Below are positions 1-39,442 of a stretch of DNA of 39,442 bases, piece after piece; positions within the stretch are counted from its first letter, which is position 1; every line of letters begins with the position of its first letter. Below the pieces are notes generated by a model that was not told the DNA's origin, searched no databases, and saw nothing but the letters and a program-made list of their open reading frames with translations. The stretch comes from a virus. The position numbers were made by a program, and so were the translations under genes. The stretch lies in the IMG/VR virus record IMGVR_UViG_3300035698_007737, positions 1 through 39,442 of that record. One strand, 5' to 3'.

Positions 1-395
1 ATTGATCCGCTGCCTGCTTCAAGTAATAGGTTGTTGATTTCTTCTATTGATGTTGCTGGGAGTCCGGTTGGGTCTGTGACTGTAACCACAAATTGCCGAA
101 CAGATGAATACCTAAATGTAAATGTGTAAGTGGTCCCACTGAGTGTGGTGGCGTAACTGTCATAAACTGATCTGGGGAGTGTGCCATCTAATGCGACTTC
201 AAGTGCCATTAATGCGAGTTTTATAGCAGTTGATGCCGTATCATCTCGGATAATTGCAATATCAATTCCAATCTTCAAACCATCATCAGATTCAGTTCTT
301 GAGATATCGCCATATTTGTTGGCGGTATTATTTGGGTCCCCTGGGACCTCTGTAGTTGTGAGTGGAGCGTATATTTTACCTGACACACCCAACAT
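1..395 (-). CDS. Unknown protein, 5' part (runs off left edge)
   Basis: An open minus-strand frame of 131 codons begins at ATG 395 (MLGVSGKIYAPL...) and leaves the window at base 1. Its composition (no internal stops, TGD/PGDP and GTTYTFTFRYSS beta-rich stretches) looks like a real structural-type protein. I do not recognise the family. The start lies 19 bp from the divergent helicase start at 415, and no clear Shine-Dalgarno site precedes it, so the exact start is uncertain. A second partial minus-strand gene enters at the right edge (39269-39442). If the genome is circular the two could be one gene, but direct joining shifts the frame by one base, so at least one base is missing or they are different genes. 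Confidence 0.6.
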   Translation of the reverse strand, partial: MLGVSGKIYAPLTTTEVPGDPNNTANKYGDISRTESDDGLKIGIDIAIIRDDTASTAIKLALMALEVALDGTLPRSVYDSYATTLSGTTYTFTFRYSSVRQFVVTVTDPTGLPATSIEEINNLLLEAGSGS

Positions 396-414
396 AGTAT
401 GCCAATAACCATGT

Positions 415-1818
415 ATGGGGCAGTTATTTAATTATCAAATTGACGGCGCAGCGTTTCTAAGGGATAGAACCCTAGCCTTAATGGCCGATGAAATGGGTCT
501 AGGTAAAACAATTCAGGCCATCCGTGGCCTAGATAGCGTCCATGCTAAAAAAGTATTAATCATATGTCCAAGTATAGCAAGAATAAATTGGCTACGTGAG
601 TTTGAGTGTTGGTCCCAAATAAAAAGACAATATAAAGTGGCTATGACCCTAAAAGACCTGCCAATTGAAGGGGAGTCATGCATCTGCTCTTATGATTATG
701 TATCGGAAAACAGAGAGTATCTCTTAAGCCAAAAATGGGATGTTATTATAGCCGATGAAGCCCATTTTTTAAAAGAACCTGGTAGCAAGAGAACTAAAGC
801 AGTTGTTGGAAAGCGGGGAGTTATTAGAAATTGTGGACGTTTTTGGATGCTAACAGGAACGCCTGCGCCCAACAACGCTAGTGAATTATGGTTGATGTTA
901 TACACTTTTGGCCAAACAAACATGACAAAAGATGCTTTCACCCAGTATTTTTGCCTGACAAGACAGACATCTTATGGGATAAAGGTACTCGGTTCCAAAA
1001 AAGACCGCGTTCCTGAGCTTCAACAACTTTTGAAAAATGTGATGATTAGAAGACTCAAAAAGGACGTTATGAAGGACTTACCTCCAATAATATACAATCA
1101 TGATCTGGTAGAACCTGGGCCTGTTGACTTAGAAATACTCCCCTCATTTTGCCAGTACTTTCTACCCCATGATCGCAGAGAAGAACTGTTCGCAGAGCTA
1201 GATAAACAGCATAAACTTTTAACAGACGTTTACACCAACACTAAACTTGAAAATGCACAAGCTCTAGCCCTTGCTTCTAGCATATCTGACAGCGTGTCCA
1301 CTCTAAGACGATACGTTGGCTTACAAAAAATACAGGCCACTATTAAGATGGTTCATGACAATTTCAGAAATAAAAGATTTGATAAACTAGTGATTTTTGC
1401 CATACACCAAGACGTAATAGAAACTTTAAGAAGGGAACTTAGACAATATAAACCTGTCACGCTTTATGGCAAAACACCTGCAAGTAAAAGAGACAAACAC
1501 ATTGATAAGTTTCAAAATAATCCAGCATGTAAGATATTTATTGGTAACATTTTGGCTGCAGGAACGGCCATCACATTGACCGCAGCGTGTAATGTCTGGA
1601 TTTTAGAACAAGACTGGGTGCCTGGAAATAACGCACAAGCTATCATGCGAGTTCACAGAATCGGTCAAGAGAAAAAAGTGTACGTTAAGTTTATAGGGTT
1701 GGCTGAGTCTTTAGATTCGAGGATAATGCTGATGGTCAAAGGTAAGACTCGCGACCTCACTCGAATTTTTGATGAAAACTTGTTGCAAGACGTGCAACAA
1801 ACGGATATTTTTTCCTAA
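415..1818 (+). CDS. SNF2-family DEAD/DEAH helicase
   Basis: A 467-residue superfamily 2 helicase of the SNF2 type, expected to use ATP to move on DNA during phage replication. A Q-motif-like NYQIDGAAFL opens the protein, followed by Walker A MGLGKT (about residues 27-32), DEAH at 114-117, motif III LTGTP at 146-150 and motif VI RVHRIGQ at about 412-418, which is the classic SNF2 signature. All core motifs are present, so the short length is normal for phage SNF2 proteins rather than a truncation. It is the first gene of the plus-strand replication operon and begins 19 bp from a divergent gene. No obvious ribosome binding site precedes ATG 415. Confidence 0.93.
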   Translation: MGQLFNYQIDGAAFLRDRTLALMADEMGLGKTIQAIRGLDSVHAKKVLIICPSIARINWLREFECWSQIKRQYKVAMTLKDLPIEGESCICSYDYVSENREYLLSQKWDVIIADEAHFLKEPGSKRTKAVVGKRGVIRNCGRFWMLTGTPAPNNASELWLMLYTFGQTNMTKDAFTQYFCLTRQTSYGIKVLGSKKDRVPELQQLLKNVMIRRLKKDVMKDLPPIIYNHDLVEPGPVDLEILPSFCQYFLPHDRREELFAELDKQHKLLTDVYTNTKLENAQALALASSISDSVSTLRRYVGLQKIQATIKMVHDNFRNKRFDKLVIFAIHQDVIETLRRELRQYKPVTLYGKTPASKRDKHIDKFQNNPACKIFIGNILAAGTAITLTAACNVWILEQDWVPGNNAQAIMRVHRIGQEKKVYVKFIGLAESLDSRIMLMVKGKTRDLTRIFDENLLQDVQQTDIFS

Positions 1819-1850
1819 CAATTTCAAAAACAGCATTAGGGGGGTCCAAC

Positions 1851-2315
1851 GTGATCGAGTTAAAGATTGAAGCAAATAATATTGTTGAACTGAAAATCCA
1901 ACTTACAAATATATTGGGTATGACTGAAGGTCACATACCGAAAATTAGTCAAAACACCATTAAAGCAAAAGAAGAAGTCAGCCTAAAAGTGGGTGACGCT
2001 AATTCATTAAAACCTCAAGAATATAAAGAGCCCGAAGCTCAAACACTTGTCAAAAAGAAGGCTACAAAAAAGGTCGCTAAGAAAAAAGCAGCTGTGAAAG
2101 TTGAAGTTGTCGCCTCCCCACAAGAGCCCGAAACTGAAGACACTGTTACTGAAAAGCACACTTATGAGGCTCTACAAAAAGTGAGCACCATGAAAGGACT
2201 AGCTGAAGCAAGAAACGTTTTGGCCAGTTTCGACTGTGACCGTATTTCATCCCTTCCTAAATCAAAATTTGGGGCTTTCGTCACCGAGTGTGACAACATG
2301 TGTGCAGGCGCTTAA
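1851..2315 (+). CDS. Lysine-rich hypothetical protein of the replication operon
   Basis: A 154-residue protein starting at GTG 1851, with a G-rich ribosome binding site (AGGGGGG) seven bases before it. A short N-terminal beta/alpha segment (IELKIEANNIVELKIQL) is followed by a basic linker with KKKATKKVAKKKAA, an acidic patch, and a C-terminal helical part ending in two cysteines. The basic linker could contact nucleic acid, but I do not recognise the family. It sits between the SNF2 helicase and the DUF2800 gene, whose ATG follows its TAA stop directly, so translation is probably coupled. A replication accessory role is inferred from position only. Confidence 0.8.
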   Translation: MIELKIEANNIVELKIQLTNILGMTEGHIPKISQNTIKAKEEVSLKVGDANSLKPQEYKEPEAQTLVKKKATKKVAKKKAAVKVEVVASPQEPETEDTVTEKHTYEALQKVSTMKGLAEARNVLASFDCDRISSLPKSKFGAFVTECDNMCAGA

Positions 2316-3482
2316 ATGTCTACATCACAACCTGCACACTCCAAAATCGGAGCGTCTTCTTACTACCGTTGGAAGGCGTGCCCTGGAAGCGTTAAACTTT
2401 CTGAAGGCATAACTAGCCCAGAGAGTCCTTATGCTAAACAGGGTACTGTGGCCCATGACATAGCGGCCACAATGTTAGAAGACTATTTTTTTAGAAAAGG
2501 TAAACCAGACATACCTGCTAATTATCCTATTGAGGACTTACAGGCAGTTAAAGTTTATATAGAACAAATTAAAAAAGATGCGTTAACCCTTGGGTGTCTG
2601 GCTTCAGAAGGACACGTACTCATCGAACACCGCTTTGATTTATCAGCAGTACACCCAGGGCTTTTTGGAACTTCAGATGCAACGATGTATTCCCCTAATG
2701 AAAAAAAATTAGCGGTGTATGATTATAAGCATGGCGCAGGTATTCCTGTTGGGGTTTTTAATAACGTACAGCTTCAGTATTACGGGCTTGGTGCTCTGCT
2801 TAGTTCAGGGTTTCCATGCTCTACTGTGGAGCTAGTTATTGTGCAGCCAAGGTGTGACCATCCAGATGGTTTGATTAGACGGTGGCAATTTAAAGCTGTA
2901 GACCTTATAGAGTTTGCAGCCCAATTGGCTGAAGACGCCAAGGCTACAGAACAGCCTAACGCTAAGATTCATCCAGGCGATCATTGCAGGTTCTGTCCTG
3001 CAGCACCCACTAAATGTCCTGCCTTAAGAGACAAAGCAAAATCTTTAGCGAAGCTTGAATTTAGTCCTGTATCAAAACATGAGCCGGACAGATTAGTTGA
3101 AGCGCTGAATTTTTTACCAGCACTAGAGGCTTGGATAAAAACAGTGAGAGAGTTTGCTTATGCTGAAGCTAGCCACGGTCGCACCCCAGAGGGTTTCAAA
3201 TTAGTGGCCAAAAGAGCTATGAGAAAGTGGAGCTTACCAGATACAGAACTGGCTGAGAATTTAGAGTGCATGTTACCTGACCAAAGTTTTTATAAAAAAA
3301 GTATTCTATCACCAACTCAAGTCGAGAAGCTTTTGCCAAAAGAATTGAAGAAAACATTAGAAGGACTTGTGGTTAAAACAAGTTCTGGAAATACATTAGT
3401 TCACAGTACCGATAAACGACCTGCGATAAAGCTTGACGCTTCTGCAGACTTTAAACCCATAGAAGGGGGCCTAAATGGATGA
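2316..3482 (+). CDS. DUF2800 protein, Cas4/RecB-like nuclease
   Basis: A 388-residue protein of the DUF2800 family, related to the PD-(D/E)XK Cas4/RecB nucleases. The N-terminus HSKIGASSYYRWKACPGS carries the first family cysteine. The central part has GTSDATMYSPNEKKLAVYDYKHG, the PD-(D/E)XK core with the acidic pair and the lysine, followed by NVQLQYYGLGAL. A cysteine cluster CRFCPAAPTKCPAL (about residues 227-240) fits an Fe-S cluster site. The family usually stands beside phage SNF2 helicase, DUF2815 and PolA genes, as here, and probably acts as an exonuclease in replication or recombination. The start codon abuts the preceding stop, and the next gene overlaps its end by 8 nt. Confidence 0.9.
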   Translation: MSTSQPAHSKIGASSYYRWKACPGSVKLSEGITSPESPYAKQGTVAHDIAATMLEDYFFRKGKPDIPANYPIEDLQAVKVYIEQIKKDALTLGCLASEGHVLIEHRFDLSAVHPGLFGTSDATMYSPNEKKLAVYDYKHGAGIPVGVFNNVQLQYYGLGALLSSGFPCSTVELVIVQPRCDHPDGLIRRWQFKAVDLIEFAAQLAEDAKATEQPNAKIHPGDHCRFCPAAPTKCPALRDKAKSLAKLEFSPVSKHEPDRLVEALNFLPALEAWIKTVREFAYAEASHGRTPEGFKLVAKRAMRKWSLPDTELAENLECMLPDQSFYKKSILSPTQVEKLLPKELKKTLEGLVVKTSSGNTLVHSTDKRPAIKLDASADFKPIEGGLNG

Positions 3483-3711
3483 CGAAAATAATAACGAATT
3501 GGATCAAGATTTACATGATAAAGCAGAAACTGTCATAGTTGAAGCTAAAGAAGATAAGACAGAAGAAATTTTAGACGCTGCTAGTGAAAACCTAGAAGTG
3601 CCAGATCCAGAACCTTTCCAGCCCCCTGAAGATCAAGAAGAAACTAAAAAACCAGGGCTAAAAGAAACTCCCCGCTTTAATCAAGTGGGAACTAAAAATC
3701 ATAAAAACTAA
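3475..3711 (+). CDS. Small acidic hypothetical protein
   Basis: A 78-residue, strongly acidic protein rich in Asp, Glu, Asn and Pro (for example PDPEPFQPPEDQEE), probably disordered. It overlaps the end of the DUF2800 gene by 8 nt with GGGGG just upstream of ATG 3475, and is followed 26 nt later by the DUF2815 gene. Acidic partners of this kind sometimes assist single-strand DNA-binding proteins, but nothing in the sequence proves that. Family not recognised. Confidence 0.75.
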   Translation: MDDENNNELDQDLHDKAETVIVEAKEDKTEEILDAASENLEVPDPEPFQPPEDQEETKKPGLKETPRFNQVGTKNHKN

Positions 3712-3737
3712 ACAACTAAAAAGGAGAAAAGTAAAAA

Positions 3738-4316
3738 ATGAATACACCAAAATTTAGAGTCTCATTTCCTAACGTTTTTGAGGCCAAGAAAAATGACATG
3801 AATGGCAAGGATGAATTTTCAGTAATGGCTTTGTACCCAAAAGGTGCAGACATGGCGTTGTTGGAAGCTGAAGCCGAGAAAGCAGTCATCGCTAAATGGG
3901 GTGCCGATAAATCCAAGTGGCCCGCAAAACTGCGCTCACCTTTTAGGGATCAAGGAGAGAAGGCAAAAAGAAATAACGATGGTGACATGATTTTACCGCC
4001 TGCACACGAAGAAGGCGCTATCTTTATGAATCTTAAGAGCCAACAGAAACCACATGTTGTTGATAATAGCGTTCAAGACATTATTGATAGATCACAATTT
4101 TACGCTGGCTGTTGGGCTGTAGCTTCAGTGAGCGCGTATGCTTACGATGCTAAAGGAAATTGTGGAGTAGCTTTCGGCCTTGGCAACATACAAAAAGTTG
4201 GTGAAGGCGAGCCATTAGGCGGTCGTACAAGACCTGAAGACGATTTTGCACCTGTAGATATGGGTGGCGAAAAATCAACTGCAGAGACAGGGGCTGCGGG
4301 CAGCATTTTTAATTAA
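3738..4316 (+). CDS. DUF2815 protein, probable ssDNA-binding protein
   Basis: A 192-residue protein of the DUF2815 family, which is thought to be a single-stranded DNA-binding (OB-fold) protein of phages. Family features visible are the start NTPKFRVSFPNVFEAK, the central FRDQGEKA and HVVDN segments, and FYAGCWAVASVSAYAYDAKGNCGVAFGLGNIQKVGEGEPLGGR in separate motifs near residues 116-160. The last 30 residues are acidic and glycine-rich and end in a hydrophobic SIFN, like the partner-recruiting tails of SSB proteins. AAAAAGGAG precedes ATG 3738. It lies between the nuclease and polymerase genes. Confidence 0.9.
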   Translation: MNTPKFRVSFPNVFEAKKNDMNGKDEFSVMALYPKGADMALLEAEAEKAVIAKWGADKSKWPAKLRSPFRDQGEKAKRNNDGDMILPPAHEEGAIFMNLKSQQKPHVVDNSVQDIIDRSQFYAGCWAVASVSAYAYDAKGNCGVAFGLGNIQKVGEGEPLGGRTRPEDDFAPVDMGGEKSTAETGAAGSIFN

Positions 4317-4326
4317 AATTTGAATA

Positions 4327-4409
4327 GACCTACACAAGTTGTTTGTATTCCATGAGGTAAAATCTTATGGACCCTAACCCTAACCCTAATGCTACAACTT
4401 GTGTGGGTC
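4327..4409. repeat. 16-bp inverted repeat enclosing three CCCTAA telomere-like units
   Basis: GACCTACACAAGTTGT at 4327-4342 is complementary to ACAACTTGTGTGGGTC at 4394-4409; the single imperfect position becomes a G-U pair in RNA, giving a continuous 16-bp stem with a 51-nt loop. The loop holds three tandem CCCTAA units (about 4372-4389). It fills the gap between the DUF2815 and polymerase genes. It could be an origin, an RNA element controlling polymerase expression, or a terminator-like structure (no T-tract). Confidence 0.75.
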
Positions 4410-4427
4410 ACCTTTAAGTGGGGGTAC

Positions 4428-6500
4428 ATGGGGCAAACAGTACACATTGATTTTGAGACTAGATCTACCGTCAATCTACTGAAGACCGGCGCAGACGTGT
4501 ACGCTCAAGATCCAACAACTTCAATTTTGTGCCTTTGCTACTCCTTTGATGAAGGACCTATACACACTTTTTTGCCTGACACTGAATATTTTGGCCGAGT
4601 AGATGTTAACCTTTCAAAACTTATGACTTGTGTGTTGAACGGTTGCACAGTTGTTGGCCACAATGTTGGGGCCTTTGAAGTTTTAATTTGGAACTATATC
4701 TGTGTGCCTACTTACGGCTGGCCACCTTTAAATATCGAACAATGCGAAGACACTATGGCTCTTGGATATGCTATGGGATTACCTGGGTCATTGGATGCAG
4801 CCAGCGCAGCTGTTGGACTCCAAGCCAAAAAAGATATGAAGGGCCGACAGGTTATGCTTCAACTTTGTAAACCTAGAAGCATAGAAGATGATGGCACGAT
4901 TGTTTGGTGGACCAAAGAAGATGTGCCAGAAAAATATGAAATTTTATATAAATATTGTGAACAAGACGTAGAGGTAGAGCGCGGGCTTCACCACCGGCTT
5001 ATGAAATTAAGTGAGGATGAAGAAACTCTATGGCACCTCGATTGGACTATAAACCGTAGAGGTGTAAATGTTGATAAAAAATCAATAGAAATCTGTATGC
5101 AAATTGTAGCATCTGAGAAAATACGACTTGATTTAAAGATGCGTGAACACACTTTAGGTGAGGTGTCAACTTGCAATGCTACAGGCCAGTTGACAGATTA
5201 TTTAAGGTGGCGGGGTGTCACCGTTCCCAGTGTTGCCAAGGCTGATGTTTTGGACATGCTTGAAACCGAGTTACCTGACGATTGCAGGCAAGCTCTGCTA
5301 TTAAGACAGGAAGCTGGCAAGACTTCCACGGCCAAACTAAAATCTATGGTTTTGGGGAGTTGTTCAGATGGCAGAATCAAAGGACTATTTCAGTACCACG
5401 GCGCTACCACTGGTAGGTGGGCTGGCAGAAGGGTTCAACTACACAACTTGCCCCGTCCAACTTTAAATCAAGATAGAATCGAAGATGCGTTTGCTATTAT
5501 AAATTCAGGAAAGCCTTTGGCTGAAATTACAGAACTACTAAGCATGTTCTACGGGTCCCCAATGAGTGTGGTTAGTAGCTGTATTAGAGGCTTTTTACAA
5601 GCCAAACCTGACCACGAGTTTATAGGTTGTGATTTCTCAGCTATTGAGGCCAGAGTCCTAGCTTGGTTGGCCGGTCAGGAAGATGTGTTAGAGATTTTTA
5701 GAGGTGATGGCAAAATTTATGAATACCAAGCTGGACGAATATACGGGGTCAGTCCTTCTGAAATAAAAAAAGACGACCCACGCAGACAAATAGGAAAGGT
5801 GGCCATCCTAGCACTTGGATACCAGGGCGGGGTCGGGGCCTTTCAATCAATGGCTAAAAACTATTTTGTCAAAGTACCTGATGACACCGCAGAAGATATT
5901 AAACTGGCTTGGCGGGCCTCAAACTCGGACATAGTAGATTATTGGTATCGACTAGAAGACGCCGCCGTACTAGCTGTGAGGTACCCAGGTGAAGGCTTCG
6001 CTGCAGGGGCTAAAGGTAGAGAAGTTAATTTTAAAAAAAATGGATCTTTTTTGTGGTGCAAACTGCCATCTGGCAGAGTTCTCTGTTACCCGTACCCCAA
6101 ATTAAGGCCTGTTAAACTGATTAAAGACCTTGAGACTAGACGCGTTAGAAGATTTGACCCATTAGTTGATACAGGTCGAGCTGACTATTTTGAAAAAACA
6201 GCGTTAAGATATAAGACTGTTGCTCTGGGCAAGTGGCGCGAAGTGGCTACCTATGGGGGCAAACTCTGTGAAAATATAACTCAAGCTGTGGCCAGATGTG
6301 CTCTGTCTGAATCAATGCCCAGGCTTGAACAAAAAGGGTACCCAATAGTGATGCATGTTCATGATGAATGTGTTGTAGAAATTCCAAAAGGTTTTGGCTC
6401 TGTGGTTGAAGTAGAAAAAATTATGTCTGAGATACCATGTTGGGCTGTTGGGTTGCCTATTGATGCCGAAGGCTGGCATGGGGAACGGTTCAGAAAATGA
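4428..6500 (+). CDS. DNA polymerase I family (PolA-type) with 3'-5' exonuclease
   Basis: A 690-residue family A polymerase that copies the phage genome. An N-terminal DnaQ-like proofreading domain opens with HIDFETRS (catalytic Asp and Glu at about residues 8 and 10). The polymerase part shows GRWAGRRVQLHNLPRP, motif A GCDFSAIEARVLAWLAG, motif B RRQIGKVAILALGYQGG and motif C HVHDE (about 643-647), all with the catalytic acidic residues. An upstream ATG at 4389 is possible, but ATG 4428 directly precedes the exonuclease motif and has AAGTGGGGG before it; the longer form would begin inside the hairpin region. The stop overlaps the next start (ATGA). Confidence 0.95.
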   Translation: MGQTVHIDFETRSTVNLLKTGADVYAQDPTTSILCLCYSFDEGPIHTFLPDTEYFGRVDVNLSKLMTCVLNGCTVVGHNVGAFEVLIWNYICVPTYGWPPLNIEQCEDTMALGYAMGLPGSLDAASAAVGLQAKKDMKGRQVMLQLCKPRSIEDDGTIVWWTKEDVPEKYEILYKYCEQDVEVERGLHHRLMKLSEDEETLWHLDWTINRRGVNVDKKSIEICMQIVASEKIRLDLKMREHTLGEVSTCNATGQLTDYLRWRGVTVPSVAKADVLDMLETELPDDCRQALLLRQEAGKTSTAKLKSMVLGSCSDGRIKGLFQYHGATTGRWAGRRVQLHNLPRPTLNQDRIEDAFAIINSGKPLAEITELLSMFYGSPMSVVSSCIRGFLQAKPDHEFIGCDFSAIEARVLAWLAGQEDVLEIFRGDGKIYEYQAGRIYGVSPSEIKKDDPRRQIGKVAILALGYQGGVGAFQSMAKNYFVKVPDDTAEDIKLAWRASNSDIVDYWYRLEDAAVLAVRYPGEGFAAGAKGREVNFKKNGSFLWCKLPSGRVLCYPYPKLRPVKLIKDLETRRVRRFDPLVDTGRADYFEKTALRYKTVALGKWREVATYGGKLCENITQAVARCALSESMPRLEQKGYPIVMHVHDECVVEIPKGFGSVVEVEKIMSEIPCWAVGLPIDAEGWHGERFRK

Positions 6501-8695
6501 GTTTTTTAGATTCAGCAATAAAATTAGCAGACATGGGGTTTCATGTATTTCCATTACAGGTTAACAGTAAACTTCCAGTGATAAAAGACTATCCGAATCT
6601 CGCCACTAAAGATCATAAACAGATTAAGAAGTGGTGGACTGATCCAGTTATGGGCATTGAAAAGCCTTACAACATCGGCATATCAACGTCACAGTATAAC
6701 TGCAATCAATCTCTAGTGGTTGTGGACGTTGACAATAAGGGTGAAAAAAAAGGAAGTGAAGAAGTTTTAAAACTAGAACTTGAAGGTTTTGAGTTTCCTA
6801 ACACCTTTTCTCAAAGCACACCTACAGGTGGCAGCCACTACATTTATAAAGCCCCAGAGGCAGTAAAGCAGGGCGTGTCAGTTCTAGGTAAAGGTTTAGA
6901 TATTCGGTCCCGTGGCGGTTACGTTGTTGGGTGGGGTTCAGAGATTGATGGTAAACCTTATAAGGCGTTTCAAGGGTGTTTTGATATAAGTGACTGCCCC
7001 CCTTGGATTGTAAACGCCTGCAATGTTGTCAGACACAAAGACGCGATTGAAGTAGACGTATCAACTATAGATAAAGAGCGTGCAGTTATGCGTGCAGGCC
7101 ACTACCTAGAGAAAGAAGCACCACTTGCTTTAGAGGGTGATGGTGGGGACAGCACCACCTTTAAAGTGGCCACAAAGTTAAAAGATTTCGGCGTTGATAA
7201 TAGAACTGCTGTAGAACTTATGGCCGACCTTTGGAATGATAGGTGTCAACCCCCCTGGGACCATGACGAATTATGCACAAAAGTTGATAATGCGTTTAAG
7301 TATGGGACTCTGACAGTTGGACATGGTGCCCCTGAATCACAGTTTGAAGTTGTACCTCAAACAGGTGATGAAGAAGACAGTTTTTTAGAAAAAATAAATA
7401 AAGAGTTTGCTATCATATTTGGCGATAACCAACACTCCATACTTCAAGAAACTGTAGATGAAAAGGGTAGACCCCGCAGAGTATTTATGAGTGAGACTGC
7501 TTTTAAAAGATTAATGTCACCTAATTTAATTCAACAGGGTAAGGGACGCGCTAAAACTTTTGCCGAAGTCTGGCTAGACTGGGAAGGTAGACGAACTTTT
7601 CAAGGGCTTTGTTTTAGACCTGAATGTGAACCTAGAAACAATTATTATAATCTGTGGCGCGGGTTTATTTGTAAGCCAAAAGCGTACAACAAAGCCACCG
7701 CGCAGGCCAAACTTGGATTTGATTTGTTTAAAGAGCACGCACTTAAAAATGTGTGTGATAACGACAAAGAATTATTTAACTGGCTTATGGGGTACTTTGC
7801 CCACATGATGCAGAAACCTTTTGAAAGGCCCCTGACAACACTAGTGTTTAGAGGGGCTAAGGGAGTAGGTAAAAATGCACTCATTGACAGAATTGGTAAT
7901 CTGCTTGGTAGCGGTCACTATCTTGTGGCCCACGATGGTAGGTATCTCACTAGTAATTTTAACGGTCATCTGGATTCAGCAATATGTCTTGTTCTAGATG
8001 AAGCTTTTTGGAGTGGCGACAAATCCGCAGAAGGTAAATTAAAAGGACTGACCACCGCGCCTGAAATCCTTATAGAAAGAAAAGGTAAAGAGCCTTACTT
8101 GGTCGATAACCTTGTGCGACTTGTAGTTGTTGGTAACGAAGATTGGTTAGTGCCAGCCAGTAGCGATGAACGCCGGTATGCAGTGCTAGATGTGGGTGAT
8201 GGTAGAAAACAAGACGGGGCTTTCTTTGAGAAAATGAGAGTCCTTATTGACAGTAACGGTGGTAACGAAGTTCTCCTAGATTATTTTCAAAAATTTGATT
8301 TAAAGACTGTTGATGTGAACAAAGCCCCCCAAACTAAGGGACTTTTAGAGCAGAAGATATCTTCTCTTGATATGGTTGAAGAGTTTTGGCTTCAATGTTT
8401 AACAGACGGTCAACTAGTTGGCTGTGAATTTAATGAAGATTGGCCCGAAGCTGTCAGCAGAAAACGTTTTAGAGATTTGTATGTGGCCTTCACTAAGCAC
8501 AAAAATTCAAGGTCTAGAGTTATGGACGCTAGAAGTTTTGGACGCAAACTAACTCAGATGTGTCCACTCCTTAAAAAAGAAGTGCGTTTGAAAACTAAAG
8601 ACAGTATAAATGCTAGAGCTTATGGTTTTCCAGAACTGAAACGCTGCAGGCTTTATATGTCAAACTATCTTGGCCAACCTATTGAATGGGAATGA
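6497..8695 (+). CDS. Bifunctional prim-pol primase and SF3-type (VirE/DUF5906-like) helicase
   Basis: A 732-residue replication protein. The N-terminal 170 residues are a primase-polymerase domain: GFHVFPLQVNSKLPVIK, then NIGIST, the catalytic VVVDVDNKG, and a GGSHYIYKAP histidine motif. A PriCT-like helical domain follows (about 195-275, CQPPWDHDELCTKVDNAF). The C-terminal helicase has Walker A FRGAKGVGKNAL (about 448-460), Walker B ICLVLDEAFW and the sensor VVVGNEDWLVPASSDERR. It likely primes and unwinds DNA for the adjacent PolA. It overlaps the polymerase gene by 4 nt and is the last gene of the plus-strand replication operon. Confidence 0.93.
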   Translation: MSFLDSAIKLADMGFHVFPLQVNSKLPVIKDYPNLATKDHKQIKKWWTDPVMGIEKPYNIGISTSQYNCNQSLVVVDVDNKGEKKGSEEVLKLELEGFEFPNTFSQSTPTGGSHYIYKAPEAVKQGVSVLGKGLDIRSRGGYVVGWGSEIDGKPYKAFQGCFDISDCPPWIVNACNVVRHKDAIEVDVSTIDKERAVMRAGHYLEKEAPLALEGDGGDSTTFKVATKLKDFGVDNRTAVELMADLWNDRCQPPWDHDELCTKVDNAFKYGTLTVGHGAPESQFEVVPQTGDEEDSFLEKINKEFAIIFGDNQHSILQETVDEKGRPRRVFMSETAFKRLMSPNLIQQGKGRAKTFAEVWLDWEGRRTFQGLCFRPECEPRNNYYNLWRGFICKPKAYNKATAQAKLGFDLFKEHALKNVCDNDKELFNWLMGYFAHMMQKPFERPLTTLVFRGAKGVGKNALIDRIGNLLGSGHYLVAHDGRYLTSNFNGHLDSAICLVLDEAFWSGDKSAEGKLKGLTTAPEILIERKGKEPYLVDNLVRLVVVGNEDWLVPASSDERRYAVLDVGDGRKQDGAFFEKMRVLIDSNGGNEVLLDYFQKFDLKTVDVNKAPQTKGLLEQKISSLDMVEEFWLQCLTDGQLVGCEFNEDWPEAVSRKRFRDLYVAFTKHKNSRSRVMDARSFGRKLTQMCPLLKKEVRLKTKDSINARAYGFPELKRCRLYMSNYLGQPIEWE

Positions 8696-8744
8696 TGTTT
8701 AAGAGTCTTTATACACCAGGCACCTAGAGACTTTGTCTTCTAAA

Positions 8745-8797
8745 ATTTTTATTTTTATGTGGACGTCTACTAAAAGGTGCGCAGCCAAAATAAAAAT
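8745..8797. terminator. AT-rich inverted repeat at convergent gene ends (possible bidirectional terminator)
   Basis: ATTTTTATTTT at 8745-8755 pairs perfectly with AAAATAAAAAT at 8787-8797 over a 31-nt spacer. It lies between the convergent ends of the primase/helicase gene (8695, plus) and the membrane gene (8826, minus). Each arm supplies a T-rich strand for transcripts of one direction, but the stem has no GC clamp. A weaker 5-bp repeat AGTCT/AGACT lies at about 8704-8732. Confidence 0.45.
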
Positions 8798-8825
8798 CAT
8801 CATCATCAATATGAAAGCGGCCCAG

Positions 8826-9053
8826 TTATTCATCGGCTTCTTTCAATTCTTTTATGTTTTTAAAGGCGCGGTTTAGATCTCGCTCCATTTTTTCTATGCG
8901 TGAATCATATTTAGCCGCTATCCAAACTAGTCTTATAATAAACACCAGTCCAGTGCCTACAGCTCCAATGTTTAAAACCACTAGAGTTCCAACTACCATA
9001 TACACATTGGATAAATCTATCTGTTTTGCTATCAATTCCGCTGGCACACTCAT
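8826..9053 (-). CDS. Small membrane protein, possible holin or lysis protein
   Basis: A 75-residue protein with one strong membrane segment (VYMVVGTLVVLNIGAVGTGLVFIIRLVWI in parts, residues 17-46) and a charged C-terminal helix with coiled-coil character (RIEKMERDLNRAFKNIKELKEADE in segments). It is the last gene of the late minus-strand unit and overlaps the preceding lipoprotein gene by 4 nt. Single-span proteins with a coiled-coil tail at this position are often holins or spanin-like proteins; the exact role cannot be read from sequence. Confidence 0.75.
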   Translation of the reverse strand: MSVPAELIAKQIDLSNVYMVVGTLVVLNIGAVGTGLVFIIRLVWIAAKYDSRIEKMERDLNRAFKNIKELKEADE

Positions 9054-9418
9054 TCTACGACCGCTTTTATGAGTGCATCTAACTTTCTAACTACAGAGTC
9101 AATCGAATCTACAGCTACGTTGCATTTACTTCTGAAAGATCGACAAGCTTTGAGCCAACCTTTTTTAATTTTAGCCCAGTCATCTACATGGATCATTAAC
9201 ATGTAGGGCCGTTGTTTAGCCCACTCAGTGGCAGTGATGAGCCCTTCTTTTTTAGTGACGTTCTCAACAAACGCAGCTTCTGCGCCGTCAACAAAAGGTA
9301 TCTCTGCGTGTACCTTAATGTTTGGAATGTCAGTCGTCGCGCAGCCCATTCCCAACAGTACCAAACTTACGTAGAGCGGCAAGATATTCTTGCCTAATTT
9401 CTTCTTTCTCTGATTCAC
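9050..9418 (-). CDS. Lipoprotein, possible outer-membrane spanin-like lysis protein
   Basis: A 122-residue protein with a classic lipoprotein signal: basic N-terminus MNQRKKKLGKN, hydrophobic LPLYVSLVLLGMGC and cleavage before Cys 26. The mature part is soluble with alternating charged helices and two more cysteines in KACRSFRSKCNV. Its first 89 nt lie inside the end of the upstream membrane-protein gene in another frame, and its stop overlaps the next start (ATGA). Overlap of a lipoprotein gene with an inner-membrane gene resembles the Rz/Rz1 arrangement, but the length and partner differ, so spanin function is only a suggestion. Confidence 0.75.
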   Translation of the reverse strand: MNQRKKKLGKNILPLYVSLVLLGMGCATTDIPNIKVHAEIPFVDGAEAAFVENVTKKEGLITATEWAKQRPYMLMIHVDDWAKIKKGWLKACRSFRSKCNVAVDSIDSVVRKLDALIKAVVE

Positions 9419-9689
9419 TGTACACCTTCTTCAATGCCTTTTCGTAGGCCTTGCCTGCAAAGTCTGCGTATTCGTCACGTTCCATGGCCACCTTAGCACT
9501 CATTATGCCAAAATCTATGACCAAAATACCAGTTTCTACTAACATCCCTAAAAATTTTTCAGCAAAATAACTGATAACAAAACCAATGGGGCCTCCAAAA
9601 ATGAAAGACCCCACCCATTTAGCTGCTGACTTTTTTAAAAAGCCCATCCCCAATTCAACTGCTAACTTAACTATAAATAAATCTTTCAA
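9330..9689 (-). CDS. Two-span membrane protein next to the fibre gene, possible holin
   Basis: A 119-residue protein with an amphipathic N-terminus (FIVKLAVELGMGFLKKSAAKW), a hydrophobic region of one or two spans (FIFGGPIGFVISYFAEKFLGMLVETGILVIDFGI in parts, residues 28-63) and a charged helical C-terminus. It is one base from the preceding gene, and its last 89 nt overlap the lipoprotein gene. Together with the next two genes it forms a three-gene membrane cassette after the fibre, where many podoviruses keep lysis genes. Family not recognised. Confidence 0.7.
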   Translation of the reverse strand: MKDLFIVKLAVELGMGFLKKSAAKWVGSFIFGGPIGFVISYFAEKFLGMLVETGILVIDFGIMSAKVAMERDEYADFAGKAYEKALKKVYSESEKEEIRQEYLAALRKFGTVGNGLRDD

Positions 9690-9690
9690 T

Positions 9691-9987
9691 TTATTTTTTC
9701 ATCAAGCCAGCTTCGTCAATGGCTTCAGCTAGATTTATGTTAAGTTCCAAAAGAGCTTCACCGTCTTGATCGGTGTCTAATTTCAATTTCAGCCCTTGGA
9801 TGCCAAACTCAAACCCAACTAGCTTCGCGCCTTCAAGTTTATCACCTTTTGCAATAGTCTCTTGCAAAGCTTCAGACATGTCAACTGACATAGTCATTAA
9901 TTTCTCACCGTCTCTATTGGTGTCCAAACTAAGTTCTAATTTGTTTTCTTTGAAATTAACTTCAAACTTTTTATTTTCTTCTGACAT
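9691..9987 (-). CDS. Small acidic protein with two internal DxNxDG-type repeats
   Basis: A 98-residue acidic protein made of two similar halves: LELSLDTNRDGEKLMTMSVD with MSEALQE, and LKLKLDTDQDGEALLELNIN with LAEAIDE. Each half has D-x-[ND]-x-D-G-E, the start of an EF-hand or dockerin calcium loop, followed by a beta strand and a short helix. A good ribosome binding site (GGAGAGA) precedes ATG 9987. It lies directly downstream of the fibre gene, so a fibre accessory, chaperone or particle role is possible. Calcium binding is an inference from the motif only. Confidence 0.75.
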   Translation of the reverse strand: MSEENKKFEVNFKENKLELSLDTNRDGEKLMTMSVDMSEALQETIAKGDKLEGAKLVGFEFGIQGLKLKLDTDQDGEALLELNINLAEAIDEAGLMKK

Positions 9988-10004
9988 TATTCTCTCCTTA
10001 GTTG

Positions 10005-12005
10005 TTATTGATAAAATTCTGTTACGATTATTTTTCCAGCTGCACCGGCTGAACCTGCAGCAGCTCCAGCTCCACTTCCTGCGGTACCTCCAGCGCCTGC
10101 AGCACCAACTACATAGGCGTAGGTTGAAGCTATCGACGTGACAATTCGGGCTTCTATTGTTTCACCCGCTCCACCTCCATTGCCCGCACTACCAGACGTA
10201 GTGGTGCTTGCCCCTTGACCTCCAGCACCGGTATTTGTCGCGCCTATACCACCGCCGCCACCGCCGAAATAACTATTACCTCCTGCACCTCCAGGGTCGT
10301 AGGTTGGAACCCCTGACCCGTTGACTCCAGCGCCCGTACCACCTGGAAATATGTTTCCATACGCGCCCGCACCGATGCTTCCACCTGTTCCACCTGCACC
10401 GCCAACGGGTCCTGCCCAGGTACCTCCAGTTCCACCAACAGCCGCTAGCAGACTTGTACCAAAAGTACTGGCATTACCTGTTCCACCTACACCTGGGGTT
10501 GCGGTACCACTTCCAGCACCCCCAGCGCCTGCAGCAACTACTAATATGTGTAGATGTATTGGGGCTGGACTAGTTGGTGTGGTGTAGGTACCTGACCCAC
10601 TATTAAAAACCTGCTGAGTTGGCGCAGTCATAGTAGCAGACGTAACCACTTCGGATTCAACACCGCTTGAGTTTTTTGTGTAAATACTGCCATCTGTGTC
10701 GGCGTAAAAAGCTTTAAACCCGCTGGCAGGGGTTGTGGGTCCTGAAGCTTGTTCCTCAAGAGTTAAAATATCAGTTCCCAAATTTCCTGTTGGGTTGCCA
10801 AAAGGGATTATAGTCCAATTGTCAGGGGTTTCATCTACATCAGCTACTAACTGAATCCCACCACCTGTGGACGCTATAACATTTGATGCTGCTCCACCAA
10901 CTTCATCAGAACCCCCTGGACTAACTGTGACAGAGTTTGATCCAGCATCTAGTTTAACGCCCAAAGAAAAGGGCATGGTTTCGCCTGCTATGGTTGGAAG
11001 GTTTATTGTGATAGCTCCACTTGTAGTGTCGCACACAAAAAGAGTTCCGTTTTCCCCTGTGGCCACCGTTTTTGGGGAATCACTGTTAGTTAAAAACACA
11101 ACGTCACGCCACAATGCTGATGCTAAAGTTGATGCCGCTGCTGCGGCACTAGCTGCTGCATCAGTAGCGTATTTTTTTGCAGAAAATTCTGCATCATCTA
11201 CAGTTCCACCTGTATAAACTGCCCAGTCTTTAGCTGAACCTGCACTGGCCACCCCTCTAATTTGAGTACCCAAAGCCCACTCTTTAGCAGAGTAGTTGGT
11301 GCCGTCCACGGTACTTGCCACTTCAATTGCCCACTCTTTAGAAGCTCCACGAGTAGCGGTGTCTGTGACTCCTGTTCCACCTACAGCCCACGCCTTAGCT
11401 GAGTAGTCTGTTGAGGCCACTATGCCTGATGTTAATGCGGCCCACTGTGCAGCCAACGCTGCACTTGCAGCCGCAGCCGTAGCTTCGGCTTCTGCATCTG
11501 TGATTTCTGTAGTTGTGGGACCCATAGCCCACCCATCTCCAGTGGCGTTAACCGCTAACACTGAGCTAGCAGTGGCCAAGTCAGTGGGTAAAGTTAAAGT
11601 GAAAGTATCGGTAAAGCCGTCTGTTAAAAGAACAGACCTAGCCAGTAACTCATCGGCTCTTTGAGCCAACATAGTCAGCCTATCAAAAGCTTTCTCTATT
11701 TCTTCTGCAGGGGCAGGGTCGTTTTCTCTTAAATCTAAACTTTGAGTAGCTGCGGGGTCTCTGTATATAATTAACGATTCCCCTGTTGCAGGGGCTGTCA
11801 CCATCGTAACTGTACCACCTGCTTCAACTCCTGCACCTGCCACCGTGTAATGGGTGGTTATGGTCTGGACAGTTTCAACGCCTAAAGCGGTTGTGATGAT
11901 GACTACTAAATCCGCATCTGCAAAAAATTTATAGGGAAATGAAAATGCTGTCGTCACAGCGTTACCTGAATAAATCTTTCTGTTTATTATTGTTTCTAAG
12001 CTCAT
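10005..12005 (-). CDS. Tail fibre with T7-like N-terminus and glycine-rich adhesin tip
   Basis: A 666-residue receptor-binding protein. Residues 1 to about 130 match the T7 gp17-type attachment domain (IINRKIYSGNAVTTAFSFPY, then AFDRLTMLAQRADELLARS). An alanine-rich helical stretch and five copies of a [YG]SAKxWA-like motif follow (about 180-290). A beta-rich middle carries TVSPGGSDEVGGA. The last 190 residues are a glycine-rich domain (PGGAGGNSYFGGGGGG and similar) ending IIVTEFYQ, like glycine-rich tip domains of other phage adhesins. The N-terminus should bind the tail nozzle and the glycine-rich tip should contact the host. It is the last structural gene of the late unit. Confidence 0.9.
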   Translation of the reverse strand: MSLETIINRKIYSGNAVTTAFSFPYKFFADADLVVIITTALGVETVQTITTHYTVAGAGVEAGGTVTMVTAPATGESLIIYRDPAATQSLDLRENDPAPAEEIEKAFDRLTMLAQRADELLARSVLLTDGFTDTFTLTLPTDLATASSVLAVNATGDGWAMGPTTTEITDAEAEATAAAASAALAAQWAALTSGIVASTDYSAKAWAVGGTGVTDTATRGASKEWAIEVASTVDGTNYSAKEWALGTQIRGVASAGSAKDWAVYTGGTVDDAEFSAKKYATDAAASAAAAASTLASALWRDVVFLTNSDSPKTVATGENGTLFVCDTTSGAITINLPTIAGETMPFSLGVKLDAGSNSVTVSPGGSDEVGGAASNVIASTGGGIQLVADVDETPDNWTIIPFGNPTGNLGTDILTLEEQASGPTTPASGFKAFYADTDGSIYTKNSSGVESEVVTSATMTAPTQQVFNSGSGTYTTPTSPAPIHLHILVVAAGAGGAGSGTATPGVGGTGNASTFGTSLLAAVGGTGGTWAGPVGGAGGTGGSIGAGAYGNIFPGGTGAGVNGSGVPTYDPGGAGGNSYFGGGGGGIGATNTGAGGQGASTTTSGSAGNGGGAGETIEARIVTSIASTYAYVVGAAGAGGTAGSGAGAAAGSAGAAGKIIVTEFYQ

Positions 12006-12030
12006 ATAATCTCCCGTTTTTATATTCTAA

Positions 12031-15000
12031 TTAAAGGTCTTTACCCTTGGTAACTTTCTTAAGTTCTTCAACAACATTGTTGCCGTGTTTAGCAGTCTCA
12101 ATCATCATAAGGTAAACACCATCTATCATTTGACGCTTTTCATCAGCACTTATGTCTGGGTTTCTATTAACCGACTTTATGAATCTACTTTGGTTTGCTA
12201 AAGCAGACTGCGTAGCATCTAGAGATATCATCTTTTCTTTGTTGGACTGCAAGGCAGTCTCTTTCTCTAGGTTTTCAAAGTCCCCTTGTTTTGCTAAAAA
12301 CTTAATGGTTTTCATGACCTTGTTTGTCGCCTCGTAGTTATCATAAAAATCCTGAACACTCGCAGAACCCGACCGTGGAAACCTAACCGCAAACGCTTTA
12401 ATAAAAGGAATGTCTGAAAGCGTAGAGGTAGGCTTAGTTATGTCTTTCACAACTCCTGTTTTTTTCAAAGCCTCATCAGCAATTTGTAAAGCATACTGGC
12501 CAACAGCACCACCCCAACTTCTTATGTAATTATCAAGGACAACAGGGGACGCCATAGCGTTTTGTTTATCAACTGTCGCCACCAATTTACCTAAAGTCTT
12601 TGCGACTTCTGAAGTGTATTCCACAAACTGGTATTCTGGCATAATATCTTTTAGGTGGTGAGGTACAATATCGTTACCTGTAAAAAAAGATTTGTTAAAA
12701 TACTGCTCAATAGCAGGGGCTACCGCATCAGGTATAACACTGGGTGTGACTGACTTTAAAACAGTGTCACTAAAATCTTTCAAGGCTTTAGGATTTTTAT
12801 TAAAATACCCCTCTAAAAGTCTTTCAGGTAGTGAACCGAATATAACTCCAAGCTCCATTGGCTTTGGTATTCTAAAAATATTTCCTTTGTTAATCTGCAT
12901 TTGGCCGTTTTTATTTCTAATCATGTAGTCTGGTAGTGAGCCCGCTTCTTCAGCTGTGGCATTTTTCCAGTTGTCTGTTGGGATTATCCAAAACATATCC
13001 TTTTCCCAACGTGGTATTTCTTTGTATCTTTCATCATCTTTGTTTGCCCACCACAACAGGACACTGGGAGTCGTGATGTAAGCTAAAGCTTTAGTGGTAG
13101 CTGCAGCGGGGTTGTCGCCTATGGCCCTTGCAGTTCTATCTAAACCTTGGATTGATACGTTTAAGAAAGCAGTGATTGAGTTCATAGCTGAGACCTTAGC
13201 TCCAACCCTTTGAAAGTCTATTGTGATTTCACGAGAAGCAAAGCCCCCCTCAACAACCCTGTCGCCACCTGTAGCCCCCTTGGCCACCTTCTTAAATTCA
13301 GCTAACCTTAAAGACTGCTCACTCAGTTCAGCCGCTAACCTCATAAAGTCCACTGGTTTTTGTAATACGTTTCTAACTGAGCCCATAAAATTAGTTTGTC
13401 TTTGAAGCTTAGTTATGTCTTTCGAGATGTAGGCTTCATTAAGTTCTATAAAAGCGCCGTTAGCCCCACCACTTTTAAGCCAGTTGTAGTAACTGTCAGT
13501 CTTTTTAACTAAGTCACCCATAGCATTAACCATGTCTATAGGTGACAGTCCTTTACTTTTAGAGAATACATCGGCTGTAAATTTATCGCGTATCAAGTTA
13601 CGTAAAATAAAATCAGGGGTAAAGGTGATACCAAATTTCTTAACCGTAGTCACACCCCTCATTAGTTTGAAAAATGTACTTGTGGCCCCCCTGTCTCCGT
13701 CAAGTCTTTTGACAGCTTCAGCAATTTCTGGGGTCGTTCTATACACTTGTCTTTTGCCATCTTTGTAGAAAGCAAACTCATCAGGAGCTAACTGTTTTTG
13801 TTGGCGTCTAAAAGTAGTAATGGGCTCTGCGAGTTTAGGGTCAATCCCTTGCTTTTCTAAAAGCTTTGCCACCTGTTTACTGGATACTTCAACAGCTTCT
13901 GCCCGCTGCGGTACTTTCTCAAACAATGTTTGACCTTCAGAGTTTTCAGCCAACTTTATGAGTTCAGCTATTGGCCTGTTACTTTCAGCCATCTTTATAA
14001 GTTCTAAAGAGTTCTCAACAATAGACGTGATAGGGCTCTGGATATCAAGGTCACTGCCTTTAAACTCTTTTAAGCTACCAGCTTTACCGCCCTTGCCGCC
14101 TTTAGAAGTCGTAGCCCCTTCAGCAGTTTCTATCAATCGTTTAAAAGGAACGTAGTTCTCATTTAGTTTTTTCATTCTAGCGGCTGCGTCTTTACCTAGC
14201 ACACCTGAATCAACTGCATACTGTAGAACTTCATTACTGAAGTTTGTGACTTCTTCGGCCACTGCTTTATATCTCTTTGACCCCTGTTCAACAACAGCCT
14301 TTGCGGCCTCAACGTTAAAGCCTGTCTTTTTACCTTGTGCTGATTTCTCAACTACACGCCTTGATATTAGAAACGCTTCAAACTCATCTAGATTTTCAGC
14401 CTTCTCTAGTATACTTCTAAGACTCGCACCTTTATTCTCTCTAGTTTTAAAATCAATAGTCCCCTTCTCAAAAAAGTGCTTCCCTTTGGCCTTATAATCA
14501 ACAGCCATACGTGAAAGTATGTAGGGGTTTTTATCTGCAGGAAGGTCTTTAATATTTTCAGTTAAAAGTTTAGTGGCCTGGTTTATAGGGTCCAACTTAT
14601 CTACAAAATCGGTGTAGGCTTTACTAGCTTTTGTACCCACAATTGCTTTCACATTTTCTTTTGTTAACTCGGTGACTTTAGGTCCTGATTTCTCAGACAC
14701 TTTTGAAAGTATCTGGTTTACTTCGGTAGACAGCTTCGGATCTTTCGGGGCTTTTAGCTTAGGAGTTACCTCTATGTTTTCAGGGGCCTTTTGGACCTTT
14801 AGTTTACCCCCCTCTAAGGCCATTATAACGTGTTCTGCAGGAACATTATCCGCTAGTAATTTCTGCTTTACTATTGGGTTGGCTTCAGCTTCCAAAACAA
14901 CTTCAGCAGGTAGCTTGCCAGTACGTCCATAAACGCCGCGTAGCTTTGTCGATACTGATAACGACGCCTTAAGTCCACCTAGTACTATGGCAGCTTCTAA

Positions 15001-15858
15001 GAAGTGCGCAGGTTCAGGCATGTGCCCCTCAAGAGCCGCGCCCACAGTTGTCATAGTAGAAACTTCGGAAGCCAGTTGGGTTGAAGTCTTAGCCAAGGCA
15101 GGCACTGCTGTTTTGGCCAAACCTTTCGCTACAAGCCCACCCACTCCTACAGTGGCAGCGCCTATGGTTCCCGCTTTTAAACTCTCAATGAAAACCACAC
15201 TTGATCTTTCCCAAAAGTCAGCAAAGCTGTCTATGTCACCCTTCTCATAATGTTGCATCATCACTTGGCGCATAGCTTCAGGTAGAGCAAAGGCCCCAGC
15301 TCCTGCGCCAACTGTAGCCCCGACAGCACCCAGACCAACAGTGCCCACAACTGGAAGGGCAACAGTACCCGCCGCTGCGCCCGCAGCGCCTAAAGCTGTG
15401 CCCCCCGCCAATGAGCCCGCCACCATAGCTGGTAAATCTCCAGCAAGGGTGCCGACTTGAGAAGCTATTCTATAAAACATGCCCGCGTCTTCTTGCAAGG
15501 TCATGTCAGGTGATTTCTGTTGTATGGCCAAACCAGATACTGATATGTCCCAACCCGCTTCTAGAGCATCTAAAAATGAGTCGGCCTGCTCCACTTCCGG
15601 CGCTTGAGATTGTGGCGGCTCAGTTTTTTGCCCTTGGTTTTCTGTCGCGGCTGACTCTCTTTTTTCAAAGTTTGATTTGAACGTGTCTTTGACTGCTGTA
15701 AGGTCTGGGTTTTTGATTCCAAAATACGAATCAATCTCACCTTGATTAAATCCTGCACCTTCTAGTTCACCCCTTGTTTCAGACTTCCAGGCTTCAATCT
15801 CTTGTGGGTGGAAACCAGCTTCCTGCAGTCCTGATATACTCGCGCCTGCACCTTCCAC
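12031..15858 (-). CDS. Large internal virion protein (gp16-like position) with LPD38-type domain
   Basis: A 1275-residue protein at the place of T7 gp16, probably packed in the capsid and ejected with DNA. The N-terminus has repeats with aromatic and acidic residues (EAGFHPQEIEAWK, EGAGFNQGEIDSYFG). A glycine/alanine-rich hydrophobic region (about 145-215, including GAAGAAAGTVALPVVGTVGLG) could enter membranes. The segment KFGITFTPDFILRNLIRD near residues 745-765 resembles the LPD38 domain of large polyvalent phage proteins. I see no lytic transglycosylase motif. It shares its first base with the end of the gene before it, fitting a co-translated internal core set. Confidence 0.8.
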   Translation of the reverse strand: MEGAGASISGLQEAGFHPQEIEAWKSETRGELEGAGFNQGEIDSYFGIKNPDLTAVKDTFKSNFEKRESAATENQGQKTEPPQSQAPEVEQADSFLDALEAGWDISVSGLAIQQKSPDMTLQEDAGMFYRIASQVGTLAGDLPAMVAGSLAGGTALGAAGAAAGTVALPVVGTVGLGAVGATVGAGAGAFALPEAMRQVMMQHYEKGDIDSFADFWERSSVVFIESLKAGTIGAATVGVGGLVAKGLAKTAVPALAKTSTQLASEVSTMTTVGAALEGHMPEPAHFLEAAIVLGGLKASLSVSTKLRGVYGRTGKLPAEVVLEAEANPIVKQKLLADNVPAEHVIMALEGGKLKVQKAPENIEVTPKLKAPKDPKLSTEVNQILSKVSEKSGPKVTELTKENVKAIVGTKASKAYTDFVDKLDPINQATKLLTENIKDLPADKNPYILSRMAVDYKAKGKHFFEKGTIDFKTRENKGASLRSILEKAENLDEFEAFLISRRVVEKSAQGKKTGFNVEAAKAVVEQGSKRYKAVAEEVTNFSNEVLQYAVDSGVLGKDAAARMKKLNENYVPFKRLIETAEGATTSKGGKGGKAGSLKEFKGSDLDIQSPITSIVENSLELIKMAESNRPIAELIKLAENSEGQTLFEKVPQRAEAVEVSSKQVAKLLEKQGIDPKLAEPITTFRRQQKQLAPDEFAFYKDGKRQVYRTTPEIAEAVKRLDGDRGATSTFFKLMRGVTTVKKFGITFTPDFILRNLIRDKFTADVFSKSKGLSPIDMVNAMGDLVKKTDSYYNWLKSGGANGAFIELNEAYISKDITKLQRQTNFMGSVRNVLQKPVDFMRLAAELSEQSLRLAEFKKVAKGATGGDRVVEGGFASREITIDFQRVGAKVSAMNSITAFLNVSIQGLDRTARAIGDNPAAATTKALAYITTPSVLLWWANKDDERYKEIPRWEKDMFWIIPTDNWKNATAEEAGSLPDYMIRNKNGQMQINKGNIFRIPKPMELGVIFGSLPERLLEGYFNKNPKALKDFSDTVLKSVTPSVIPDAVAPAIEQYFNKSFFTGNDIVPHHLKDIMPEYQFVEYTSEVAKTLGKLVATVDKQNAMASPVVLDNYIRSWGGAVGQYALQIADEALKKTGVVKDITKPTSTLSDIPFIKAFAVRFPRSGSASVQDFYDNYEATNKVMKTIKFLAKQGDFENLEKETALQSNKEKMISLDATQSALANQSRFIKSVNRNPDISADEKRQMIDGVYLMMIETAKHGNNVVEELKKVTKGKDL

Positions 15859-17432
15859 TACTTGTCACCTTCAGCTTTAGCCTCGGAGGTTCCAAGTTTC
15901 AGCCTTTGAAGATACGACGGTATGTCTTCGTTGGCACGTCTTTTGGGTCCAACATCTGCGGCTTTAGTCGGGTTATCACTACTTAAAGTTTGGGTGAGAG
16001 TGTTTGGCGTTGAAGGTTGAAGCCTTCTCATCTGCGCACGCATTATTTCTTGAGGTGACCTTTTATAATTAGAGATGTATTTACCTACGTAGTCTTTACT
16101 GCTTGGATCAAATAGGTCTGACATTGGCTTGCCAGCTTTTTTATGTTCATCCATTTTGTCATAGGCGAACTGTTGAAATAACAATAAGTTTTCGTCACCA
16201 TCAGGGTCAGCGATACCCGTTAACGGATTGGTTTTTGTGAGCTGACCTTTAGCGATATTAAACATTTGCTTTTTAAAAGAGTTCTCTATTTTACCACGTT
16301 CTGTTTTTGTGCCAGATATCTCAGCTCTTAATTTAGATAAATCCGAATAGTCTAAACCTTTACCTAGAAGATCATTCAAGTCAGCTTCATCTGTGATTTT
16401 ATTTGGGTCACCTTCAGGAAGGTTTATCCTATCAAAAGTAGCAATGAAAACGTTAGGGTTTGTTTTAAGTCTACCCCCACTATCATTGGCCACCTTCATC
16501 ATTCGTAGGAACTGTTCTTTAGAGCCCGAACCAAAAGGGTCAAGATCGGAGTCAAGTACCTGACTAGTTGTCAGTTTACCATCAGACATGTCTGTTATGA
16601 ATTCATTTTGAGTTTTTAACTGAGCTTCTTGCCTCAACTCTTTATATCTTCTTTTCTGTCTTTCGGCCTCTATGTCCTTACCGCGTATGGCTTGATCTAT
16701 CTCGCCAAACATCTGAACTTTTAGGTCACCACCTAATTGTTTGTCAAACTCCCCAGATTGTAATTTACCTTTAGCATATTCTGGATCAAGTTTAGCCCAA
16801 CCTCTAAGGGAAGCTTTAACTAAATCCGTTTCGCCTTCCTGCTTAAGTGTAGCTGCAGCACTAGCAGGTAACAACCCAGAACTGACTAGGTTATCAATGC
16901 CCGTAGCGTGTAGCTCACGGCTTGCAGCCAATGAGCTGGGGTCTGATATTAAACCCGCAGTCAGATTGTTTTTTGCAGACGTGTAATCAATGACAGCTTT
17001 CTCACCGTCTAGGTCTGCTTGGTTTTTAGCTGTTGAAACTTGTAAATCATTTGTCATTTTATTTGCAGTAGTAGAGAAATAATTTCTACCTGCAACAGTC
17101 TCGGTCTCGCTTCCTATTTTTTGTAAACGCTCATTTGCTTTGGTGTTAAAATCTTCAAAAACCTTTTCACTACCTGGCTCTGCAGTTCTAGTTATTTTTT
17201 GAAGCTCGATTGCATTGTCGGCATGAGCTTCACTTAGCTTTGCGTTTAACCCGCTGAGTTCTTTTTGCTCAGCTCTTTTGGCCAAAGCATTTCCAGCCTG
17301 CTGCAGCCCTTGACCTAGCTGGCCTAAACCGCGTGCCTCTATAGCCCCAAAATCATCAGCTGTTGTTTGCCTACCTTGGATAGGACCTGATGCTGATGAA
17401 AATTGTCTATTGTATTCTTTTATAACTGGCAT
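15858..17432 (-). CDS. Internal virion protein (gp15-like position)
   Basis: A 524-residue, mostly helical and Gln/Lys/Asp-rich protein in the T7 gp15 position between a gp14-like and a gp16-like gene. The start MPVIKEYNRQFSSASGPIQGR is followed by GLGQLGQGLQQAGNALAKRAEQ, a pattern common in podovirus internal core proteins. There is no signal peptide or membrane span. It probably forms part of the ejected inner core. The fold and function are inferred from position and composition. Confidence 0.75.
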   Translation of the reverse strand: MPVIKEYNRQFSSASGPIQGRQTTADDFGAIEARGLGQLGQGLQQAGNALAKRAEQKELSGLNAKLSEAHADNAIELQKITRTAEPGSEKVFEDFNTKANERLQKIGSETETVAGRNYFSTTANKMTNDLQVSTAKNQADLDGEKAVIDYTSAKNNLTAGLISDPSSLAASRELHATGIDNLVSSGLLPASAAATLKQEGETDLVKASLRGWAKLDPEYAKGKLQSGEFDKQLGGDLKVQMFGEIDQAIRGKDIEAERQKRRYKELRQEAQLKTQNEFITDMSDGKLTTSQVLDSDLDPFGSGSKEQFLRMMKVANDSGGRLKTNPNVFIATFDRINLPEGDPNKITDEADLNDLLGKGLDYSDLSKLRAEISGTKTERGKIENSFKKQMFNIAKGQLTKTNPLTGIADPDGDENLLLFQQFAYDKMDEHKKAGKPMSDLFDPSSKDYVGKYISNYKRSPQEIMRAQMRRLQPSTPNTLTQTLSSDNPTKAADVGPKRRANEDIPSYLQRLKLGTSEAKAEGDK

Positions 17433-17442
17433 TTAAGTCCCC

Positions 17443-17901
17443 TCATAGTGCATCAGCCCTTGAGATAACATCCCCGCTAGAACTTAATAGACTTGCTGCA
17501 GCTCCAAGGTTTGCACCTCGTGAAGCACTTTGACCACTTCTTCTGTTAAATCCTGCCTCTGATATAAATTGGTCTCGCCGTCTTGAGCCATCCATTTGTA
17601 TGCTGATGGCATCTTCTGCGGCAACACTAGCGTTTGATCTTAGAAGCTCTAAAGGGGACCCTGCATTAGAAACTCCGCTCTTGCCGAGTCTTGCAATGTT
17701 AGCCCCTTTATCTTTTCTAACTGCTTGCCTAAAACGTTTTAGGTCTTCTGCACTTTTCTCTTTAGATAACTTTGCATTTTTGTCATTTTGTAAAGCGTTA
17801 AAGTCTGCTGATATCTGAGCAGCATTGCCTTGTGCTGCAGCCGAGTAGGCCGCCATGCCCGCACCTACTGCTGCCACTACTACTGCGGTCACTGCTGCCA
17901 T
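17443..17901 (-). CDS. Internal virion protein (gp14-like)
   Basis: A 152-residue protein with an N-terminal hydrophobic, small-residue membrane segment (VTAVVVAAVGAGMAAYSAAA) followed by a long helical Gln/Asn/Lys-rich part (QNDKNAKLSKEKSAEDLKRF) and the segment GKSGVSNAGSPLELLRSNA, typical of podovirus gp14-like proteins that enter the host envelope during DNA ejection. It lies in the T7 order after the gp13-like genes, and its start overlaps the preceding GNAT gene by 13 nt. Confidence 0.82.
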   Translation of the reverse strand: MAAVTAVVVAAVGAGMAAYSAAAQGNAAQISADFNALQNDKNAKLSKEKSAEDLKRFRQAVRKDKGANIARLGKSGVSNAGSPLELLRSNASVAAEDAISIQMDGSRRRDQFISEAGFNRRSGQSASRGANLGAAASLLSSSGDVISRADAL

Positions 17902-18347
17902 GTTGACTCCCTTAAATATGTAGTCTCTTTAATTTTAAACCCTGTCTTTAACAACATCCTATCTGATACTGGGCTGCTATCCTCTAATGTGAACACTGTC
18001 CAGTCACAATACCTGTCACCAAAAGCAGAGAAGTCTTTAAACAACTTAAGACCTGACCGGCCACCTCTGTACTTTTCAGGCACCCACCACCACAACTCTT
18101 GTAGAAGTTTAATGTCAGGGTTGAAAGGGTGGTTAACTATTAGCCCTGCTATGAACCCAGTCAAATTTTTGTCATCAGTTTCAGAGACCAAAACAAAATG
18201 GTTTTCCACAATGTTAGTCACGTAATCTGTGGCGTGTTCGTGGCTTCCAAATAAACTTTTCTTAGTTCCATAGAATTGTGAAAACTCTAGAAGTTCTTCT
18301 AGTATCCAAGACACATCTGCAATCGTAGCCTGTCTGGTTTCAATCAT
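17889..18347 (-). CDS. GNAT-family acetyltransferase-like protein
   Basis: A 152-residue protein with the GNAT fold pattern: N-terminal IETRQATIADVSWILEEL, central strands NHFVLVSETDDKNLTGFIAG and LLQELWWWVPEKYRGGR-SG, where RGGRSG is the acetyl-CoA pyrophosphate-binding turn, then LLKTGFKIKETTYLRE. It overlaps genes on both sides (8 and 13 nt). It stands within the structural operon next to another GNAT-like gene, so it may be a virion protein like T7 gp13 rather than an enzyme; the intact CoA loop leaves activity possible. Confidence 0.85.
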   Translation of the reverse strand: MIETRQATIADVSWILEELLEFSQFYGTKKSLFGSHEHATDYVTNIVENHFVLVSETDDKNLTGFIAGLIVNHPFNPDIKLLQELWWWVPEKYRGGRSGLKLFKDFSAFGDRYCDWTVFTLEDSSPVSDRMLLKTGFKIKETTYLRESTWQQ

Positions 18348-18777
18348 GAGGCCTCACTCTAGAAAACATCATGCAGTCCTTACCGTCACGGCCATATGCT
18401 CTAAGCTTTGGGGCTTCTAATTTAAAGTCCAAAAGTTTAACCCACCTGATACCCGCTTTGAAATCTGCATCTACCACAGCTTCAACTCTACATATTGGTA
18501 CTTCATCTAAAAAATTTCTGACCTCTGTAGTCATGTCAATTAGATCTGCTTTTAGATCTTTACTTAATATCGCCCACGCTTCTGCTCTACCAGGCCACCG
18601 TTCTGTGACCCCTGCGCAGCCCAGAACCTTATCTCCTTTTAAAACCGTGTATGAGTGTGGCCTTTCCTCTAAAGCTTGTAGCTGCACTGTGGTGGCAGTG
18701 TCCTTCACGGAACACCCAAAGACAAACTCATCAAGTCCTGCCATGTGCTCTTTTTTAAACTTTACAGTTCTGACCAT
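18340..18777 (-). CDS. T7 gp13-like protein (DUF2833/GNAT-like fold)
   Basis: A 145-residue protein directly after the tail nozzle gene, as T7 gp13 follows gp12. Segments such as SYTVLKGDKVLGCAGVTERWPGRAEAW, ADLIDMTTEVRNFLDEV and WVKLLDFKLEAPKLRAYGRDGKDCMMF match the pattern of the gp13/DUF2833 family (GNAT-like fold without a clear acetyl-CoA loop). In T7 this protein is needed for virion assembly. It starts on the last base of the nozzle gene and overlaps the next gene by 8 nt. Confidence 0.8.
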   Translation of the reverse strand: MVRTVKFKKEHMAGLDEFVFGCSVKDTATTVQLQALEERPHSYTVLKGDKVLGCAGVTERWPGRAEAWAILSKDLKADLIDMTTEVRNFLDEVPICRVEAVVDADFKAGIRWVKLLDFKLEAPKLRAYGRDGKDCMMFSRVRPHD

Positions 18778-21068
18778 TATCTATCCTGGGTATGCAGCTG
18801 TGGCATAATAGCCAGTAACATGCTGGGCAAAGGCTGATCTTGTCTGAAACATATCTGATTCTCAAAGTCGTAATCGGCCTCAATGTTTTCTGATCTTATT
18901 CCTGTAAATAGTGCAGGCGCTCTAGTCAGTTTATCGGCCGTTGTTCTGAACGTGAGTTGGTCCATTTCTTCAAAGCTCATGCCGATTTTAAAACCTAAAG
19001 ACCTGTGAAACATGAACGCCACTCTGTGAGTGCGTCTTGTTTTGCCCATAGCAGTGCCGTCTGCAGCACCCGCATTTAATCTCAACATCCTACCATCACT
19101 CACATAGTTAAGTCCTACGTGTACTGTGGTGGCAGAAGTTGTCAAAACAATAGCACCCGAACTTATAGTCTTATCAGGCTGTACCGCACCATCAGCTAAG
19201 ATGGCTACAGTCTCACCTTCTAAGTGTGTCAACCCTGATATGTTAGTGACAAATTTTCTCATCTCACCGCCTGAAACATAAGTGGTGAAGGCCGACGAAT
19301 CTATATCAACGCCCTGTAGATCTGTGAGCGAAACAGTATTGACAGACAAGCTGGTGACTAAATAACTATTAGTATTTAACTCTGCCATACCCTTAATGTC
19401 TGATATCAAAACCTTGTCTGCAGTTGACAGCCCGTGTGAAGCTGAAGTGACTACGCAGGGGTCTGCTTTAGTAGCAGCTGTCAACACCAAGGGCGCATCG
19501 TAGGTTAACCCTGAATCAACAAAGAAAGCGTCTTTCTGTTCTGTAGCATCATCAAAAAGTTTAGTCATGTATTCTATGTACCTGACAGACACTCCATTAA
19601 TTTCACGGCGTATAATGAGCCATAGGTCGTCTCTACCACCATCTTGTGCGGGTATCGTGGCCACACTCTCAACAATGGCGGCGCTGCCTGCAGCGTCACT
19701 TGAACCTCCAAGTATGTGTCTGTGCCAGCCAGCTTTAAAACTGTCAACATCACGTTCATATGTTAGCCCTGCTAACACGCCGTCATTCCTTACACACCAT
19801 AAAATAGATTGAGGCTCTTTTTGGTGCGCCATTTCTTTGATGCCTGAAAGTGTGACGTGCTCTGCAAGTACAGTCAAATCTGTAGCTCTGAAACCGTCCA
19901 CATCAAAAAAGTATGTCATTTCTCTAACTTTTCTTTCTGCACGTTGAACAAATAGCCCAGACTTTCCAACCTGTATCGCTTGGATGTTTGCGCTTCCATA
20001 AGTAGTCGAACGTTTAGCGGTTATGTTTGCTGGGGTTAAAGCTTCGGACTGACTCGAAGGCCTGACAAGCCATTCACCCCCTGTAGTTCCGGCCACCATA
20101 CCCTTTTCATCAGACAGTAACCATCTTATAGCGTTTACATCTGTAGCATTAAAACTAAAACTTAAAGCATTTGAATCTATAACCGAACCATCAGCCTCTG
20201 ATGGTGGGAAGCTTTCATACTCCCCTGACTCACTTAAATCTAATCTCTGTGGAGACCCTGCGTTGCCCGCAAAACCTAATCGGTCTTCATGAAAGGTGAC
20301 TGTTGCAGGGTATCCTGTAGTGTCAGACCACACCCCCATTCGCCACGCAGATTTTGCGCTGCCGTTAGATAGACTAACCAAAACTACAACAGTGACAACA
20401 GTAGTGCTCGTGTATCCCGTTATCCTTACATAACCCCACGCCGAACCTTCTTCCATACGTATAAACCGGCCAACGTCTGTGGACTGAAAACCTGTATCAT
20501 CGTTTATGCCAGTTATGGCCGACGCTGTAACTGTCACAGTTCCTGTTGCAGCAGCAGGGGTTAAAGTCGTAGCAGTAGAATTTATAGGTAGGTAAGGCCC
20601 GTCTAAAAATGTGATGGTGGAAATTGTCCAAGCTGTATGGCCCGTCCTAGTTAATTTTCTGGGTGCGTAACTAGGATGCGTGATATATAAAACATCAGCA
20701 CTCTGGGCCACATTTATTTGAAACAAATCAGCTTCTAAATAAGGACTGGTTATCTCATAAGCACCCCCTCCAGATTGTATCTGTCCATAATTTCTATAAA
20801 ATCTAATATATTGGTCGCCAAACTCTAGCATGTACGCTTGAGTTGTTGAAAACTCAAAAGAGATAAGTCGCGTAGCTTTGGCGCTAGTTTTAACTTCAGA
20901 AATAAATTGTGTAGCAGACCGTCTTATGAGGCCGCCTTGAAGTGTGGGGATATAATTAAGACACACGTCAAGCGCATCTCGGTATCTGTCAACGTCCGCC
21001 CTACCGTGCAGCAATGGACTAAACTCCCCTGCACTGAAGTTGGATTGTATAGGCGAAACTTTTGGCAT
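18777..21068 (-). CDS. Tail tubular protein B (gp12-like nozzle)
   Basis: A 763-residue protein typical of podovirus tail nozzles. The N-terminus SPIQSNFSAGEFSPLLHGRADVDRY, with NYIPTLQGGLIRRSATQFI, is the family hallmark, followed by LISFEFSTTQAYMLEFGDQYIRFYR. The rest is beta-rich with repeated domains. The protein should form the end of the tail tube and receive the fibres. It follows the gp11-like gene by two bases. Confidence 0.92.
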   Translation of the reverse strand: MPKVSPIQSNFSAGEFSPLLHGRADVDRYRDALDVCLNYIPTLQGGLIRRSATQFISEVKTSAKATRLISFEFSTTQAYMLEFGDQYIRFYRNYGQIQSGGGAYEITSPYLEADLFQINVAQSADVLYITHPSYAPRKLTRTGHTAWTISTITFLDGPYLPINSTATTLTPAAATGTVTVTASAITGINDDTGFQSTDVGRFIRMEEGSAWGYVRITGYTSTTVVTVVVLVSLSNGSAKSAWRMGVWSDTTGYPATVTFHEDRLGFAGNAGSPQRLDLSESGEYESFPPSEADGSVIDSNALSFSFNATDVNAIRWLLSDEKGMVAGTTGGEWLVRPSSQSEALTPANITAKRSTTYGSANIQAIQVGKSGLFVQRAERKVREMTYFFDVDGFRATDLTVLAEHVTLSGIKEMAHQKEPQSILWCVRNDGVLAGLTYERDVDSFKAGWHRHILGGSSDAAGSAAIVESVATIPAQDGGRDDLWLIIRREINGVSVRYIEYMTKLFDDATEQKDAFFVDSGLTYDAPLVLTAATKADPCVVTSASHGLSTADKVLISDIKGMAELNTNSYLVTSLSVNTVSLTDLQGVDIDSSAFTTYVSGGEMRKFVTNISGLTHLEGETVAILADGAVQPDKTISSGAIVLTTSATTVHVGLNYVSDGRMLRLNAGAADGTAMGKTRRTHRVAFMFHRSLGFKIGMSFEEMDQLTFRTTADKLTRAPALFTGIRSENIEADYDFENQICFRQDQPLPSMLLAIMPQLHTQDR

Positions 21069-21070
21069 AT

Positions 21071-21643
21071 CTAAGTCCTAACTGTTACCCATGTGTCATC
21101 TGGGGGCACAGCAGCTATACGTTCAATAGCGTTAGTCCGTTTGGCTTCAGCTACATTATCGAAATAATCTTCTTTTGCTTGTTTCTTTTTTGCATTGGAC
21201 TGTGTGAGTTCTTCGGCCAACTCCCATGCTATTTTAGAAGAAAGGGTCTCTCTGAAAAGTACGTCCATTTCGTTTGGATCAGTTACATCATAAACGTATC
21301 GGATATCTAACGGTGAGCTGTCATTAGTAGCTATCTGTCTACCCTCAACCTGCCAGTCTAAATCATTAGTATTAAGTTCTGGGTCGGGTGGTAACAACCT
21401 TAAATAATCACTAGGAAGTTGAAACACTCTTGCTTTCCCAAAATAAGGTGCCGTAGCTTCAGCGGCAATTTGTGCGCGACGAACAGCAAAACTCCAAGTG
21501 TGAGATCTCAATTCAGCCTGCTTTAAAGTCTCATAACACGCGTTGATTGCTCTAGCATTTCTTGAGTCTTCAGTCAGACTCACAATACGTTTAGCCCCTA
21601 ATTTTTGTAAGGCTCTATTTCCAATTTCAACCTTACTGGCCAC
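21071..21643 (-). CDS. Tail tubular protein A (gp11-like adaptor)
   Basis: A 190-residue helical protein with the family start SKVEIGNRALQKLGAKRIVSLTED, then YETLKQAELRSHTWSFAVRRAQI and FQLPSDYLRLLPPD, as in T7 gp11-like adaptors that join the portal to the nozzle. The C-terminal part ELAEELTQSNAKKKQAKEDYF is the conserved helix pair. It lies immediately upstream of the nozzle gene in transcription order, the usual arrangement. Confidence 0.92.
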   Translation of the reverse strand: MASKVEIGNRALQKLGAKRIVSLTEDSRNARAINACYETLKQAELRSHTWSFAVRRAQIAAEATAPYFGKARVFQLPSDYLRLLPPDPELNTNDLDWQVEGRQIATNDSSPLDIRYVYDVTDPNEMDVLFRETLSSKIAWELAEELTQSNAKKKQAKEDYFDNVAEAKRTNAIERIAAVPPDDTWVTVRT

Positions 21644-21652
21644 TAGTCCTCC

Positions 21653-21943
21653 TTAGTAGGGTACTTTACATAATCTCGCGTACACAGCTAAAGCTGTGCC
21701 CGAAGTTAAAACCATGCGGTAAGAACCTGCGGGTAAATCAAAACTAGTAATACCGTCTGCAGTTATGTTACTACCTAGGTTTATCTCACTACCATCAGGG
21801 CCTAACATTTGAAGTTGGAGAGTTGTTGGAAATGTTGTGGCTTGTACGACAAGAACACTCCTGCCACCTTGCCAAGTAGTCCAAGAATCTTCTACTAAAT
21901 CGGCTTTATTCTCTAAAAGGACTATAGCTTGTGAATGACCCAT
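21653..21943 (-). CDS. Small beta-rich structural-type protein
   Basis: A 96-residue protein with predicted beta strands (RSVLVVQATTFPTTLQLQML, FDLPAGSYRMVLTSGTALAVYARLCKVPY in parts). The size and position between head genes and tail tube A suit a head decoration or minor head-tail protein common in marine podoviruses. AGGAGGG precedes ATG 21943. Function not known from sequence. Confidence 0.8.
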   Translation of the reverse strand: MGHSQAIVLLENKADLVEDSWTTWQGGRSVLVVQATTFPTTLQLQMLGPDGSEINLGSNITADGITSFDLPAGSYRMVLTSGTALAVYARLCKVPY

Positions 21944-21955
21944 AAATACCCTCCT

Positions 21956-22150
21956 TTAAGCAGCTGCAGGTGGCCAGTCGGCTTTAATAATGTGATTTTT
22001 AATCATCTCTAAAGCTTGTAGCACTTCTGATTTTTCAAGGTTAACCGCCAAGTCAATGACAACCTCGACATCTTTTGTTGGAGATGATAGCGCATCTGCA
22101 GTATCAAACTCGTTGTCGCCTCTGTCGAGACCATAAAATCTATCTGCCAT
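21956..22150 (-). CDS. Small conserved-type phage protein
   Basis: A 64-residue protein with the start ADRFYGLDRGDNEFDTADA and a helical end EVLQALEMIKNHIIKADWPPAAA. Proteins of this pattern occur next to capsid genes in podoviruses. GGGAG lies about 8 bases before ATG 22150. No catalytic motif is visible. It is translated between the downstream-of-capsid hairpin and the 96-residue gene. Confidence 0.75.
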   Translation of the reverse strand: MADRFYGLDRGDNEFDTADALSSPTKDVEVVIDLAVNLEKSEVLQALEMIKNHIIKADWPPAAA

Positions 22151-22170
22151 GTTTTAAACTCCCAGTATGG

Positions 22171-22200
22171 AAAGACTGAGTGCTTCCACACCCAGTCTTT
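22171..22200 (+). terminator. Hairpin with T-rich tail on the plus strand, between late genes
   Basis: AAAGACTG (22171-22178) pairs with CAGTCTTT (22193-22200); inner bases extend the stem across a short mismatch. On the plus strand it is followed by ATTTTATTTAATT, so it would stop plus-strand (antisense) transcripts. On the minus strand, where the late genes lie, only TTT follows, so it may act as a weak terminator or an RNA-processing or stabilising element after the capsid gene pair. Confidence 0.45.
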
Positions 22201-22228
22201 ATTTTATTTAATTACGTAATCTGTATGA

Positions 22229-22729
22229 TTAGATCGCGTACCTAATATGCATTGACACAGTTCCTGCCAACTCTGTTGCCGCTGACAAAGTCAGGCAAAC
22301 ATCATAGTCGATCTTTGGATCTGCAGTCAGTCCTAAAACTTCCCACAAACGAGTTTCTACTTCGTCTTTACCAAAAACAGCAGACTCGTGAAGCACACTT
22401 GTTTTGTCAAGCGCAGTTGTCAACAACTGAGCACTAGCAAACAAATCTGCATCAGCCGCCGCACCACCATTAACTGTAGTTTGGTAAAGCCCTATATCCG
22501 CTGCCCCTACTGATCCTAAATCATCACAAGTCAGTAGAACATCAGAAACACGCGCATTTGATGGGATCGAACACAATTTATAAAGTGATCCGATATCATC
22601 AGCCGCCGTAGCCTCTAGAGTTCCAACAGACTCAAACAACTGTCCTTTAGAAATAAAGGAGTTATTTAGAACTTTTGGGGAAGCATCACGATTTGTGATT
22701 TGAGTAGATAAAATTGATACTGTAGCCAC
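22229..22729 (-). CDS. Probable head decoration or minor capsid protein
   Basis: A 166-residue, Ala/Thr/Ser-rich protein directly downstream of the capsid gene (12 nt). The sequence begins ATVSILSTQITNRDASPKVL and ends TELAGTVSMHIRYAI, with beta-strand character and a DIGLYQT motif in the centre. Small proteins at this position in podoviruses are often abundant structural components. GGAGG precedes ATG 22729. Function inferred from position. Confidence 0.78.
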   Translation of the reverse strand: MATVSILSTQITNRDASPKVLNNSFISKGQLFESVGTLEATAADDIGSLYKLCSIPSNARVSDVLLTCDDLGSVGAADIGLYQTTVNGGAAADADLFASAQLLTTALDKTSVLHESAVFGKDEVETRLWEVLGLTADPKIDYDVCLTLSAATELAGTVSMHIRYAI

Positions 22730-22741
22730 TATATTCCTCCC

Positions 22742-23620
22742 TTATTCTGCACATTTAATCTCAATAACCTTTTCTTCTTCGATGCGTGTAGCACCTGCAG
22801 TCATGTAAACATAACTTTGAAAAGGTAAACCCTTAAGGTCTTTACGTTGAGAAATGTCGGTTGTAATGTCATTCCAAATTCCTAAGTGCATCCCAGACTT
22901 TGCAAAAACTGGTACTCGACGGTAAGTGTTACTGTCAGTGTTTAGTCTTTCGCAATGAACAAAGTGCATCCCTAAGAAACGCTTTAATTTACCATCATCT
23001 AAAACCGGCTTTTCATTGTAGTCTAAGCTGATGACTTGAGCTTCAGCAAGAAGGTTATCTTCTTGTTCAGCCGTTACGACACACACAACTGGGTCCATGT
23101 CCATGTCAACTTCTGCAGCTTTTAACAGCTTTCGAGCTTGACGTAATTTGGCCACGGTCAATCCTGTGTTTCCTGATGCGCCAAAACCCACTGCTACATT
23201 GATAGCGTGTGCGGTGTCAGTGCTTCCTGTCTTACCAGTTTTGGAAGAACCAAAAAAAGCATCAATGATTAAATCATCGAACTGTCTACCCGCCGCCATT
23301 ACAGCATTGGCAACATAAACACTCTCAGGGTCAGTTAACAAACGAAGCTTATCAAAGCTGTCAATCAACTGGGGTAAATCGAAATCGCTAGGCAGAACCC
23401 AACGTCTATCGATGTCAGCGTCAACTCGGCCCATAGGCTCAAATCGTCCGGTGACAGGTTGCATAGCCACTGCACCTACTTGATCAACAGGGGACGCCTG
23501 TTCACCAATATAAGTACCACTCGTAACAAAAGAGCGCAGCTTTGAACCCCTTTGCTGCAAAAGTAGCTCAATATTTGTAGCGTACTCCTGCACATAATGA
23601 TTTGGAATATTCACAGACAT
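22742..23620 (-). CDS. Major capsid protein
   Basis: A 292-residue capsid protein of the type found in BPP-1-like and marine podoviruses. Features include the N-terminal NHYVQEYATNIELLLQQRGSKLR, RRWVLPSDFDLPQLIDSFDKLRLL and SVYVANAVMAAGRQFDDLIIDAFFG, and the C-terminal MHFVHCERL with GMHLGIWNDI, which fit an HK97-fold capsid. It follows the scaffold gene after a 184-nt leader and has a strong AAGGAGGGA ribosome binding site, as expected for the most abundant virion protein. Confidence 0.92.
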   Translation of the reverse strand: MSVNIPNHYVQEYATNIELLLQQRGSKLRSFVTSGTYIGEQASPVDQVGAVAMQPVTGRFEPMGRVDADIDRRWVLPSDFDLPQLIDSFDKLRLLTDPESVYVANAVMAAGRQFDDLIIDAFFGSSKTGKTGSTDTAHAINVAVGFGASGNTGLTVAKLRQARKLLKAAEVDMDMDPVVCVVTAEQEDNLLAEAQVISLDYNEKPVLDDGKLKRFLGMHFVHCERLNTDSNTYRRVPVFAKSGMHLGIWNDITTDISQRKDLKGLPFQSYVYMTAGATRIEEEKVIEIKCAE

Positions 23621-23804
23621 TGTGAGTTCCCTCCTTATACAAAATTTTTAATTTTGCGAAGGGCTTGTCTGCGTTAACAGGGCCAGCTTCATACCCCTTT
23701 ATCAATTGCTAGGGTAAGCCACCGTCTTTGTCCGGCTGTCAGTTCGGCCCGTTAAGGTTATCGACAACATATGAGGGCACGATAGCCCCCATTAAGTATG
23801 ACTG
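23621..23804 (-). promoter_or_regulatory. Capsid gene leader (184 nt, non-coding)
   Basis: An unusually long gap in an otherwise packed late operon. It ends with AAGGAGGGA before the capsid ATG. The transcribed strand contains GGGC-N6-GCCC (near 23774-23791) and further GC-rich stretches that could fold, then an A/T-rich part near 23641-23655. A promoter or an RNA element that raises capsid expression is likely, but I cannot point to clear -35/-10 boxes. Confidence 0.4.
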
Positions 23805-24707
23805 TCAATCGTCAGGATAGGCCATTTTATGAAGTCTAGAAAGTCTCTCTTTTGATTGCAAATCTCCAGCTAAGTATTTAGCTGTAAAATCTGGATTAGA
23901 CTTAAGGCCCGTAATCTTGGCTTTAGCCTGGGAAGGGCTTAGCACGTCACCGTCTTGGCCAAACCCACCTGAAGGTGCCCCGCCATGAAAATTAGCTTCA
24001 CCGATTTTACTTCCAATGTTGTGCATCATTTTCATGACACCATCATATCCAGACACCTTTTCAATGGCGTCTATGGTCTCGCCTGAAATATCAAAAACCT
24101 TAGCAGCGTGTTGGGCTTGAGCTATGTTTTGGTGATAGGCAGCCCCCCACTCTTTTTTAAGGTCAAGCTCTTGAGACTTAACCTTCTCTGCATAATCCGT
24201 TTCAGAGGTTTGAGTTTTAGTTGTGGCAAACTCTTCAAATTTTGAAACTAGACCGACCGCTTGATCTTTGGTCAAGTTCAAACCGTGGAAAGCTTCTTTT
24301 GCCCAGTTCACAAAATTTTCGTCACCACCTTCAGAAGCTTGTAGCCCGTACTCTTCAGGAGTCAGTGGCGTTCCAAGTTTGGAGTACACGTCTTTCCACT
24401 CAGGCGCGTCTGCGGTCTCAGGCAACTTTAAAAGTCTATCATGTGGAACCCCTCTAAGCTTTTCAAGATTTCGATAACTGTCTAAGACAGAAGTCGGGTC
24501 TTTAAAACCTTTCGTGCTGACATACTCTTTTAGGTCAGGACTTAGTGCCTCTGTCCACATTGGAGAATTTACACTTGCAGCCACGGGGACTACAGGCGCT
24601 ACTGCGGCGGCGGGTGCTACTGCTGCTGGGGCCGCTACTGCGACGGCGGCGGGTGCTACTGCTGCTGGGGCCGCTGCTGCGGCGGGTGCTGGGGCTGCGT
24701 CACTCAT
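23805..24707 (-). CDS. Scaffolding protein
   Basis: A 300-residue protein upstream of the capsid gene. The first 47 residues are almost only Ala, Pro and Val. The middle has PMWTEALSPDLKEYVSTKGFKDPTSVLDSYRNLEKLRG, the usual scaffold sequence of podoviruses (in segments), then LPETADAPEWKDVYSKLG and a helical acidic part (about 110-250). The basic C-terminus (SKERLSRLHKMAYPDD) would bind capsid protein. It guides prohead assembly and is then lost. The Ala/Pro N-terminus arises from a DNA repeat at 24606-24683. Confidence 0.9.
   Translation of the reverse strand: MSDAAPAPAAAAAPAAVAPAAVAVAAPAAVAPAAAVAPVVPVAASVNSPMWTEALSPDLKEYVSTKGFKDPTSVLDSYRNLEKLRGVPHDRLLKLPETADAPEWKDVYSKLGTPLTPEEYGLQASEGGDENFVNWAKEAFHGLNLTKDQAVGLVSKFEEFATTKTQTSETDYAEKVKSQELDLKKEWGAAYHQNIAQAQHAAKVFDISGETIDAIEKVSGYDGVMKMMHNIGSKIGEANFHGGAPSGGFGQDGDVLSPSQAKAKITGLKSNPDFTAKYLAGDLQSKERLSRLHKMAYPDD
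24606..24683. repeat. Tandem 39-bp repeat in the scaffold gene (2 copies)
   Basis: GGCGGCGGGTGCTACTGCTG starts at 24606 and again at 24645; the two 39-bp units differ at only two places near their ends. They code for two 13-residue Ala/Pro/Val units in the flexible N-terminus of the scaffold. The repeat keeps the frame (39 = 13 codons) and may vary in number between relatives. Confidence 0.85.
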
Positions 24708-24709
24708 AA

Positions 24710-24970
24710 TTATTCCTTTCTATAAAGTTCCCAGAGTTCATCTGGATTTAGTTGTAGATAATTTTGTATTCTTAAAAAGACTTCACGCCGCCCTTGGAGA
24801 ACTGCAGAAGCTCTGTCATTTTCATGAAAAGTAGATTTGTTGGCCCTACAAAAATTGGCCAAGTCTTTTAACACAGCCTGGGCGTAGGTGTTGTCTTCTG
24901 GGAACGTAAATTCATAAGACCGCTTTCTAGACGTTAGAAAGGTCTTAACCTTCTGTATAATCTCTGACAC
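24710..24970 (-). CDS. Bbp19-like phage protein
   Basis: An 86-residue protein matching the Bbp19-type family named after Bordetella phage BPP-1: LKDLANFCRANKSTFHENDRASAVLQGRREVFLRIQNYL in segments, with the conserved F-C, H-x-x-D-R and GRREV residues. The family sits between portal and scaffold genes, as here, and its role is unknown, perhaps in head assembly. The stop is two bases before the scaffold ATG. Confidence 0.85.
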   Translation of the reverse strand: MSEIIQKVKTFLTSRKRSYEFTFPEDNTYAQAVLKDLANFCRANKSTFHENDRASAVLQGRREVFLRIQNYLQLNPDELWELYRKE

Positions 24971-24987
24971 TAACTATCCTTTAGTTA

Positions 24988-26610
24988 TTAAGCCGGTGGT
25001 GCTGCCTTAGCTAAGGCTGCGGCACTCGGTCCGGCTTCAATCATTTTTTGTTGCTGTTGTTGTTTAGCACGATTCTCTCGGATAGCTTTTATTTGATCTA
25101 TGTTCTTACGCCACTTTAAAGGTACCGCGTTTATATCAGATAGCTCTGGTACAATAACGTCCCAATCAAAGTGGTCCAAAGGTGTTGGATCACCCGTTGC
25201 GTTCATTACTTGAATAGCAGATTCCACAGTCCTCATAAGGCCAGCAGCTTCTTCAGCACGCTGCGCTCTTGATAGTGGGGAGTCATACTCAGTTCTAAAC
25301 CCCGCACCCGCTTCTCTTAAAATTTGAGGCATGGGTGGGAGTCTACCCTGTCGAGACAGTATATCAAGCTCACGCTCCACCTGGGGTCCAAGTCTTTCAC
25401 TCTGAACACGTCCAAGGGTAGGGGCTAACAAAATACCTTTCTCTCTAGTTCTTTCTAAAACTTCTGTCGCAGTCATCTGCGGGTTTTCTGTCAAAATCTG
25501 AAATACAGTTATTAAGAAAGAGTCGTTTATCACAGCCCTTTCATCTTCCATCATGTCACGACCTACAGCCACGTCCCCAACAGGGAGTGTATGCACTAAC
25601 GGTCTACCATCTTTGTTCACACCACCGGCATTGGCTGCTCCAGGTCTCATGGAAAACGCATCTAAAATACCGTCATCGTGAACCAATAACACTGGATCAA
25701 CTGCGCGGTGGCCTTGTTTGAGAAGTGTTTTCTTCTGTTCATTTAAAGTCTTAACCGCCGGTAAAACATCCATAGCAGGCGACCTGCCATAAACTTCATT
25801 AGGGGCTTGCTCATATCTAGAAGTGGCATAAGGAAAAGTACCATAGCCACCTTCTTCTAAAAATGCGTTATTTTCTATAGCTATGTAATATGAAGCAAAA
25901 GGCATACCCTTAAAATCAGCACGACCTGGGTCTACATCTTCACGCGGGCACACGTAGTGTAAAAATTCAAACTCTCTACCTTCGTCTTTCTCTAAAGCCT
26001 GTTGAATACCTGGGGGTATTTTATCACCCCATTTTTGGTGGGCCTGTCTGGCTGTCATACAAAAATGCCTTATAATTTTGTCAACAATGCCTTGATGGTT
26101 TTCCATAATATAAATGCCGCCAAGGTGGCAGCTTTTATATCTCATTCCAAATTCAGTGGAAAGGTCATCAATGAAAAGCGCACTTGTGCCGAAAGCTCCA
26201 AGGGATTTAAAGTTCATTTGGTTTTGAGCTGCGAAGTTTGCAGTCGGTGCGTACCTAAATTTAAACAACATTCTATTGGCGTCTTCAAACCACAGACGAA
26301 CTTGTCGGTCTTTATTAAGTTCGTCTATGCTTGGAACCAGCCTATGCCATGTTTGGTTACGAGGGGTCAACAATGAATCAAGTATGGCAGCAAAGCGATT
26401 AAGAGCTATCATTCCTGTAGAGTCGTAAATCTCTTGGTTTCGTTTGTTACCTGGGGTTATATTTTGAGATTGAAAATTCTCAGATGCTAGGGGGTAGTAC
26501 CTGTCAGCAATTTCTTGCCAGTGAGACTCCCATGTGCCTCGACGGCCAGACTCTTGGTCGAAAAGCCTTTTAATCTCAACCGCCTTGTCTTCATTACTAC
26601 CTTTTAACAT
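24988..26610 (-). CDS. Portal protein (head-to-tail connector)
   Basis: A 540-residue podovirus connector (T7 gp8-like, PF12236 type). Segments include EIKRLFDQESGRRGTWESHWQEIADRYYP in parts, STGMIALNRFAAILDSLLTPRNQTWHRL, VNDSFLITVFQ-like INDSFLITVFQILTENPQMTATEVLERTREKG in parts, and LGRVQSERLGPQVERELDIL. It forms the dodecameric DNA channel of the head. The Gln-rich C-terminus (KQQQQQK) is typical. Its start shares one base with the end of the small gene before it. Confidence 0.93.
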   Translation of the reverse strand: MLKGSNEDKAVEIKRLFDQESGRRGTWESHWQEIADRYYPLASENFQSQNITPGNKRNQEIYDSTGMIALNRFAAILDSLLTPRNQTWHRLVPSIDELNKDRQVRLWFEDANRMLFKFRYAPTANFAAQNQMNFKSLGAFGTSALFIDDLSTEFGMRYKSCHLGGIYIMENHQGIVDKIIRHFCMTARQAHQKWGDKIPPGIQQALEKDEGREFEFLHYVCPREDVDPGRADFKGMPFASYYIAIENNAFLEEGGYGTFPYATSRYEQAPNEVYGRSPAMDVLPAVKTLNEQKKTLLKQGHRAVDPVLLVHDDGILDAFSMRPGAANAGGVNKDGRPLVHTLPVGDVAVGRDMMEDERAVINDSFLITVFQILTENPQMTATEVLERTREKGILLAPTLGRVQSERLGPQVERELDILSRQGRLPPMPQILREAGAGFRTEYDSPLSRAQRAEEAAGLMRTVESAIQVMNATGDPTPLDHFDWDVIVPELSDINAVPLKWRKNIDQIKAIRENRAKQQQQQKMIEAGPSAAALAKAAPPA

Positions 26611-26891
26611 TAGCTACCTAACAGAGTGCGACGACTCACGTTTAAGTCTTCATCATCAAGACCTGAAGCCCCTGTCAGCGTAGTGCTAGACCTGGATCCA
26701 GCGCGAGAAGTACGTTCGCCTTCCTTTTCTTCAAAAGCAGCGTCTTCAGCTCCTTTTTTCTCAGCGTCTCTGGCTGCTGAAGCGGCGGCGGCATCTCTGT
26801 TGTTATCTGCTCTGACTTCATCGGGGTCATCAGCTAAACCAATGTCACTCGCGCCAATACCTATTTCGTCAAAAACCGAATTATTGCCCAT
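26610..26891 (-). CDS. Small acidic protein upstream of portal
   Basis: A protein of 93 residues from ATG 26891 (MGNNSVFDEIG). An upstream ATG at 26927 would add 12 residues, but AAGGGGA before 26891 supports the shorter form. The middle is charged and Ala-rich (AAAASAARDAEKKGAEDAAFEEKEGE in parts) and probably disordered or coiled, and the end is LNVSRRTLLGS. Proteins with a C-terminal SRRTLLG-like tail are found between large terminase and portal genes in podoviruses; the role is unknown. Confidence 0.8.
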   Translation of the reverse strand: MGNNSVFDEIGIGASDIGLADDPDEVRADNNRDAAAASAARDAEKKGAEDAAFEEKEGERTSRAGSRSSTTLTGASGLDDEDLNVSRRTLLGS

Positions 26892-26919
26892 AAAACTCCC
26901 CTTACAAATTATAAAAATA

Positions 26920-28491
26920 TCAGCCAAATATCTTATAGTCTACATCTTTAACTTGACTACCACCACGAGTTTTCCTGTGCGTCCTTCGATCACGTCTAGA
27001 AACTCTCACTGCAAACGTACAACCCAGCGCGTCACCATTATCGGGTGAAGCAACTCCCCTTTTTTTCATCTTCTCTTTAGACTCAAGCTTTATTCTATCA
27101 AATTTGTCAAACTCGTATTGAGGCCCAACAATGTCATCAACTAAGTCTGGATCGGTGTCTATGCACCCACCCAAAAGCCAGTCACGCATTTTTGCCCACA
27201 TTTCTGTGCGAAGGTCTGAGTATTCTTCTTGACTGGATTTAGAACCAAACCAAACTTCGACAACTTTGTAACCCATTTCTCGAAGGCGGTCTATAACTCC
27301 TGTACCATTACCCGCGTCAATGCACACAGCATCAGGGTCATATTTATCAATGAGGTATGAGCACTCGTTGGCCACCTCCATATTATCTTTACCCTTAAGC
27401 TTGAGTGGAGGTATCGACCTAGCGTCACGTCCTTGTCTAAAACGAATCACAGTCGTATCATCACCAAATCTAGCAATGTCCACACCCATAATTAGGCCAG
27501 CCCAATCGTCTTTCTCTAGCTCACGCTCTAAAGCGCCGTCCACACTCTCACGAGATATGAACTGTCTGTCTCCTTGCCTTGGAAACTCACCTTTAACCTC
27601 GATACGAGCTTCGTCTGAATCAGACCCATGCTTCTCAACAATTTGATTTAATTTGGCAACGTCGGTGCCTTCAACATCTCTTGAGTCAAGATTTCGTCTA
27701 TACCAGTAGTTTCTGGATTTGTGGAAGCACTCATAAAACTCACCTGTATTTCTCCTTGGATTTGAAAAACAAAAGAAGTATCTGTGGAGCACCGGCTCTG
27801 TAAAAAAGCCCTCAGTAACGGTCCATATTGGTTTGGGGATACCCGAAGCTTCATCAAAGATGACAAGTATTCCGTTATGGTTATGGACCCCTGCAAAGGC
27901 GTCTGGGTTTTCTTCACTCCATAACTGGGCTTGTGCATAGTAATATCCTGTATCAACTTTTAATTGACGCTTCAGTGCGTCTTCAAACCAGTCAGCCGGT
28001 TTTAGAGATAGTGCGGTTTTTTCAAACCAATGAGAATTTAGCGACAGTGTGTGCCACTTACCAAGTTCGGCCCAGGTTCTAGATTTTAGCTGGGGTTCGG
28101 TGTTAGCCGTAGTGATTGCTGTCGTTCCGATATGACAACTCATCATCCAAATATTCAACCAAGCTGTGAGTGCCGATTTACCAACTCCGCGACCCGAAGC
28201 TGTAGCACTTTGGTACACTTCTGGGTGTTCACCGTTTTGCATTTTAATTTTATTTTTTGTAATGTGGGCCGTGATTCGTCTGAGTTCGTCACGCTGCCAC
28301 TGTCTAGGCCCTGTGAATTTTTCTAAAGGAGTACCCTTCTGTCCCCAGGGAAAGATATACATGATAAATCGCTCTGGGTTCTCAGCTAAAGCTGGGTCCC
28401 AGATTTCTGTCATCAAAGCCTTTTCGTCTTTAACCGAATAAGGACTTGCTGTTTTGGCCTTCAACGGCCAGCCCCATTTAACCGCGCCCAT
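26920..28491 (-). CDS. terL: Terminase large subunit
   Basis: A 523-residue DNA packaging motor. The N-terminal ATPase has Walker A SGRGVGKS (about residues 99-106) and Walker B ILVIFDEAS (about 208-216), followed by a coupling motif FFCFSNPRRNTGEF. The C-terminal RNase H-like nuclease has GVDIARFGDDTT (Asp 338), VCIDAGNGTG (Asp 392) and SPDNGDALG (Asp 484/487). Both halves are complete. The small subunit gene is about 6 kb upstream at 34864-35364, an unusual separation. A stop codon precedes ATG 28491 directly in frame, which fixes the start here or later; no strong ribosome binding site is seen. Confidence 0.95.
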   Translation of the reverse strand: MGAVKWGWPLKAKTASPYSVKDEKALMTEIWDPALAENPERFIMYIFPWGQKGTPLEKFTGPRQWQRDELRRITAHITKNKIKMQNGEHPEVYQSATASGRGVGKSALTAWLNIWMMSCHIGTTAITTANTEPQLKSRTWAELGKWHTLSLNSHWFEKTALSLKPADWFEDALKRQLKVDTGYYYAQAQLWSEENPDAFAGVHNHNGILVIFDEASGIPKPIWTVTEGFFTEPVLHRYFFCFSNPRRNTGEFYECFHKSRNYWYRRNLDSRDVEGTDVAKLNQIVEKHGSDSDEARIEVKGEFPRQGDRQFISRESVDGALERELEKDDWAGLIMGVDIARFGDDTTVIRFRQGRDARSIPPLKLKGKDNMEVANECSYLIDKYDPDAVCIDAGNGTGVIDRLREMGYKVVEVWFGSKSSQEEYSDLRTEMWAKMRDWLLGGCIDTDPDLVDDIVGPQYEFDKFDRIKLESKEKMKKRGVASPDNGDALGCTFAVRVSRRDRRTHRKTRGGSQVKDVDYKIFG

Positions 28492-28564
28492 TCAAATAAA
28501 CTTAACTGCAATGTTGCCCCCTCACGATGAAATACTTTCTCTATGTTGTGCGTGTTATGTTAAG

Positions 28565-28819
28565 TTAAAGAATTTTATTATCTCTAATATAATCCTTTGG
28601 AGTTTTCCATCTTGCGCCACTTTTTGGCCTGCCTTCTTGTAAATGTTCCTCACCATAATCAAAGCCGTATGTATTTCTTTCACAGACACAGAACTTATTA
28701 GTATGAACTACAGCATCTTTTAGTTTTGCAATTTCTTTTTCTGCTTTTAACCTTTTTTCAGTTTCATCTAAAACAGATTTTTGAAGTTTAGCCATATCTT
28801 TAACCATTATTTCTGACAC
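28565..28819 (-). CDS. Hypothetical protein with N-terminal coiled coil
   Basis: An 84-residue protein starting at GTG 28819 or ATG 28807. Residues 8-40 form a likely coiled coil (MAKLQKSVLDETEKRLKAEK), followed by a cysteine pair (CVCERN) and a basic aromatic tail (GARWKTPKDYIRDNK). Proteins with this pattern are common small phage genes; no function can be given. It lies between the large terminase and a 31-codon gene. Confidence 0.65.
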   Translation of the reverse strand: MSEIMVKDMAKLQKSVLDETEKRLKAEKEIAKLKDAVVHTNKFCVCERNTYGFDYGEEHLQEGRPKSGARWKTPKDYIRDNKIL

Positions 28820-28845
28820 TATATCCGTGTAATTTTTTCCTTTTT

Positions 28846-28941
28846 CTAGCGAGTAATGTTAACTGAAACCAATTTTTCCGGCCTATGCCGCGCTACGCCC
28901 AACATTATGTAGGTTGCATCGTGTATGAAATTAACAGTCAT
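28846..28941 (-). CDS. Very small protein (31 residues)
   Basis: ATG 28941 is preceded by AAAAGGAGTTTGTAAA, one of the best ribosome binding sites in the window. The frame codes for MTVNFIHDATYIMLGVARHR and continues to a TAG at 28846. The peptide has no recognisable family. It fills the gap between the DUF5675 gene and the 84-residue gene on the same strand, so it is more likely a real gene than chance. Confidence 0.5.
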   Translation of the reverse strand: MTVNFIHDATYIMLGVARHRPEKLVSVNITR

Positions 28942-28956
28942 TTTACAAACTCCTTT

Positions 28957-29346
28957 TTATTTTATCTCCAACCAAAATCTAGAGACCCCTATGGTCTCTT
29001 TGAAAACTTCAACTGCTTTTTTAGAGCCCCCAATGAAAGGCATAGAGTTATGGTAACTAGACGTTTCACCCAACAATATGCAACCTTTGGTATCTTTTGC
29101 TGTGTTGCCTGCGTGAAACAGTATGTAGCTTCTGTCCACCACGTTTCTAACTTCATAAACAGCTTTATACTTGTTACCTGAAAACGGCTCACAGACATAT
29201 TGCCCTTTTGGAATACAAGATGTTGACGGCTCGTTATTTATCCAAGGGTTTTCCAAAGTGAATATCGGTCTCATACCTTCTAGCTGTATGACGCCAAGCG
29301 TGGCGTTTCTGTCTTGATAGGCTCTAGTTAATGTTACGCTTTTCAT
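28957..29346 (-). CDS. DUF5675 family protein, candidate cell-wall lysis enzyme
   Basis: A 129-residue protein of the DUF5675 family. The start SVTLTRAYQDRNATLGVIQL and FTLENPWINNEPSTSCIPKGQYVC in parts are family hallmarks. The motif H78-AGNTAKDTKG-C89 resembles the His/Cys arrangement of L,D-transpeptidase-like enzymes, so a peptidoglycan-related function has been suggested for this fold (my inference here). No other endolysin is visible in the window, making this the best candidate. It is coupled by ATGA overlap to a small gene upstream. Confidence 0.85.
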   Translation of the reverse strand: MKSVTLTRAYQDRNATLGVIQLEGMRPIFTLENPWINNEPSTSCIPKGQYVCEPFSGNKYKAVYEVRNVVDRSYILFHAGNTAKDTKGCILLGETSSYHNSMPFIGGSKKAVEVFKETIGVSRFWLEIK

Positions 29347-29519
29347 TTCGACTCCACTTCATATAGCTCTAACTCGTTCCACTCACCGTCTTCAAATATC
29401 ATAGGCTTTAGCTTAGGGTTAGCCATGACTACTCGGTTTTGATGTTCGACCATACAAGTGCCTTCGCAGATATATTCTTTTGGAATCTTTGTAACAGCCT
29501 CAACATACAGATGAGTCAC
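29343..29519 (-). CDS. Small hypothetical protein with GTG start
   Basis: A 58-residue protein (VTHLYVEAVTKIPKEYICEG...). Start GTG 29519 overlaps the stop of the oxygenase gene as GTGA, and its stop overlaps the DUF5675 start as ATGA. AAGGGGGC lies just upstream of the GTG. This two-sided coupling strongly supports the gene although it is short. It has two cysteines (CEGTC) and an acidic C-terminus (DGEWNELELYEVESK). Family not recognised. Confidence 0.75.
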   Translation of the reverse strand: MTHLYVEAVTKIPKEYICEGTCMVEHQNRVVMANPKLKPMIFEDGEWNELELYEVESK

Positions 29520-30091
29520 GTTGCCCCCTTCAAATTAAAAAACACACTGATAACAAATCGGCCATCTTCTTGAGTCGTGCCGAAACTTGAGCCCGCAGCA
29601 TGGATGTAGTCGGCACTTAAAATAAAAAGCCTGTTAAACTTTGAAGGACAGTAATATGTCTTCACCCAGTGTTGACGAATATTACTTTCATTTAATAGCG
29701 CGCGCTTCTCGATTGCGGTTCTGGGGTGTGTCTCCATCATTAAATAACGATGTTTCAGCAAGTAAGTGCCCACATCAGGCGAATCTATGTCAGACATGTA
29801 AATGAGTCCTAACATCTGCGCCATGTTGCCATCAGAGTGCGCCCAGTTTGGCGGGTCCATATTCTCAAGGGAGTACCTGCCAAACATTAACTGCGGGTCG
29901 AAGCTCTGACCATAGATCCTTTTAAACTTTTCTGTAATTTCGTCTTTAATAGATTCAGGCAGATGAACAATACCAGGATATGTAACATCATCGCTTGCAG
30001 GATAATCAAGCATGGGCATTTGATCGCACGCAGACTTTACTTTTTCAGGTTCTTCAAAGAAATCATCAAAGATGGTTGATTGAAATTTCAT
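29516..30091 (-). CDS. 2OG-Fe(II) oxygenase-like protein (DUF6445 type)
   Basis: A 191-residue protein with the jelly-roll oxygenase metal triad: H-x-D in WAHSDGNM (His 85, Asp 87), the distal His 164 in DYIHAAGSSFG and the 2-oxoglutarate-binding Arg 178 in GRFVISVFF. The overall order fits DUF6445/prolyl-4-hydroxylase-like proteins. The substrate is unknown; phage relatives may hydroxylate proteins or nucleic acid. ATG 30091 with GAAGG upstream is preferred to the TTG two codons earlier. It is coupled to small genes on both sides (ATGA and GTGA). Confidence 0.88.
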   Translation of the reverse strand: MKFQSTIFDDFFEEPEKVKSACDQMPMLDYPASDDVTYPGIVHLPESIKDEITEKFKRIYGQSFDPQLMFGRYSLENMDPPNWAHSDGNMAQMLGLIYMSDIDSPDVGTYLLKHRYLMMETHPRTAIEKRALLNESNIRQHWVKTYYCPSKFNRLFILSADYIHAAGSSFGTTQEDGRFVISVFFNLKGAT

Positions 30092-30201
30092 CGCCAAGCC
30101 TTCTTAAACAAAAGCACACCACACTCAAAACATGACACGGTTGCAATCAAAATTAAAAACACAAAACACATTAGTATGGTTGGGTGCGGGTGTTTCATCA
30201 T
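30088..30201 (-). CDS. Very small membrane protein (37 residues)
   Basis: ATG 30201 is preceded by AAAGGAAGTAGAA, and the TGA stop overlaps the oxygenase ATG (ATGA). The peptide MMKHPHPTILMCFVFLILIA plus VSCFECGVLLFKKAWR has one membrane span, a C-x-x-C pair and a basic end, so it should insert with the C-terminus in the cytoplasm. Coupling to the oxygenase suggests shared control. Unrecognised family. Confidence 0.65.
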   Translation of the reverse strand: MMKHPHPTILMCFVFLILIATVSCFECGVLLFKKAWR

Positions 30202-30232
30202 TTCTACTTCCTTTACTTGGTTATAAAAGTCG

Positions 30233-30298
30233 GGGGCGTTGGGGAGTCGAACCCCAGGCATGCCCTTCCACGGCTGTTAGCTACTCAGCCTGCGCCCC
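30233..30298 (-). tRNA. Degenerate tRNA-like element (66 nt, no clear anticodon arm)
   Basis: On the minus strand GGGGCGC pairs with ACGCCCC (six of seven acceptor pairs). The T arm TGGGG-TTCGACT-CCCCA is perfect, and GCTG-AGTAGCTAA-CAGC has the place and form of a D arm but lacks the usual GG. Only 16 nt lie between D and T stems, too few for a normal anticodon arm; CGTG-GAAGGG-CATG could form a short hairpin. No CCA is encoded. This may be a decayed tRNA, a tRNA-like RNA, or a tRNA fragment acquired by recombination. An anticodon cannot be assigned. Confidence 0.4.
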
Positions 30299-30397
30299 TT
30301 CATTTAAAACTCTGTCTTTCCAAAGTGTCATCAGTTAACCTATTCTAACGCTGTCACTGAAAGGAACTGCGACTGGGTGATTAATTTATTTAGCGGT

Positions 30398-30748
30398 CTA
30401 GCAGTCGCCCAGTAGCTGCGACCCCTCATTTCTTTTAAATATTTTTTGTGCCACTAAATCGTAAACTGGGTCACCTTCAGCGTCTTTTGAAACTAGCACT
30501 TTTGACTCCACAGAATAGTCTTCACCGTTGGCTGGATCAATGCCCACATAAATCTTGTCTTCACTTTTTAAATTTACAGGGGTGTTTTGCTCAACCCACT
30601 GCTTTGCTGCACGATAGAACCCAGCATGATGGTTTCTAGTTTCGCGGTCTTTCCCTAACGGCAATTCACAAGCCACAGTAATACTGTAAGCTTGCTTCCA
30701 ACCCTGCACCTCTACTAATCTTTTCACCCAAATAATCGGTCTGCTCAA
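30398..30748 (-). CDS. Hypothetical protein
   Basis: A 116-residue soluble protein (MSRPIIWVKRLVEVQGWKQA...). It has a single C-terminal cysteine, a GIDPANGEDYSVES turn and a basic end region (QKIFKRNEGSQLLGDC). No domain recognised. Its start overlaps the end of the PGDYG-like gene by 4 nt (ATGA). The 196 nt after it contain only the tRNA-like element. Confidence 0.72.
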   Translation of the reverse strand: MSRPIIWVKRLVEVQGWKQAYSITVACELPLGKDRETRNHHAGFYRAAKQWVEQNTPVNLKSEDKIYVGIDPANGEDYSVESKVLVSKDAEGDPVYDLVAQKIFKRNEGSQLLGDC

Positions 30749-31035
30749 CTTTCCACCTTCTCATAAGTCATTTCAAAAATGTCAGGCTTGCATGGGTAGA
30801 TTTCGCCTTTAACTCCTTGGATGATAAAATCACCCCACGCCACACGATGCACTCCTTCAAGAGTTCCAACATACAATTTTTCTTTTGTTGGATCGTCTGG
30901 GTCAATCGCAAGGCATCCTTCACCCTCGGTGTTCCAAGCTTTATTTAACCAGCTAGGCCAGTCTTTGTTATCCCAGCGTCTTTCCTTAGTCATCTGAAAC
31001 GCCTCAATCACTACTGGTTTCTTTCTATATTTCAC
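30745..31035 (-). CDS. Conserved phage protein (PGDYG-like)
   Basis: A 96-residue protein with the widespread phage/prophage pattern MKYRKKPVVIEAFQMT at the start, and WGDFIIQGVKGEIYPCKPDIFEMTYE near the end (in two parts). The family is common beside accessory genes of many phages, with no established function. It overlaps the glycosyltransferase gene by 4 nt and the next gene by 4 nt. Confidence 0.88.
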   Translation of the reverse strand: MKYRKKPVVIEAFQMTKERRWDNKDWPSWLNKAWNTEGEGCLAIDPDDPTKEKLYVGTLEGVHRVAWGDFIIQGVKGEIYPCKPDIFEMTYEKVES

Positions 31036-32021
31036 GTGCTTTCCTTTTCTAGCGCCACATCTAGCGCATTATTAAAACTCTCTGCGTTTAGCATCTTGGT
31101 ACAGGCGTAGTCATTATAAATACAGTTCTCAAAATCATGGTCATAAAAGAAACGCACATTTTGCTGACAGAAAGTACAGGCCAATTCGTGTGGCTCACAA
31201 TAAATTTCAACTATCGTGCCCTCACGTCTTATTGGCCTTCTGTGTAAAGGACCTGCGACAGTGTAGCCAAAAACAATAGCAGCCTTCGTGCAAGCAGCCA
31301 GATGTAACAACCCATTATCAAGGCCGACAACGCACCGACTGCTGTCCATAACTAACGCCGCTTGCATAGTGGTAGTCTTATTGATCAAGTTAACAGTGCC
31401 GCTAAAATCATAATCAGGATGTATGTCAACTTTTCGCTTACCTTTATTCATTGAAGTCACACCTAATATGACAGGGGTCATCCCTAATTTATGGATGTAG
31501 TCTTTAACTCCATTAAAAGCTTCAGGTGACATAGTCCTAGATTTAGCAGTAGCCCCTGGAGTCAGCACCACATAATCAACACCCCTTAACCCTTCAATAC
31601 TTTTTGTTTTAGATAAATCAAGCGTTGGGTATATCGCGTGTTCAGGTGGTGGGGGGTTCATCCCAACATAATAAATGAAACCTAAATCAATAAGGTGCAT
31701 CATTGTGGCGTTGACTGGATGTATGTCAGCCTTTTTAATTGGATACCCTTCAGCAAACTTTTCAGGAATAGAGTCTGGGTACACTTTAAATTTTGGGTAA
31801 TCTTTTAAAATGTTTTCAGCAATCGGCACAAACCAGTGCGCCACTATTAAGTGGCCACGTAAATAGTTACAGGTCTTGGCCACAAATAAGATTGCAGCCA
31901 TCCAGTTTATGAAATCACCCATAGCGCCATTATTGAATAAAAACAATTGGTCACGTTCATGGGTCTCAGTACCTTTACGAAAATAGGGACTATCAATGAC
32001 TATCTGTTTTTGCTGACTCAT
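31032..32021 (-). CDS. Glycosyltransferase family 9-like protein
   Basis: A 329-residue protein with the two-lobe GT-B plan of GT9/heptosyltransferases. Visible are FLFNNGAMGDFINWMAAILF (N-lobe glycine loop), VVLTPGATAKSRTMSPEAF (middle), VILGVTSMNKGKRKVDIH, and the C-lobe GLDNGLLHLAACTKAAIVFGYT with the conserved D-x-G-x-x-H-x-A nucleotide-sugar motif, then ACTFCQQ and NDYACTKML. ATG 32021 with GGAT upstream is chosen over GTG 32042. It may modify surface sugars of the host or a phage component. It is embedded in the accessory gene array. Confidence 0.85.
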   Translation of the reverse strand: MSQQKQIVIDSPYFRKGTETHERDQLFLFNNGAMGDFINWMAAILFVAKTCNYLRGHLIVAHWFVPIAENILKDYPKFKVYPDSIPEKFAEGYPIKKADIHPVNATMMHLIDLGFIYYVGMNPPPPEHAIYPTLDLSKTKSIEGLRGVDYVVLTPGATAKSRTMSPEAFNGVKDYIHKLGMTPVILGVTSMNKGKRKVDIHPDYDFSGTVNLINKTTTMQAALVMDSSRCVVGLDNGLLHLAACTKAAIVFGYTVAGPLHRRPIRREGTIVEIYCEPHELACTFCQQNVRFFYDHDFENCIYNDYACTKMLNAESFNNALDVALEKEST

Positions 32022-32334
32022 TTTTATCCAGTATCCTGTCACAAGTTTCTATCGCACGTTTAAACGCAGGCTCTAAATCAGGGTGCTTGTCTAAGGCGTC
32101 AAACATGGCGGTAGTCATTAACTTTATAATCTCGTATGTATTTTCTAACTCAATAGTTTTTTTCGCGTGCTCTTTTGAGAACTTTCCAACCTTAGCTTGT
32201 ATCTCACACAAAGGAGTCGTAGCCCACATCAGCATGAGGTCTTTAAACAGTTTATCTGCTGAGCTATCTAGTGTTGTTTGCTCTGTAGGTTGTGGGGACT
32301 CGTCGTGTTCGTGTCGAGGTTCGGACTCTTTCAA
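31993..32334 (-). CDS. Helical hypothetical protein
   Basis: A 113-residue protein, helical and charged (KFSKEHAKKTIELENTYEII, HPDLEPAFKRAIETCDRIL). The N-terminus is hydrophilic and probably disordered (KESEPRHEHDESPQPTEQTT). The first 71 nt overlap the end of the upstream gene in another frame; a later start (MLMWATTPL) would remove this overlap. The end overlaps the glycosyltransferase start by 29 nt. Family not recognised. Confidence 0.6.
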   Translation of the reverse strand: MKESEPRHEHDESPQPTEQTTLDSSADKLFKDLMLMWATTPLCEIQAKVGKFSKEHAKKTIELENTYEIIKLMTTAMFDALDKHPDLEPAFKRAIETCDRILDKNESAKTDSH

Positions 32335-32500
32335 TTGTTAACTCCTTATCTATGTATCCTAAAGTAAAATCACATTTTCTATTAACAGCTTCCATTTGAA
32401 ACTTTGGGTCTGTAAAAATTTTGCTCTTAATACTAGTCACGTATTTTCTAACAGTTTTTAATTTAAAGTTAAGTGCAGCTATCTGCTCTTTGTCTGTCAT
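32264..32500 (-). CDS. Small hypothetical protein with basic tail
   Basis: A 78-residue protein starting at ATG 32500, coupled by ATGA to the gene before it. The first 57 residues look like a normal helical protein (KEQIAALNFKLKTVRKYV). The last 20 residues, inside the 71-nt overlap with the next gene, are very rich in Arg and Thr (VRTSTRTRRVPTTYRANNTR), unlike the rest, so a frameshift that separated one longer gene, or an unusual overlap, is possible. Confidence 0.6.
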   Translation of the reverse strand: MTDKEQIAALNFKLKTVRKYVTSIKSKIFTDPKFQMEAVNRKCDFTLGYIDKELTIERVRTSTRTRRVPTTYRANNTR

Positions 32501-32751
32501 AAACTGCGCTCGATCTTTTTATAATTAAAAGTTTTCGTCTGCAGCTTGCCAGTGTCTTTGTGTTTCATGGTCATAGTAATTAATTTGCGCGGCTGATTAG
32601 CGGCTGCAGCCTTATTAACTTTTATCTCACCACCCACTAACTCAAATTCAGGCAGAACAAACGACTTTAAGTATTCAAAGACAGGGTCGCCATCTATAGA
32701 AAGTTCTACATCTTCCAGTGGGATTGTCACATTGCTCGTTCCGTCTATCAC
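32497..32751 (-). CDS. Small beta-rich hypothetical protein
   Basis: An 84-residue protein (MIDGTSNVTIPLEDVELSID...) with alternating beta-strand segments and a basic C-terminus (TKTFNYKKIERSL). It overlaps both neighbours by 4 nt. No family recognised. Confidence 0.7.
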   Translation of the reverse strand: MIDGTSNVTIPLEDVELSIDGDPVFEYLKSFVLPEFELVGGEIKVNKAAAANQPRKLITMTMKHKDTGKLQTKTFNYKKIERSL

Positions 32752-33041
32752 TGAAAGATACCTGCCTGGATATCATCTTTGTAGCCCGGTATCTGGGCTT
32801 TAAGCGTTTGGTTTTCTTCTTTCAATTGAGCTACCTGCGCTTGAAGCTTAGCCGACATTTCTTTGTAGTGGCCAAGCCTTACTTCAGTTAAATTTAAAGG
32901 CGTCCAAACCTTATTGCAAATCTGACAAAACCTTTTCTGAGTAGGTCCCTTTTCAATTGAAAAGTTCTCACCCAAACATCCTGGGCATTTCTCTTTTAAG
33001 TTTTCTTCGCTGTCATTACTTTGTGTTTTTTTCTTGGCCAT
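32748..33041 (-). CDS. Zinc-ribbon and coiled-coil protein
   Basis: A 97-residue protein from ATG 33041 (MAKKKTQSNDSEEN), chosen over ATG 33083 because AGGAG lies before it and the longer form would overlap the preceding gene. A zinc ribbon C-P-G-C ... C-Q-I-C (about residues 19-44, KCPGCLGENFS and FCQICNKVW) is followed by a leucine-zipper-like coiled coil (SAKLQAQVAQLKEENQTLKAQ in parts). It may bind nucleic acid or a partner protein as a dimer; the role is unknown. Confidence 0.78.
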   Translation of the reverse strand: MAKKKTQSNDSEENLKEKCPGCLGENFSIEKGPTQKRFCQICNKVWTPLNLTEVRLGHYKEMSAKLQAQVAQLKEENQTLKAQIPGYKDDIQAGIFQ

Positions 33042-33045
33042 TGGG

Positions 33046-33618
33046 CTAGACTCCTGTCGATACCGTTGAGTGGGCACGCGCAAGCATATCCTTCAACTGT
33101 TGATTTTCAGCTATCAATTCTTTAATACGTTCAAAGTCTCTGCACTTCAAGTCAAGGCCCATTGTTATAGTCACCTTGCCATCTTCACCACGAACAAATA
33201 CAGGCGCAGTTTCTTCAACTATCAAGACCCCTTGCTCAACTAACAAATTAAACTTCTCGGCCAAAGCCTCGTCGCGTTTAACATTTATCTGCCTGATGGC
33301 ATCTGCTGTGATTTCTTCGATAGGGTTATGCATACACCCCCGAACGTTTAACTTTTTAATAGCAGATATAGACTCATTAAAATATTTTAAGTCCCCGTCA
33401 CTCCCATTAAACGCTGCCTTACCTTCTGGACACATGAAAAGACTCTCAACTAAATCCTGATATATCCCAACTTTTCTGACATTAACTTCAGCTTGATTAA
33501 ACGCTCTTGAAAATATTTCGTCACTATCGTTTTTGTGAACAGGTATCGACATCCTGAATTTTTTTGGGTCTATACACATCTCATATAAATGATTTCTTGC
33601 TTCTTCTATTAATCGCAT
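33046..33618 (-). CDS. Hypothetical protein with C-terminal coiled coil
   Basis: A 190-residue protein from ATG 33618 (MRLIEEARNHLYEM). GGAGGG lies before this start; an ATG at 33672 would reach into the terminator at 33645-33670 and is unlikely. The central part is helical (LKYFNESISAIKKLNVRG), and the end has FERIKELIAENQQLKDMLARA, a coiled-coil segment. It is the first gene of the accessory array behind the integrase terminator. Family not recognised. Confidence 0.75.
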   Translation of the reverse strand: MRLIEEARNHLYEMCIDPKKFRMSIPVHKNDSDEIFSRAFNQAEVNVRKVGIYQDLVESLFMCPEGKAAFNGSDGDLKYFNESISAIKKLNVRGCMHNPIEEITADAIRQINVKRDEALAEKFNLLVEQGVLIVEETAPVFVRGEDGKVTITMGLDLKCRDFERIKELIAENQQLKDMLARAHSTVSTGV

Positions 33619-33644
33619 TAAACCCTCCAAAGGCCTCGCTGTTA

Positions 33645-33670
33645 TAAAAAGAAGGGGACCTTTCGGCCCC
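33645..33670 (-). terminator. Rho-independent terminator after the integrase gene
   Basis: On the minus strand GGGGCC-GAAA-GGTCCCC forms a GC-rich stem with one bulged T and a stable GNRA-type loop, followed by TTCTTTTTAT. It lies about 97 nt beyond the integrase stop and just before the next gene start, so integrase transcripts should end here. Confidence 0.75.
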
Positions 33671-33734
33671 ACCCCCTAGACTAAATCTTATCCAAAAGAC
33701 CCTGCCTGCAACAACAGACCGAACCGTAAAAGGG

Positions 33735-33744
33735 TGTTGCGTTT
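33735..33744 (+). repeat. TGTTGCGTTT 10-mer, copy A (downstream of integrase gene)
   Basis: One of three exact copies in non-coding DNA. It runs directly into the palindrome TATTGCAATA (33744-33753). Copy B lies in the opposite direction on the other side of the integrase gene at 34325-34334, and copy C at 37391-37400 near the operator cluster. Confidence 0.6.
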
Positions 33745-33766
33745 ATTGCAATATTTTTGTGCTGCG

Positions 33767-34297
33767 TCATGAAAATAATACTCTGCGTAACTCCTCTGTA
33801 TTGTAACGAAAGTCAGCGTAAATCATTGTATTCATTAGACTCCTGTGCCCCAAAGCCATCTGCAGGACTTTGATATCTTTACACTTATCATATAGATTGA
33901 GCGCGAAGGTGTGTCTGAGTGAATGAAATTTTTTCTTAACAGGCTTGTAATGTGTCCATATCTGATTAAGCCGCGGGTAACTTATTGGGAAAATATGGCC
34001 ATCCTTATGAGTTTTAAGAGACAGGACAATTTTGAATAACCATTCAGGTATTGGAATCTCTCGGTCCTTAGAGTTCTTAATCCCACACACATAAACACTC
34101 TGCTTGTCAACATCAAAGTCTGTGATTTTTAGGTTCAGAAGCTCTGTGGCTCTTGCGCCTGTGTGCAGGGCAAGCCAGATAATGGCCACATTCCTGGGCT
34201 CTTTATCTTTATGACGATTAAGAATCTTGACCAATTGGCCTTGTTCGTCTTCGCTTAGATACTTCTCTCTTGTTATTTCATACTTAGATTGTTTCAT
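33767..34297 (-). CDS. int: Tyrosine recombinase, catalytic domain only (mini-integrase)
   Basis: A 176-residue tyrosine recombinase/integrase. All active-site residues are visible: Arg 49 (TGARATELL), the beta-hairpin Lys (GIKNSKDREIP, 74 or 77), His 125 and Arg 128 (HSLRHT), His 151 (LGHRS) and nucleophile Tyr 160 (NTMIYADF). Phage integrases are usually 300-400 residues; here the arm-binding and SAM-like core-binding domains are missing, and no upstream frame supplies them. It may integrate the phage, resolve genome dimers, or invert DNA. No Shine-Dalgarno site precedes ATG 34297. Two 15-bp repeats lie 16-55 nt upstream. Confidence 0.92.
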   Translation of the reverse strand: MKQSKYEITREKYLSEDEQGQLVKILNRHKDKEPRNVAIIWLALHTGARATELLNLKITDFDVDKQSVYVCGIKNSKDREIPIPEWLFKIVLSLKTHKDGHIFPISYPRLNQIWTHYKPVKKKFHSLRHTFALNLYDKCKDIKVLQMALGHRSLMNTMIYADFRYNTEELRRVLFS

Positions 34298-34312
34298 TTA
34301 TACATAGTGTCA

Positions 34313-34352
34313 TACTGTAAGTGAAAACGCAACAAAATAATATAAGTGAAAG
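34313..34352 (-). repeat. Two 15-bp repeats and the TGTTGCGTTT 10-mer upstream of integrase
   Basis: On the minus strand, CTTTCACTTATATTA at 34338-34352 is an exact member of the CTTTCACTTAYRTTA family, TGTTGCGTTT (copy B) follows at 34325-34334, and TTTTCACTTACAGTA at 34313-34327 is a 13/15 copy. They lie 16-55 nt before the integrase start, so they may control integrase expression or be recombinase arm sites. Confidence 0.6.
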
Positions 34353-34365
34353 TTATACCCCTGAC

Positions 34366-34397
34366 ACACAAAAACCCTGCTTATTAGGGCAAGGTTT
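34366..34397 (-). terminator. Rho-independent terminator after small terminase
   Basis: On the minus strand AAACCTTGC-loop-GCAGGGTTT forms a stem with one A-C mismatch (34372-34397), followed by TTTTTGTGTG. It would stop transcription coming from the small terminase gene before the integrase, so integrase should have its own promoter. Confidence 0.65.
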
Positions 34398-34548
34398 CCG
34401 GCTGCATTGAACTAGTCCAATTGGAAGCAGCTACCTGATTGACCTCCACTAGTCCGGATCTTGCGAGCTACCTAAAATACTCCGCAGGATAACTGACAGT
34501 TTATAAACGCGAATAAATAAACCGCTTTAGGCGTTACTCACCTTTATA

Positions 34549-34572
34549 ACTATGTGACTATGTGACTATGTG
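34549..34572. repeat. Three tandem copies of ACTATGTG
   Basis: ACTATGTG occurs three times without gaps, followed by a partial fourth unit (ACT). It lies in the non-coding region between small terminase and integrase. Short direct repeats of this type can be binding sites or slipped-strand products. Confidence 0.8.
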
Positions 34573-34605
34573 ACTCTTAAACTTTTTGCAAGATAAACCT
34601 GTGGG

Positions 34606-34620
34606 CTTTCACTTACGTTA
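34606..34620 (+). repeat. 15-bp repeat CTTTCACTTACGTTA
   Basis: A member of the CTTTCACTTAYRTTA family, here in plus orientation and isolated within the non-coding region. Exact at all fixed positions of the consensus. Confidence 0.65.
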
Positions 34621-34702
34621 GGCCTAGTGCGTCAATATGTTTTATACTAAAATCTAATATAAAAATTTTTATGGCGCTGGCGAGTAGGGACCGTTAAAGA
34701 TA

Positions 34703-34745
34703 GTGGGGCAAACTTTTTTTGGCCCCACCCCCACCCACACCCCCC
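34703..34745 (-). other. GC-rich hairpin and G-quadruplex motif
   Basis: GTGGGGC (34703-34709) pairs with GCCCCAC (34722-34728). Overlapping it, the minus strand reads GGGGGG-TGT-GGG-T-GGGGG-T-GGGG (34745 to 34723), four G-runs with loops of 1-3 nt, a textbook G-quadruplex motif. It is about 120 nt downstream of the small terminase stop. No T-tract follows, so it is not a simple terminator. Confidence 0.7.
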
Positions 34746-34863
34746 TATCGGTTTTTTTATTGGCAAAACATGTGTCAGCTAGGACTAGGTTCGATTTAAT
34801 CACACATCCGCTAACTTAGGGGTAGAGCTAATGTATATTAGTTATAGCACTATGTTATTGATA

Positions 34864-35364
34864 TCATTTGAATATGTCTATCTCATCTGTGATGGGCTCT
34901 ATATCTATCACGTCATCACCCTCAATTTGTGGAGTTACGTCATGGGTCAACGCATCAGCACGCTTACGCGCATCAGCTAACGCACCGCCTATATCAACAG
35001 TCTGATTTATGTTCACATCCAACTTGTCGCCGTACACACGCGCATTTATTTTTGAGGCTTTCCACTTTATATTGTCTGACGCAAGGCGTGATCTGTTAAC
35101 ATCGTGATATGTCTCATGAATATTGTCCAACTTATCTACCATATTGTTGATTCCTTCCTCCCGTGCCTGTGCGAAAACAATTCCCCATTCAGGGGACTGT
35201 TGGCGGGATTTCCAGAACTGCGCAGAACTCATACCCAGCTTGACTGCTATCTCTTTTATAGTCCTGCCATCAATGGCCATACCAATAGCTATCGTCTTCA
35301 TTTCTTCTGTAACTACAATAGGATCGTTGTGACAGTTTTTGCTCAATTTGTTAACATTGCTCAT
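34864..35364 (-). CDS. terS: Terminase small subunit (Sf6-like)
   Basis: A 166-residue protein from ATG 35364 (MSNVNKLSKNCHND), chosen over ATG 35388 because GAGGTG precedes it at good distance. An N-terminal helix-turn-helix (MAIDGRTIKEIAVKLGMSSA, then FWKSRQQSPEW) is followed by a helical middle and the typical IKWKASKINARVYGDKLDVN segment of Sf6-like small terminases. The acidic C-terminus may contact the large subunit. It should recognise the packaging site and start DNA cutting. It lies apart from the large subunit gene, with integrase and accessory genes between. Confidence 0.88.
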   Translation of the reverse strand: MSNVNKLSKNCHNDPIVVTEEMKTIAIGMAIDGRTIKEIAVKLGMSSAQFWKSRQQSPEWGIVFAQAREEGINNMVDKLDNIHETYHDVNRSRLASDNIKWKASKINARVYGDKLDVNINQTVDIGGALADARKRADALTHDVTPQIEGDDVIDIEPITDEIDIFK

Positions 35365-35425
35365 AAGTTCGACACCTCGTAAAGGCATTGGTAAATCCAG
35401 GCCTTACAAGATTCCTTCTCAATAC

Positions 35426-35454
35426 AATACACACTATGTATATAAGTTCGTCAA
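35426..35454 (-). promoter_or_regulatory. Sigma70-like promoter for the small terminase gene
   Basis: On the minus strand TTGACG (35449-35454) is followed after 17 bp by TGTATT (35426-35431), close to the -35/-10 consensus. It leaves a leader of about 55 nt before ATG 35364. The spacing is ideal and the position fits. Confidence 0.5.
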
Positions 35455-35502
35455 TCTCTTAGGTCCCTTGGGCCTTGTAGGGCTAGTAGAGGTGGCAGGC
35501 TA

Positions 35503-35523
35503 CTTGCACTTACATTTATGTAA
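35503..35523 (+). promoter_or_regulatory. Imperfect 15-mer and TTACAT-TT-ATGTAA palindrome upstream of small-gene operon
   Basis: CTTGCACTTACATTT (35503-35517) matches the CTTTCACTTAYRTTA family at 13 of 15 positions. It overlaps the perfect palindrome TTACAT-TT-ATGTAA (35510-35523). It lies about 25 nt before the first small gene of the plus-strand operon, suiting an operator or promoter element. Confidence 0.45.
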
Positions 35524-35546
35524 CTAACCAACTAACAGGAGTTAAA

Positions 35547-35780
35547 TGTGAACAACCTTTAAACATACTCAGACATCACGTTTCAGGAGCTATAGAACGT
35601 GGTGAAAAAGAAGCAATTACGTCAATTGTCGAAACTAATGAAAACGAACAAATAGTCGAACAGAATGTCTCTGTCATGCGAGATAGATTAAGAACATCTG
35701 AAGAAATCAAACATAAAGAAAGAGTGCTGGTAAAAGACATTATGGACGACTCAACTCATTATGTCATTAAGGAGAACTAA
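35547..35780 (+). CDS. Small charged protein whose start codon is out of frame
   Basis: A 77-codon frame ending at TAA 35780 codes for QPLNILRHHVSGAIERGEKE and a charged helical remainder ending HYVIKEN. It abuts the next ATG and is clearly coding. There is no ATG, GTG or TTG in this frame back to the stop at 35487. Instead AGGAG-TTAA-ATG (35546-35548) is followed at once by TGA; removing one T (35549) would give MEQPLNILRHH. So there is either a one-base frameshift (mutation or sequence error) or non-standard initiation. Family not named, but the N-terminal pattern is seen in small phage proteins. Confidence 0.65.
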   Translation, partial: CEQPLNILRHHVSGAIERGEKEAITSIVETNENEQIVEQNVSVMRDRLRTSEEIKHKERVLVKDIMDDSTHYVIKEN

Positions 35781-35963
35781 ATGGTTAAACAGCCAGAAAC
35801 CAATGCTGCTCAAGATATGTATTACTTAACTGAGTACATCATATCAGTGTTTAAATCGCGTTCTGAAGATGGTGAAACAATACCTATAGATACTATGAGA
35901 CACGTTCTAAACTTAGCCGAGAAAGCTATGGCCAAATCTAAAGGAGTTACTGATGAAAACTAA
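35781..35963 (+). CDS. Small helical hypothetical protein
   Basis: A 60-residue protein (MVKQPETNAAQDMYYLTEYI...) starting directly after the preceding stop, with AAGGAG upstream. It is mostly helical (MRHVLNLAEKAMAKSKGV) and has no recognised domain. Its end overlaps the next gene by 11 nt, so the small genes are one translationally linked operon. Confidence 0.78.
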   Translation: MVKQPETNAAQDMYYLTEYIISVFKSRSEDGETIPIDTMRHVLNLAEKAMAKSKGVTDEN

Positions 35964-36162
35964 GAAAGAGATAGCAATGTACAATGAGGGCGTAATCGAC
36001 GGTTATCTAACATTACGTGACCGTTTAAGAGAATTATTAAGACGTAGAGAAAACGTAGCATTTAACTGGCAGGCTGATTTAACCAGTATATTAGCTGAGT
36101 CAGCCCTAGATATTCATAAATTAGAGAACTTTAAATGGAACAAAGGAGCCTCTAATGAATAG
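35953..36162 (+). CDS. Small helical hypothetical protein
   Basis: A 69-residue protein with AAAGGAG before ATG 35953. It contains a basic helix LRDRLRELLRRRENVAFNWQ and a C-terminal helix LTSILAESALDIHKLENFKW. Overlaps both neighbours (11 and 8 nt). No family recognised; the arginine-rich helix could bind nucleic acid. Confidence 0.75.
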   Translation: MKTKKEIAMYNEGVIDGYLTLRDRLRELLRRRENVAFNWQADLTSILAESALDIHKLENFKWNKGASNE

Positions 36163-36544
36163 ACTAATACTAATGCTACCTATTCTATTATTACTACCAG
36201 CATGTGGTGGAAGTGGAGGTGGGGACTCATCCCCAACACCCATCACACGTTCATGCTCTAATCTAGATGAACGAGGCACCTGGTATAATTCATCTTCAAC
36301 AACTGACACTCTAGTTGTATCTGATAACTGTACTTTGACAGGTTCTTACTGTGACCACACCATGACTTTCACCCTTCCAGATGAATCAACCTTTGAGACT
36401 ATAGTGACTATTCACACGGCTAACCTTAATGCTGGATGTATGCAACCCGCAGTCTATGACTGTGAAGTAGGCATATTAACTGATGGCAGATTGGGCATTG
36501 ATTGTGGAACTACAAACCAATTCATTTACCAAAGGACTCAATAA
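36155..36544 (+). CDS. Small secreted lipoprotein
   Basis: A 129-residue protein with signal peptide MNRLILMLPILLLLPAC: a short basic start, leucine-rich core and lipobox LLPA-Cys 17. The mature chain starts CGGSGGGDSSPTP, a flexible linker, and then has a beta-rich domain with six further cysteines (SCSNLD, NCTLTGSYCD, AGCM, YDCEV, DCGTT), probably disulfide-bonded in the periplasm. Phage lipoproteins can block superinfection; that is possible here but not shown. AAAGGAG precedes ATG 36155; the stop overlaps the next start as TAATG. Confidence 0.85.
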   Translation: MNRLILMLPILLLLPACGGSGGGDSSPTPITRSCSNLDERGTWYNSSSTTDTLVVSDNCTLTGSYCDHTMTFTLPDESTFETIVTIHTANLNAGCMQPAVYDCEVGILTDGRLGIDCGTTNQFIYQRTQ

Positions 36545-36738
36545 TGACTTTTGGCAGACTGTGCAACATATGTAAAGAGACCATGACAGCAAAGAATTCG
36601 TATTCAATAGGCAGGCAGTCAATGCCTGACCGACCCAATAAGCCTGGGTTTGTGATACTTTTAATCAACTGTAAGAAATGTGGAGGTACTTGTGTTATCA
36701 AAAAGACAAACAAGACGACTATTTCTTGCGCCGATTAA
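36544..36738 (+). CDS. Small zinc-ribbon protein
   Basis: A 64-residue protein from ATG 36544, which overlaps the lipoprotein stop (TAATG). Two C-x-x-C pairs (LCNICKE and CKKCGGTC) form a likely zinc ribbon. The last 20 nt overlap a convergent minus-strand gene. A longer version from GTG 36502 is unlikely because it would lie inside the lipoprotein gene. Function unknown. Confidence 0.75.
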   Translation: MTFGRLCNICKETMTAKNSYSIGRQSMPDRPNKPGFVILLINCKKCGGTCVIKKTNKTTISCAD

Positions 36739-36898
36739 GCTTTTGAGACTCTTTAAGAGTTTTAACAGCATTAGAGGCATTAGCAAAACCACCACCTGTC
36801 AACATTACGCGACTCAAACTGCCAGCTTCTTCTTTCAAACGGCTAGCCGCTCTGCTAAAAAAGCCCGCTTCTTTCTTTCTTCTCTTTTTAGCTGGCAT
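36719..36898 (-). CDS. Small basic protein on the opposite strand
   Basis: A 59-residue protein on the minus strand within a plus-strand operon. AAAAGGAGACATTT precedes ATG 36898, a strong ribosome binding site. The protein starts MPAKKRRKKEAGFFSRAASR, has RLKEEAGSLSRVMLTGGG and ends QKLNRRKK, a very basic composition that suggests nucleic-acid binding or a virion-associated protein. It overlaps the zinc-ribbon gene end by 20 nt and points away from the next plus-strand gene. Confidence 0.65.
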   Translation of the reverse strand: MPAKKRRKKEAGFFSRAASRLKEEAGSLSRVMLTGGGFANASNAVKTLKESQKLNRRKK

Positions 36899-36922
36899 AA
36901 ATGTCTCCTTTTAGGTGTTAGT

Positions 36923-37114
36923 TTGTTCTGTTATGTAGGCATAGAGTACGCACCCGATGCCAATTCGGCAATCAATTATGTGAAGTGTCCAGATGGGTAC
37001 GCCATAAAGCTGCCAACAGGTCGCTATATTAAATGTGAAGATTACGACAAATATCATCAAGACATAGAGGCAGGCCGCCAAGTGTCCAACTATAATATGG
37101 AGGTTATCCAATGA
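36923..37114 (+). CDS. Small protein with TTG start
   Basis: A 63-residue protein read from TTG 36923 (FCYVGIEYAPDANSAINYVK...), ending EAGRQVSNYNMEVIQ. No ATG or GTG exists in frame at the right place; AGGTG lies five bases before the TTG. The frame is open further upstream to 36680, but there it is antisense to the basic-protein gene and has an unnatural composition. Motifs: two cysteines (VKCPDGYAIKLPTGRYIKCED). It is coupled by ATGA to the next gene. Unrecognised family. Confidence 0.55.
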   Translation: MFCYVGIEYAPDANSAINYVKCPDGYAIKLPTGRYIKCEDYDKYHQDIEAGRQVSNYNMEVIQ

Positions 37115-37290
37115 CCGTAGAAATCAAGATCAAAAGCGTATATGGACGTGAGCTGATATACCCAATTAATGATACAGCCAAGATCTTTGCGGAACTCATG
37201 GACCGCAAAACCTTTACCAAGTCCCAACTATTGATAATCAAAAAGCTAGGGGCTGAAATCAAAGTATCTGAGCCCGACCCCTTTAGTTAA
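37111..37290 (+). CDS. Small conserved-type phage protein (59 residues)
   Basis: A 59-residue protein (MTVEIKIKSVYGRELIYPIN..., ending EPDPFS). GGAGG precedes ATG 37111, which overlaps the preceding stop (ATGA). The pattern I-K-x-V-Y-G-x-x-x-I-Y-P ... A-x-x-F-A ... L-x-x-I-K-x-L-G occurs in small phage and bacterial proteins I have seen as conserved hypotheticals. It is the last gene of the small plus-strand operon. Confidence 0.78.
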   Translation: MTVEIKIKSVYGRELIYPINDTAKIFAELMDRKTFTKSQLLIIKKLGAEIKVSEPDPFS

Positions 37291-37335
37291 CCAGAAACAT
37301 TGACCTTTTTGGCCAACCCCACACCCATTTCAAGG

Positions 37336-37365
37336 CTTTCACTTACATTACTTTCACTTATATTA
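37336..37365 (+). repeat. Two tandem 15-bp repeats (CTTTCACTTAYATTA)
   Basis: CTTTCACTTACATTA at 37336-37350 is followed without a gap by CTTTCACTTATATTA at 37351-37365. Other members of this family lie at 34338-34352 (minus), 34606-34620 and, less perfectly, 34313-34327 and 35503-35517, all in non-coding DNA. Confidence 0.75.
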
Positions 37366-37369
37366 ACCA

Positions 37370-37391
37370 ATACCAGTTAGCTAACTGGTAT
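37370..37391. promoter_or_regulatory. Perfect 22-bp palindrome (operator-like) with two ACCAGTTA half sites
   Basis: ATACCAGTTAG (37370-37380) is followed directly by its reverse complement CTAACTGGTAT (37381-37391). It contains one ACCAGTTA and one TAACTGGT, whose starts are 10 bp apart. A dimeric helix-turn-helix protein is the natural reader; the Cro-like protein encoded at 37895 is the nearest candidate. Confidence 0.75.
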
Positions 37392-37400
37392 GTTGCGTTT
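37391..37400 (+). repeat. TGTTGCGTTT 10-mer, copy C
   Basis: The third exact copy, directly attached to the 22-bp palindrome. In copy B as here, a CTTTCACTTATATTA 15-mer lies upstream in the same direction, with 3 nt between in copy B and 25 nt (including the palindrome) in copy C. Confidence 0.6.
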
Positions 37401-37406
37401 AAGTGG

Positions 37407-37435
37407 TTGCGCTAAGTGTCTAATTTTTCTACTAT
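37407..37435 (+). promoter_or_regulatory. Possible sigma70 promoter
   Basis: TTGCGC (37407-37412), then 17 bp, then TACTAT (37430-37435) with TATAAA overlapping downstream. It starts 15 bp after the palindrome, so a protein bound there could control it. It would drive the regulator/resolvase operon with a long leader. The match is moderate. Confidence 0.4.
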
Positions 37436-37557
37436 AAACCACTATACCACTCTTACCTATTAATAATAATAATAGTATATAGAAATATATGGGTAAGTAG
37501 TCTGGCACATACATGCTCCATATATTTTTATATGGCTGAACATTAAAAAACACTGGT

Positions 37558-37631
37558 TAACTGGTAGTAACTGGTATCCTTAGGGATTACGGGCACTTAG
37601 GCCAACCAGTTACCACCAGTTCTACCAGTTA
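37558..37631. promoter_or_regulatory. Phased operator or iteron cluster (ACCAGTTA / TAACTGGT)
   Basis: TAACTGGT occurs at 37558-37565 and 37568-37575 (10 bp apart), and ACCAGTTA at 37605-37612, ACCAGTT at 37615-37621 and ACCAGTTA at 37624-37631 (10 and 9 bp apart). The two groups face each other across 29 bp. The roughly one-turn spacing means that all copies in a group lie on one face of the helix, as in repressor arrays or replication iterons. Confidence 0.7.
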
Positions 37632-37894
37632 CTAAGTGGTTTCCTCAAATTGCCAAGTCATATTAGTATCTTAGCAAACAGCCCTACTGGTACCCGCCCT
37701 CTATATAGGCGCACAGGCTTTGGAGTCCATATAGTTCGCGGTGTCCCCATGTCAGCGGTGACTTTAATAGCCCGCCACATCGTTTTTAAGCTTGATCGGT
37801 AATAGCTGTGGCCTTAGGGTGTCAATATCTTATCCAACTGACTCTCCAAATAGAATCCGCGCAATTACTGTGCCTCTAGGAGTTGGCTAATATT

Positions 37895-38218
37895 ATGACA
37901 AACACCCACAATCCAAAATTTAAGTATTATAAAGGTGTAGGCTCAAAGTCTGACCTACAAAAAGAATATGAGAAGCAGTCCCAGGCTGAGAGAGTGATAG
38001 CCAAGTTCGGTGGAGCGCGTAAGTTATACAGGTTACTTAAAGAGATAGACCCAGAGTGCTGTTGGAACCCCAGCTCTATTTACCGTTGGACATATCCCAG
38101 AGAAAAGGGTGGAACAGGCGGGGTCATACCCTCTAGAGCCATGAAAATAATAGTAAAGGCCGCACGACTTCACGGTGTATTAGTAGATGGTGATGATTTC
38201 TTTCCAGGTAGGAGATGA
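37895..38218 (+). CDS. Cro-like helix-turn-helix regulator
   Basis: A 107-residue protein from ATG 37895 (a TTG at 37883 lies too close to AGGAG to be used). The core RVIAKFGGARKLYRLLKEID, followed by NPSSIYRWTYPREKGGTGG and IPSRAMKIIVKAARLHGV, is a lambda-Cro/YdaS-type helix-turn-helix family known from phages; S-S-I-Y-R-W is the recognition helix. It is likely the regulator that binds the nearby palindromic sites. Its stop overlaps an ATG of the next gene. No CI-like partner is present in the window. Confidence 0.8.
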   Translation: MTNTHNPKFKYYKGVGSKSDLQKEYEKQSQAERVIAKFGGARKLYRLLKEIDPECCWNPSSIYRWTYPREKGGTGGVIPSRAMKIIVKAARLHGVLVDGDDFFPGRR

Positions 38219-38220
38219 TT

Positions 38221-38406
38221 ATGACAGACACCGAGAATTGTGGAAACTGCGATGGTGAAGGTTGGGTGTGTGAGAATCATCCAGATATGCCTTGGACTTC
38301 TGAAGGATGCGAGTGTGGAGCAGGTATGCCTTGTAATGTGTGCCGTCCACATATGACAGACATTGAGCCTAACAGGATGCCCGAACGTAAACGAGGCTTT
38401 GACTAG
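38221..38406 (+). CDS. Small cysteine-rich zinc-binding protein
   Basis: A 61-residue protein with eight cysteines arranged C-G-N-C-D-G-E-G-W-V-C, then GCECGAGMPCNVCRP: a DnaJ-like zinc-finger pattern known from small phage and proteobacterial proteins. ATG 38221 has AGGAG six bases upstream; ATG 38215 would be too close to that site. Its TAG shares a base with the next start (TAGTG). Role unknown; possibly a chaperone-like or nucleic-acid-binding cofactor. Confidence 0.8.
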   Translation: MTDTENCGNCDGEGWVCENHPDMPWTSEGCECGAGMPCNVCRPHMTDIEPNRMPERKRGFD

Positions 38407-38972
38407 TGGGGTCCAAAAAGAAAGCCTGGATCAACAGGCCACTTATAATAGGACTGGACCCTGGACTGACTGGGGCCGTGTCTGTAATTGATATGGACCG
38501 CGGGCGTATTGTTGCAGTTCACGACATGCCTACCTTTAAAAAAGCCACAAAGGCTAGGAAGCAAGGCTATTTCCTACACATTGACCCACACGCGCTTTCA
38601 ATGCTGGTAGATCAATATGCACGTCATGTCTGTATAGCGGTTATTGAGGAACCTGGAGCGATGCCAAAACAAGGTCTGTCGTCTACATTTAGATTTGGAC
38701 ATACGTGTGGGATGGCTCACGGCGTGTTATCTGCCAATTATCTGACCACAATCCCCATTAAACCTGCGGTCTGGAAGCCTGCGCTTGGATTAAGTGGCCA
38801 AAAAACCAGCTCTTTAGATAAGGTTAAGTCCATTTTTCCACGAGATACTGAGCATTTTAAGCTAAAAAAGCACCATGACCGCGCAGAAGCCGCGCTTTTA
38901 GCTGTGTTTGGTATGAAATTTTTGAAGAAATATATAGATTTAGAGAGAAATAGAGATGATATCCGAAAATGA
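38406..38972 (+). CDS. RuvC-like Holliday junction resolvase
   Basis: A 188-residue RNase H-fold nuclease starting at GTG 38406. Catalytic acids fit RuvC: Asp 18 in IIGLDPGLTGAVSV, Glu 81/82 in IAVIEEPGAMP, and Asp 158/Glu 161 in KKHHDRAEAALLA. The segment TFRFGHTCGMAHGVL and the PAVWKPALGLSGQKTSSLDK part are the usual RuvC substrate-binding region. It should cut branched DNA during replication and before packaging. It overlaps genes on both sides (1 and 17 nt). Confidence 0.92.
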   Translation: MGSKKKAWINRPLIIGLDPGLTGAVSVIDMDRGRIVAVHDMPTFKKATKARKQGYFLHIDPHALSMLVDQYARHVCIAVIEEPGAMPKQGLSSTFRFGHTCGMAHGVLSANYLTTIPIKPAVWKPALGLSGQKTSSLDKVKSIFPRDTEHFKLKKHHDRAEAALLAVFGMKFLKKYIDLERNRDDIRK

Positions 38973-39216
38973 CAAAATATTAAAGAACATACTCGAAAAC
39001 GAGGAGATAGAATACTGTCCGTACTGTGAAGCGCCAAGAGCGCAAGCACTAATACTAGGTGCGCGTGAGAATTATAGAGTCATTGAGACATATTTTCAAT
39101 GTGGGACTGTTTGCCACGTAGAACAAATAGTCAATAATGTGTGGGTTGACTGGGATGAAAGGTGTGGGCCATTAGAAGATTTGGACGTTATGGTAGATTT
39201 AAGGCGCTATCATTAA
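38956..39216 (+). CDS. Small cysteine-containing hypothetical protein
   Basis: An 86-residue protein (MISENDKILKNILENEEIEY...). It has a C-P-Y-C pair and C-G-T-V-C, which may bind zinc, and ends DLDVMVDLRRYH. It overlaps the resolvase gene by 17 nt and its stop lies in the loop of the terminator-like hairpin at 39201-39223. Family not recognised. Confidence 0.78.
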   Translation: MISENDKILKNILENEEIEYCPYCEAPRAQALILGARENYRVIETYFQCGTVCHVEQIVNNVWVDWDERCGPLEDLDVMVDLRRYH

Positions 39217-39223
39217 GCGCCTT
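39201..39223. terminator. Bidirectional terminator-like hairpin
   Basis: AAGGCGC (39201-39207) pairs perfectly with GCGCCTT (39217-39223); the 9-nt loop contains the TAA stop of the plus-strand gene. It lies where plus-strand and minus-strand genes converge. The T-tracts are weak on both sides, so efficiency is uncertain. Confidence 0.6.
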
Positions 39224-39268
39224 CTGAGTTCTTTGTCGAGGTAACGGAAGTTAGATCTATGAAACTCA

Positions 39269-39442
39269 TTAAACGGCCTCGACGAATAGTGAAACACTTA
39301 AAGATTGGATTTCTGTAGATCCAAACCCGTCATTGCCGTCCATTGGTGAAAACGGTCCAGGTGATACATCAGTTCGACCGAAGTTTAAGAAAATGTCCCC
39401 TCCTGTGGCCAGTATTGTATAACCTGCGGGTGTCGCTGCGTC
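39269..39442 (-). CDS. Unknown protein, 3' part (enters from right edge)
   Basis: A minus-strand open frame of 57 codons enters at 39442 (DAATPAGYTILATGGDIFLN...) and ends with TAA at 39269-39271. The composition (Gly, Asp, Thr, Ser; FLNFGRTDVSPGPFSPMDG) is that of a beta-rich structural protein and may belong to a phage decoration or fibre-type protein. It could be the C-terminus of the same gene as 1-395, in a circular genome with missing bases, or a different gene. Confidence 0.6.
   Translation of the reverse strand, partial: DAATPAGYTILATGGDIFLNFGRTDVSPGPFSPMDGNDGFGSTEIQSLSVSLFVEAV

Follow-up and report, generated by a model that had tools for sequence, protein, structure and literature searches.

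A well-supported mRNA hairpin between the ssDNA-binding protein and DNA polymerase genes of a viral replication operon, and its counterparts in related loci

Why does a viral replication operon carry a long hairpin, with three CCCTAA units in its interior, between the genes for its ssDNA-binding protein (SSB) and its DNA polymerase, and to which of the two genes does it belong? The hairpin lies at positions 4327–4409 of a virus record of 39,442 bases, which was analyzed at its full length and is called the window here. An earlier note on this DNA had placed it in the only sizeable gap of the operon, between these two genes; profile matches agree with that assignment (PF10991 and phrog_112; PF00476 and phrog_17), and the other gaps between operon ORFs, from 415 to 8695, measure 32 nt or less. 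The gene order is DUF2800 exonuclease, SSB (PF10991, Enc34_ssDNA-bd), family A polymerase and Prim-Pol/DUF5906 protein. The outer stem, P1, begins 10 nt past the SSB stop codon and ends 18 nt ahead of the inferred polymerase ATG at 4428, which we chose over the start of the longest ORF (4389, inside the hairpin) on the grounds of a ribosome site, GGGGG, and of where homology sets in. A DNA search of 3700–6600 against a phage collection returned a single match, of 113 nt. Elsewhere in the window, a short integrase ORF (33767–34297, 176 aa) gives partial profile matches (261–441 of 611, 51–229 of 301) and is perhaps truncated or split. The features of the locus are as follows.

3738–4316, plus strand: gene for a Gp2.5/Enc34-like ssDNA-binding protein (PF10991, E = 2.4e-40; phrog_112, E = 1.9e-43)
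4327–4342, plus strand: 5′ arm of P1, 16 bp (scans, fold, pair probabilities and eight compensatory pairs relative to the related locus L001)
4345–4348, plus strand: 5′ side of a short helix, P2, with GTAT paired to ATGC at 4389–4392 (MFE structure)
4349–4371, plus strand: inner hairpin P3, 10 bp, TCCATGAGGT/ATCTTATGGA, 3-nt loop (MFE and centroid structures; similarly placed inner hairpin in L001)
4372–4389, plus strand: (CCCTAA)3, the mostly unpaired 3′ side of the loop, its terminal CCTAATGC common to L001
4394–4409, plus strand: 3′ arm of P1, followed by ACCTTTAAG with no U-tract (absent from the terminator scan list)
4410–4425, plus strand: small local pairing of ACCTTT with GGGGGT over the polymerase ribosome-binding site, with or without the big hairpin (fold)
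4428–6500, plus strand: family A DNA polymerase gene, start codon inferred (PF00476, phrog_17)

The 16-bp stem described in the earlier note, continuous with G-U pairing and enclosing 51 nt with three CCCTAA units, was recovered both by our scans and by folding of the plus strand. The arms of P1, GACCTACACAAGTTGT and ACAACTTGTGTGGGTC, form 15 Watson-Crick pairs and one G-U pair, and all 16 have predicted pair probabilities of 0.97–1.00 in plus-strand RNA. The plus strand from 4300 to 4430 folds with a minimum free energy (MFE) of −41.8 kcal/mol (z = −4.14), a value that none of 200 shuffles equalled; for the minus strand of the same stretch z was −0.31, with 63 of 200 shuffles equally good. 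P3, which the earlier note had not reported, lies inside P1, and the CCCTAA units make up most of an unpaired 3′ bulge in the MFE structure.

In a simple-score scan with loops of up to 100 nt, P1 was the top stem of the window with a score of 37.5, against 31.5–37.0 for the top stems of six whole-window shuffles; genome-wide, the stem alone is thus barely beyond chance and is no proof by itself. The weight of the case is carried by the position, the fold and the relatives of the hairpin, and not by the stem score alone. At the gathering score, no Rfam family matched in the window or in the related loci L001, L009 and L011, and two microRNA-family matches at the hairpin under a relaxed threshold fell far below the cut-off and are attributable to chance. 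A promoter scan found 19 sites against 18.8 expected. We consider an RNA element well supported here, the hairpin being real and best read as a folded part of the mRNA.

L001, the closest relative found (polymerase 58% identical), also has a stem in this gap, with similar nesting and a largely different sequence. Stem covariation had been proposed as a check, and the comparison spoke for the stem: of the 16 pairs of P1, four are unchanged in L001, three differ on one side, eight differ on both sides and still pair, and one is broken, a count biased towards the stem in that the pairs were registered from the outer pair. The fold of L001 by itself, which is independent of this register, has z = −3.22 and is better than all 200 shuffles. 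Both loops contain CCTAATGC as well as the fragments AGGT.AA and TATGG; their alignment score was matched by 1 of 5000 shuffles when global and by 93 of 5000 when local.

Loci for a wider survey came from six protein scans, five against IMG/VR and one against genome contigs, and SSB and polymerase genes were paired with HMMs that we derived from the window together with four relatives (278 sources, L001–L277 and the window, with 280 polymerase and 241 SSB ORF hits). We excluded polymerase hits in which the first 40 model positions were missing, gene pairs on opposite strands or spaced outside −100 to 2500 nt, all but the first of exact duplicates, stretches that contained N or ran past the end of the locus, and polymerase frames interrupted by a stop. 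With a stem score of 8 or more within 120 nt as threshold, a strong stem follows the SSB stop codon in 117 of 187 unique stretches (near-identical loci retained), against 11–24% of control stretches, which are mostly coding DNA where the test stretch is often intergenic. The controls bore stems in 28/181 cases after the polymerase stop, 42/187 and 43/188 inside the polymerase gene, 21/189 inside the SSB gene and 43/189 near the SSB start, and another control run inside or near genes gave 46/189. Cluster tests on 177 loci, which account for kinship, gave a mean stem fraction of 0.70 after SSB versus 0.28, 0.22 and 0.17 over 49 clusters at 50% identity; at 35% identity just six clusters are left, and the polymerase-internal comparison has p = 0.06.

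Stems after the SSB stop were found in 41 of 61 loci with an SSB–polymerase gap below 25 nt, in 40 of 65 with 25–249 nt and in 36 of 61 with at least 250 nt. In L009, the nearest named relative, the genes overlap, no listed stem exceeds the threshold and the folding signal within the gene is modest. The gap of L163 holds a tRNA-Ile gene (3712–3784, anticodon aat), so that the space between SSB and polymerase can house other RNAs too. In L018, a 36-bp unit is repeated 4.2 times without mismatch directly before the polymerase (3827–3979), with a small inverted repeat (TCTTGAGTAAATCAAGA) within it. In one phylum, PF10991 occurs in 8 of 398 genomes.

The folding-energy z after SSB was −3.28, −1.81 and −1.43 for the short, middle and far gap classes, and −0.32, −1.73 and −1.00 before the polymerase; the controls gave −0.20, −0.15 and −0.35 after the polymerase stop and −0.76, −0.79 and −0.61 near the SSB start. 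Within the far class, z was below −2 after SSB in 19 of 60 loci and before the polymerase in 14 of 60, in 13 only after SSB, in eight only before the polymerase (including L092, L021 and L239) and in six at both places. Comparison with random windows of the same locus gave a weak signal (p ≤ 0.05 in 10/48 near stretches, 9/61 far stretches after SSB and 7/61 far stretches before the polymerase). Taken together, the element is associated more closely with SSB than with the polymerase, a difference that is clear by stems, modest by energy and only moderately clear overall.

Where SSB and polymerase genes abut, the structure sits in the first polymerase codons. With a gap below 25 nt, polymerase nucleotides 16–105 had a mean z of −3.08 relative to synonymous randomization, with 75% of loci below −2 (n = 57), and the other two gap classes gave −0.63 (n = 64) and −0.50 (n = 56). 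Shifting the stretch to nucleotides 1–90 and 31–120 gave −2.85 and −2.92 for the short gaps (n = 58), and −0.09 and −0.63 (n = 67) and 0.03 and −0.63 (n = 56) for the longer ones. Three other places in the polymerase gene had means of −0.39, −0.32 and 0.05, and the antisense strand of nucleotides 16–105 in the abutting class had −1.97 versus −3.08 for the sense strand. Abutting loci are often related, with 43 of them in one cluster; by clusters at 50% identity, 8 of 11 abutting ones lie below −2 versus 2 of 19 and 4 of 28. RNAalifold on 22 Firmicutes polymerase starts returned eight pairs, four of them with double changes, and Enterococcus phage phiFL4A offers a named case with a 13-pair stem. 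Hairpins within the first ~120 nt of the polymerase gene were also seen in L150, L153, L169, L203, L206, L211 and other loci with abutting genes.

Stems resembling that of the window in loop size (score of at least 10, loop of 35–55 nt) follow SSB in 15 of the 187 stretches, against 14 among 1312 control stretches (p = 2.6e-7); two of the 15 are near-duplicates (L066 and L113 share one stem), and the stem of the window scores highest. In Bordetella phage BPP-1, at a distance of 27 nt from the SSB stop, 16 perfect pairs enclose a loop of 40 nt (L370:2052–2123); in the Steinhofvirus phages of Achromobacter the stem reaches up to 20 pairs, and its 43-nt loop has a conserved core. The latter element, for which we list the following three copies, has local DNA matches in 21 Achromobacter phage records.

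L366:2139–2221, L376:151–232 and L377:148–230: Steinhofvirus element between SSB and tRNA-Pro, with a covarying stem and a conserved structured loop

Between phages JWX and 83-24, 16 pairs of the Steinhofvirus stem are the same, three have changed on both sides and one, the outermost, is broken; between JWX and hasilly_LB3, 12 are the same, two have single and four double changes, and two, again outermost, are broken. Like the window hairpin, the BPP-1 and Steinhofvirus elements follow closely on an SSB gene of this family, with stems of 16–20 bp and loops of 40–43 nt; unlike it, they precede something other than polymerase, a small gene in BPP-1 and a tRNA gene in JWX, and no clear sequence similarity to the window hairpin was seen. 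Rfam searches of the Achromobacter loci and BPP-1 gave tRNA only, with no match for the Steinhofvirus element itself. The BPP-1 element adjoins a second GC-rich hairpin, and its loop contains GCACGCACC, a 9-mer that, as noticed by eye, the JWX loop carries in reverse complement as GGTGCGTGC.

Replication in 16 named phages, which we picked from 60 of 527 matching records, was mixed, negative by stems and positive by energy. Seven of the 16 reached the stem threshold, as did 24 of 80 control stretches (p = 0.38, not significant), several of these phages bearing shorter GC-rich hairpins, and the folding-energy z fell below −2 in 10 of 16 (mean z −1.88 vs −0.55, p = 0.0034). JWX scored just −0.92 because the 110-nt stretch cuts its hairpin. 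Four of five further named phages have a stem score of at least 8, the one without being Paenibacillus phage Bob.

The reading that we favor, and to which we give about an even chance of being right, is that the hairpin belongs to the 3′ side of SSB in the mRNA of the replication operon, where a folded 3′ boundary raises SSB over polymerase. SSB is needed stoichiometrically and polymerase catalytically. The folded boundary would halt 3′-to-5′ decay of the SSB message, and in some relatives the hairpin probably also ends part of the transcription; the SSB mRNA would then outlast or outnumber the polymerase part of the transcript, with much SSB and little polymerase as the outcome. The structure itself, its mRNA-strand nature, the keeping of form rather than sequence and the enrichment behind the SSB stop are supported in silico; 3′-end protection or attenuation, and the purpose of SSB over polymerase, we infer by analogy with known systems.

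We favor 3′-end protection, with partial termination in some relatives, because the anatomy matches that of the protective structures by which mRNA levels are made unequal within E. coli operons. According to PMC5927463, 26 of 34 E. coli operons with a stabilized first gene have a 3′ end just behind a stable hairpin without a U-tract, and 17 of those 26 fall, at 107 ± 56 nt, inside the coding sequence of the next gene. The window hairpin likewise stands behind the upstream gene, is stable and lacks a U-tract, and relatives retain the structure, also where it falls within the coding sequence downstream, with exceptions such as L009, L092 and L021 and the mixed outcome in the 16 named phages. 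It differs from the E. coli structures in its setting, behind an Enc34/Gp2.5-type SSB gene in the replication operon of a phage, in its 51-nt nested loop with a repeat, and in being predicted here from sequence. The same paper states that Firmicutes use 5′-to-3′ decay as well; many of the abutting cases are Firmicutes, so that protection there may work otherwise.

Could the hairpin instead be a translational operator, bound by the polymerase (or by SSB) to repress polymerase translation? This is the manner of T4 gp43, which binds a hairpin ~40 nt upstream of its own start (PMC3014915), and the window hairpin resembles that operator in lying shortly upstream of the start of a phage DNA polymerase gene, 18 nt from the inferred ATG. 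The Steinhofvirus element shows conservation of its stem and loop core such as a binding site would have, and the far-class loci folded strongly before the polymerase (14 of 60, eight of them only there) point the same way. Unlike the T4 case, the polymerase here is of family A and the hairpin is larger, and the predicted accessibility of the polymerase ribosome-binding site is equal with and without it (0.12 and 0.11). Loop sequences differ between genera, and where other genes intervene stems stand in 36 of 61 loci after SSB versus 16 of 60 before the distant polymerase. An operator seems rather unlikely to us, and the RNA switch for polymerase synthesis suggested in the earlier note was right about RNA and half right about the polymerase, stems being commoner after SSB and energy less clear.

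An intrinsic terminator or attenuator between SSB and polymerase is a doubtful account of the window copy, slightly more so than the operator, with better grounds in some relatives. At least five T in the next eight bases follow 30 of the 117 stems after SSB and 4 of 16 stems before a distant polymerase, versus 5 of 177 stems from five control sets. A terminator is annotated after SSB in the PaMx28 record, and the JWX and 83-24 records label the Steinhofvirus element a putative terminator; among T4-like phages, 5 of 6 genomes have a predicted terminator behind gene 32 (PMC1524935). The window hairpin shares with these its position directly behind SSB, and departs from them in its large loop of 51 nt and its lack of a U-tract: the ACCTTTAA behind P1 has three T, whereas an intrinsic terminator was taken to have a short loop and at least five T in eight, and the terminator scan omits the stem. 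The T-tract is also found at just 7 of 41 stems of the abutting class.

A variant that joins several of these elements is more tentative still. It holds that the hairpins of the window, L001, L014, L025, L262, BPP-1 and the Steinhofvirus phages belong to a widespread class of phage RNA elements, with a 12–20 bp stem and a structured loop of ~40–50 nt behind Enc34-type SSB genes, that would be bound by the phage's own SSB or polymerase. Free replication protein would feed back on the SSB/polymerase ratio, and where the genes abut a hairpin in the polymerase codons would have the same role. Such feedback through SSB or polymerase binding may operate as it does for T4 gp32 and gp43 (PMC3014915).

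The remaining options concern DNA. The earlier note had offered, beside an RNA element, a replication origin and a protein-primed or ssDNA-binding site; the RNA option stands, and a DNA hairpin or cruciform with either of the other functions is very improbable, for all its location in a replication operon. The minus-strand fold is ordinary, as described above. In 65 gaps of 25–260 nt, 31 stems with scores of at least 8.5 contain 34 G-U and 5 A-C cells (p = 2.4e-6), in a search that penalized both mismatches equally, and this preference for G-U in imperfect pairs implies that selection acts on the mRNA strand. The G-U:A-C counts are 50:11, 36:4 and 21:11 after SSB in the short, middle and far gap classes, the excess being smallest in the last, 16:4 before the distant polymerase, and 15:20, 21:25, 13:21, 6:10 and 36:32 in controls. 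Compared with random windows of the same loci, whole gaps reached p ≤ 0.05 in 25 of 64 cases on the sense and 22 of 64 on the antisense strand, with the sense fold lower in 45 of 64, so that by this measure the two strands are nearly alike.

A cumulative GC-skew signal near 4.3 kb, proposed as another check, did not appear: the skew climbs through this region, with its extremes near 8–9 kb and 37–38 kb, where they coincide with changes of gene direction. No iteron-like repeats were found around the hairpin, and its CCCTAA repeat is not conserved. The intergenic stretch 37285–37640, near the cumulative GC-skew minimum, contains repeat copies of ACCAGTTA/TAACTGGT in either orientation as well as two long hairpins (37476–37534 and 37559–37621); it is a candidate operator or origin, and the repeat-rich 37.3–37.6 kb is a better candidate for an origin than the hairpin.

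The run at 4372–4389 is the sole (CCCTAA)3 in the window. A search of IMG/VR for the pattern AGGTNAA..TATGG..CCTAATGC gave 64 matches in 61 stretches, with a comparable stem solely in L281, which is the L001 contig (stem score 16; the next best, 12, lies in a coding-like repeat). The threefold CCCTAA is a local expansion, since the repeat is absent from L001 save for its last unit and the pattern search gave a comparable stem in the L001 contig only. A telomere-like or G-quadruplex element is the least credible reading of all: the three units are perfect and near-matches of the repeat 12-mer number two in the window against 0.18 expected (3 of 100 shuffles had as many), but the complementary strand has just three GGG runs, as the earlier note had read, L001 shares nothing of the repeat beyond CCTAATGC, and the one other IMG/VR contig with the (CCCTAA)3-ATG pattern, a 20-mer, L344, has by eye no such hairpin.

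We return to the reading of the hairpin as a folded 3′ boundary of the SSB message. Our literature search, over titles and abstracts, found no description of a hairpin rule behind phage SSB genes. The present data suggest such a rule for a common phage replication module, in which an mRNA hairpin stands behind SSB, conserved by form and not by sequence, and is overwritten onto the polymerase codons where there is no spacer. It would offer a simple explanation, open to test, of how a phage could obtain abundant SSB and little polymerase from a single operon, and it implies that synonymous positions at the 5′ end of the polymerase gene can be under constraint at the RNA level.

Follow-up and report, generated by a model that had tools for sequence, protein, structure and literature searches.

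The origins of PICIs, the phage-inducible chromosomal islands of Staphylococcus and of Gram-negative bacteria, which are satellites, always have an AT-rich region flanked by two sets of iterons, an organization stated to be absent from all other bacterial replicons known (PMC6092414). The NrS-1 polymerase, which combines a PrimPol with an SF3 helicase, relies on the 8-nt template word TTTGGTTA; the two copies of this word in the NrS-1 genome lie on opposite strands and have been suggested to mark its origin. Phage P4, another satellite, has an iteron sequence of its own (ori/crr), and its alpha protein is a primase-helicase with a C-terminal winged-helix origin-binding domain. In the system of PLE (a satellite of ICP1) and the Odn nuclease, the semi-palindromic iterons diversify under attack together with the initiator (PMC8263062). 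This initiator belongs to the RepA_N type and is unrelated to the PrimPol-SF3 proteins.

The window analyzed here is the entire 39,442 bases of one IMG/VR viral contig, in which a non-coding slot between the genes of a 59-aa protein and a Cro-like protein carries an array of short words (Table 1). The slot is most likely the replication origin of the phage, with a layout that is already known; the literature searched describes no origin for this phage group. Our main reading, to which we give a probability of roughly 0.65, is that the array represents the left and right iteron sets of this origin and that the primase-helicase reads it through its C-terminal winged helix. Origin function is inferred, and binding, melting and priming are proposed on the model of P4 alpha and SaPI Rep. 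The replication genes (415–8695) encode an SNF2-type helicase, an exonuclease, an Enc34-type ssDNA-binding protein, a family A polymerase and the PrimPol-SF3 primase-helicase. The record also contains terminase large subunit and head-tail adaptor genes, and lipoprotein-like, membrane and 59-aa proteins are encoded to the left of the slot.

The original prediction described seven words in groups of 2+2+3, placed 9–10 bp apart, and this array is real. The word ACCAGTTA has six exact copies, all within 37372–37631 and none elsewhere in the 39,442-base record, while the seventh member, ACCAGTTC at 37615, agrees with it in 7 of 8 bases; the neighbor spacings are 10, 10, 10 and 9 bp. Shuffles of the whole record contained a mean of 1.94 copies of ACCAGTTA, and none of 100 reached six. 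With up to one mismatch, 9 copies are found in the slot and 38 in the whole record. The best 6-, 7- and 8-mer counts of the 592-bp slot were not matched by any dinucleotide shuffle (p 0.005, maximum statistic). As predicted, the first two words form a perfect 22-bp palindrome, ATACCAGTTAGCTAACTGGTAT, and no other perfect palindrome in the record exceeds 16 bp, the length of the runners-up. The distant groups also face each other as had been claimed, since groups 2 and 3 constitute an inverted repeat with 94% complementarity (37559–37575 and 37605–37621). Two more copies with 7 of 8 bases (TAAGTGGT, at 37400 and 37633) and lone ACTGGT cores at 37552 and 37686 were absent from the original list.

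Table 1. Features of the window, slot words of related phages, and positions of the cumulative GC-skew minima
Feature	Genome or locus	Coordinates	Strand	Details
Exact copies of ACCAGTTA	window	37372, 37382, 37558, 37568, 37605, 37624	+, -, -, -, +, +	exact word count
Non-coding slot	window	37291..37882		592 bp
Left word cluster	window	37370..37391		22-bp perfect palindrome of two facing words, 37372-37379 (+) and 37382-37389 (-)
Degenerate word TAAGTGGT	window	37400..37407	-	7/8 bases
AT-rich core	window	37411..37490	.	candidate DNA-unwinding element; 78% AT over 80 bp
Inverted repeat	window	37477..37533	.	right edge of core; arms 37477-37492 / 37518-37533, 94% complementary
TATATGGCTGAAC	window	37529..37541	+	same place in relative L003; TGGCTGAAC also in L016
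Right word cluster a	window	37552..37575	-	ACTGGT core 37552; exact words 37558-37565 and 37568-37575
Right word cluster b	window	37605..37631	+	words 37605-37612, 37615-37622 (7/8) and 37624-37631
Degenerate word TAAGTGGT	window	37633..37640	-	7/8 bases
59-aa protein gene	window	37111..37290	+	left flank of slot
Cro-like HTH protein gene	window	37895..38218	+	carph-isopro type; downstream of slot
RuvC-like Holliday junction resolvase gene	window	38406..38972	+	syntenic anchor for finding relatives
PrimPol-SF3 primase-helicase gene	window	6497..8695	+	proposed initiator
Primase-helicase C-terminal winged helix	window	8372..8671	+	residues 626-725; proposed word reader
Slot word	L003/G001			ATTCCTAT
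Slot word	L014/G003			ATTCCG
Slot word	L016/G005			CGGAAGT
Slot word	L046/G007			AGTACC (weak)
Slot word	L047/G008			TCAGACA; no 59-aa gene found there
Slot word	G004			CCAAAAAT
Slot array upstream of Cro-like gene	G033			TAGAACA x10
Slot array upstream of Cro-like gene	G031			ATTTTGG x10
Slot array upstream of Cro-like gene	G016			GTCCATA x6
Slot array upstream of Cro-like gene	G058			GATCGGA x8
Cumulative GC-skew minimum	window	37914		right edge of slot, not the strand switch near 35.6 kb
Cumulative GC-skew minimum	G001			171 bp from slot centre
Cumulative GC-skew minimum	G004			about 0.4 kb from slot
Cumulative GC-skew minimum	MW202898			about 1.0 kb from slot
Cumulative GC-skew minimum	G003			1.5 kb from slot

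An AT-rich core, which the original prediction missed, is situated between group 1 and groups 2 and 3; few 120-bp stretches of the record are as rich in AT. The arrangement seen in the window and in its relatives, an AT-rich region between two sets of short iterons, is also that of the PICI/SaPI rep-ori systems. The iteron words differ, and the PICI origin is located immediately 3' of rep, whereas the slot of G001 lies about 10 kb upstream of its primase gene. Furthermore, PICIs are satellites, while the record carries a terminase, a head-tail adaptor and its own polymerase. Just to the right of the AT core, TATATGGCTGAAC / GTGGCTGAACTTGA is kept in three phages with different words (window, 37529–37541; L003, 4903–4915; L016, about 4033–4045) and is preceded by a CCA..TGG stem. 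Directly ahead of the palindrome is a 15-bp direct repeat (CTTTCACTTACATTA / CTTTCACTTATATTA, 37336–37365). The palindrome itself scores as terminator-like, but its T tail is poor, and it was rejected as a terminator; Rfam gave no match in the slot.

Comparison of positions 36500–39442 with the phage collection by DNA similarity gave no match, and neither the Cro-like protein nor the primase, each used as a single-sequence query, detected relatives; phages with the same gene order were identified through RuvC-based searches. In the close relatives, a non-coding slot of about 500–800 bp separates the 59-aa gene from the Cro-like gene, and each slot read in this group combines an AT-rich core with surrounding repeats of a short word, the word being private to the phage. 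L017 showed no slot of this kind. The slot upstream of the Cro-like/RuvC genes in podovirus contigs with a related PrimPol-SF3 gene often contains an AT-rich core and two-sided words as well, with TAACTGGT, ATAGGAAT, CGGAAGT, TCAGACA, TAGAACA and GTAACA as examples of the words. A wider search based on the primase alignment yielded 79 loci, and in many of their contigs, though not in all, the slot ahead of the Cro-like gene again carries an array next to AT-rich DNA (examples in Table 1). Two-sided words around an AT core are present in 13 phages (window, G001, G003, G004, G005, G007, G008, G014, G016, G021, G022, G031 and G033). The best word reached p 0.005 in shuffle tests of the window, G001, G003 (6-mer only), G004, G005 and G008; the tests were weaker for G007 and MW202898, and the word clusters of G007 and W01 are weak. 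Palindromic or facing pairs recur, as exemplified by CTCAGACATGTCTGAG in L047 and TGTTAC-N-GTAACA in G038. When the words were counted across slots, none was abundant outside its own slot and those of close relatives: GTAACA is common to G021, G038, G019, G052 and G031, and TAGAACA to G021 and G033.

Against the main reading, several GC-rich contigs with related primases showed no AT-core array, and a clear array was not found in G034, G041 and G056 or at loci L137, L138, L153, L158, L174 and L178. The isolates phiVC8 and ZP6, which are more distant (primases 28% identical), also have no AT-core word array. The primase relatives of these two phages adjoin PurZ (2-aminoadenine genomes); a gene of the PurZ/adenylosuccinate-synthetase family was sought in the whole record and not found. 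Searches with the palindromic pattern ACCAGTTANNTAACTGGT and the tandem pattern TAACTGGTNNTAACTGGT revealed no second window-like array, the best hit being L260 with four copies in 450 bp. Other repeats were observed in this set. L238 (G052, reverse strand) has 11 copies of CACTTCAC to the left of an AT core, at 780–1019 of the reverse complement, with a period of 20–22 bp and one gap of 42. Dense short repeats (6–15 bp periods) near the Cro-RuvC region of L004 (MW202898.1, about 2000–2480) and L046 (about 2100–2570) are probably repetitive protein genes. In L250 (1031–1048) and L272 (3675–3692), TAACTGGTggTAACTGGT immediately follows the 3' end of a distant, weakly matching primase-helicase gene (E about 1e-14 to 1e-16), within a GTAACG-rich stretch that is perhaps another iteron origin. 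As a true match to the window this tandem was rejected and taken as coincidence, given the GTAACG-rich surroundings and a C-terminus that is not convincingly alignable.

In each of the five near-complete genomes, cumulative GC skew reaches its minimum no further than about 1.5 kb from the slot, a position that fits an origin, with skew and gene orientation being confounded. The original prediction had left a choice between a cooperative repressor array, origin iterons and a partition-type site. Origin iterons are favored because the layout is conserved (13 phages), the GC-skew minimum is near the slot, and the encoded primase-helicase has a C-terminal winged helix that varies among relatives; the accompanying proposal of a Cro-like reader was not supported. 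Centromeres can also be clustered iterons, but we give practically no weight to a partition or centromere-like site here, as the podovirus gene content shows no sign of a plasmid-like lifestyle and no partition gene was found among the annotated genes, which are part of the total.

The Cro-like protein, which matches NF046037 (carph-isopro) with a score below the family cut-off, had been considered for the role of word reader. Its HTH segment (PSSIYRWTYP and similar) is conserved across phages whose words are unrelated. In G004, the array remains associated with the upstream 59-aa gene family, and about 1.1 kb and other genes lie between the array and cro; the array of the window ends about 260 bp ahead of cro. 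Since changing words go with a conserved recognition segment, and since array and gene are parted in G004, the Cro-like protein is, as far as the sequences indicate, probably not the reader. A word conserved alongside the conserved Cro HTH, as would mark a Cro operator array, was not found. Absence of the repeats from relatives that keep the regulator had been proposed as a refutation, and the word of the window is indeed absent there; because other words occupy the same slot, this result weighs against the link to Cro and not against a function of the array. Additionally, a second array of CGCAACA or TGCAACA directly precedes cro (up to about 270 bp) in G031, G032, G037 and G040 (L223, L208, L190 and L226) and is a candidate Cro operator in these phages. 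CGCAACA was rejected as a universal Cro operator, being absent directly before cro in the clade of the window.

These observations bear on two alternatives. The first is a cooperative repressor or transcription-control array for the early operon, as might be expected of phased palindromic sites in an intergenic slot near a Cro-like gene. We regard it as highly improbable: relatives repeat the arrangement of words on both sides of an AT-rich core, a sigma-70-like promoter was not found in the slot by a scan limited to the consensus, and the arguments against the Cro-like reader (conserved HTH, separation in G004, CGCAACA) apply here too. The second alternative accepts the origin and assigns its reading to the Cro-like protein, the 59-aa protein or a host protein. 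The 59-aa family does flank the slot in six phages (window, G001, G003, G004, G005 and G007), the Cro-like gene follows the slot, and Cro identity also tracks word sharing (AUC 0.969). However, besides the conserved Cro recognition segment, the distance of about 1.1 kb in G004 and the separate CGCAACA array, G014 and G052 have no common word at a Cro identity of 0.59, the 59-aa protein matched no DNA-binding family, and phage-private words are not expected from a host protein. We therefore consider this alternative unlikely, and the primase-helicase a better candidate for the reader than the Cro-like protein.

The C-terminus of the primase-helicase probably reads the words. Its last ~100 residues have the lowest identity of the protein among close relatives (0.14–0.33, compared to 0.5–0.88 in most of the rest), and the trend repeats in a larger set of relatives. 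AlphaFold2 modeled this region as a confident winged helix (pLDDT about 90), in which variation is greater in the recognition helix and the wing than in the first and last helices. Structures matching the isolated domain include RFX, the P4 origin-binding domain and ORC-type winged helices, and only the fold class is supported since all Z scores are below 7. The P4 domain (1ka8) is the third match, and a weak one (Z 5.7, 2.8 Å over 70 residues); a PDB sequence search with the domain returned nothing credible. Like P4 alpha, the protein is a primase-helicase, with a winged helix predicted at its C-terminus; P4 differs in its iteron sequence and in being a satellite. The model of the whole protein best matches the C-terminal region of NrS-1 polymerase (Z 26.7) and also matches the SaPI5 primase-helicase Rep (7ola, Z 18.7), likewise of the SF3 type.

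Word sharing across 91 phage pairs was predicted with an AUC of 0.997 by C-terminal identity and of 0.969 by both the primase core and Cro, in a comparison that includes only 7 word-sharing pairs, which are related, with phylogenetically entangled predictors and hand-picked words. Among pairs with a core identity of at least 0.60, those with a C-terminal identity of at least 0.48 share words, and those at 0.42 or below do not. It is suggestive that C-terminal identity tracks word sharing best, if slightly.

The resemblance to NrS-1 polymerase, which has the same PrimPol and SF3 helicase domains and the closest solved helicase region, raises another explanation, namely that the words are single-stranded template sites at which the PrimPol starts synthesis. 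NrS-1 polymerase depends on an 8-nt template word that is a proposed origin mark, and the words of the window are of the same length. We judge this explanation quite unlikely for several reasons. Phased multi-copy arrays and palindromes are better suited to duplex binding by dimers; NrS-1 has two single-stranded template-word copies, in contrast to the duplex-like phased array observed here. The NrS-1 word is absent from the slot, with two chance-level copies in the record (20375 and 26352), and conservation is higher in the PrimPol domain than at the C-terminus. The phage of this record also differs from NrS-1 in having a family A polymerase.

In the favored reading, with the array as origin iterons and the primase-helicase as initiator, copies of the protein would bind the 8-bp words as double-stranded DNA via the C-terminal winged helix. 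The shared helix face and the facing pairs of words would let the proteins form pairs and rings to either side of the AT-rich core. The SF3 helicase domains would then melt the core, and the PrimPol domain would prime synthesis. More tentatively, a large group of podoviruses may possess a two-sided iteron origin in which word and winged helix change together so fast that the origin codes are nearly phage-private. By analogy with PLE and Odn, such rapid co-change could be driven by rivals or satellites that target the origin; iteron diversification under attack, as in PLE, is one possible cause of the private words.

If this reading is true, a phage group that is common in metagenomes would have a predicted origin and initiator, and an origin layout credited so far to phage-inducible islands alone would extend to podoviruses. 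The matched pairs of word and winged helix would provide a natural set for decoding DNA recognition by primase-helicase initiators, and with these pairs the cause of origin diversification would become open to testing.
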